Shown: positions 1-44,785 of the stretch, piece by piece
Numbering within the stretch: the first letter of the stretch is position 1
How the letters are laid out: every line of letters begins with the position of its first letter
Source: Candidatus Fusicatenibacter merdavium
Lineage (GTDB): Bacteria; Bacillota; Clostridia; Lachnospirales; Lachnospiraceae
NCBI GenBank assembly: GCA_019115005.1
Contig: DXEK01000190.1
Location: 1 to 44,785, forward strand
Direction of reading: 5' to 3'
Length of the DNA: 44,785 bases
The notes under the pieces: generated by a model
Database searches by the model: none
The model's input: only the letters and a program-made list of their open reading frames with translations
Told to the model about the DNA's origin: nothing
Translations under genes and position numbers: made by a program

Positions 1-20
1 AAATCTTTCTCTTTGCCCCA

Positions 21-812
21 TTAGCCTTCAATAGAAATCAACTCCTCCGCAAATTTTCTGTATGCAATGCCTGCGCTTGCCTTCGGGCTGTACCGTTCCA
101 CCGGCATGCTGTAATAAATGCTTTCCCCCACTTTCACGGTATGGGGGATCCTCGTATTAAAAATCCTGATCTGCCCATGGAAACTTTCTGTCACCTGCTC
201 TGTCAATGTCCTGCACAGGTTCGTCCTCGCCTCACACATGGTCATCAGGATGCCTGCGACCTTGAGTTTGGGATTGATCCGGCGCCGGATCTTCGTCACC
301 GTCCGAAGATAGTCCTGCAGTCCCATCATCGCCAAGAGCTGCGGATTCACCGCGATAATGACCTCATCAGCAGCCGCAAGGGCATTGATGGTCAGCATTC
401 CCAGGGAAGGGCAGGTATCAATCAGAATATAATCATATTTCTCCCTGAGCGGATCCAGGATCTCCGACAGGATCTTTTCCGCTCCCATTTCCAGCCGCAG
501 CTTTGCGTCCGCCACAGACAGATAAATAGAAGAAGGAATAAAATCTACGCCGTCCTCTGTCCGGATACACTTCTTCATGGCCGGAAGTTTTTCATCCTCT
601 ATCGCTGCCATCATCAGATGGCCGATGGTATTTTCCAGTTCCCCTGTATTTTCAATCCCATAACAGGCCGTCAGGTTCGCCTGGCTGTCAAAATCTACAG
701 CCAGCACTTTCTTCCCCTGTTTCCGCAGTGCGTATGCAAGGTTCAGGGTGGAGGTAGTTTTCCCCACCCCGCCTTTCTGTGATCCGATAACGTAAATCTT
801 TCCCATCATCAA
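21..812 (-). CDS. ParA/Soj-family ATPase
   Basis: Protein begins MGKIYVIGSQKGGVGKTTSTLNLAYAL (deviant Walker A KGGVGKTT), with DFDSQANLT and YILIDTCPSLGMLTINAL motifs. Confidence 0.93.
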   Translation of the reverse strand: MMMGKIYVIGSQKGGVGKTTSTLNLAYALRKQGKKVLAVDFDSQANLTACYGIENTGELENTIGHLMMAAIEDEKLPAMKKCIRTEDGVDFIPSSIYLSVADAKLRLEMGAEKILSEILDPLREKYDYILIDTCPSLGMLTINALAAADEVIIAVNPQLLAMMGLQDYLRTVTKIRRRINPKLKVAGILMTMCEARTNLCRTLTEQVTESFHGQIRIFNTRIPHTVKVGESIYYSMPVERYSPKASAGIAYRKFAEELISIEG

Positions 813-1063
813 TACCGTCCTTTCTTTTCCGCGACCTTATCCGCCGTTTCCCTGCCGCTTTCCTCAAAAACATCCACATAGCTTGCTTCCTCTCTTGGAA
901 CGATCACCAGCCGCCCCTCCTCACACGTAACAGTAATGGATGTCCCGCAGTCAAATCCAGCTTCACGGAGCCACTGCCCTTTCAGCATAATGGCCGGTGT
1001 GGATTTATACTGATATCCGCTCTGCTCATAGACTTTCATATTTCTGAATTTTTTCATTGCCAT
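809..1063 (-). CDS. SymE-like (AbrB-fold) small protein
   Basis: TPAIMLKGQWLREAGFDCGTSITVTCEEGRLVIVP matches the remembered SymE-toxin pattern (P.I.LKG.WL..AGF..G..V.V....G.L.I.P); overlaps the parA start by 4 nt. Confidence 0.7.
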   Translation of the reverse strand: MAMKKFRNMKVYEQSGYQYKSTPAIMLKGQWLREAGFDCGTSITVTCEEGRLVIVPREEASYVDVFEESGRETADKVAEKKGRY

Positions 1064-1264
1064 AGATGTACCTCCTTAAACCGTAAATGAATATTTACTT
1101 TAGAAATGCCTTTGTCTTCCAGTCATCGGCCGTCAATCCAACGGCACCACCTCCCTTAAATCCTTCTGACGGAAACATCGCTCAACTAACCTCGGCTTCG
1201 CCTCGCTAAGGCTCGCGATGTGCGTTCTCACTAAGCTCAGCTGACGCTTCGCTAAGTGTTCACA

Positions 1265-1304
1265 GCAAAAAACAGCTGCCAATGCATTTACGCATCAGCA
1301 GCTG
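1265..1304 (-). terminator. Probable Rho-independent terminator downstream of rlmD
   Basis: Minus strand CAGCTGCTGATGC-gtaaat-GCATTGGCAGCTG followed by TTTTTT. Confidence 0.6.
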
Positions 1305-1323
1305 CCGATTTAAGTTCCGTGTA

Positions 1324-2772
1324 TTATTTATTTGACTGTTTCTCCTGATCCTTGATCCTGTAATAGTCTTCCATATCCAGAGTCAGATCCACATGAGTGT
1401 CAGGCTTTGATTTTCGGTTGCTCAAGAGGCACACAGTCTCCACATGCCCCGTCATCGGAAACATATCCACCCCGCGCACTCTCCGGATCTCATACCCTCT
1501 CTCGCAGATCCACTTCAGATCCCTCGCCAGCGTGGCCGAGTCGCAGGAAACATACACGATCCGCTCCGGCTGCATTTTCACAAGCGTCTCCAGCAGTGCC
1601 TGATCGCACCCCTTCCGCGGCGGATCCACGACGATCACATCCGCCCGGGCCTCGCCTCTGGCGTACTTCTCCGGCAGCACCTCTTCTGCCTTTCCGACAA
1701 AGAATTCCGCATTCTCAATCCCGTTCAGCGCCGCATTCCGCTTCGCATCCTCGATGGCCGCCGGAACGATCTCGACGCCGTACACTTTCTTCGCCTTCTG
1801 AGCCAAAAACAAGGAGATCGTACCGATTCCACAATACAGATCCCAGACTATCTCCTCTCCTTTCAGTCCTGCATACTCCAGCGCCAGTCCGTACAGCTGC
1901 TCCGTCTGAACCGGGTTTACCTGATAAAAAGAAAGCGGAGAGATCTGATATTTCACCGTTCCGATATAATCTGAAATATACGGAGTTCCCCAGAGTGTGC
2001 GGATCTGATTTCCCATGATCACATTTGTCCGCTCTCTGTTAATGCTCACTGTGATGCTCGTCATTCCCGGAATCCTGCGGAGCTTTTCCACCAGCGCCTC
2101 TTTCTTCGGCACCTGCTCCCCGTTGATCACAAGGCAGACCATCACTTCCTTCGTCCGGAATCCGTACCGGATCAGGATATGGCGCACCAGCCCGGTTCCG
2201 TTCTTCTCATCGTAGGCCGGAACTTTGAACTCTTCCATCCACCCGAGCACTGCGTCCAGAACCTGCTGATTTTCCTCCACTCCCAGCAGGCAGTTTCTGT
2301 TATTGATGATATCATGGGTCCGCCCCGCGTAAAATCCCGTCACCAGGTTTCCGTCCTTATCCATCCCCACCGGAAACTGTGCCTTATTCCGGTACCGGAA
2401 CGGATGCTCCATGCCGACGATCGGCTCCATCGGAAGCTTCTCGAATCCGCCGATCCGCCGCAGATTGTCTTCGATCTTCTTCTGTTTAAAGCGGAGCTGC
2501 TCCTGATAATCCATCATCTGCAGCTGGCATCCGCCGCAGGGCCGCGCAATCGGACAGGCAGGCTCTACTCTGTGCGGCGACGGCTGCAGAATACGCATCA
2601 GCCGTGCGTAAGCATAATTCTTTTTTGCTTTCATGATCTTGGCTTCGATGACATCTCCGATCACTGCATCCTTCACAAAGAGGGTATAGCCATCTGCTTT
2701 GCCTATACCCTCTCCATCATGTCCCATATCTTCGATTGTCCCCGTCAGAATATCATTCTTCTGGTAATTCAT
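1324..2772 (-). CDS. rlmD: 23S rRNA (uracil(1939)-C(5))-methyltransferase, RlmD/TrmA family
   Basis: TRAM-like N-terminus, CPIARPCGGCQLQ cysteine cluster, WDLYCGIGTISLFLA, VDPPRKGCD, YVSCDSATLARDL. Confidence 0.93.
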   Translation of the reverse strand: MNYQKNDILTGTIEDMGHDGEGIGKADGYTLFVKDAVIGDVIEAKIMKAKKNYAYARLMRILQPSPHRVEPACPIARPCGGCQLQMMDYQEQLRFKQKKIEDNLRRIGGFEKLPMEPIVGMEHPFRYRNKAQFPVGMDKDGNLVTGFYAGRTHDIINNRNCLLGVEENQQVLDAVLGWMEEFKVPAYDEKNGTGLVRHILIRYGFRTKEVMVCLVINGEQVPKKEALVEKLRRIPGMTSITVSINRERTNVIMGNQIRTLWGTPYISDYIGTVKYQISPLSFYQVNPVQTEQLYGLALEYAGLKGEEIVWDLYCGIGTISLFLAQKAKKVYGVEIVPAAIEDAKRNAALNGIENAEFFVGKAEEVLPEKYARGEARADVIVVDPPRKGCDQALLETLVKMQPERIVYVSCDSATLARDLKWICERGYEIRRVRGVDMFPMTGHVETVCLLSNRKSKPDTHVDLTLDMEDYYRIKDQEKQSNK

Positions 2773-3722
2773 CAGATTTCTCCTGTCTTTCTGATATTTG
2801 ATTCAAACAGCCGGTTGTATCCCAGCCAGTCGCCGGTGTTCTCATTGCTGGAAGCGAACAGTTCCGTCAGCGTCTCCATCTTGGCGTCTGCATTGTCCGC
2901 CAGGTTCAGCGCCAGCGCCTCTGCCAGCGCCGGTTTTTTCGGCGAGCCGTATTCCAGTTCTCCGTGGTGTGCCAGAATGCAGTGTTTCAGCTTGTTCTCC
3001 AGATCCTCCGGAAAGCCTGCGATTTTCTTTACCTCGTCATGAACGATCTCCGCCCCGATCATAATGTGTCCGAGCAGCTGTCCGTCGTCCGTATAATCAT
3101 TCTGCGGAAACGCGGAAAGCTCCCGTGTCTTTCCGATATCATGCAGGATCGCCGCACTGATCAGAAGGTCCCGGTTCAGGATCGGATACGCTTTTGTCAT
3201 AAAGTCACAGAAGCGGGTCACACTCAGCGTATGTTCCAGCAGTCCGCCGACAAAACCATGGTGTACATTTTTCGCTGCGGAACTGGTCTTAAAACGCTTA
3301 ACCATGTCTGTATCACGGACAAAGAGATTTTCCAGCATTCCCATCAGATACGGATTTTTAATGGAATGAATGTATTTCAGAAGTGTCTGATACATCTCTT
3401 CGATATCATACCGGCTGGTCGGGAGATAATCGGCAGGGTTGTATTCCCCTTCCCTGGCCTTCCGCGCCCGTTTGATTGATACCTGCAGGGCGCCGTTAAA
3501 GCTGTTCACATCTCCGACAATGTCAATATAATCAAACACATCAAACTCATCGATCCCCTGGGAATTCGGTTCCCAGATCTTCGCGTCGATCGTTCCGGTA
3601 CGGTCCTGAAGGATCACGTTTTCATACGGCTTTCCGTTTTTTGTCACTGCAGGCTGGCGGTGCTTACACAGATAAATTCCCGTCATCCGGTTTCCTTCAC
3701 GCAGTTCATTGATATATTTCAT
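2772..3722 (-). CDS. 3'-5' exoribonuclease, YhaM family (OB-fold + HD domain)
   Basis: N-terminal OB fold (YLCKHRQPAVTKNGKPYENVILQDRTGTIDAKIWEP), HD motif (HHGFVGGLLEHTLSV...AAILHDIGKTRE); start overlaps the rlmD end. Confidence 0.87.
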   Translation of the reverse strand: MKYINELREGNRMTGIYLCKHRQPAVTKNGKPYENVILQDRTGTIDAKIWEPNSQGIDEFDVFDYIDIVGDVNSFNGALQVSIKRARKAREGEYNPADYLPTSRYDIEEMYQTLLKYIHSIKNPYLMGMLENLFVRDTDMVKRFKTSSAAKNVHHGFVGGLLEHTLSVTRFCDFMTKAYPILNRDLLISAAILHDIGKTRELSAFPQNDYTDDGQLLGHIMIGAEIVHDEVKKIAGFPEDLENKLKHCILAHHGELEYGSPKKPALAEALALNLADNADAKMETLTELFASSNENTGDWLGYNRLFESNIRKTGEI

Positions 3723-4045
3723 GATTTTATGTACTCCTTATTTTCCAATACTAACGTCCGGAACGCATAAAAAGACTTTTCCTTATACATCCGGGGTCTG
3801 AGATACTTCCCAAAATACCTGAAATCTCCCCTGCAAAATTACGCCGAAAACAGATCGATACGATCCGACCAGCGGTTCACTCAGCAAGACCGCCGCGGCG
3901 CCCAGCCATAAAAACGTTTCGCGACAAACTGTATGCGCAAAGAGCCGGAGTTCAAATGCCGCGACCATATCGCTCACTTCGCCGTTTGCTGCAGGGTTCT
4001 CAACTGCTTTATTATATAGTAAAACCGGAAAGGTTGCAATCAATT

Positions 4046-5323
4046 TTAAATTTCCCCGATCGTCACCTCAAACTGCATCTCCGCATAACCTTCCGCGCCT
4101 TTGCGCATTGCAGTCACCGTGACTGTCTGGCCGGGACTGTATTTGCTCAGCTGTTCCTGATACTGTTTCAGAGTCTGAACCTTTTCGTCGCCGATCTGCA
4201 CGATCACATCATACTCCATGATGCCGGCATATACCGCAGGGGAATCCTCGGCTACACTGTTGACCAGCACTCCTTTCGGAATTCCGGTACGCTCGGAGAG
4301 TTCATCCGTGACGTCCTGCCCCTTAATTCCGATGTACGGTCGGGCCTCATTATTGGAGAGTGTTTCAATCAGTGACTTGATCTGAGAGATTGCCAGACTC
4401 GTCACGATATTTTTACTGTCAGAACTGTAGTTTTGCGCAATAATCCCGACGATCTCTCCGTCCAGATTGATCAGGATTCCGCTTCCCTCCGGACTTCCCA
4501 GAATATCTGTAGTCAGAAGTGTGTATTCCGTATCCAGCGTAGAGATTTTATTGGTCACAGATGTGACGACTCCATACGCGACGGAGTCGCTGTATCCCAT
4601 CGGACTTCCCAGCGCCAGCACCGGGTCTCCCTGTGATACACTGTAGGAATTTCCCAAAGGCGCAACTTCCATTCCCTCTCTTGTCGACTCAGAAAGCTTG
4701 GAGAGTTCGACCTTGAGGATCGTCAATCCCGTATTGGCGTCATGTCTCTGGTAGATTGCATCTACCGTCGACGAATCCCAGAAAGTCACCTGAATCCGTT
4801 CCACATTTTCTACGACCCGGTATTCCGTCAAAATAAAGAGATCCTGTCCTTCCTCCGCGACAATCAGTCCGGTGATCTGCTGCTGATTTTCATAATTCTG
4901 ATGGAAATAGTCCATCTGATTCGTAATGCCGATCACCGTCACCAACGCGCGTTTCGGCGTCTCCGCTACAGCAAGCATTTCCTTATACAGGTTTTCATAG
5001 TCCTCCAGCGTGATCTCCTCGTCCGGCTCCTCAGTCGGCGCCGGAGTCGGTGTCGGCGTGGAAGAAGCTTCCGGATCCGCTGCGGCATTCCCATCCGGTT
5101 CTGGTTCTTCATCCGTCGGTATATCTACTTTTTCAGTCCCATTCAGCGCCGCTGAAATCTTCGGTTCTGCGACAACAAAAGTCACCGCTGCGATCAGGCC
5201 GAAAAGCACCGCCGCACACAGAAACAGAAGACACCGGATCAGCCATTTTTTTCTGTCCGGCGGCTCTTTTTTTATCGTCTCTTTCATGAATTTATAAGAT
5301 TTGGGATCACTGTCCATAGGCAC
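4046..5323 (-). CDS. S1C (HtrA/DegP-like) trypsin-fold protein with C-terminal PDZ domain; catalytic residues appear degenerate
   Basis: Single N-terminal TM segment, Pro/Thr/Glu-rich linker, HtrA-like core (LALGSPMGYSDSVAYGVVTSV...INLDGEIVGI), PDZ (YIGIKGQDVTDELSERTGIPKGVLVNSVAEDSPAVYAGIMEYDVIVQIGDEKV). Confidence 0.85.
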   Translation of the reverse strand: MPMDSDPKSYKFMKETIKKEPPDRKKWLIRCLLFLCAAVLFGLIAAVTFVVAEPKISAALNGTEKVDIPTDEEPEPDGNAAADPEASSTPTPTPAPTEEPDEEITLEDYENLYKEMLAVAETPKRALVTVIGITNQMDYFHQNYENQQQITGLIVAEEGQDLFILTEYRVVENVERIQVTFWDSSTVDAIYQRHDANTGLTILKVELSKLSESTREGMEVAPLGNSYSVSQGDPVLALGSPMGYSDSVAYGVVTSVTNKISTLDTEYTLLTTDILGSPEGSGILINLDGEIVGIIAQNYSSDSKNIVTSLAISQIKSLIETLSNNEARPYIGIKGQDVTDELSERTGIPKGVLVNSVAEDSPAVYAGIMEYDVIVQIGDEKVQTLKQYQEQLSKYSPGQTVTVTAMRKGAEGYAEMQFEVTIGEI

Positions 5324-5488
5324 AATCCTCCGACGAAACTTAATTCAAAACAGGTAACTGTTCAGCCAACTGAACTGCCGCCAAAATGTTTCTTACTATT
5401 TTATCAAAAAAATATGAACATTCTATGAAGAAAAAGACAACAGTTTCAACATATCCTTATATTTACCGGTGAAAAGCTGAACTTGTAA

Positions 5489-5595
5489 CCGGCATCCAGC
5501 CATTGAGAATCGCTTCGCGATAGGCTCGATACCCACAGGCACTATGTTTTCACAAGGTCTGCGCAGTAAATGCACAGACCTGGCGGAACTGTAAC
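5489..5595 (+). repeat. Dispersed ~105-nt structured repeat, copy 1
   Basis: ccggcatccagccattgagaatcgcttcgcgat...actatgttttcacaaggtctgcgcagtaaatgcacagacc...gaactgtaac; matches the reverse complement of 23973-24073. Confidence 0.8.
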
Positions 5596-5624
5596 GACCG
5601 TTACAGAAACCGCAGAAAATTTTC

Positions 5625-5653
5625 TTTTCCTCATAGCGATTTTGGTCTATAAT
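5625..5653 (+). promoter_or_regulatory. Candidate sigma-A promoter for mutS2
   Basis: TTTTCC (5625-5630), 17-nt spacer, TATAAT (5648-5653). Confidence 0.5.
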
Positions 5654-5762
5654 GTTAATAACTTCATGCTGTCAGCAGCAGCCATTTTTCCGGCGGAACC
5701 CACAGCAATCCGCCTCCTGCTGCCGCCAGTATCATTATCAGAAACACCCGGAGGAAACAATC

Positions 5763-8141
5763 ATGAATCAAAAAGCGCTTCAGACCCTCGAGTTTGATAA
5801 AATCATAGAACAACTGACCACCTACGCCAGTTCCCCGATGGGGCAGAAACTCTGCAAGGAACTGCGTCCCTCATCGGATCTCTCCGAGATCAATCACATG
5901 CAGACAGAGACTCACGACGCGCTGAACCGTCTGTTCAAGCGGGGCAGGATCTCTTTTGGCGGAGCCAAGGATATCCGCGGCTCTCTGAAACGTCTGGAGA
6001 TCGGCAGTTCTCTGAATATACCGGAACTGCTCCAGGTAGCCGGACTGCTGGAAAATACTGCCCGGGTCAAATCCTACGGCCGTCACGACAACGCCGACAC
6101 CGGCGAGGATTCCCTGGACATTCTCTTCAACTCTCTGGAACCGCTGACACCGCTCTCCACTGAGATCCGCCGGTGCATTCTCTCAGAGGACGAGATCAGC
6201 GACGACGCCAGTCCGAAGCTGAAACAAATCCGCCGCTCCATCCGTGCAGCCGGCGACAAGATCCACAGCCAGCTGAACGCGCTGGTCAACGGTTCTTACC
6301 GCAACTATCTTCAGGACGCTGTCGTAACCATGCGCGACGGCCGCTACTGCATTCCTGTCAAATCGGAATACAAAAGTCAAGTGCCCGGTATGATACATGA
6401 TCAGTCCGCCACGGGCTCCACGATCTTCGTGGAACCGATGGCAGTCGTGAAACTGAACAATGACATCCGGGAACTGGAGCTGAAGGAAGAGGAAGAGATT
6501 CAGGTCATTCTCTCCACCCTGAGCGCGCAGGTAGCCGAACATCTGGACATTCTGCGCTACAATCTGGAAAACATGGTGGCCCTCGACTTTATCTTCGCAC
6601 GGGCTTCCCTGGCGATGGAACAGGACGCCAATCAGCCAATCTTCAACACGGAAGGAAAAATTCATCTGCGCAAAGCGCGCCATCCGCTGATCGACAAGAA
6701 AAAAGTCGTTCCCATCGACGTGACGCTGGGCGAGGATTTCGACCTTCTGATCATCACCGGACCGAACACCGGCGGTAAGACAGTCTCTCTGAAAACCGTT
6801 GGTCTTCTGACGCTGATGGGCCAGTCCGGGCTGCACATACCGGCGCTCGACCGCTGCTCCCTGGCAGTCTTCGATGAGGTTTACGCCGACATCGGAGATG
6901 AACAGAGCATTGAGCAGTCTCTGAGTACCTTCTCGTCCCATATGACCAACGTGGTCTCCTTCCTGTCGAAGGCGGATCCGCGCTCCCTTGTCCTTTTCGA
7001 TGAGCTTGGAGCCGGAACAGACCCGACCGAAGGCGCCGCATTGGCCATCGCCATCCTCTCCTCGCTCCATGAGCAGGGGATCCGCACAATGGCGACGACC
7101 CATTACAGTGAGCTGAAAATTTACGCACTCTCGACGCCCGGCGTGGAAAACGCCTGCTGTGAGTTCGATGTGGAGACCTTAAGTCCGACCTACCGCCTGC
7201 TCATCGGCGTTCCCGGGAAGAGCAACGCCTTCGCTATTTCCAGTAAACTGGGCTTGCCGGACTACATTATTGAAAAGGCAAAAGAACAGATCAGCGAGCA
7301 GGATGAATCCTTTGAGGACGTCCTGACAACCCTGGAACAGAACCGGATCACAATGGAAAAGGAACAGGAAGAGTTGCGCCGTTACCGGGAAGAAGTGAAA
7401 GAACTGAAAAGCCGTCTGGCAAAAGAGCGGGAACGCCTCGACGAACGGCGGAATAAGATCATTGCCCAGGCCACCGAAAAAGCCGAAGCTATTCTGCGCG
7501 ATGCCAAGGATTACGCCGATCAGACCATGCGCGATTTCCAGAAATTCGGAAAAGAAAGCATTTCCGTCAGCGAAATGGAGAAGAAACGAACTGCGCTCCG
7601 TGAAAAGATGGACCGCCTGGACAAGAAAAAGGCAAAAACAGAACAGCCGAAAAAAACCGGAAATCTGAAACCTTCGGATCTGAAGCTTGGAGACTCCGTC
7701 AAGGTGCTCAGCCTGAACCTGAAAGGAACCGTAAGTTCCAAGCCGGACAGCAAAGGCTACCTGTTCGTTCAGATGGGGATCATGCGGTCCAAAATCCATA
7801 TTTCCGATCTGGCTCTGATCGACGAGCCGGTGATCACCGGACCTTCGATCGCGAAGACCGGAACCGGAAAGCTGAAACTCTCCAAATCCGCGACGATTTC
7901 CACGGAAATCAATCTCCTGGGAAAGACCGTAGACGAGGCGATCGCCGAACTGGACAAGTATCTGGATGACGCTTACCTTGCACACCTGCCCAGCGTGCGC
8001 ATTGTCCACGGGAAAGGAACCGGTGCGCTGCGCAAAGGCGTCCACAATTATCTTCGCCGCCTGAAATACGTCTCCGAATTCCATCTGGCTGAGTTCGGAG
8101 AGGGCGACGCAGGCGTAACTATTGTAACTTTCAAAAAATAA
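5763..8141 (+). CDS. mutS2: Endonuclease MutS2
   Basis: MNQKALQTLEFDKIIEQLTTYASSPMG start; Walker A TGPNTGGKTVSLKTVGLL; FDELGAGTDPTEGAALA; C-terminal Smr domain (VRIVHGKGTGALRKGVHNYL). Start 5763 chosen over 5652 (ggaggaaacaATC-ATG). Confidence 0.95.
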   Translation: MNQKALQTLEFDKIIEQLTTYASSPMGQKLCKELRPSSDLSEINHMQTETHDALNRLFKRGRISFGGAKDIRGSLKRLEIGSSLNIPELLQVAGLLENTARVKSYGRHDNADTGEDSLDILFNSLEPLTPLSTEIRRCILSEDEISDDASPKLKQIRRSIRAAGDKIHSQLNALVNGSYRNYLQDAVVTMRDGRYCIPVKSEYKSQVPGMIHDQSATGSTIFVEPMAVVKLNNDIRELELKEEEEIQVILSTLSAQVAEHLDILRYNLENMVALDFIFARASLAMEQDANQPIFNTEGKIHLRKARHPLIDKKKVVPIDVTLGEDFDLLIITGPNTGGKTVSLKTVGLLTLMGQSGLHIPALDRCSLAVFDEVYADIGDEQSIEQSLSTFSSHMTNVVSFLSKADPRSLVLFDELGAGTDPTEGAALAIAILSSLHEQGIRTMATTHYSELKIYALSTPGVENACCEFDVETLSPTYRLLIGVPGKSNAFAISSKLGLPDYIIEKAKEQISEQDESFEDVLTTLEQNRITMEKEQEELRRYREEVKELKSRLAKERERLDERRNKIIAQATEKAEAILRDAKDYADQTMRDFQKFGKESISVSEMEKKRTALREKMDRLDKKKAKTEQPKKTGNLKPSDLKLGDSVKVLSLNLKGTVSSKPDSKGYLFVQMGIMRSKIHISDLALIDEPVITGPSIAKTGTGKLKLSKSATISTEINLLGKTVDEAIAELDKYLDDAYLAHLPSVRIVHGKGTGALRKGVHNYLRRLKYVSEFHLAEFGEGDAGVTIVTFKK

Positions 8142-8153
8142 AAGGAGGCCCTC

Positions 8154-8861
8154 ATGGTATCCAAACAGAAAATTCTGATCGTCGACGACGACAACAATAT
8201 TGCAGAGTTAATTTCGCTCTATCTGACCAAAGAATGTTATGACACCCAGATTGTCAACGACGGAGAGGAGGCGCTGCGGGCCTTTGAAACCTTCCGCCCG
8301 AACCTGATCCTGCTGGACCTGATGCTTCCGGGTATGGACGGTTATCAGGTGTGCCGGGAAATCCGCCACAATTCCGACGTGCCGATCATCATGCTCTCGG
8401 CGAAAGGCGAGGTCTTCGACAAAGTCCTCGGGCTGGAACTGGGCGCCGACGACTACATCATCAAACCATTCGACTCCAAAGAGCTGGTCGCCCGCGTCAA
8501 AGCAGTCCTCCGCCGCTTCCAGGCCGCAAGACCGGTGCCTGCGGCGCCGTCCAATATCAAATGTGTGGAGTACCCGGATCTGATCATCAACCAGACAAAC
8601 TACTCCGTGATCTATCAGGGAAAGGCCATCGATATGCCGCCGAAGGAGCTGGAGCTTCTGTACTTCCTGGCCTCTTCGCCCAATCAGGTCTTCACGAGAG
8701 AACAGCTTCTGGACCATATCTGGGGCTACGAATACATCGGCGACACCCGTACCGTAGACGTTCACATCAAACGCCTCCGGGAAAAGATCAAGGATCACGA
8801 GTCCTGGTCCATCAGCACCGTCTGGGGCATCGGCTATAAATTTGAGGTCAAAACGCCATGA
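8154..8861 (+). CDS. Response regulator, OmpR/PhoB family
   Basis: Receiver domain ILIVDDDNN...LLDLMLPGMDGYQVC...KPFDSKELVARV; winged helix C-terminus; RBS aaaggagg. Confidence 0.94.
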   Translation: MVSKQKILIVDDDNNIAELISLYLTKECYDTQIVNDGEEALRAFETFRPNLILLDLMLPGMDGYQVCREIRHNSDVPIIMLSAKGEVFDKVLGLELGADDYIIKPFDSKELVARVKAVLRRFQAARPVPAAPSNIKCVEYPDLIINQTNYSVIYQGKAIDMPPKELELLYFLASSPNQVFTREQLLDHIWGYEYIGDTRTVDVHIKRLREKIKDHESWSISTVWGIGYKFEVKTP

Positions 8862-10267
8862 AGCGAACTCTGTACAAAAAGTTTATCTTCGCTTATGTAC
8901 TGTTCGGAATTGCAGGCTTCGTCTTTCTCTCCACCGTCGGCTCCCGGGTCATTGAACGCCATCTGACCGAGACCTCCAGCGCCTCGCTGATCCGCGAGGC
9001 CCGGAGCATCGCCAGCAGCCAGGCCAGCCGCTATTACCAGGAGGAAAGCACCCTGCAGGCACTATACAGAAATCTGAGCACCCTGGCCACTTACCAGGAC
9101 GCTCAGATCTGGCTGATCAGTCCCGACGGTGAAATCCTCCTGAACACAGAGGAACCTCTGGACACAGAAGATCCGGACGTCATAACCGATTTTGATCCGG
9201 TGGCCCTCGGCAGCAACTACTATTCCACCGGCGACTTCTTCAGCCAGTTCGATACTGATATGCTCAGTGTAATGGTTCCTGTCACCTCCAACTACTCCAT
9301 CAACGGTTACGTAGCGATCCACACCTCTCTCGACGACATCTACAGCCAGCGGGAGGCGATGCTGCTGCGGGTAGATCTTCTGTTTCTGGTCATTTTCCTC
9401 TTTTCCTTCGGAATCCTGGCGCTGTTCGCGTTCACCGTCTACCGTCCTCTGCAGAAAATCATTCAGGGCACAGACCAGTACGCGGAAGGCAATCTGACCT
9501 ACCAGATCCAGGTTCACTCCCAGGATGAGATGGGCTACCTGGCCAGGACCCTGAACTACATGTCCGGGGAACTGAACAAGATCGGGGAGTACCAGAAAAA
9601 GTTTGTAGCCAACGTCTCCCACGATTTCCGCTCGCCGCTGACCTCCATCAAAGGCTATGTGGAAGCCATCGCCGACGGAACCATCCCTCCCGAAATGCAG
9701 GACCGCTACCTGAACATCGTCCTGTTTGAAACCGAACGGCTGAACAAACTGACCCAGAGCCTGCTGACCCTGAACGACATCGACAGCAAAGGAAACATGC
9801 TGGAGATCACAGACTTTGACATCAATGCTGTCATCAAAAATACAGCAGCCACCTTTGAGGGAATCTGTACTTCCAGAAAGATCACCATCAGCCTGGTAAT
9901 TCCTTCACAGACCCTGTACGTCCGGGCAGATATGGGGAAGATCCAGCAGGTGCTTTACAATCTGATCGACAATGCCATCAAGTTTTCCAACAACGATTCC
10001 ACGATCACCGTGGAGACGACGGAAAAATACCGGAAAGTCTTCGTCTCCGTGAAGGATTCCGGCATCGGAATCCCAAGGGAAAGTCTGTCCAAGATCTGGG
10101 ACCGGTTCTACAAAATTGATTCCTCCCGCGGAAAAGACCGCAAGGGAACGGGACTGGGGCTTTCCATCGTCAAGGAGATCATCAACGCCCACAACCAGAA
10201 CATCAACGTGATCAGCACGGAAGGCGTCGGAACCGAATTCATCTTCACCCTCGACAAGGCAGAGTGA
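8858..10267 (+). CDS. Sensor histidine kinase with HAMP domain
   Basis: Two TM segments, HAMP, H-box VANVSHDFRSPLTSIKGYVEAI, N-box LIDNAIKFSNN, DSGIGIPRE, GTGLGLSIVKEI; overlaps RR stop. Confidence 0.94.
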   Translation: MKRTLYKKFIFAYVLFGIAGFVFLSTVGSRVIERHLTETSSASLIREARSIASSQASRYYQEESTLQALYRNLSTLATYQDAQIWLISPDGEILLNTEEPLDTEDPDVITDFDPVALGSNYYSTGDFFSQFDTDMLSVMVPVTSNYSINGYVAIHTSLDDIYSQREAMLLRVDLLFLVIFLFSFGILALFAFTVYRPLQKIIQGTDQYAEGNLTYQIQVHSQDEMGYLARTLNYMSGELNKIGEYQKKFVANVSHDFRSPLTSIKGYVEAIADGTIPPEMQDRYLNIVLFETERLNKLTQSLLTLNDIDSKGNMLEITDFDINAVIKNTAATFEGICTSRKITISLVIPSQTLYVRADMGKIQQVLYNLIDNAIKFSNNDSTITVETTEKYRKVFVSVKDSGIGIPRESLSKIWDRFYKIDSSRGKDRKGTGLGLSIVKEIINAHNQNINVISTEGVGTEFIFTLDKAE

Positions 10268-10285
10268 TGTGCGGCAAGGGGGGAC

Positions 10286-10519
10286 GGAGGGAAGGAGGAG
10301 GCGGCGGGGCCTGGGGAATATGGGATGCGTGCTCACTCCGACATCCGGACAGCGCAGGAGATCATGTTCGCCGGCTTTCAGAGCGGCGATCGGCCAGTCC
10401 AGGGCGGACGGCTTTGTCCGCTCTGAGCCTGTCGGACATGATCTCCTGCGCTGTCCGTCTGTAGTCGCAAGCACTGCATCTCCATATTCCCCAGGCCCCG
10501 CCGCCTCCTCCTTCCCTCC
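10286..10519. repeat. Long imperfect inverted repeat (hairpin 1)
   Basis: 38-bp perfect outer arms 10286-10323 / 10482-10519 (ggagggaaggaggaggcggcggggcctggggaatatgg) and 22-bp perfect inner arms 10346-10367 / 10436-10457. Confidence 0.9.
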
Positions 10520-10575
10520 TGTTGCTTGGCCGCGCATGGGGAGAAAAAACGGATTTGGCTGGCGCGAATACCCTT

Positions 10576-10657
10576 CCCATTTTCCACAACCTGCCGCCCT
10601 CCACCCTCCGCTCACACTCTCAGAAATCGGCCGTGCCGCCTTGGCTCCGCTCGGGCG
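10576..10657 (+). repeat. Direct repeat A
   Basis: cccattttccacaacctgccgccctccaccctccgctcacactctcagaaatcggccg...gccgccttggctccgc, repeated at 10718-10800. Confidence 0.9.
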
Positions 10658-10717
10658 AGGAACTGCCGCCGGCGAACACTGCGCCCATCCTTTCCACATA
10701 TCGCAGAGAACATCCTC

Positions 10718-10800
10718 CCCATTTTCCACAACCTGCCGCCCTCCACCCTCCGCTCACACTCTCAGAAATCGGCCGCGGCCGCCTTGGCTCCGCCCGGGCG
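10718..10800 (+). repeat. Direct repeat B (copy of 10576-10657)
   Basis: Nearly identical to 10576-10657; its 3' part also forms the left arm of hairpin 2. Confidence 0.9.
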
Positions 10801-11055
10801 GGGATGACTGGGGCCGGCAGGAGAAATATGGAAATGCAGGGCTTGCGACTACAGACGGACAGCGCAGGGCACAATGTCCGACGAGCTCAGAGCGGGCAAA
10901 ACCTTACGCCCTGAAAACCCAAAACGCCGCTCTGAAAGCCGGCGAACATTGCGCCCTGCGCTGTCCGGATGTCGAAGTGAGCACGCATTCCATATTTCTC
11001 CCGCCGGCCGCAGTCCCCCCGCCCGGGCGGAGCCAAGGCGGCCGCGGCCGATTTC
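10765..11055. repeat. Long imperfect inverted repeat (hairpin 2, related to hairpin 1 in opposite orientation)
   Basis: Outer arms gaaatcggccgcggccgccttggctccgcccgggcgggg (from 10765) pair with the reverse complement ending at 11055; inner arms 10856-10877 / 10946-10967. Confidence 0.9.
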
Positions 11056-11062
11056 GTCCGGC

Positions 11063-11551
11063 CTACCATGAAAAGTTCCGCAGTTGTCCTTCTTTCTGCA
11101 TGTTTGCAAATCCCTGCTGCCGCAGCGCCTCATACAAAACGATCGCCACCGAATTCGCCAGATTCAGCGACCGGATACTCTCATTCATCGGGATCCGGAT
11201 CGCCGTATCCGGATGCTTCACAAGGATCTCCTCGGGGATCCCGGCACTCTCCTTGCCAAACATAATATAGCAGTCCTCTTCATACTGTACATCCGCATAA
11301 GTCTGTCTGGCCTTCGTCGTCGCCATATAAATTTTAGCACCCGGATTCTTCGCCAGAAAATCTTCATAATTCAGGTACGTCGTGACGTCAAGATCCCTCC
11401 AGTAATCCATCCCGGCTCTCTGGATCGCTTTCTCATTCAGGCGAAACCCCAGAGGTTCGATCAGATGCAGCCGCGTTCCGGTCGCCACGCAGGTACGTCC
11501 GATATTTCCCGTATTTGAAGGAATCTCCGGCTCAAATAACACAATATTCAT
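11063..11551 (-). CDS. trmL: tRNA (cytidine(34)-2'-O)-methyltransferase, SpoU family
   Basis: MNIVLFEPEIPSNTGNIGRTCVATGTRLHLIEPLGF, MFGKESAGIPEEIL, IPMNESIRSLNLANSVAIVLYEALRQ. The track start 11560 is GTG; ATG at 11551. Confidence 0.92.
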   Translation of the reverse strand: MNIVLFEPEIPSNTGNIGRTCVATGTRLHLIEPLGFRLNEKAIQRAGMDYWRDLDVTTYLNYEDFLAKNPGAKIYMATTKARQTYADVQYEEDCYIMFGKESAGIPEEILVKHPDTAIRIPMNESIRSLNLANSVAIVLYEALRQQGFANMQKEGQLRNFSW

Positions 11552-11820
11552 CTTTGACACAATGATACACTTCCTTTTCTCACATTATTTCACAACCATT
11601 CCGCCAACTGAACGGTTCACATCTTCCATCGTTTCCATCCCGGACCATCAAAAATTATCCCTCGATGATCCAAAATGATCCGGCCACCCATTGACACTCC
11701 GTTTTTCTGCAATCCGCACGGTAAAGGAGCAATCCAGGCTGAACAGTCACACAATTTTCATGCTGCCGGAGTCCCTAAAACATTTTTTCTTATATACTCC
11801 ACACGTTTCTCTTAGATACA

Positions 11821-11847
11821 GAAAAGCCGCCACCGGGGCAGCTTTTC
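11821..11847. terminator. Possible bidirectional hairpin terminator
   Basis: GAAAAGCcGCCaccggGGCaGCTTTTC. Confidence 0.4.
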
Positions 11848-11939
11848 ATCATCCTTTCGTCAGATCTGTAGATTTCCTTCCAGATCATACAGAGCGGATA
11901 CGCTCAATCTTTCTTCCGATATAATTTTCCGAAGGAACA

Positions 11940-12917
11940 TCACTCCTGTTCCTCCGCCCGATACCACTCGTCGGTCTGCGGCTTGTCCAGATAGCGGATC
12001 TCTTCTCCGTTTCGGAGGATCCGCTCCTTCCCCGCCATCGTACGCCCGATCACTGCCGCCGGTATGTTCTGTCCGGCCAATTCCCGGACTGCCCGGGCTC
12101 CGTCCGGTACCGCTGCCAGCAGTGTATCGCTGCAGAACAGCTGGTACGGGTTCAGGGAAAAGTATTCACAGATTTCTATCGTCTCCTGGCGGATCGGTAT
12201 GCGTTTCAGCTCCACATCAATCCCGAGATGTGCGTGTTCCGCCATCTCCCAGAGCGCCGCGAAAATCCCTCCTCGGCCAGCCGCTTTCATCGGAAGGGCG
12301 CCGTCCTTCTGCAAAATACGGACGGCTGCCGGAAGCATCCGTTCTTTTCCCATTTCTTCCACATCGTGCAGGAAGCTTTCGGAAAAATGACCCGCGAGCT
12401 GCGTTCTTCTTACCTCCGCCAGCTTTGCCGCGGCAAACGACGCAACGGACCCCGCAAGAATCAGATCCTGCTCCGGTTCCGCTTCCGGCGGCAGTTTCTC
12501 TGCCTTTCCAAACGCCGTCACGGATACCAGCGGACCGGCCACCCGGTCGGTCACCTCCGTATGGCCGCCCAGAACTGCCGCCCCGTATATACCAGCGGCT
12601 TCGTCGAGGAGTTTCATCTGTTTTTTCAGTTCTGCTTCCTCATATGTCTCCGGCAGCAAAAGCTGCAGGGTAACACCTACCGGCTCCGCGCAGGCCGCCA
12701 GCAGATGGCCGCAGGCTTCATGCACGGAAAACTCCGGCGCAGTTTTCGGAAAGCCCGCCGAGCTTCCGCAGGCCGTCACTGTGATCTGTCCGCCGCTGCG
12801 AAACGCGCCATATCCGCACCCGTACGCCGGATATTGTACGACGTCCTCCTGCTGTTTTTCCAGTGTGCGGAGCACAGACCTGGCAAGTGCCGCCTGCGTC
12901 AATTTTCCTTTTCTCAT
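11940..12917 (-). CDS. AIR synthase-related (PurM/HypE/ThiL-like) protein
   Basis: PurM-like layout: HEACGHLLAACAEPVGVTLQLLLP, GAAVLGGHTEVTDRV, PMKAAGRGGIFAALWEMAEHAHLGIDVEL. Confidence 0.75.
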   Translation of the reverse strand: MRKGKLTQAALARSVLRTLEKQQEDVVQYPAYGCGYGAFRSGGQITVTACGSSAGFPKTAPEFSVHEACGHLLAACAEPVGVTLQLLLPETYEEAELKKQMKLLDEAAGIYGAAVLGGHTEVTDRVAGPLVSVTAFGKAEKLPPEAEPEQDLILAGSVASFAAAKLAEVRRTQLAGHFSESFLHDVEEMGKERMLPAAVRILQKDGALPMKAAGRGGIFAALWEMAEHAHLGIDVELKRIPIRQETIEICEYFSLNPYQLFCSDTLLAAVPDGARAVRELAGQNIPAAVIGRTMAGKERILRNGEEIRYLDKPQTDEWYRAEEQE

Positions 12918-14596
12918 TCGCCGCCTCCTTCACCGCCGGTATCGCTACTCTGTTCTCCGGACGTCTGAGCGGAATCCGTCTGTCCGCCGGAACTGCCCTG
13001 ACCGGAGGAAGACGTGCCGGAATCACCGCCGCCTGAGGATCCGCCGGAACTGCTGCTGCCGGAAGAACCGCTTCCGGAACTGCTGTTATCCGTCGTCCGC
13101 CCGGAATCACTGATTGAACTGCCCGTGTCGGACGAGGAAGATGCCGGAGAAGTTCCTCCCGGATACTGTGCCGCCGCCTCGCTGACTTTGCTCAGATCAT
13201 TGGAAGCGATCGCCGACTGCATGGCAGCGAGAGCCGCCGAATCGCTGGTACTTGTACCAACATGATACGTATTCGGCGTCATATTGTAGGTGCTGGAGTT
13301 TACCTGTTCTCTGGTCTCCTCCCCGTTCACTGTGACAACCTTCCACAGCCGCGCCGTATAACCGGTATGACCGCTGGATTCCAGCGTCACGGAACCGTAG
13401 GACGCCGAAGAATCCGCTACCAGTTCCGTCGTGGATTCCGTCGTCGTCAGCGTCTCGCTTTCATAAGTCACCTTCCGGTTCGGATCTCTCGTCTCATGTC
13501 CGTAAATAACAAAGCCGATTTCGCTTCCGTCCGCATACCCCATAATATAGATCGGGGCATCTGTGTTGTTGACAAACTTAAAATCTTTATATCCCTCCGC
13601 GATCGCCGCATCCATAGAAGGCTTGACATAATTGACGATCATCGAATGGTTGTGCCGCTCCGTCACTTCCAGTTCTGCCCGAAGCACCGCCAGATACAGA
13701 GTCGTCGACACCTGACAGATTCCTCCGCCGTACGTCTCAACGACACTTCCCATCTCATAGGAAGCCGCCGGAGCATATCCGTTTTCTTCCGTGAACGGAA
13801 CGACGATCTCTTGCATGGAAAATTCTTCTCCCGGATAGAGGATCGTGCCGTTCACCAACTCAGCCCCGCGCTTCACATTCTGCTTTCGGTTGGAGTTGCT
13901 GCCGGAGTAATCCGTGCTGCTGCTTCCGAGAGCGTCGTGAACCAGTGCCAGCTGCTCCGTGTCTCCCTGGGCTTCATCCACATCTGTGACGAGAATCACG
14001 CCGCCGTTGCCGCCATGCCAATCGGTGGACATGTAGTTGACTACCTTCTCCACAGAGGCGTCCGTGTTGATCACATAACCATCCTGTCCCTCATGGACCA
14101 CAAAACTGCCGTCCTCCAGCGTCAGCGTCGCATCCACCGCTGCTGTATTCATGGCCCCCGCCTGGTTTTCGATCACGCTGCGCACCGCCTGCTCATCCAC
14201 AGAAAACTGAAGTTCCAGTACTTCCGGGCCGGTCTCCTCCAGATAGCGCTGTACCTTAAAACGGTCGAGCACATTTCCTCTCTGCCCCGCGTACAACGCC
14301 TGGCGGACCACATCCATATTCGTACAGATAAGCCCCAGTTCCCCTGCCGTCGTCTGCACCGACTGATTCCCGGCATTAAGGCTGATCACGCAGTTCTTCA
14401 GTTCTTCCACTCTCGCATTGACTGCCTCTGTGATCTCCTCTTCATTCATACCGCCGACACTGATATTCTCAATGTAAACCCCCTCCAAAGCCGTCTCAGG
14501 AGTCTCCGCCTGCACTGCATGGGGAAGTCCGAACACGGCAAACAGGCTGACCGCCAACGCGGCACAGCCCTGGATCCATTGTTTTCTCATTGGCAA
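12914..14596 (-). CDS. VanW family protein with YoaR-like N-terminal domain and Ser/Gly-rich C-terminal tail
   Basis: VanW core RKQNVKRGAELVNGTILYPGEEFSMQEIV...GGGICQVSTTLYLAVLRAELEVTERHNHSM; signal peptide; long SSGGSSGGGDSG tail. Confidence 0.88.
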   Translation of the reverse strand: MPMRKQWIQGCAALAVSLFAVFGLPHAVQAETPETALEGVYIENISVGGMNEEEITEAVNARVEELKNCVISLNAGNQSVQTTAGELGLICTNMDVVRQALYAGQRGNVLDRFKVQRYLEETGPEVLELQFSVDEQAVRSVIENQAGAMNTAAVDATLTLEDGSFVVHEGQDGYVINTDASVEKVVNYMSTDWHGGNGGVILVTDVDEAQGDTEQLALVHDALGSSSTDYSGSNSNRKQNVKRGAELVNGTILYPGEEFSMQEIVVPFTEENGYAPAASYEMGSVVETYGGGICQVSTTLYLAVLRAELEVTERHNHSMIVNYVKPSMDAAIAEGYKDFKFVNNTDAPIYIMGYADGSEIGFVIYGHETRDPNRKVTYESETLTTTESTTELVADSSASYGSVTLESSGHTGYTARLWKVVTVNGEETREQVNSSTYNMTPNTYHVGTSTSDSAALAAMQSAIASNDLSKVSEAAAQYPGGTSPASSSSDTGSSISDSGRTTDNSSSGSGSSGSSSSGGSSGGGDSGTSSSGQGSSGGQTDSAQTSGEQSSDTGGEGGGE

Positions 14597-14605
14597 GATT
14601 CCTTT

Positions 14606-14707
14606 CTACACTAAAAACGACAGCACAGTTGGCACTACCATCGCAATGACCAGAATGACCGCGATCACTCCGGCGAAGATTCTTTTTCCTTTCTGGTTTT
14701 TAAACAT
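14606..14707 (-). CDS. 33-aa single-pass membrane microprotein (not in supplied ORF track)
   Basis: MFKNQKGKRIFAGVIAVILVIAMVVPTVLSFLV*; start ATG (14705-14707) overlaps the upstream exonuclease stop (ATGTTTAA); GAGGAAA lies upstream. Confidence 0.7.
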   Translation of the reverse strand: MFKNQKGKRIFAGVIAVILVIAMVVPTVLSFLV

Positions 14708-15422
14708 GCTTTTTCCTCACAATTCTTCCATAGGTTGACAGGATGGTATCGATCATCCGGGACGCCTCATTTTTCGTCATACTCCCGATCTCCACATCCA
14801 GCTTCAGGTGATGATATTCTGTCAGATCCTTCAGATAACCGATCTGCGCGCGCGTGATCGGGCCTTCTTTTTTCACTTTGCAAACCAACGGTCTGGTCTG
14901 AAACCATTCGGGATGTTCCTGCGCGTATCGATGTTCCAGAATGTGGTACAGCTCCAGCGTCTCCTGCGCGTCGTCCATGGCCCGGTGTGCGTTTTCCCGG
15001 CGGATCCCGAAATAGCCGCACAGAAACTCCAGGCTTCGGCTCTCCAGTTCCGGCAGCGCCTGGCGCGCGATGGTCAGAGTGTCCAGCGCCTCCTTTTCAA
15101 ATTCCAGGCCGAGATTTACCGCATCGTGCTTGACAAAGCTGTAATCAAACAGGATATTGTGCCCCAGCAGCGGCAGATCCTTACAGAACTCCACCAGCGT
15201 CCGCACCGCCTCGTCTCTGCAGGGCGCGTCCTTCACCATCGTCTCCGTGATGCCGGTCAGGCTGGTGATCCGCGGCGGAATCTCCATCTGAGGATTGATA
15301 AAAGTAGAATACCGCTCTTTTACCTCCCCGTCAACCACTTTAATGGCCCCGATCTCCAGGATTCTGTCCGTTTTCGGCGTCAGTCCCGTCGTTTCCAGGT
15401 CCAATACCACAAAATCTTTCAT
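14700..15422 (-). CDS. 3'-5' exonuclease (DnaQ/PolC epsilon-like)
   Basis: FVVLDLETTGLTPKTDRILEIGAIKV, LLGHNILFDYSFV, HRAMDDAQETLELYHIL. Confidence 0.9.
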   Translation of the reverse strand: MKDFVVLDLETTGLTPKTDRILEIGAIKVVDGEVKERYSTFINPQMEIPPRITSLTGITETMVKDAPCRDEAVRTLVEFCKDLPLLGHNILFDYSFVKHDAVNLGLEFEKEALDTLTIARQALPELESRSLEFLCGYFGIRRENAHRAMDDAQETLELYHILEHRYAQEHPEWFQTRPLVCKVKKEGPITRAQIGYLKDLTEYHHLKLDVEIGSMTKNEASRMIDTILSTYGRIVRKKHV

Positions 15423-15548
15423 CCTTTCATCCTTTCCTTCTTCTGACGCACTGCCGCGTCATTATGACAGGCCGGCGTCTGCATCCCCTGCAGTCACTCC
15501 GTTTTCCTGTGAGACTGCGCGAAAAAAATGCGGAGCCGCCTGACCCTG

Positions 15549-17423
15549 TCACGGCATTGTATCTTCTTCACGGACCGCTGTGATAAGCGCATTTCCCGTC
15601 AACGGATCTCTCTGGCTGTAATCGAACAGCAGCACCGTTCCACACACTCTTCCGTCTTCATCCACCGTAAAAAATTCCAGGTGCGTCATGCGCATCAGCT
15701 GTTTCCACTGATATCCGTCATAATTCTTCAGATATCTGTGTTCCTGCTCCTCTCTCTGATAAAACTGTCTGATACGGTCTTTCTGCTCTGCCAGATCCGG
15801 CGCAAACGGCGGACGGGATTTCAGGTTTTCCCGCGCATACAGATCCATCAGCGCGAGCTGCTCACTCTTCCGGCGCTCCACCTGCTTTTTCTCCGCCAGA
15901 AAATCCAACAGGATCTCATAACGCCGGATCCTTGTGTGGGCCAGTCCGTCATAACCGTTTTCTTCATAATAAATGCCCAACTCGGAAAAGAAATCAAACA
16001 TATTGTCATACAGCTGCTCCGCTAATCCCAGAAGATGCGGAAACTGTCCGCTGTTGTAATAGACCTCGACCATTTCTTCCACGACCTTCAGCCGCAGGAC
16101 GTCCCCGTAGGGAAGCCAGCGGGTGGACAGAACCTCGTAGGGCTCTTCTTCCTGATAAAAGCACTGGTAATCTGCCGTATGCTCCGCCATATAAGAACCG
16201 CTCAGCACTTTCAGGAATCCCAGCTGCAGCTGCTGCGGCTTCAAACGATACACATCGGCAAAGGAGCGCCGGAAACTGTCATAATCCTCGAACGGCAGAC
16301 CGGCGATCAGATCCAGATGCTGATGGATATTCCGCCCTTTCCGGATTTCACAGACCACCGACGACACTTTGGAGAAATCCATTTTCCTGTGGATCTCCCG
16401 GATTGTGTCCGGATTGGTGGACTGGACGCCGATCTCCAGCTGGATCAGCCCCGGCCGCATGCTCCGGAACAATTCCAATTCCTCGTCAGTGATCAGATCC
16501 GCCGCGATCTCAAAATGAAAATTTGTCTTCTGATTGTCATGTTCCGCCAGGTAGGTCCAGATCGCCATCGCGTGATCCTTCCTGCAGTTGAAGGTCCGGT
16601 CCACAAATTTCACCTGCGGCACCTGGTGATCCAGGAAAAACTGCAGTTCTTTTCTGACCAGATCCAGCGACCGGAACCGCAGCTTTTTGTCGATAGACGA
16701 CAGGCAGTAACTGCAGGAAAACGGACAGCCCCGGCTGGACTCGTAATACAGAATGCGGTTGGAAAAATTCTCCAGATCTTCGTACGGAAACGGGATCTCG
16801 CTGAGATCCATCACCGGACGCCAGGGATTCTCATGGATCACCCCATCCCCGTCTCTCCAGGTGATGCCCGCAATCTTGCACAGCCGTCTCTCCATATCAT
16901 TCGCTCCGGATATCTCTACCCCATCCGGTGTGTCTCCCGGCCGGCTGCTCTCTGCCTCATCTGCCAGGCTTCCCGGCCGGCTGCTCTCCATCTCACCCGA
17001 CTGGCTTCCCGGCCGACTGTTTTCCGCCCCGCTCGGACGCTGGTAGGCCAGCGCCAGTTCCGCAAAGGTTTTTTCTCCCTCACCCCTCATGATCCCCCGA
17101 AGGCAGGGATGCTTTTCGAGCATGGAAACGGCCCGGTAAGAAACCTCGGGGCCGCCCAGCCACAGTTCCGTCCGCGGCAGCACCTTTGACAGGTCGCTCA
17201 CCAGAGCCTCCACATAAGAAATATTCCATATATAACAGGAAATGCAAAGTACATCCGGCTGCTTTCGGAAAAGACTTTTCAGGATCTCATCCTTCTGCTG
17301 GTTGATCGTATACTCTGCAATCTCACACTGAGCGCCCATCGCTTTCGCATAGGCGCTCAGTGTATAAACCGCAAGATTCGAATGAATGTACTTTGCATTA
17401 ACTGCTGCTAACACAATTTTCAT
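15549..17423 (-). CDS. B12-binding domain radical SAM protein (DUF4080-type)
   Basis: MKIVLAAVNAKYIHSNLAVYTLSAYA, YESSRGCPFSCSYCLSSIDKKLRFRSL (CxxxCxxC), LIQLEIGVQSTNPDTI. Confidence 0.88.
   Translation of the reverse strand: MKIVLAAVNAKYIHSNLAVYTLSAYAKAMGAQCEIAEYTINQQKDEILKSLFRKQPDVLCISCYIWNISYVEALVSDLSKVLPRTELWLGGPEVSYRAVSMLEKHPCLRGIMRGEGEKTFAELALAYQRPSGAENSRPGSQSGEMESSRPGSLADEAESSRPGDTPDGVEISGANDMERRLCKIAGITWRDGDGVIHENPWRPVMDLSEIPFPYEDLENFSNRILYYESSRGCPFSCSYCLSSIDKKLRFRSLDLVRKELQFFLDHQVPQVKFVDRTFNCRKDHAMAIWTYLAEHDNQKTNFHFEIAADLITDEELELFRSMRPGLIQLEIGVQSTNPDTIREIHRKMDFSKVSSVVCEIRKGRNIHQHLDLIAGLPFEDYDSFRRSFADVYRLKPQQLQLGFLKVLSGSYMAEHTADYQCFYQEEEPYEVLSTRWLPYGDVLRLKVVEEMVEVYYNSGQFPHLLGLAEQLYDNMFDFFSELGIYYEENGYDGLAHTRIRRYEILLDFLAEKKQVERRKSEQLALMDLYARENLKSRPPFAPDLAEQKDRIRQFYQREEQEHRYLKNYDGYQWKQLMRMTHLEFFTVDEDGRVCGTVLLFDYSQRDPLTGNALITAVREEDTMP
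16905..17045 (-). repeat. In-frame degenerate tandem repeat inside the radical SAM gene (SRPG-containing ~12-aa unit)
   Basis: SGAENSRPGSQSGEMESSRPGSLADEAESSRPGDTPDGVEIS; repeated cttcccggccggctgctctc blocks. Confidence 0.75.
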
Positions 17424-18364
17424 AACTGCTTCAAAACTTCCTCTAAATTCGGCATCGCGGGAATGGCACCGCGGCGTTCCACACAGAGTCCCGCTACCGC
17501 GTTAGCGAAGCGGACATAGACTCTCGCGTTCTCTTCCGTCAGCGTCTCCGGCTTCTCATCGTTCTGCGCAAACTGGTACAGCAGACCGCCCCAGAAGGAA
17601 TCGCCTGCGCCTGTCGTGTCAACGACCTTGCACTCTCTTCCCTTTTCCTGCACTTCGATCTGTCCGGTCTTCAACAGCGCTCCGTCTTTTCCGAGAGTAA
17701 CTACCACACAGCCCACGCCCTGGCTCAGCAACGCCTCCGCAGCCTCCTTTGGATCTTCGTGATCCGTCAACAGCGCCGTCTCCTCGTCGGAAATCTTCAT
17801 GATGTCCGCATAGGGGATCATGGAGCGCATATATTTCTTGGCCTCTTCCTCATTTTTCCACAGCAGCGGGCGGTAGTTGGGATCATAAGAGATCAGCGCG
17901 CCTGCTTTCTTGGCCTCTTCCACGGCATACATGGTGGCGCTTCTGGCCGGTTCGTCTGTCAGAGACAGAGAACCACAGTGGAAAATCTTCGTGTTCTGGA
18001 TCACTTCCATCGGGATCTCTTCTTTGCGAAGCTGTGTATCCGCTCCCGGCTTTCTCGCGAAGGAAAAGCTGCGCTCTCCATTCTTCAGCGCGACAAACGC
18101 CAGAGTCGTAAAATAGTCCGGATCTTCGATCAGTCCGGTAACATCGATTCCTTCTTTTTCCAGCGTTTCCTTCAAAAGCTTTCCGTGCATGTCGTCGCCG
18201 ACTTTTCCGATAAACGCCGCAGTCCCGCCGAGACGTGCGATCGCAGCCAGCACATTGGCCGGAGCGCCTCCCGGATTCTGCTCAAACAGCGCCTGTCCTC
18301 CCTCGGAAGTTCCATAAGGTGTGAAGTCGATCAGGACCTCCCCCAATGCAGTTACATCTACCAT
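17420..18364 (-). CDS. PfkB-family carbohydrate kinase (fructokinase-like)
   Basis: ALGEVLIDFTP, NPGGAPANVLAAIARLGG, VDTTGAGDSFWGGLLYQFA. Confidence 0.92.
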   Translation of the reverse strand: MVDVTALGEVLIDFTPYGTSEGGQALFEQNPGGAPANVLAAIARLGGTAAFIGKVGDDMHGKLLKETLEKEGIDVTGLIEDPDYFTTLAFVALKNGERSFSFARKPGADTQLRKEEIPMEVIQNTKIFHCGSLSLTDEPARSATMYAVEEAKKAGALISYDPNYRPLLWKNEEEAKKYMRSMIPYADIMKISDEETALLTDHEDPKEAAEALLSQGVGCVVVTLGKDGALLKTGQIEVQEKGRECKVVDTTGAGDSFWGGLLYQFAQNDEKPETLTEENARVYVRFANAVAGLCVERRGAIPAMPNLEEVLKQL

Positions 18365-18928
18365 ATTCGTGTACCTCTCTTTGCACTTTTTACACCTGTT
18401 CCGGCCGGCCGGACAGTTGCATTCTTTCTAACTATAGTATCATGACATAGGAAAAAATTCAAGAAATCAGCCTCATTGTTTCCTGCCACATTTGTTTCCA
18501 TATTTTTCCAATTTTTATATGCTAAATCTCTTTTTTACGTATCGTTTTCATGTTTTTTGTTTCATTAAGTGACTTCTTTTGCAAATTTTCTTGTTTCCAT
18601 TCGTTTTTCAGAATAATATTTGAAAAAATAAGAATTATATCATCATATAGTCTGTCCTTCCCGGCTTTTTCCTGATCCTTTTGTTCCAGGAGACCAGGAA
18701 AAAAGAAGATACATTTCATACATGTATGAAAAAGTATCCGCCTGAGTTCCTGAAAGCTATGAGAAAACAGCCTGACAGGGCGAATCCCGAACATTTTCGT
18801 AACAGTTCAGCTGGCTGAACGGTAACACATTTTCAGGATTTGAAAAGATGAAAAAGATCTTATTTGCCGTTACAGCAAAAACGTCTGTTACGATTTTGCA
18901 GCAACTTTACGGACCGGAGGACTGATTT

Positions 18929-19825
18929 ATGCACCAACCTTACATTTTCTATCGATTTGATGTTCAATCTCCTATTCAATTCAGAAAAACGGGAAAATGC
19001 GAAGCGGTTTCATCGGTTCAGATCCACAGTCCGCACAATGAAGAAGCTTATGAACTGATCATAGAAACAGAAGGAACTGTCTGTCTGCAGTTCATGAATT
19101 CCCGCTGCTGCGCCGTGCCCGGCGAATATCTACTGCTCCATCCTTCCCTTCCCAGACAGAGGATGACGCCTGGCAGCGTAAAAAATCTTCAGGAAAGCAA
19201 ATGCAGCTTCTACTGGATGCGGTTTTCCTGTTCTTCCCCCGCACTTTTTTCTGGAACTCTTGCCGAGAGCAGCAGGCAGAAAGCCGGCACGATCCCCCTT
19301 CCAATCCACGGCGCACTGATCCATCCTCAGAAAGCACTTCTGCTGATGCGGCAGCTTCAGGACTGCGTCCGGTCAGGATATGACGCCTGCTATCTGAACT
19401 ACATGGCGACACTGATCATCTGCGAGATTTCAAATCAGCACCGCTTTTTCCTCTCACGAGGAGAAAACGGTGCTGCAAACACGAAGAAACAACTGTACAA
19501 TGACATCATCGATTACGTGAATTATTTCATCAACGATGACCTGAAAGTCACCTCGATCGCCCGGCATTTCGGATATAATGACAAATACCTGTCCCGATAT
19601 TTCAAGAAAATGTCCGGCGTCAGTCTGAAACATTATATTCTCAGCCAGAAAATCGAGCGTGCCAATTTTCTTCTCACAGATACGAATCTCACAGTCAGTG
19701 ATATTTCAAACTCCCTTGGTTTTTCAGATTACCATAATTTTATCCGGGTCTACAAGTCCATGACGTCCATGACTCCTTCAGAGTACCGGAATCTCTACTC
19801 GCAGCGGATTTTGGAACATCACTGA
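18929..19825 (+). CDS. AraC-family transcriptional regulator
   Basis: N-terminal cupin-like domain; tandem HTH VTSIARHFGYNDKYLSRYFKKMSGVSLKHYI...VSDISNSLGFSDYHNFIRVYKSMTSMTPSEYR; ggaccggagg RBS. Confidence 0.92.
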   Translation: MHQPYIFYRFDVQSPIQFRKTGKCEAVSSVQIHSPHNEEAYELIIETEGTVCLQFMNSRCCAVPGEYLLLHPSLPRQRMTPGSVKNLQESKCSFYWMRFSCSSPALFSGTLAESSRQKAGTIPLPIHGALIHPQKALLLMRQLQDCVRSGYDACYLNYMATLIICEISNQHRFFLSRGENGAANTKKQLYNDIIDYVNYFINDDLKVTSIARHFGYNDKYLSRYFKKMSGVSLKHYILSQKIERANFLLTDTNLTVSDISNSLGFSDYHNFIRVYKSMTSMTPSEYRNLYSQRILEHH

Positions 19826-22173
19826 TCACCGTGCAGAAACCTCTCCCCGAATTCCACCGCAGGAACCGGCCGGCTGTAATAATACCCCTGGCCGTAATTA
19901 CAGCCGATCGACTGCAGGAATTTTTCGTCAGCCTCTGTCTCGACCCCTTCGGCAACCGTCCGGATCCCGATATCTTTTGCGATCTGGACCACGTTGCGCA
20001 TCATGGTCTTCTGCTTCGCTTCCCGGTTCGTCCCCATCGCCATCAGAAACTCCCGGTCCAGTTTCACCTCGTCAATCTCCAGGCCAGACAGAATATTCAG
20101 AGAAGAATAGCCGCTGCCGAAATCATCCATGGAAATCTGAAAACCTTTTTTCTTCAGCCGAAGGATCGTCTGGTTCAGTTCCTCCAGGTTCTCCGCCGCC
20201 AGTCCCTCCAGGATCTCCAGGACCAGATACTTTCTGGGAACTCTGTAGTGGTCTGTGATCTCACACAGCCGGTCGATGTAATCCTCCTGATAAAACAGAA
20301 GCTTCGACTGGTTGACGGCGATCGGGAAAATGGTGATTCCCTGATCCAGCCAGTTTCTCTGCATCTGACACGTCAGTTCCACCATATGCAGATCCAGCTG
20401 CGCGCAGAATCCATTCTTCTCAAACACCGGGATAAACCGGTCCGGATAAATCATGGAGCCGTCCTTCCGGATCCAGCGCACCAGAGCCTCCGCTCCGCAG
20501 ATCGTTCCGCCCTCCAGATCTTTTTTCGCCTGAAGATACAGATGAAACTCTCCGTTTTCCAACGCTTCCTGACGGCTGCTCTCGATCATCACGTTCATCT
20601 GTTTTTCCTCGTGCATCTTCTGATCATAAAAAGCAATCTCGCTCTCATGACCGTTCCGGATCATCTTCATCGCAAACTCCGAATGAGCTAGAAGTCTTTT
20701 TCCGAGTTCTTCCCTGTCCTGCGGCTCCTGTTCCACTGCAACGCCGCAATACAGGGTGATCGCATAATTCTTATGAAAATTCGCAGTCAGGCCGCTGATC
20801 TGCTCCATGATCCCATGCAGCCGCTCCCTGATCCGTTCTTCCTCCGTCTCGCCGAGCAGCAGATAGAACTGATCCGGCTTTTCCCGGCAGCATCGCTCCT
20901 CCTTCTTCAGCAGACGTTTCAACAGCGCCGCCGTTTCCACCAGGAGTTCATCCGCCTGGTCCTTTCCGAAAATATCATTGATATACTGAAAATGCCGGAA
21001 ATTCAGCGCCGCCACACAGTATCCGGTATCCTGAGCCAGCAGCCGCTCCGCCTCCCACTGGAATTTGCTCAGATTGTCCATGCCGGTAAGCTGATCCTGC
21101 TCCGCCAGTGACAGGATCTTCCGATTGTCTTTCTTCGTATTTCTATAGGTATAAATGATCGCCGTAATACAGGCCAGGAAGAGGATCGCAAAGGCGCCCA
21201 CGACCAGAACGATCATCGAATAGATCGGGCTGTGAATGTCTTTTCCATTGTCAATGTAGATCAGATTCCATCCATTGTCTCCCATAGAAGCGCAGTAAAG
21301 CGTATAGGAAGTCCCCTCCCAGCGGATCGTCTTTCTGAAGATCGCCTCCCGGTCAGCGTCCGACCGGTCCGGGAACTCCGCGGAAGCGATCATCCGCTCT
21401 CCGTCATCCAGAACCGTCTCGCCCTCCGACGAAGCGATCACCGTTCCGTCATTCTTCGTCCAGAAAATAGTGATCTTGTCTCCGGCAGTGGTGACGCTGT
21501 TGATGACGTTATAAAATTCATCCAGCCCCTGAATTCCAGTCAGTGCTCCCTTCACAACATCTCCCTGATACACCGGGATCGCATAAGTGACCACACGGGC
21601 GCCGTTTTCCTCATAGACCTGGGAGACGGCGTTCTCTCCGCTCCAGGCACTCCGGATCGCTTCCTGCGCCTCCGCTGGGCGGCTGCTGAACGCGTACGGT
21701 CTGTCGCTTCCCGGCAGATGGATCTCAAGTTCCTCTGTGCCGGCCGCATAATATCCTACTTTATAAAAAGAAAAATTGGGGGCCAGATCCCTGACCTGAT
21801 CCGCGATGACCATCTCCCGGGAGAGAAGGCCTTTCTCCATCAACGCCTCCAGGATCTGCAGCATTTCAAAATCCGTAGACATCTGCTCCTGAAACCGCAG
21901 CCGGTATTCGTTGACCAGAGAATCCACGTATGCCGTATAAGACCGCTCCTCCGCCTTCCGCACAGCCACCACAACAATGGTGGACGACACAAGGATCACA
22001 GCGCTGATCAACACAAGCACTGCCGTGTATTTTATGATCTTTGTTCTCAGATGTTCCTGTTCCATGTCTTTTCTCTGTTTTTCTCTCAATGATCTCTTTC
22101 CACCGGCCCTTTCCCTATGTCTTTGCGAATTCTGCGGTTTCGCTAAAGACATTCTATAGTATTCCCCCGGCAA
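19819..22173 (-). CDS. Membrane protein with extracellular Cache-like sensor, degenerate GGDEF and intact EAL domain
   Basis: Two TMs flanking a ~270-aa sensor; GGDEF position reads EKPDQF; EAL domain has EALVRW, VNQS, LEILE, MDDFGSGYSSL, VKLDREFL, VAEGVET. Confidence 0.88.
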   Translation of the reverse strand: MPGEYYRMSLAKPQNSQRHRERAGGKRSLREKQRKDMEQEHLRTKIIKYTAVLVLISAVILVSSTIVVVAVRKAEERSYTAYVDSLVNEYRLRFQEQMSTDFEMLQILEALMEKGLLSREMVIADQVRDLAPNFSFYKVGYYAAGTEELEIHLPGSDRPYAFSSRPAEAQEAIRSAWSGENAVSQVYEENGARVVTYAIPVYQGDVVKGALTGIQGLDEFYNVINSVTTAGDKITIFWTKNDGTVIASSEGETVLDDGERMIASAEFPDRSDADREAIFRKTIRWEGTSYTLYCASMGDNGWNLIYIDNGKDIHSPIYSMIVLVVGAFAILFLACITAIIYTYRNTKKDNRKILSLAEQDQLTGMDNLSKFQWEAERLLAQDTGYCVAALNFRHFQYINDIFGKDQADELLVETAALLKRLLKKEERCCREKPDQFYLLLGETEEERIRERLHGIMEQISGLTANFHKNYAITLYCGVAVEQEPQDREELGKRLLAHSEFAMKMIRNGHESEIAFYDQKMHEEKQMNVMIESSRQEALENGEFHLYLQAKKDLEGGTICGAEALVRWIRKDGSMIYPDRFIPVFEKNGFCAQLDLHMVELTCQMQRNWLDQGITIFPIAVNQSKLLFYQEDYIDRLCEITDHYRVPRKYLVLEILEGLAAENLEELNQTILRLKKKGFQISMDDFGSGYSSLNILSGLEIDEVKLDREFLMAMGTNREAKQKTMMRNVVQIAKDIGIRTVAEGVETEADEKFLQSIGCNYGQGYYYSRPVPAVEFGERFLHGDQ

Positions 22174-22218
22174 TGTCCACGCGTTTTGCCCATTTTCTTA
22201 TATATGGAAAATCGGGTT

Positions 22219-22260
22219 CCGGCATCCGGCCATTGAGAATCGCTTCGCGATGGACTGGAC
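22219..22260 (+). repeat. Dispersed ~105-nt repeat, copy 3 (partial, 5' portion only)
   Basis: ccggcatccggccattgagaatcgcttcgcgatggactggac. Confidence 0.75.
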
Positions 22261-22284
22261 AAGGAAGAAAAGGAAGTCTATAAT
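22256..22284 (+). promoter_or_regulatory. Candidate promoter of the LCP gene
   Basis: TGGACA (22256-22261), 17-nt spacer, TATAAT (22279-22284). Confidence 0.6.
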
Positions 22285-22296
22285 AAAGGCACGGAA

Positions 22297-22326
22297 CTTT
22301 CCGGAGAGAAGAACGTCTCCGGAAAG
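22297..22326 (+). promoter_or_regulatory. 5'-leader hairpin upstream of the LCP gene
   Basis: CTTTCCGGAGA-gaagaacg-TCTCCGGAAAG, 11-bp perfect stem. Confidence 0.65.
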
Positions 22327-22369
22327 CGCTGAACAAGCTACTGCAACATAAGAGAAAGGATTATTAACA

Positions 22370-23860
22370 ATGAGTCATTCCAGATCAAAAAAATCGAGAA
22401 AGAAAAATCCGGTTCCCGGTATTGTCCTCTCACTGCTGCTTCTGGTGGCCGCGGGCATTTTCCTCTGTCTGCTGTATCTGACACATATGCTTACGAACAC
22501 CTATCTGTTTGTGGCAGCGGGAGCATGTCTGATCGCTGTTCTGATCACCTTTTACCTCACCAGGAATTTCCGCAAGCGGATCCCCTTCGTCTTCGGAAGT
22601 CTGTGGTTCCTGCTCTGCATCGGAATCTTTTCCGTCGGAAGCATTTATCTGTACCGGACGCAGGCAGCGCTGCAGGCCATCGCAGGTACAGAGACGGAAA
22701 TCTCCAATGTCTCCGTCTATGTGCGGATAGATGATCCGGCACAAACACTGTCAGACGCGTCCGGCTATTCCTTCGGTATTCTCAGCACGCTTGACCGGGA
22801 AAACACCGATACAGTCGTGTCCAGGATCAACGAACAGCTGGGCGTCACCATCCAGACCGCCGAATTCGACGGACTGACACAGCTTGCCGACGGACTCCGG
22901 AACCATCAGGTAGACGCGCTGATCCTCAACGACGCTTACCTGGATCTGTACGAGGAGTTTGACGGATACACGGAATTCCCGTCACAGATTCGCGCGCTGA
23001 GCACAGAAAGCATCGAAACCGCAGTCCAGAATAATGAACTGACGTCCACGACGGTACAGGACCTGAACGATAACCCAGTCCTCAATATTTACATCAGCGG
23101 AAGCGATACGAGAGAATCCACTCTGCCGTCCCGCAGCCGCAGCGACGTCAACATTCTGGCAAGCATCAATACCCAGACCCATCAGGTACTCCTGATCTCC
23201 ACTCCGCGTGACTATTACGTGCCGCTGTCCATCTCCAACGGAGTTCCGGACAAGCTGACCCACGCCGGGATCTACGGAGTACAGGTCAGCATGGATACCC
23301 TGTCCATGCTCTACGAAGTTCCGATCGACTACTATTTCCGCGTAAACTTCAACGGTTTCGTGGACATCATCGATGCCCTCGGCGGAATCGACGTTTATTC
23401 CGACTACACCTTTGACAGTGGTAACGTCTCTGGCTATCACTTTAACGAAGGATGGAATTCCGTGAACGGCGAAGAGGCGCTTACCTTCTGCCGGGAACGT
23501 TACGCCTTCGCTTCCGGTGACAGACAGCGAGGAAAAAATCAGATGGCCGTGATCCAGGGTGTATTGAACAAAGCCACCAGTCCCGCGATCCTGTCCAACT
23601 ACACCTCCGTACTGGACAGCGCGGCAGGATGTATGGAGACAAACGTTCCCTACGATACCATCGCTGAGATCGTCCGCGATCAGCTTGCGGGCGGCGGCAG
23701 CTGGAACGTCGTCAGCTACAGCGTGGACGGTACCGGAGACAGCCAGGTGCCATACTCCATGAGTTCCTCCGTCTACGTCATGATCCCGGACACCTCCACC
23801 GTGGACCAGGCAAAATCCCTGCTGGCTCAGGTGGCGGCGGGCGAGACACTGCAGCAGTAA
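22370..23860 (+). CDS. LytR-CpsA-Psr (LCP) family protein
   Basis: TM helices at the N-terminus; LLISTPRDYYVPLS, KLTHAGIYG, NFNGFVDIIDALGGIDVYSDYTF, FCRERYAFASGDRQRGKNQMAVIQG. Confidence 0.93.
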   Translation: MSHSRSKKSRKKNPVPGIVLSLLLLVAAGIFLCLLYLTHMLTNTYLFVAAGACLIAVLITFYLTRNFRKRIPFVFGSLWFLLCIGIFSVGSIYLYRTQAALQAIAGTETEISNVSVYVRIDDPAQTLSDASGYSFGILSTLDRENTDTVVSRINEQLGVTIQTAEFDGLTQLADGLRNHQVDALILNDAYLDLYEEFDGYTEFPSQIRALSTESIETAVQNNELTSTTVQDLNDNPVLNIYISGSDTRESTLPSRSRSDVNILASINTQTHQVLLISTPRDYYVPLSISNGVPDKLTHAGIYGVQVSMDTLSMLYEVPIDYYFRVNFNGFVDIIDALGGIDVYSDYTFDSGNVSGYHFNEGWNSVNGEEALTFCRERYAFASGDRQRGKNQMAVIQGVLNKATSPAILSNYTSVLDSAAGCMETNVPYDTIAEIVRDQLAGGGSWNVVSYSVDGTGDSQVPYSMSSSVYVMIPDTSTVDQAKSLLAQVAAGETLQQ

Positions 23861-23923
23861 AACAAGAAAACATCCGGCCGCATTCTTCCGCTCCGGCGGA
23901 AGATGCGCTCCGGCCGGCTGACA

Positions 23924-23971
23924 AAAAGCCTCCGGATTTCCACAGTGTTCTGTGAAAATCCGGAGGCTTTT
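23924..23971. terminator. Rho-independent terminator (bidirectional appearance) after the LCP gene
   Basis: AAAAGCCTCCGGATTTcCACAG-tgtt-CTGTGaAAATCCGGAGGCTTTT. Confidence 0.85.
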
Positions 23972-23972
23972 C

Positions 23973-24073
23973 GTTACAGTTCAGCCCGGTCTGCGCATTT
24001 CCTGCGCAGACTGTATGAAAACATAGTGTCTGTGGGTATCCAGCCCATCGCGAAGCGATTTTCAATGGCTGGA
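23973..24073 (-). repeat. Dispersed ~105-nt structured repeat, copy 2
   Basis: Reverse complement tccagccattgaaaatcgcttcgcgatgggctggatacccacagacactatgttttcatacagtctgcgcaggaaatgcgcagaccgggctgaactgtaac matches 5489-5595. Confidence 0.85.
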
Positions 24074-24079
24074 ATTTTT

Positions 24080-24949
24080 TTACACATCGATCTCTTTCAG
24101 ATATCTCTCCAGCGCATCCTGCCAGGACGGAAGACGCTCAAAGCCATTCTCCGTCAGCTTCTCTTTGCTCATTCGGCTGTTGGAAGGCCGTTTCGCCTTC
24201 GCCGGATACTTGCTGCTGTCCACCGGCGTCACATGCACTTTCTCATAGACTGGATTGATCTTCGCTGCCTGGCGGAAAATCTCGCAGGCGAATTCGTACC
24301 AGGAGCAGAGTCCCTCGTTGGTCGCGTGGTATCTGCCGTACTTGTCCGTCTCCACCATATCCACCAGCAATCTCGCCAGGTCGTACGTATACGTCGGGGA
24401 ACCGATCTGGTCGTCCACAACTGTAAGTTCCTCGTGGGTCTTTCCAAGGTTCAGCATCGTCTTGATGAAATTCTTTCCGTTTACGCCGAATACCCAGGCG
24501 ATGCGGACAATGTAGTATTTCGTCAGATATTTCTCAACGGCAAGCTCGCCCTCATATTTTGTCTGGCCGTACACGTTCAGCGGATGACGCTCATCGTCCG
24601 GCTCCCACGGGCGCGTGCCCTGGCCGTCAAACACGTAATCTGTGCTGATATAGATCATCTTCAGGTCAAGCTCCGCGCAAACCTTCGCGATATTTTCCGT
24701 ACCGTTGGCATTGACCTGACGCACCTTGTCAATCTTGTCCTCGTCTTCCGCCAGATCCACGGCCGTCCACGCTGCGCAGTGGATCACTGCTTCCACATCG
24801 GACGCCCTGATCACACGTTCCACGGAAGCGGCGTCGGTGATATCCATCTCCTCGATGTCCACGCCGATCCCCGTGTGATTCCGCTTTGCAAGTTCATTCA
24901 TCACATCGTGGCCAAGCTGTCCCTTGACCCCTGTCACCAATACTCTCAT
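24080..24949 (-). CDS. rfbD: dTDP-4-dehydrorhamnose reductase
   Basis: MRVLVTGVKGQLGHDVMNELAKR, YISTDYVFDGQG, YGQTKYEGELAV, IVRIAWVFG. Start trimmed from the track ORF (24964). Confidence 0.93.
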   Translation of the reverse strand: MRVLVTGVKGQLGHDVMNELAKRNHTGIGVDIEEMDITDAASVERVIRASDVEAVIHCAAWTAVDLAEDEDKIDKVRQVNANGTENIAKVCAELDLKMIYISTDYVFDGQGTRPWEPDDERHPLNVYGQTKYEGELAVEKYLTKYYIVRIAWVFGVNGKNFIKTMLNLGKTHEELTVVDDQIGSPTYTYDLARLLVDMVETDKYGRYHATNEGLCSWYEFACEIFRQAAKINPVYEKVHVTPVDSSKYPAKAKRPSNSRMSKEKLTENGFERLPSWQDALERYLKEIDV

Positions 24950-25016
24950 CTCATTACTCTCCATTTCGATGTATCACGGCTCGCAGCGATTCCTCTGGCC
25001 GAACCGCTGCCACGGC

Positions 25017-25904
25017 TCAATACAGTTTCTCCAGATACTTCCCATTGAGCACATCCATCAGATAACTGCCATACTGATTCTTTTTCAGCGGCTGAATATC
25101 CTCCAGCAGCTGTTCCTTGCTGATCCAGCCGTTCAGATAGGCGATCTCCTCCAGACATGCGATTTTGCGGTGCTGATGCGTCTCCATGGTCTTGACGAAA
25201 TTCGTCGCCTCGACCAGAGACTCGTGAGTCCCCGTGTCCAGCCAGGTAAAGCCCTGTCCCAGAAGCTCCACATTCAACTCACCCGCCTCCAGATAAATCC
25301 TGTTCAGGTCGGTGATCTCCAACTCGCCTCTCGCGGACGGTTTCAACTCCTTCGCATACTGAACCACCCGGTTGTCATAAAAATACAGACCGGTGACACA
25401 GTAATTGCTCTTCGGGTGCTCCGGTTTCTCCTCGATGGAGACCGCCTTGCCCTCAGCGTCAAACTCCACGATTCCGAACCGCTCCGGATCATCCACATAA
25501 TATCCGAAGACCGTCGCGCCCTTCTCTCTGGACGCTGCACTCTTCAGGCGTTTGTTCAGGCCGTGGCCCGCAAAGATATTGTCGCCAAGGACCATCGCCA
25601 CAGAATCATCGCCGATAAACTCCTCGCCGATGATAAACGCCTGCGCCAGTCCGTCCGGCGACGGCTGCACGGCATAAGAAAGCGAAATACCGAACTGATG
25701 TCCATCTTTCAGCAACGCTTCAAACCGCGGCGTGTCATCCGGTGTAGAGATGATCAGGATATCGCGGATCCCCGCGTTCATCAGCACAGAGAGCGGATAA
25801 TAGATCATCGGTTTGTCATAGATCGGTAGCAGCTGCTTGGACGTTACCATCGTCAGCGGGTAAAGACGCGTACCGGAACCTCCGGCAAGAATAATTCCCT
25901 TCAT
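25017..25904 (-). CDS. rfbA: Glucose-1-phosphate thymidylyltransferase
   Basis: [73 protein letters not shown]. Confidence 0.96.
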
Positions 25905-26126
25905 ATTCCTGTTTCTCCTTTTGTTCTGTTCAGACCACTGCTGTCAGTTCCCGAAACGTGTCACACACTCCGCGCGGTGAGAAAAGTATTCCCGGAACGA
26001 TCCAGCAGTCCTGTCACATTTCTTTTTGTACATGTTACATACATTATAAAAGATGACGTAACGTCACTTTCAAGTACTTTCTTTCTTTTTACGGATAATT
26101 CCGTAACTGTTCAGCGGACCGGACAG

Positions 26127-27308
26127 TTACACGATTCCCACAAATACACCGGCCTCTTTCGTAATGGAAAACACCCGGGAAGTCTTCTGCTCCACATAGT
26201 TCCGAAAATCCTTAAAACGCTCCAGCAGATACTGATTCTGATTCCCGTGGCAGGACAGCACATATTCCACCAGCGGCTCTGGCCGGTCCACCAGCAGCCG
26301 GTCCTCATAGAGCCGCATTTCCACCTCGCGAAAATACGGTTCCAGATACGTTCTCCCGTTCTCCAGCCCGAACTTTTCATACAGCTTATCCGCCGACAGC
26401 GTCACCCTGCTGTCGAATCCCTGTACCAGTTCGCTGATCTCCTTCATATGTCTGCTGCTGTAAGTGCTGCACACGAACACTCCGCTCTCCCGCAGCACCC
26501 TGCGCACTTCCCGGCAAACCTGAGAAATATCGTCACAGTAAAACAACATATGATTAGCGATGACCAAATCAAAAGAGTCCTCCGGAAACGGGATCTTGTG
26601 GGCATCCACTATTTCAAAGCGGAATCTTCCGTCGTCCCCGCCGATCTCCCTCCTGGCGTCCCGGAGCATTCCCTCGGAAATATCCGAGATGACGATCTCG
26701 ATGTCTTCCGGGATCCTGTCTCTGTTTTCTGTCCAGAGATTTCCATTTCCGCTCCCCAGTTCCAGCACCTTCATACCGTCGTGCAGTCCGCACTGCTCCA
26801 TGACCCATGGGAACCACCCCTGCGGATTCTGGGAATACAGGCTATGCAGGCGGATCCTGGCGGAAATATTGCTCGCATTCTGGTACTGGCTTTTCAGACT
26901 CTTCTCCATCCCTGTCAGACGGATCAACTCCAGCATCTGGCTCCAGTCGATCTCGTGCTCATTCTCAAGAGCCGCCGCCGTGTCCTGCACCGCGTGCTCC
27001 ATCAGCTGCAGCTGCTCGATCTTATCCTGGATCAGTTTCTGCTGCAGTTTCAGGGAATTCAGCATATAATGCCAGTCCATATCATTGATCGTCATCTCAC
27101 GGATATCATCCAGAGAGAACCCAAGATATTTCAACAGGAGGATCTGCTGCAGCCGGGCGAAGTCGGAGTCCGTATAATACCGGATCCCGGACTCGCTGAC
27201 CCGGGACGGCTTTAAAATATTCTTCTTATCATAAAACCGGATTGTTCTCACCGACACATTCGCCATACCGGCAAACTCCCCGGAAGTATAATACCCGTCC
27301 TTTGGCAT
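26127..27308 (-). CDS. MerR-family HTH regulator fused to class I SAM-dependent methyltransferase
   Basis: N-term YYTSGEFAGMANVSVRTIRFYDKKNILKPSRVSESGIRYYTDSDFARLQQILLLKYLGFSLDDI; C-term VLELGSGNGNLW, DSFDLVIANHMLFYCDDI. Confidence 0.9.
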   Translation of the reverse strand: MPKDGYYTSGEFAGMANVSVRTIRFYDKKNILKPSRVSESGIRYYTDSDFARLQQILLLKYLGFSLDDIREMTINDMDWHYMLNSLKLQQKLIQDKIEQLQLMEHAVQDTAAALENEHEIDWSQMLELIRLTGMEKSLKSQYQNASNISARIRLHSLYSQNPQGWFPWVMEQCGLHDGMKVLELGSGNGNLWTENRDRIPEDIEIVISDISEGMLRDARREIGGDDGRFRFEIVDAHKIPFPEDSFDLVIANHMLFYCDDISQVCREVRRVLRESGVFVCSTYSSRHMKEISELVQGFDSRVTLSADKLYEKFGLENGRTYLEPYFREVEMRLYEDRLLVDRPEPLVEYVLSCHGNQNQYLLERFKDFRNYVEQKTSRVFSITKEAGVFVGIV

Positions 27309-27351
27309 TCCTATCCTCCTTCCGCCTCTCCCGGCTCATCCGCCGACATGG

Positions 27352-27717
27352 TCATTCATCCTCGTGATATCCGGCATCGAGATCTTCCTGATAGAACATT
27401 CTCTTGGCCTGACGTTGCTCTTCGATCTTCTGGGAAAGCAGCTCACGCACTTCTCTTGCGTTTTTCACGCTCTCAATATCAAAGTCCTTCTTCGTCGCGT
27501 CGGAACTGCAGCAGTGGATGGTTCCCACGCCGAAGATCCGCTGTATGAAACTCTGGTCAAACGTAAGGTCCATGATCCGGTAAAGACGTACCTCATCCTC
27601 TCTCACATGGAGAAATCCCGTCCGGATAAACAGCCGCTCTTCTTCCAGCTCATACACGGTAAAGGACAGCGGAAGCCCGAAAATCGTCCGTTTCCTGTCG
27701 CGCCATAAAAGATCCAT
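27352..27717 (-). CDS. PH domain-containing protein (bPH2/YdbT-like)
   Basis: TVYELEEERLFIRTGFLHVREDEVRLYRIMDLTFDQSFIQRIFGVGTIHCCSSDATKKDFDIESVKNAREVRELL. Confidence 0.8.
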   Translation of the reverse strand: MDLLWRDRKRTIFGLPLSFTVYELEEERLFIRTGFLHVREDEVRLYRIMDLTFDQSFIQRIFGVGTIHCCSSDATKKDFDIESVKNAREVRELLSQKIEEQRQAKRMFYQEDLDAGYHEDE

Positions 27718-27791
27718 CTTTTCCTCCCTTCTTTTTCCGGCAGCCGTTCATCCATCCGAACCGCTGCCATTTCCTGCCGCTTTCTTTTTTC

Positions 27792-29171
27792 TTACTTTAC
27801 TGCTATTGCATACATTGCCGCAGCGGCAATCTGATAAGATTTTATCATATTTTCGATGTCCGCGCATTCATTCGGCTGATGGATCAGCGCCTGCTCCCCC
27901 GGAAAGACGGGGCCGAACGCCGCCATATTCTCGAACGTCTTTGCATAGGTTCCGCCGCCGATCGCCAGCGGTCTGGCGTCTGTGCCGGTTTCCTCACGGT
28001 ATACCGCCATCAGCTTCTGCACCAATTCCGAGTCCTTCGGAAGATACAGCAGCCGCGCCTGTCCCTCCAGCTTCGCCTCCAGACCATACTCCGCCGCAGC
28101 CGTTTTTACCCTTTTGATCATCTGCTCCTTATCCGCATTTTTCGGGTAACGGATATCCAGCGTCAGGCTGATCTGTTCCGGCGTTGCCCGGACAATCCCG
28201 AGGTTCACGGTCGTCTCCCCGGTCTCCTCGTCCCGATAATAAATTCCCAGGGAAGATCCTCTGCTCTCCCCGCCGAGCTTTTCCCGGACAAAACGCGCCA
28301 CACATTCCAGATCCTCCTCCAGATCCGCATCCGCAACAGCCGCGAACAGCTTTTTCGCCGCATTCACGCCATCCTCCGGCATGCTTCCGTGTGCGCCTTT
28401 TCCGGTCGCCGTCACAGTTGTCCTTCCGTTCTCCTCCTGTACGGAGATCCCGTCGCCCGGCGTCACCTTCAGCGTTCCTTCCACTTCCAGCACACAGCGC
28501 GGCGTCACAACATTTCTGGCTGTGCCTCCTTCCAGACGGATCAGCTTCGATTTCTCCGCATGTTTTCTGCTCCGCGTCACCGTCCAGCCCAGCTGTCCCT
28601 TCTCACAGAAGATCAGCGGATAATCCGCATCCGGGGTGAATCCGATCGCCGGAAGTTCCCCGCCGTTCTGAACGTAATACTTCACACAACTGGAACCGTT
28701 CTCCTCATCCGTCCCGAAGATCACACGGATCCTCCGGTCCAGCTTCAGTCCGGCGTCACGGATCGCTTTCAGCCCGTAGATCGCCCCGATGACGGGTCCC
28801 TTGTCGTCCAGCACTCCGCGGCCATACATTTTCCCGTCGTGGATTTCTCCGCCAAACGGCGGGTACGTCCATCCGTCTCCTTCCGGCACCACATCCAGAT
28901 GGCCGAGCACCGCCGCCATCTCTTCCCCGTCGCCGTATTCCACCCAGCCGACTCTGTCCGCCATGCTGCCGGTGCGAAATCCAAGTTTTTTCCCAAGCTC
29001 CAGTGCATGTTCCAGCGCCCGCTTCGGCCCCTCTCCGTACGGCGCGCCCGGCAGCGGATCGCTCTTCACACTCCGGATCGCAATACTTTCACGGATCGCC
29101 TCCAGGATCTCCTCCTTCATTTCCAGGATACGGCGGTTTATCTCTTCATATTCAGCTCTCACAGTCTCCAT
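27792..29171 (-). CDS. M20-family dipeptidase, PepV-like
   Basis: VLGHLDVVPEGDGWTYPPFGGEIHDGKMYGRGVLDDKGP, FGTDEENGSSCVKYY, GGTYAKTFENMAAFGPVFPG. Start METVRAEYEE preferred over 29216. Confidence 0.92.
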   Translation of the reverse strand: METVRAEYEEINRRILEMKEEILEAIRESIAIRSVKSDPLPGAPYGEGPKRALEHALELGKKLGFRTGSMADRVGWVEYGDGEEMAAVLGHLDVVPEGDGWTYPPFGGEIHDGKMYGRGVLDDKGPVIGAIYGLKAIRDAGLKLDRRIRVIFGTDEENGSSCVKYYVQNGGELPAIGFTPDADYPLIFCEKGQLGWTVTRSRKHAEKSKLIRLEGGTARNVVTPRCVLEVEGTLKVTPGDGISVQEENGRTTVTATGKGAHGSMPEDGVNAAKKLFAAVADADLEEDLECVARFVREKLGGESRGSSLGIYYRDEETGETTVNLGIVRATPEQISLTLDIRYPKNADKEQMIKRVKTAAAEYGLEAKLEGQARLLYLPKDSELVQKLMAVYREETGTDARPLAIGGGTYAKTFENMAAFGPVFPGEQALIHQPNECADIENMIKSYQIAAAAMYAIAVK

Positions 29172-29325
29172 CCTTTCTTCATAAACGCATGACAACTCAG
29201 CCCGCTGAACTGTCATACGAGATCAACAGATCTTTTTCTTCTCACGATTATATTAATCTGAGTTCGCTGTGAAGTCAATCAATTCGGCAAAGATATACTC
29301 TTTTTCAGTAATAATCCGATCAGAA

Positions 29326-29402
29326 TCGCACATTTACAGCGCAGTCCGCACGAACACATAACGCCTGTAAGCATCCTGCCCGTCGCAAACGGATTTTGAA
29401 AG
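29326..29402 (-). repeat. Dispersed ~105-nt repeat, copy 4 (diverged)
   Basis: Reverse complement ttcaaaatccgtttgcgacgggcaggatgcttacaggcgttatgtgttcgtgcggactgcgctgtaaatgtgcg aligns position by position with copies 1 and 2, with many substitutions. Confidence 0.55.
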
Positions 29403-29583
29403 TGACAACAGCGTCATCGTTTCTCCGACGGAACTGCCGCCAGTTCCAGGAACCATTCAGCCATAGCCGCGCCCTATTATTCTGAATTCAAAATAATTTA
29501 TTCGAATATTTAGACTATTCACTCTTTATTTTATGACTTTTTTCTTACATTTTTATATTTATTCTTATATTTCTTGTTTGTGC

Positions 29584-29619
29584 TTTACTTTTATCAGAAT
29601 TTAGGCTATGATAAAAGTA
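29584..29619 (+). promoter_or_regulatory. Candidate promoter with overlapping operator-like inverted repeat, upstream of the surface protein
   Basis: TTTACT-17-TATGAT (29584-29612) overlapped by perfect IR TACTTTTATCA-12 nt-TGATAAAAGTA (29586-29619). Confidence 0.6.
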
Positions 29620-29663
29620 GCAAAAAAGCTCGTGTAATTCCAGACAGAAGGGAGGTAGGAATT

Positions 29664-32453
29664 ATGAAGACCAGAACAAACAGACGTATTCTTTCTATTT
29701 TGTTGTCAATGCTGATGTGCATCTGGATGATGCAGCCGGTCCCGATCTGGGCGGCTGGCGAAGCAAGTCCGAACGATGCAACAGTCACAGTCTCCGGCAG
29801 CGCCGAAACGGACAGCGCTTCAGATGTTTTGCCGTCTTCGGACGACACCCAACCTGCTGATCAAACCGATACAGAAAGTAATCTGAAACTCCTGGACAGC
29901 ACCGGCGCTCCCGCAGAAAGCGGATACAGCGAAAAAGACAACCACATAACCGTGACAGAGAGCGGAACCTGGACCGCAGTCATCGATGGAAAAGAGTCCC
30001 CGACAGGTCTCTTGGTTGCAGCCGGATTCCACGGAATCCTCACCGTTCGGAACACAGACAAGGCATCCGGCGAAACCCTGGCGGAACGGATCTTCCTGTT
30101 CGACGGCACTGCCGCCGACGCGATCTCCCTTTCCGCTGTGACTGCATCGGTTTCCGGCTCTAAACTGACAGACAGCCAGGGGCAGAACGTTCCCGTGTTC
30201 CCCATGGAACACGCGGAGGGGATCACATCCCTGCACATTGACGACACATCATTTACGATGGGCGCAGTACCTTCCAGCGCAGCGCTCTATCTCGTACCGA
30301 AGGCAGCGGATCACACCGTCACCTTCTCCCGCGGAGACTCCGCACAGGAAACTCTGAAAATCACCTGGAACGGAAGCGCATTTGCACTCCGGACCCAGAA
30401 GGAAAACGAATGGACCATTGCCCCGTCCATGAAAGACTGGACCTACGGACAGACGGCATCCACGCCTGCAGGACAGGCGAAATACGGCGAAGTACTCTTC
30501 ACCTATGCTGCATCTCCGGACGGGACATTCGGCACAGAAGTTCCCTCCAATGCAGGCGCCTGGTATCTGAAAGCGGAAGTGACGGCGACTGACGATCATA
30601 CCGGACTTTCCGAGATCGTTCCGTTCACGATCCATCAGGCAGAAAGCACTGTCGCGATCACCACAGAATCCTTGGACAAGATCTACGACGGAAATCCCGT
30701 AGCAGCACCTGAAGTTCAGAAGACAGGAAGCACAAACGACGTTCACTTTCTCTGGCAGCAAAAGAATGCTTCCCAGTGGAATGACCTGACGGAAGTTCCT
30801 GCTCACGCCGGAGAATACAAAGTCATCGCCACGGTAGAGGGCGATACCAATCACACTTCCGCATCGGCGGAAAAAACCTTTACCATCACGGCAGCAGAAA
30901 ACACCTGGACGGAACCGCCGGCTGTCTCCCACACAGCCTACGGAACCGCTCCCGCTCCGACGGCGAAAGCCGCATTCGGCGCCGTACAGTTTACCTACAG
31001 CAGCACAAAAGACGGCGCCTACGATGAACTGCCCGCGGACGCACCGGCAGGCACCTGGTACCTGAAAGCCGAAGTTCCTGCAACAGGGGACTACAGCGGA
31101 CTCAGCGCTATCCTGGAATTCCGGATCACCAAGGCTGCCGCACCGGCGCTGACGCTTCCGGATCCTCTCACTGCGGAACAGGATTCTCTCCTTTCCACAC
31201 TGACACTTCCGGGCGGCTGGACCTGGGCGGACGGCAGCCAGAAGGTTTCTGCCGGAAACAACGGATACCCGGCACGTCTCACAGTAGACGACCGGAACTA
31301 TGATTACACCTCCGTGGACGGCTACAACGCAGACGGCCACTATGTGGAACGTCTCATCCCGGTAGCTGTGACCCGGGGCAAAAACACATGGACCGAGTCA
31401 CTCACCATCAAAGACTGGATCTACGGACAGAAACCCTCAACGCCGACTGCAAAAGCCGCACACGGGGACGTGACTTTTACCTACAGCGCTGACATGGACG
31501 GAACCTTCACCGAAGAAGTTCCGACTCAGGCCGGCATCTGGTACGTAAAGGCCACCGTTCCGGCGAGCGACGCTTACGAAGAACTCACTCAGATCGCAGA
31601 ATTTGTGATCCATAAAGCGGATCCTTCTCCCAAGCGTCCCGATCTGGAAGCCTTCTATGGACAAAAGCTTAACAGCATCAGCCTTCCGAAAGGCTTCACC
31701 TGGGATTATCCGGATCTGCCGGTTGGAGATGTCGGTAATCAGTTGTTTACCGTCACCTACACTCCGGAGGATACCGCCAATTATGAAACCCTGACGAACT
31801 TCACGCTCGCAGTAGTCGTGAAACAGGCAGAGAACACATGGACCGAGGAACCGGCAATCAAAGGATGGACCTACGGAAGCAAGGCAAACACCCCGACTGC
31901 GAAGACAGCGTTCGGAACGCCTTACTTCCTCTACAGTGACAAAGCCGACGGAACCTACACATCCACAGTTCCTGCAAACGCAGGTACCTGGTATCTGAAA
32001 GCAGTCACAGACGGAACAGACAATTACAAAGAACTCACCAGCAAAGCAGTCGCATTCACCATAGAACCGAAATCTTACGAGGAAAAAGGTTCCATCACCA
32101 TTCCGAAGATCGACAGCAGCACAGATATTTCCAAACTGGAGATCAAGGACGGTGACACAACACTGAAACAGGGAACGGACTACGAAGTCAAAAAGACACT
32201 GAAAGACAAGACCATGTCCGTGACGATCACCTTCAAAGGCAACTACAAAGGCACCGTGGTAAGAACTTACACAGCTACCGAGAAAGAGATCGAAGCACAC
32301 AAAGCCGCACAGCAGGTAAAGAGCGTACAGACCGGAGACAGAAACATGACGGAAGTCTGGGCAGCCCTGACGATCCTCTCACTGGCCGCCGTACTGCTCC
32401 TGATCTGCATCCTGCGGGTGAGAAAAAAGAACCGGGAATTGACGGACTTCTGA
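29664..32453 (+). CDS. Secreted cell-surface protein with Ig/MBG-like repeats and C-terminal sorting-like signal
   Basis: Signal peptide after MKTRTNRRILSILLSMLMCIWMMQPVPIWAAG; four NTWTE/NEWT-type ~80-aa repeats; C-term SVQTGDRNMTEVWAALTILSLAAVLLLICILRVRKKNREL; RBS ggaggtagg. Confidence 0.85.
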   Translation: MKTRTNRRILSILLSMLMCIWMMQPVPIWAAGEASPNDATVTVSGSAETDSASDVLPSSDDTQPADQTDTESNLKLLDSTGAPAESGYSEKDNHITVTESGTWTAVIDGKESPTGLLVAAGFHGILTVRNTDKASGETLAERIFLFDGTAADAISLSAVTASVSGSKLTDSQGQNVPVFPMEHAEGITSLHIDDTSFTMGAVPSSAALYLVPKAADHTVTFSRGDSAQETLKITWNGSAFALRTQKENEWTIAPSMKDWTYGQTASTPAGQAKYGEVLFTYAASPDGTFGTEVPSNAGAWYLKAEVTATDDHTGLSEIVPFTIHQAESTVAITTESLDKIYDGNPVAAPEVQKTGSTNDVHFLWQQKNASQWNDLTEVPAHAGEYKVIATVEGDTNHTSASAEKTFTITAAENTWTEPPAVSHTAYGTAPAPTAKAAFGAVQFTYSSTKDGAYDELPADAPAGTWYLKAEVPATGDYSGLSAILEFRITKAAAPALTLPDPLTAEQDSLLSTLTLPGGWTWADGSQKVSAGNNGYPARLTVDDRNYDYTSVDGYNADGHYVERLIPVAVTRGKNTWTESLTIKDWIYGQKPSTPTAKAAHGDVTFTYSADMDGTFTEEVPTQAGIWYVKATVPASDAYEELTQIAEFVIHKADPSPKRPDLEAFYGQKLNSISLPKGFTWDYPDLPVGDVGNQLFTVTYTPEDTANYETLTNFTLAVVVKQAENTWTEEPAIKGWTYGSKANTPTAKTAFGTPYFLYSDKADGTYTSTVPANAGTWYLKAVTDGTDNYKELTSKAVAFTIEPKSYEEKGSITIPKIDSSTDISKLEIKDGDTTLKQGTDYEVKKTLKDKTMSVTITFKGNYKGTVVRTYTATEKEIEAHKAAQQVKSVQTGDRNMTEVWAALTILSLAAVLLLICILRVRKKNRELTDF

Positions 32454-32511
32454 TTTCCGATAACAGTTCCGTCCGCTGAATTGTTATAATCCCTCCCACC
32501 ACTTTCTAAAG

Positions 32512-32575
32512 AAAGCCCCCTGCCCCGGGCGGCGGATCCGCAAGGATCCGGCCGTTCCGGGGCAGGGGGCTTTTT
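32512..32575. terminator. Strong Rho-independent terminator
   Basis: AAAGCCCCCTGCCCCGG...CCGGGGCAGGGGGCTTTTT with an internal CGGATCCgcaaGGATCCG hairpin. Confidence 0.92.
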
Positions 32576-32616
32576 CTGCTTTTCAGCTTATACCTGTCAG
32601 AATCAGGTTATATTTA

Positions 32617-33363
32617 TTATTTCACAGTCACTTTCAACTGTGCGGTATTCGATGCATTTCCGTCGGAGTCAATGACATGATATCCCAGTATGTATTCTCC
32701 CGGAGTATTGGTGTCCGCCTCCCCGGAGATCTGGATTCCCTGGTACAACTCGTCGCGGCTGTCTTTGTCGTCTGAAATGTCCTGAACGTAACTCAGCGGA
32801 TTGAATTCCGCTCCGCGCTCTACCTCAACGGAATACTGCGTCAGATAAAACCGCGGACTCGCGGCAGAAAGCGCCGCGATCGCGGCCTCGTTCTGCGCCT
32901 GTCCGTCGTCTGCGGCAGTCTGTGCATCTGCAGACGCATCTGTATTCTGAGCATCTGTTCCCTGGGCGTCAGTGCCTGCCGCATCCGCATTCGGGGCATC
33001 CTCCTCAGCGCCTGCTGCCTGAGCGGCAGCGCTGGCGTCTGTGGTATACTGTACCTTTCTTGTCTCTTTGGTCACATTGTTTTTGCTGTCCTTCGCCACA
33101 TAGATGACAGATGCCTCCGTCCCGTCAGCGTTGGGAATAATACTCTCGATCGTAACGGTGTCTGTCACATCTCCGTCACGGTTATCCGTCGCAGTGACGC
33201 CTTTCATCAGCACAGAACTGTCCGTGCCGGCTACGTAAGTAACCGTTTCCTCCGGGATCGTGATCTCCGGGCCGTTCCGGTCTTCTCCGACATAAACCAC
33301 TACGTTTCCGGCCAGCAGAACCACACAGGCCAGAAACAATATTGCTACAAGTCCTTTTCTCAT
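32617..33363 (-). CDS. Membrane-anchored protein with DUF5011/HYR-like Ig domains
   Basis: N-terminal TM, GPEITIPEETVTYVAGTDSSVLMKGVTATDNRDGDVTDTVTI...VIYVAKDSKNNVTKETRKV, Ala/Asp/Thr-rich linker, second Ig-like unit ending ASNTAQLKVTVK. Confidence 0.8.
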   Translation of the reverse strand: MRKGLVAILFLACVVLLAGNVVVYVGEDRNGPEITIPEETVTYVAGTDSSVLMKGVTATDNRDGDVTDTVTIESIIPNADGTEASVIYVAKDSKNNVTKETRKVQYTTDASAAAQAAGAEEDAPNADAAGTDAQGTDAQNTDASADAQTAADDGQAQNEAAIAALSAASPRFYLTQYSVEVERGAEFNPLSYVQDISDDKDSRDELYQGIQISGEADTNTPGEYILGYHVIDSDGNASNTAQLKVTVK

Positions 33364-33366
33364 CTC

Positions 33367-34071
33367 TTACTTCTCCTGTTTCCTCGCGTAATCCCCGTAG
33401 TACTTTCCGTAATTCTTTCCGTACTTTCCATAGGCCTGCTTCTGCATGTCCACTTTATTCAGTACTACGCCAAGAATCGGACAGTTACTCTTCTCCAGCT
33501 GTGCCTTGACCTCCTGGGCAAAGCGGTAGCTGATCACACCGGATTCGATCACCAGAATCGCCCCGTCGCACTCTTCCGCGATCACCGCGCTGTCGATTAC
33601 GTTTCCGAGCGGCGGCGTGTCAATGATCACATAATCATAAACCTTACGCACCGCTTTCAGGAACGAGCGGAAATTTTTTCCGCCCAGCAATTCCGCCGGA
33701 TTCGGCGGAAGCGGACCGGAATAGATCAGATACAGTTTCGGAATATTGGTAGAATATACCACATCCTGTAATTCCGACTGTCCCGTAAGATAATGCGTCA
33801 GGCCCTTCACCGTCTGCTGGCCGGCTTTCGTGCTTCCGAGAAGCACGGATTTTCTGAGATCCGCGTCTATGAAAAGAACGTTCTTTCCACTCTCCGCCAG
33901 AGAAATCGCCAGCTGAAGGCTGACGCTGCTTTTGCCCTCATTCGGTGTACAGCTTGTGATCGCGATCACCTTTTTATCGTCTCCGCAGAACTGAAGGTTT
34001 GCCCGGAGAGATTTGTACGCCTCTTCAATCTGGTAATTATTTTTTTCTTTCTTTACAGTAACCTGATTCAC
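33367..34071 (-). CDS. Capsular BY-kinase (CpsD/CapB family)
   Basis: EAYKSLRANLQF, TSCTPNEGKSSVSLQLAISLAESGKNVLFIDADLRKS, YVIIDTPPLGNVIDSAVIAE; C-terminal Tyr cluster YGKYGKNYGKYYGDY. Confidence 0.93.
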   Translation of the reverse strand: MNQVTVKKEKNNYQIEEAYKSLRANLQFCGDDKKVIAITSCTPNEGKSSVSLQLAISLAESGKNVLFIDADLRKSVLLGSTKAGQQTVKGLTHYLTGQSELQDVVYSTNIPKLYLIYSGPLPPNPAELLGGKNFRSFLKAVRKVYDYVIIDTPPLGNVIDSAVIAEECDGAILVIESGVISYRFAQEVKAQLEKSNCPILGVVLNKVDMQKQAYGKYGKNYGKYYGDYARKQEK

Positions 34072-34086
34072 GACAATTCCCTCCCT

Positions 34087-34821
34087 TTACCGTCTTCTCT
34101 TCGTTTTGCTTTTTCTGGATTTTTTGGTTTCCCCTTCCGCCAGCGGGATCGTTCCGAGCGTACTCAGTCCCAGATAGCGCTCCACATCTTCCGATGTACG
34201 GATCGTATCATTCATCAGATAGGAAACCAGAATGATAGCTACTGCCGCAACAAATCCGAGAACAGCGCCCATCAGTGTATTTTTCATCGTGGAAGGACCG
34301 ACCGGAGTTTCCGGAATGTTCGCTTCCTCAAAGACCGTAACCGCCTCAATGTTCATAACACTCTGAATCTCATCAGCTGCAAAATCTCTCACGGAATTTG
34401 CAATGTCGCAGGCGAGATAAGGATCCGCATCCTCTACGTGAATTGTGATGATACGAGTATCCGTGGCTGTTTCCACCGAAATTTTTGCCAGAAGCTCCGA
34501 GGACTTCATATCAAGGTCCAGATTACTAATCACAGACTCCGCTACCTGACGGCTCTGGATCATCTGGGCACAGTCCTGCGTCAGCTGCTCGCTGGCCTGC
34601 AGATCGCTGCTGGTCACCGTATCGCTGTTCTGCTGTGTAAGAATATACATTCTCGTCGTCGACTGATACTGCGGGGTCAGGAAAATCCTGGTAGCCAGCA
34701 TTGCCGCCAGTCCGACCGCCGCTGCCGCAAGCACGATCACAAGTGCCTTGCTCCAGAGTACATGAAAAAGTTCCAGTAAATTAATCTCAACTTCATCGTT
34801 GTTCTGCTGTGTTGTTTCCAT
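34087..34821 (-). CDS. Wzz/CapA-type polysaccharide chain-length modulator
   Basis: EINLLELFHVLWSKALVIVLAAAAVGL...FLTPQYQSTTRMYILTQQN...ANIPETPVGPSTMKNTLMGAVLGFV. Confidence 0.9.
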   Translation of the reverse strand: METTQQNNDEVEINLLELFHVLWSKALVIVLAAAAVGLAAMLATRIFLTPQYQSTTRMYILTQQNSDTVTSSDLQASEQLTQDCAQMIQSRQVAESVISNLDLDMKSSELLAKISVETATDTRIITIHVEDADPYLACDIANSVRDFAADEIQSVMNIEAVTVFEEANIPETPVGPSTMKNTLMGAVLGFVAAVAIILVSYLMNDTIRTSEDVERYLGLSTLGTIPLAEGETKKSRKSKTKRRR

Positions 34822-34831
34822 TGTTCCTCTC

Positions 34832-35557
34832 CTATCCTATGTTTTCTGTGATTTTCTGTGGATTGCGGATGAAAATGCGTTCCGTATAAGCTTTTCCCAT
34901 TTTTTTCTCCATATATTCCACACATGGACCTAAATTGGGCGTGCGCTTGTTCGTTCTGTGGCAGTCGGAACCGACAAAGTCCAGCATATCGTTCTTCATC
35001 AGCTTTTTGCAGAACCGCCTGATCTGGAATCCTTCCTCTCCCAGGATACTCCCGGCGTTCACCTGTAAATACGCGCCGATTTCCCTGAGTGCTTCCAGAT
35101 TTTCAAAATCCTTCCGGATCTGCGGATACCGCTCCACATGGGCCACGATCGGAATAAAACCGTGGCTGACCAGATCATAGATCCGCTCCCTTGCAAAAGA
35201 AAAGTCTGTTGCCTGGGAAAATTCTGTCAGAACATAATCAGAACCGGCCATCGTCGGGCGCTCCCTGCTGCTCAGCGTCTCCACCATGGACATATTTGCA
35301 TGAAACTCGCAGCCCAGATACAAGCGCAGGTCACTGACGATCGTCGCTTCCGACTTTTCTTTTAAAAGCGCAAACTGACGCTCGATTTTTTCTTTTGGAG
35401 TCTCAAACATTTCGCGGCGATAGTGAGGCGTCAGAATAATAGAACGGACACCGTCCTCATACTCCATCTGCAGCATCTTCAGCGCCATCTCCATCGTTCT
35501 GGCGCCGTCGTCCACTCCGGGTATGATGTGACAATGTATATCGAATAGATTTTTCAT
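34832..35557 (-). CDS. CpsB/CapC-type PHP tyrosine-protein phosphatase
   Basis: LFDIHCHIIPGVDDGARTMEMALKMLQ, IILTPHYRREMFETP, FVGSDCHRTNKRTPNLG. Confidence 0.92.
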   Translation of the reverse strand: MKNLFDIHCHIIPGVDDGARTMEMALKMLQMEYEDGVRSIILTPHYRREMFETPKEKIERQFALLKEKSEATIVSDLRLYLGCEFHANMSMVETLSSRERPTMAGSDYVLTEFSQATDFSFARERIYDLVSHGFIPIVAHVERYPQIRKDFENLEALREIGAYLQVNAGSILGEEGFQIRRFCKKLMKNDMLDFVGSDCHRTNKRTPNLGPCVEYMEKKMGKAYTERIFIRNPQKITENIG

Positions 35558-35812
35558 ACATCTTCACCTTAAAAGAGTCTTTTCCTTCTATTAATATCAT
35601 TTATGTCAAAAAAAGTCAAGATATCTGTAGTACTTTCTCATGTCACCGTAACCGTCCAGCCAGTTGAATGGTTTCAGCCTCCGGACGACTTTCGTCAGAT
35701 GCTGCCGCATGAAAACCTCAGAATTTTCTCCGGACCTCTCTCCAGCAGGATTTCAGACGCCGCCAGGCCGGCCACACCCCTGGACAAAAGTAAAGATCTT
35801 AAATACCGGGGA

Positions 35813-37063
35813 TCAATCTCTTCGGAAGATATCCCTCGTGTATACTTTCTCTTTTACATCATCCAGGCACTTGTCATATCTGTTCGCGATAATAGCCTGC
35901 GACATCTCCTTGAATTTCTTCAAGTCGTTCACCACTGTGCTTCCAAAGAATGTGCAGCCATCTTCCAGAGTCGGCTCATAGATCACCACGGTGGCTCCCT
36001 TTGCCTTGATCCTCTTCATGACCCCCTGGATACTGCTCTGACGGAAGTTATCCGAATTACTCTTCATAGTCAGTCGATACACACCAATTACACATTTCTT
36101 TTCCTCATTAGCGCTGTAATCGCCGCGGTTGAAATAGTCATAGTAACCAGCCTGTTTCAGTACACGGTCAGCAATAAAATCTTTCCTGGTCCTATTACTT
36201 TCCACGATCGCCTCTATCAGATTCTCAGGTACATCCTGATAATTAGCCAGCAGCTGTTTGGTATCTTTCGGCAAACAATATCCGCCATAACCGAAACTTG
36301 GATTATTGTAATGGGTGCCGATTCTTGGATCCAGACAAACCCCTTCAATGATCTGCCTCGTATCCAGTCCTTTGCTTTCCGCATAAGTATCAAGTTCGTT
36401 GAAATACGCAACTCTTAATGCCAGATAGGTATTCGCAAACAGTTTCACCGCCTCGGCTTCTGTGAAGCCCATAAACAATGTGTCGATATTTTCCTTGACA
36501 GCACCTTCCTGGAGCAGTCCGGCAAACACATGTGCCGCTTCAACCAGCCGCGTATCATTCACATCGGTGCCGACGATTATTCTGCTGGGATACAAATTAT
36601 CGTACAATGCCTTCGACTCGCGTAAAAATTCAGGGCTGAAGATGATATTCTTACTTCCCGTCTTTTCCCTGATACTCTTGGTATATCCGACCGGAATAGT
36701 GCTTTTAATGACCATGATAGCTTCCGGATTGTACTGCATCACAAGATCAATCACAGCTTCAACTGCGCTGGTGTCAAAATGCTGTGTAGTCGAATCGTAA
36801 TTCGTAGGTGCTGCAATAACAACGAAATCCGCAGCACTGTACGCCGTCTTTGCATCAAGCGTTGCGGTCAGATCCAATTCTTTTTCCGCCAAATACTTTT
36901 CTATGTACTCATCCTGAATCGGAGATTTTCTTTGGTTAATCAGTTCAATCTTTGACGGTACGATGTCCACAGCGTAAACCTTATGATGCTGAGACAGCAG
37001 TGTAGCAATCGAAAGGCCCACATATCCGGTTCCTGCTACAGCAATTGTATACTTCTTATCCAT
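35813..37063 (-). CDS. UDP-glucose/nucleotide-sugar 6-dehydrogenase
   Basis: [76 protein letters not shown]; start MDKKY trimmed from 37111. Confidence 0.92.
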
Positions 37064-37980
37064 AACGTACTTCCTCTTTTTCTCCGGCATAGCCGGAATA
37101 TTTTCTATCATCGAATATCAGAAACCATGAAAGCAGCTCTTTATAAAAATTCAACTCGCTCATCTAAAGTTTCGTTATCTAAGATAAAGAACTCACCCAA
37201 AACAATCTGAGTTTTCTTCCCACTTGATCGCCGTTCGGTTGGTTTTCTGGCCAGGCTGTTCATTCCCTGTACGCTTTATCGCAAGTTCCATTTCCCGTCT
37301 GGCTGCCTGTTCTGGCTTATTTTACCATCTTTCTGCATTTTTTGGGAGCAGAGAAATGTTTTTGTGTCCAGAAATTCTTTGCCAGGGTAAAAATGCAGGC
37401 AGATATCATATCCCCACAGACGAGAGCTTTGACGATGTCTATGATCTGCAATTTACCAGTCACATGAAAAGAGCACTCTGCAGTCACCTAAAATTTCTCT
37501 GTTCTTCACAAAATCAAATAATATATTTTTGTGAACACAGTATGTGCCAGCATGAAACCCTTTTATACTTGAAATCTTCTGAATTATTCCAACAAGTCAT
37601 AAAAGAATACTATCCGACAATTATGTTCTCACTTTATCATGAAGCCGCAGGGCAGTCAAGTTTGTTCCCTCTTTCTCATCGGGCCATGTACCTTTTTCTT
37701 TGTGCAAGCTATAGCTCTTGTTCTCACATTTTTCTTTTCCTATGCTTTCATCACTAAAATACAGTTCCAGAATTTCTTTCAATTTATTTATATGTTTGGC
37801 GTGAGTGCTTTCTGCGCTTTCCGCTCAGCCGTTCGACCTGCAGAAAGGTTCCTTTCCGTCGGGTGCTGTCACGGACTGTATATATATAGGCTGACGAAAG
37901 CCGCCCGGAGCTGACGGCATCCGTGTGCGGCTTTCTGTTATTCAGAGCTGTGTTTGAAAGTATCTGTGAAGATTGATGAT

Positions 37981-38748
37981 TTATATTTCTCTTAAGATCA
38001 CAAGAATACTGGCCAAATGTTGCTTGTATTTACGGCGGACTTCAGGATTTTGGCAGGATTTCTCTCGAGCAGAATTTCCGACGCGTTTCCCCCCGTAATA
38101 CAGATCCAGGATCCGGGCGGTTTCTTCCAGATCCGACGTGCGCAGGACCGGGTCGTGGGCGTCGGAGGCCACCAGTCCGGCAAGCCCCATGGAAAGAAGC
38201 CAGTCTGCGGTGCGGGCGGCTCCCCGGCCGAGCTGTCCAAGAATGCTGCCCCGGTTCACCTGGAGCAGGATTCCTTCTCTGTAGAATTCTTTCAGTCTCT
38301 CCGGATCCCGCTTGGCGAATTCATACCGTTCCGGATGGGCCAGGATCAACTGGTAACCCAGCCTCTGCAGTCTTTTCAGGCGTTCCAGCGCCAGACTCCC
38401 GGACGTATCAAACAGGAATTCCACAAGAAGATACCTGCCTCCGCCGATCCCCGGAAGCGGTCTCTGTTCCGCAAGTCTGAGAAAGCTTCTGTTTACCATC
38501 AGCTCCATTCCGCTGTACACATTTACGGGGATCTTATGTTCTTCTAACAGACGCCGGAATTCCATAAGCCGCCTGTCATACAGGTTCAGATATTCTTCCG
38601 GATCACAGTGTGAAAAATCCCCGTGGGATGTCGCCGCCATGGCCCGGACGCCGCTGTCCGCGGCGATCCTGGCCATTTCGAGCGCATCCTCCGGGGACTG
38701 AGCTCCATCGTCTATTCCCGGCAGAATATGAATGTGAAGATCAATCAT
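37981..38748 (-). CDS. CpsB/CapC-type PHP tyrosine-protein phosphatase (second copy)
   Basis: MIDLHIHILPGIDDGAQSPEDALEMARIAADSGVRAMAATSH, LLVEFLFD, GLVASDAHDPVLRTSDL; start 38748 with GAGGAGG RBS and overlap with the upstream stop. Confidence 0.92.
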   Translation of the reverse strand: MIDLHIHILPGIDDGAQSPEDALEMARIAADSGVRAMAATSHGDFSHCDPEEYLNLYDRRLMEFRRLLEEHKIPVNVYSGMELMVNRSFLRLAEQRPLPGIGGGRYLLVEFLFDTSGSLALERLKRLQRLGYQLILAHPERYEFAKRDPERLKEFYREGILLQVNRGSILGQLGRGAARTADWLLSMGLAGLVASDAHDPVLRTSDLEETARILDLYYGGKRVGNSAREKSCQNPEVRRKYKQHLASILVILREI

Positions 38749-40225
38749 GTTCTGCCTCCTCTCCATACGGCCGGGCCGTTTCACCGGAATGGGATCTGTA
38801 ACCGTAGCGGCCGTATTTTCCATATCCGTAACCGTAACGGCCATAGCCGTATTCGCTGACCGCCTCCGGGTATGCGTTAAACACATATCCGAAGAAACGG
38901 GCTTTCCGGTCTCGCAGGAAAGAAATCCCTTCCTGGATCCTCCTCTGGGATACCGTGTCATACTTCACCACATACAGGATCGCGTCCGCATACTCCGCCA
39001 GCATTCCCACGTCCTGGAACATCTCACAGGGCGGCGTGTCGATCACTATGTAATCCATTTCTCTCTTCAACGCCTGCAGGAACTCTCCGACCCGCAGATT
39101 GCTGAGCACGGAGGCCGGCTGCTTCACCGGCTGGCTGCTTCCGACAAACCAGATACCACTCTCCTTGATCTTCTGAAAACAGTCCGCCACCGGCCGGTCT
39201 CCGTCGGCGATCGCCTGTAGACCTCCGCCGCCCCGGACGCCAAGCGCCGCCGCATCCTGCTGTTTTCTCAGATCTCCGTCGATCAGTACGACACGCTTTC
39301 CCTTCGCTGCAAGGATCTCGCAAAGATTGACCGCCAGCGTGGTCTTTCCCTCGCCGGAGGCAGTGCCCGCGACCAGAAGAATCTTCCAGTCCTCTTTCTC
39401 CATCGCATTCTCCAGGCGGAGTTCCAACGCCCGGAGGCTTTCCCTGTATCCGTAGGACAGCCGCTGATCCAACACGGAAATCTTCTGCTTCCGATTCTGT
39501 TTTCTGGCCTTGAAACGCACCTGCGGGATCATCGCCAGACAGCGGAGACTTGTGATCTTTTTCATCTCCTCCGGCGTCCGGGCAGTTTTCCTTGCCAGCG
39601 CCATCAGGCCAAGAAGAAAAATCCCGAGAAGCCCTCCGGCCGCGGCTCCCATCGCCAGACTTCTCTTCGTACCGACTCTGTTAAACGGCTCTGTGGGAGT
39701 CTCCGGCTCATCCAGATAATTAAACCGGATATCTCCGAGGACGAACCGGGCGGTTTCCGGATAGATCTCCAGCGCGGCATCCAGGATCGTCCTGGCGTCC
39801 TGCGGGTCCGGACTTTCCGCGCGCATTGTCACCACGTTGGAATTCTCCACCGTCTCCGCGGTGATCGTCCCGTTCAGGCGGTCCGTTCCCAGCCGTTCCA
39901 GCAGCGTGCTCCGGAAAAAGCTGCTGTCCAGAATATAAGGAAACGTCCTGGACAGCTGATCCGCCGTGCTGCTGTCGTAATAGAAACTGTAGCTTCCGCT
40001 CCCCTCTTCCCCTGTGGCCACCGTGAACGTGGCGCTGCAGGCGTACAGGGGCTGGGTACGGAATCTCTGGAACGCGTAAAATCCGCCTGCTCCCAGCACA
40101 ACGAGGATCAGAACCAGCCACCACATTCTGGAGAAAATCCTCCAGAAGCTTTTCAAAAGCAGGCCCAGGTCAATTTCGATCTCGTCATCGTCTCTGTTTT
40201 CCAGTTCTCTTCTCCCGTCTTCCAT
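38741..40225 (-). CDS. Fused Wzz chain-length domain + BY-kinase
   Basis: N-term EIDLGLLLKSFWRIFSRMWWLVLILVVLGAGGFYAF..., PxxP region PETPTEPFNRVGTKRSLAMGAAAGGLL; C-term VAGTASGEGKTTLAVNLCEILAAKGKRVVLIDGDLRK, YIVIDTPPCEM, Tyr-rich tail YGYGRYGYGYGKYGRYGY. Confidence 0.92.
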   Translation of the reverse strand: MEDGRRELENRDDDEIEIDLGLLLKSFWRIFSRMWWLVLILVVLGAGGFYAFQRFRTQPLYACSATFTVATGEEGSGSYSFYYDSSTADQLSRTFPYILDSSFFRSTLLERLGTDRLNGTITAETVENSNVVTMRAESPDPQDARTILDAALEIYPETARFVLGDIRFNYLDEPETPTEPFNRVGTKRSLAMGAAAGGLLGIFLLGLMALARKTARTPEEMKKITSLRCLAMIPQVRFKARKQNRKQKISVLDQRLSYGYRESLRALELRLENAMEKEDWKILLVAGTASGEGKTTLAVNLCEILAAKGKRVVLIDGDLRKQQDAAALGVRGGGGLQAIADGDRPVADCFQKIKESGIWFVGSSQPVKQPASVLSNLRVGEFLQALKREMDYIVIDTPPCEMFQDVGMLAEYADAILYVVKYDTVSQRRIQEGISFLRDRKARFFGYVFNAYPEAVSEYGYGRYGYGYGKYGRYGYRSHSGETARPYGEEAEHD

Positions 40226-40272
40226 CCTCTATCCTTTCTCTTTTCTCCGGCTATTCCGAAATAAGCAGCATC

Positions 40273-40648
40273 TCAGCTCTTTTCACCTGTCCCGGAAGTT
40301 TTCCGGTATCCGTCATAACCGTATCCATAACTCTGCTCCTGCGAAAACCATTCCTGATGAAAGGCATTCAGCGCAAACCCTGCGAAATCACAGCCGCTCT
40401 GCCAGATCATATCCACGGTGTCGTTGATGACCCGCACATCCGACCAGTCCTCGCGCACCACCAGAAGCACGCTGTCGGCCTCCTTCATCCAGACCTCCGT
40501 GTCCGTGGAAACTCCGGTGGGCGGACAGTCGATAATCACATAATCCATCTCCTCTTTCCAGGACTCCGCCAGAGACTCCAGCGGCGCCTGTCCCAGGACC
40601 GCCGCCGGATCCTTCGCCGTGCGGTACTGAAAGAGTTCCCAGATATGA
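40273..40648 (-). pseudogene. Truncated BY-kinase (CpsD) lacking Walker A; residual ORF 40273-40548
   Basis: Reading frame HIWELFQYRTAKDPAAVLGQAPLESLAESWKEEMDYVIIDCPPTGVSTDTEV... retains Walker B and a YGYGYDGY tail, but no P-loop segment exists upstream. Confidence 0.75.
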
Positions 40649-41234
40649 CCCCTCCAAAGCCGTTGCTGACCTCAAAGGAAACCGTATAGGAACCGGCCCT
40701 CTGATAATTTACGTCCGTATCCGTCTGGGTAAGCCATTCCGTCAGGTCGCCGTCCAGCTGATCCTCCGCGCCCAGACGTTCCATGACCGCCGAATAACTG
40801 CCCTCGCCTTCGGCGAACACCAACGGCTCCGTCAGCGTAAATCTGGGAGAACTGTAGTCGCTGAACTTCACTTTTCTCGTCAGCGAAGCGGACTGATTCG
40901 CGGAATCGAACACCACATAGGTAAGATTGCAGACGCCCTTCTCAATAAAACGGGAAAGAGAGCCCGCCACGATCTGATCGGTCAGATCCCCGTCTTCCGG
41001 ATCGCTGGCGCTCATTCCCTCCATCAGCTGCTCCGGAGAGTACGCGCAGGGGATCTCCAGCACTTCCCGGTCACTGGCAATCTCCGGCCCGTTGGGATCC
41101 CTGTCCTTCAGACTGACCGCCCGGGAAATCCCGAAGATCCCCAGGGCAAGGACAAAAATCGCGATGACTGCAGTTCTCACAATTCTCATAAATCTTTCCT
41201 TTCTTTCAAACGGCAAACTTCCTGTAAAACTCAC
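40536..41234 (-). CDS. DUF5011/HYR-like membrane-anchored protein (second copy), C-terminus apparently altered by a junction
   Basis: DPNGPEIASDREVLEIPCAYSPEQLMEGMSASDPEDGDLTDQIVAGSL...YVVFDSANQSASLTRKVKF; terminal ARRRIRRRSWDRRRWSLWRSPGKRRWIM is the shifted frame of kinase sequence. Confidence 0.75.
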   Translation of the reverse strand: MSFTGSLPFERKERFMRIVRTAVIAIFVLALGIFGISRAVSLKDRDPNGPEIASDREVLEIPCAYSPEQLMEGMSASDPEDGDLTDQIVAGSLSRFIEKGVCNLTYVVFDSANQSASLTRKVKFSDYSSPRFTLTEPLVFAEGEGSYSAVMERLGAEDQLDGDLTEWLTQTDTDVNYQRAGSYTVSFEVSNGFGGVISGNSFSTARRRIRRRSWDRRRWSLWRSPGKRRWIM

Positions 41235-41246
41235 AGCAGAACTTTC

Positions 41247-43007
41247 TCAGAATTCATTGAGAAACTCCTGAATCTCCTCCTCATTGACTTCCCGGACGTG
41301 ACCGTCGCCCACCTTGTAGACCCGGCTACACATGGAAAACACACTGGGCCTGTGGGCCGCCACGATGACTGTCCGGTTCGGCTCCTTCCGGATGATCCGG
41401 CGCAGCACCCGGCGCTCCGTAGCCACATCCAGCGCACTGGTGGCCTCGTCCAGGATCATCACCGGCGCGTCCGCCAGAAGCGCCCTGGCGATGGAAAGCC
41501 TCTGCTTCTGTCCCTCGGAGAACCTGGTTCCCCGCTCCCGGACCTCCGTGTCCATTCCCTTATCCAGCTTCTCCACAAACTCCCAGGCACAGGCCGCCTC
41601 CAGGGTCTCCCGCAGCTCCTGATCCGAGGCGTCCGGCTTCACCATCCGCAGATTGTCCGCGATGGTCCCGGAAAACATGATATTTCCCTGGGGAATATAA
41701 CTGAACAGGCAGCGGGTCGACGAGGACGCACGCAGGGTCTGCCCGCCGGGATTTCCCACCTGAACCTTCCCTTTCTGCGGATGATACAGACCCAGGACCA
41801 GATTCAGCGTCGTCGTCTTTCCCTGGCCGGACGGACCGATCAGCGCCACGATCTCCCCGGGCTCCGCCCGGAAATTTCCGTCCCGGTAGATCCATTTTTC
41901 CTCCTCATAGGCAAAATTCACATCTTCCATATGTACAAACACACCGCGGTCTTTTGCCTGTCTCTTGATCTCCTCCGCCTCTTCCTTGTCCTCCATGGAA
42001 TCCCTGGGAAGAGACGTGATCTCCATGATCCGCTCCGCGCTGACTCCCGCCCGCAGCACCATCGGAAGCATGTTCAGGATCCCGCTGAAGGAACCCCGCA
42101 GCGAACCGGCCATCGACACAAACATCGTCATGGTTCCGTAGCTGATCTGTCCCTGCCACAGACGGAATGCCGCAAACCCATAGCAGGCATATCCCACCGC
42201 CTGTCCCACCAGGGACGTGGCGATGGTCATGGACTGCTGAAATTTATTCTGCTTCAGCGCCAGATCCACCGACTCCTGCTGGATCTTATGAAATTTCTCC
42301 GTCACCCGGTCCAGCATGCCGAAGGCTTTGATGAACTGGAGGTTCTGGAAGGTCTCCTGGTCGAAGACGGTACGGTCGCTGGCCACGTTCTGATTTTTTC
42401 TCTGAAAATCCTGCATCTTCCTGGCCGAATACCGGGAAGTAAGGAACGAGACCGGAGCACCCATCAACGCGATCAGAGCCATCCAGGGATCGTTCTGCAC
42501 CACGATGACAAACGCTCCGCCGAAGCTGATCAGCGTCGTCACCACATTGGGCAGAAAGGTCAGGATCGTGTTCGCCACCGTCCCCGCATCTCCATTTACC
42601 CGATACAGCAGATCTCCGGAGCGGTACTTGGCCAAAGATTCCCAGTTGGTCCGCAGCACCTGCTCATAAATATCCGCCCGGATCTCATTGGTCACCTTCA
42701 GCCGGACTTTCAAAGACAGACGGGACTTCACTGCATTGATAAAAATCTGGGACACGCCCACTCCCACGTAGGTGACGGCCACCCGCACGATTTCCAGAGA
42801 ATTCACCCCGGTGATCGCGTCCACCAGGTTCCGGCTCACCACCGAAGTTCCCAGGCTCAGGACCGAGCCGGAGGCTCCCAACAGGATATAGGCTCCGATC
42901 AGCAGCCAGTACCGGCGGACGTAAACATACATCCACAAAAGCTGCGCCAGAAGCTTCTTCAGCCGGCCCTCCCGGATCCGCTGTATGATATGTTTTATGT
43001 TACTCAT
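41247..43007 (-). CDS. ABC transporter, fused permease/ATPase
   Basis: Six-TM N-terminus; IGPSGQGKTTTLNLVLGLYHPQKG, RFSEGQKQRLSIARALLADAPVMILDEATSALD, AAHRPSVFSMC. Confidence 0.93.
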   Translation of the reverse strand: MSNIKHIIQRIREGRLKKLLAQLLWMYVYVRRYWLLIGAYILLGASGSVLSLGTSVVSRNLVDAITGVNSLEIVRVAVTYVGVGVSQIFINAVKSRLSLKVRLKVTNEIRADIYEQVLRTNWESLAKYRSGDLLYRVNGDAGTVANTILTFLPNVVTTLISFGGAFVIVVQNDPWMALIALMGAPVSFLTSRYSARKMQDFQRKNQNVASDRTVFDQETFQNLQFIKAFGMLDRVTEKFHKIQQESVDLALKQNKFQQSMTIATSLVGQAVGYACYGFAAFRLWQGQISYGTMTMFVSMAGSLRGSFSGILNMLPMVLRAGVSAERIMEITSLPRDSMEDKEEAEEIKRQAKDRGVFVHMEDVNFAYEEEKWIYRDGNFRAEPGEIVALIGPSGQGKTTTLNLVLGLYHPQKGKVQVGNPGGQTLRASSSTRCLFSYIPQGNIMFSGTIADNLRMVKPDASDQELRETLEAACAWEFVEKLDKGMDTEVRERGTRFSEGQKQRLSIARALLADAPVMILDEATSALDVATERRVLRRIIRKEPNRTVIVAAHRPSVFSMCSRVYKVGDGHVREVNEEEIQEFLNEF

Positions 43008-43141
43008 CTGTCGTCCTCTTATCTTCGTTCATCCGGCTTCCTGTATTTGCCGCACGGGCTATGTGAAAAGCAGAAAAATCCCATTCCCATATTCCGTCGT
43101 TTCCCGAATACGGGAATGAGATTAATTCTTCTGAGTTTTTC

Positions 43142-43951
43142 TCAAATTCTAATAATATTTGATGGCATAAAATTCCTGCCGAAAACAGTTTCTTCTGTAA
43201 GTTTCACTGCATCCTCATCTGGACGGCAGGAAAGTTCGTAGACTGGAATTCTGGTGAGAAAATGGTCCAAAGTTTCCAAACAAAGCTCCATGCCATTTTT
43301 TAGCCAGCGAGGATAAAATACACTGTTAGAAACGGCAGTTACCTTTTCAAAACCGGTAAGCTCCCGAATAGAATTTTCTGAAGCCTGCTTCAGGACAATC
43401 ATGGCATAGACTGGAACATTAGCATTCTCACAATAAGGTGAAGAACCATGCCAAGGAGTACCCCATCCTAAGAATGTTTCCGAAGTTTCTTGAACGAAGA
43501 CCACATCACCGTTGATGATTAGGGCATCACGGTATTGATTCCATAATTCTGCCTGGGTGGTCTTACCTATACCGGAAGGTCCTAGAAACATGAGACCGTG
43601 GCGTTGATAATTAATTAAGGAACTGTGCAGATAGAGAATGTGGCGTTGAACAACACAGGTATAAAAGAATTGACACAGGAAGTTAGATAGATGCATTTTC
43701 TTCCACAGTGGTAAAATCACTCCCGTTTTCCAGTTAGCATCCGTCAGCATTATGTCACTTTCTCGACGAATAATATGTTTCCAGTTTCCAATTATGTTAA
43801 TATATTCCATTCCGTGAATTTCGCCTTTGTTTGATAGAACAAATATACTAAAATCCATCTCCTTTTTTTCTGTTTCAAACAATTTCCAATTGACATGAGG
43901 ACAATTATATATCTGAAAGCAAACGTCAATAACCATATATCGTTTTTTCAT
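43142..43951 (-). CDS. HPr kinase-like P-loop protein (HprK-related)
   Basis: LYLHSSLINYQRHGLMFLGPSGIGKTTQAELWNQYRDALIINGDVVFVQ...FLGWGTPWHGSSPYCENANVPVYAMIVLKQA; MKKRY start at 43951. Confidence 0.75.
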   Translation of the reverse strand: MKKRYMVIDVCFQIYNCPHVNWKLFETEKKEMDFSIFVLSNKGEIHGMEYINIIGNWKHIIRRESDIMLTDANWKTGVILPLWKKMHLSNFLCQFFYTCVVQRHILYLHSSLINYQRHGLMFLGPSGIGKTTQAELWNQYRDALIINGDVVFVQETSETFLGWGTPWHGSSPYCENANVPVYAMIVLKQASENSIRELTGFEKVTAVSNSVFYPRWLKNGMELCLETLDHFLTRIPVYELSCRPDEDAVKLTEETVFGRNFMPSNIIRI

Positions 43952-43953
43952 AT

Positions 43954-44460
43954 TTAGCTGCCCATTCCACCTATTGTTATGCAAGCATCATTATAGTCAT
44001 ATATAGCCATTTGGAAACCAAGTATATCTCTAGGTGATACACTATTATTCCAGTTATTAAAAAAGGAGTCTAAATTGCCGACGGTACTTGCTTCCCGATA
44101 TATCTCCTCATCAGTAGCATTTTGAAATGGACCGTTATCATATCCCGGTATCTCTCCACTACGATACCATCCTGAGTTCGTAATTCCTCCCGAAAATTCA
44201 TTCCCATCATAAGTAATTGTCCATTTTATTCGTGTTACAGATCCAGCACTTCCCTCCTCTCGATCCCCAAGGAGGCGCTGCTTCTGCGCGAGGAGCTCGG
44301 TATTGGTAGGATCCAGCTTTAAGAGCTTCTCCACATCCTTCAGCTGGGACTGGGTGTTCTTGATCTCCTTATTGACTCCGGATAAGGCAGACGAGAGCTT
44401 TGTGGTATCGCCGCCAATCTCAACCGTGATCCCCTGGATCCTTGAAGCCATGGTGGACAC
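43954..44460 (-). CDS. Chimeric ORF: phage tail tape-measure N-terminus joined to an unknown C-terminal segment
   Basis: N-term MASRIQGITVEIGGDTTKLSSALSGVNKEIKNTQSQLKDVEKLLKLDPTNTELLAQKQRLLGDRE is typical of phage tape-measure starts; the remainder (VTRIKWTITYDGNEFSGG...AIYDYNDACITIGGMGS) is not. Confidence 0.7.
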   Translation of the reverse strand: MSTMASRIQGITVEIGGDTTKLSSALSGVNKEIKNTQSQLKDVEKLLKLDPTNTELLAQKQRLLGDREEGSAGSVTRIKWTITYDGNEFSGGITNSGWYRSGEIPGYDNGPFQNATDEEIYREASTVGNLDSFFNNWNNSVSPRDILGFQMAIYDYNDACITIGGMGS

Positions 44461-44591
44461 CTCCGTTTCCGGGCTTAATAGCCCTCATGTATCAGGAGGG
44501 GACACAGATTGTTTACGATTTTTTACTTGATTGCCGCCGACAAAGGGGCTATACTTAAATTGAGAAATTATACCTTAGGAGGTGATATCCT

Positions 44592-44785
44592 ATGAGTGAA
44601 CACGATATTGACATTGCCGACATGCAGTGTTGGGTATTCCGTATGGCGCAGACTAAATGGAATATGCCCGCAAAAGACTGTGTCGAGCTGTTTAAGAAAT
44701 ACAACATTTTTGATTTCATTGCAGACTGTTACGACTCTCTTCATCTGAACAGTTATGCATGCGCCCTTGCGGATGTCGAGACGCT
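44592..44785 (+). CDS. DUF3791 domain-containing protein (truncated by window end)
   Basis: MSEHDIDIADMQCWVFRMAQTKWNMPAKDCVELFKKYNIFDFIADCYDSLHLNSYACALADVETL...; RBS TTAGGAGGTGATATCCT. Confidence 0.75.
   Translation, partial: MSEHDIDIADMQCWVFRMAQTKWNMPAKDCVELFKKYNIFDFIADCYDSLHLNSYACALADVET

Follow-up and report, generated by a model that had tools for sequence, protein, structure and literature searches.

The intergenic region of Candidatus Fusicatenibacter merdavium onto which a histidine kinase gene and a SpoU/TrmL-type methylase gene converge holds two long hairpins in opposite orientations. What are these hairpins, and what keeps their arms paired? The original prediction for this locus suggested that base pairing is maintained, by selection or by a copying mechanism, and named a structured RNA, a cruciform/protein site, and a non-autonomous palindromic element among the options. 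Here we describe the locus within its window, the whole stretch of 44,785 nt that was analyzed (contig DXEK01000190.1), and compare it with related copies in other genomes.

Two hairpins between convergent genes

Both hairpins lie where they had been predicted (Table 1). Hairpin 1 has the expected perfect outer arms of 38 nt (10286-10323 and 10482-10519), and those of hairpin 2 (10765-10803 and 11017-11055) are perfect for 39 nt and near-perfect on to about 70 nt. The predicted folds are very stable, with energies of -199 kcal/mol for hairpin 1 and -234 to -243 kcal/mol for hairpin 2 (z of about -20 to -21), and no shuffled sequence folds as stably as either. Taken as a whole, one hairpin is an inverted copy of the other, as had been claimed, with 82% complementarity over 190 nt (10308-10497 against 10816-11005). 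All four inner-stem differences said to be matched on the facing arm are so matched; hairpin 2 has one additional change without a match, which leaves A.C mispaired near 10871/10952. Between the kinase and the methylase, neither promoter-like nor intrinsic-terminator-like sites were found. A third, degenerate part-copy, absent from the original prediction, is also present.

Table 1. Element copies, their parts and the neighboring genes in the window
Feature	Position	Strand	Remark
Element copy 1 (hairpin 1)	10286..10519	-	palindrome, minus orientation
Element copy 2 (hairpin 2)	10765..11055	+	palindrome, plus orientation
Core strand A of copy 1 (GCAGTGCTTGCGACTACAG)	10459..10477	-	family motif, 0 mismatches
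Core strand B of copy 1 (TGTCGGAGTGAGCACGCAT)	10325..10343	-	family motif, 0 mismatches
Core strand A of copy 2	10836..10854	+	family motif, 1 mismatch
Core strand B of copy 2	10970..10988	+	family motif, 1 mismatch
C-rich left flank of copy 2	10735..10764	+	kept across family; consensus roughly CCGCCCTCACCC..CCGCCGCCACAACCCA
CGTCC end of copy 2	11055..11059	+	immediately before trmL stop codon
CGTCC end of copy 1	10282..10286	-	about 15-20 nt beyond kinase stop codon; from sequence and family pattern
Degenerate, internally deleted part-copy and tandem duplication of copy 2 left part	~10566..10700	+	repeats D1, D2, D6
Histidine kinase, left neighbor	8858..10267	+	context
TrmL-type SpoU methylase, right neighbor	11063..11560	-	context

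A palindromic element in one branch of Fusicatenibacter

Homologs of the hairpins were found in the source genome, with about 12-16 copies of which some are at contig ends, and in three other Fusicatenibacter species; all four are gut bacteria. The family analysis rests on 48 copies from these four species, and the counts are not fully independent of one another. Genome G004 has the largest number of copies (22 matches; 99% complete). Named matches are all Fusicatenibacter or so labeled, namely isolate An817, Fusicatenibacter sp. MAG.350, and Candidatus F. intestinigallinarum. Isolate An817, which carries copies on long contigs, was deposited as Lacrimispora saccharolytica; JACJJN010000004.1 and other An817 contigs group with Fusicatenibacter, and the label therefore looks wrong. 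Three further Fusicatenibacter genomes gave no convincing match. Under strict filters, searches of 397 genomes of the bacterial family (model R2) and 116 relatives (model R1) gave matches in Fusicatenibacter only, and none was obtained in the plasmids, phages, and viral contigs searched. A match to MIR1858 in Rfam (53.7 bits, gathering score 137) was judged to reflect chance similarity to a long hairpin. We found no description of this palindrome family in the literature.

The palindromes are 209-499 nt long (median about 290, 48 copies) and near-perfect, and no gene lies inside them. On the strand that reads from core A to core B, a C-rich flank ending in CCA or TCA leads into an outer arm, core A (ATGCAGTGCTTGCGACTACAGRCGGACA), and a variable inner stem. 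An apical helix and loop follow, and then the inner stem, core B (TGTCCGNATGTCGGAGTGAGCACGCAT), the outer arm, and CGTCC. Conservation is limited to the asymmetric core (about 60 nt over two facing strands), the C-rich left flank, and the CGTCC end. Cores A and B lie opposite each other, and their complementarity is only partial, interrupted by invariant mismatches. Almost the entire stem varies in sequence from copy to copy, yet remains paired. At eight sites copies are paired, always in the order minus then plus, with no genes seen between the partners. Pair partners are more alike than other copies of the same genome (inner stem 0.66 versus 0.51; loop 0.64 versus 0.45), which suggests exchange or recent local duplication.

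Copies are intergenic, and their CGTCC end is near a stop codon or a promoter. About 19 directly follow a stop codon, mostly at 1-19 nt where the distance is measurable, and promoters are faced about as often as stop codons; automatic gene calls are noisy at this G+C, and these classes were assigned by reading the flanks. At spoIIIAA, the site is filled in G004, and G001 and G003 have an empty site; at rplS, only G000 has a filled site. Three species have a copy at plsX, a site that is empty in two outgroups with a similar promoter. The element is therefore inserted or lost. The empty sites are too diverged to place exact junctions, and no target-site duplication was established from them. Together, the copies and the filled and empty sites give good support to the non-autonomous palindromic element of the original prediction, as a dispersed DNA element confined to one Fusicatenibacter branch. 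No mobilizing enzyme was identified. Y1/RAYT transposases were considered as mobilizers and set aside, as G004, the genome with most copies, has no Y1 match. Loss of SbcCD as a permissive factor was likewise rejected, SbcD being present in all seven genomes.

Several irregular copies and neighboring repeats were also observed. Part-copies of the left half stand in tandem beside full copies in the left flanks of L061, L064, L065, L066, and L079, and in the window at 10566-10700; they recur as if replication had slipped at the hairpin. The left flank of L084 has a C-rich flank followed by CGGATTTTCGTCCCC, and looks like an element with its hairpin almost wholly deleted. In L085 (G004:C78, at a contig end) the palindrome extends, almost free of mismatches, over about 60 nt of the hrcA promoter region, which may be an assembly artefact or true growth of the palindrome into host sequence. 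A second intergenic repeat, made of GTAACAGTTCAGCC..GGCTGAACTGTTAC-type palindromes and a GCGCAGTAAATGCGCAGACC motif, adjoins several copies (right flank of L095; left flanks of L068, L069, L074, L089, and L093). A third common stretch, roughly TTACGCGGAATCTGCCCCAAAATCAGTCAGCG, is found in the left flanks of L059(-), L060(+), and L070(+).

Paired arms, a conserved core, and a preferred strand

Across the 48 copies, 97.5% of alignment cells are paired and 42 of 58 pairs show double changes, with 439 double-changed cells versus 95.5 in shuffles and a covariation score of 0.455 versus 0.124; the alignment was fitted to a model of the same structure, so these counts lean towards it. When partners are shifted by 1-3 columns, pairing falls to 32-49%. 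Base pairing is thus maintained far above chance, as had been predicted, and the lack of both further copies and covariation, which would have told against the idea, is not what was found.

The mismatches of the outer arms are informative about how pairing is kept. Selection on an RNA from either strand would make G.T or A.C commoner. The outer arms of the 48 copies hold 78 G.T, 72 A.C, and 63 other mismatches (G.T versus A.C, p=0.68), and since G.T is no commoner than A.C, RNA pairing is disfavored as the keeper of the long arms. Moreover, G.T changes are very rare relative to double changes. Arm lengths range from 36 to 176 nt with a left-right correlation of 0.999, which is partly a consequence of the palindrome-finding method. 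At orthologous sites both arms differ in length together (for example 109, 81, and 102 nt at plsX), a pattern that is hard to obtain through independent compensating changes and easy through copying one arm from the other. Judged from divergence patterns between species, copying of one arm onto the other in DNA appears to fit the long-arm pairing best.

The core behaves differently. In 12 groups of orthologous sites, core identity is 92%, versus 60-61% for the arms and 64% for the loop, and the core remains asymmetric at sites whose arms and loop have diverged to about 60%. From these comparisons, the asymmetric core does appear to be under selection. Within each of the 12 site groups, the copies agree in their A/G subtype, which is defined by core alignment column 38; shared copies therefore descend in place and were not replaced by fresh insertions, and independent re-insertion at shared sites was rejected.

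Near the core, the A-to-B strand shows 45 A.C and 18 G.T site-level events (p=0.0009), modest counts from an alignment fitted to structure, and the excess of A.C on this strand means tolerated G.T pairs on the opposite one. At column pair 61/158, C.A predominates on the A-to-B strand, and on the opposite strand all 48 copies have either a standard pair or G.T. The bias is present at stop-side sites (16 A.C versus 4 G.T) and at promoter-side sites (27 versus 14), which argues against co-transcription as its cause; near-core G.T is favored on one fixed strand irrespective of the direction of the neighboring gene. One folded strand is probably read near the core. The simplest reading of the bias is that one folded strand matters, either as DNA or as a separately made RNA.

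The structured RNA of the original prediction thus fares poorly for the long arms, where G.T and A.C are balanced and lengths change jointly, and gains from the one-strand wobble excess near the core. Between selection and copying the outcome is divided: selection appears to act on the core and the pairing next to it, and copying is the best fit for the long arms.

Origin of the element and its relation to known repeats

The explanation we prefer, with a probability of about 0.5, is that the locus holds two inverted copies of a non-autonomous palindromic element whose arms are homogenized by DNA copying and whose core is kept because a trans-acting factor reads it. The arms would be kept identical by template switching during replication or by arm-to-arm gene conversion. 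Selection would keep the core, with the putative factor reading one folded single strand of it (GGACG-hairpin-TGG), either while the element spreads or as part of a chromosomal role. More tentatively, the core may be a site read in one folded DNA strand by a putative recombinase or hairpin-binding protein, and the rest a self-homogenizing palindrome, free in sequence if paired; this would be an undescribed kind of folded-DNA site, kept by selection at fixed chromosomal places. The function of the element is deduced from sequence in either case. Some findings stand against the preferred explanation: conservation of the core in place exceeds expectation for an inert selfish insertion, no mobilizing protein was found, Y1 transposases being absent from G004, and no target-site duplication was established.

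It is unlikely that the element is a structured non-coding RNA, or an RNA feature of gene 3' ends, with helices kept by selection on RNA folding. Strong covariation, a conserved internal loop between variable helices, and a one-strand G.T preference in the inner helices are typical of RNA, and the copies placed right after stop codons would suit it. However, the outer arms show no wobble preference, G.T changes are scarce next to double changes, the conserved flanks have no promoter, and no Rfam family is matched at its gathering score. An element that faces promoters about as often as stop codons would also be crossed by transcription on opposite strands. A bidirectional transcription terminator or insulator that replaces ordinary terminators at gene borders would explain why right ends lie about 1-20 nt from stop codons or just ahead of -35 boxes, why an ordinary terminator hairpin separates the same gene pair in one outgroup, and why many arms terminate in GAAA...TTTC. 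This proposal is improbable, as many copies are without a T run, no intrinsic terminator was recognized, some sites retain a normal terminator too, and the conserved asymmetric core is left unexplained.

Neutral template switching alone could have left relic palindromes, perfect and without present function. Copying would account for the behavior of the arms, and partial and deleted copies are common, but the core is asymmetric and still 92% identical where arms and loop fell to about 60%, which makes this reading quite improbable. That the palindromes are an assembly artefact is extremely improbable. Several contigs do end within or near copies, and L085 is a copy from a metagenome-assembled genome (MAG) at a contig end with a suspiciously extended palindrome. 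Nevertheless, an isolate and independent MAGs carry copies within long contigs, and these copies have unlike flanks and an asymmetric core.

The element resembles REP/BIME repeats, MITEs, and integron attC sites, and fits none of them. GTAG REPs carry a GTAG tag and are mobilized by a Y1 (RAYT) transposase; the present element has no GTAG tag and, in G004, no Y1 match. As with MITEs (RUP, NEMIS, ERIC, YPAL, bcr1), the copies are short, gene-free, dispersed, and intergenic, with strong hairpins, and the gene-free dispersal with empty sites in relatives that marks a MITE is seen here. Unlike in MITEs, the arms differ in every copy. The ends are paired but variable in sequence with no conserved terminal inverted repeat, no parent insertion sequence was found, and no target duplication was established. 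Integron attC sites share short conserved motifs and mismatches within an otherwise variable palindrome and the preference for one folded strand; the element is much longer, is not linked to gene cassettes, and has no attC core boxes that we noticed in its aligned core. Quasipalindrome correction by template switching also makes inverted-repeat arms alike by DNA-level copying, but is known as a mutational process and not as a dispersed family with a protected asymmetric core.

Like REP/BIME repeats, the copies are palindromes between genes that occur singly or as inverted pairs and carry a short unpaired tag on either side. CGTC-tagged REPs, as described in PMC3733652, are palindromes of 20-40 bp with a stem of 8-9 bp, tagged with CGTC on one side and ending in a CCA tail on the other, and have no known dedicated transposase; that paper does not report them for Firmicutes. 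Most element copies have both tags; on the A-to-B strand, CCA stands 5' of the hairpin and CGTC stands 3' of it, apparently the reverse of the published order (PMC3733652). At 209-499 nt versus 20-40 nt the element is well outside the REP size range, and its stems are hypervariable whereas REP stems are conserved.

Bacterial palindromes that exceed about 150-200 bp are in general regarded as unstable. Yet several of these species, in genomes that have SbcD, keep a dozen or more palindromes next to housekeeping genes, each 209-499 nt in length. The family offers a natural experiment in which the part kept in sequence, the core, is separable from the part kept in pairing only, the arms. With it, copying between the arms of palindromes can be measured across species.
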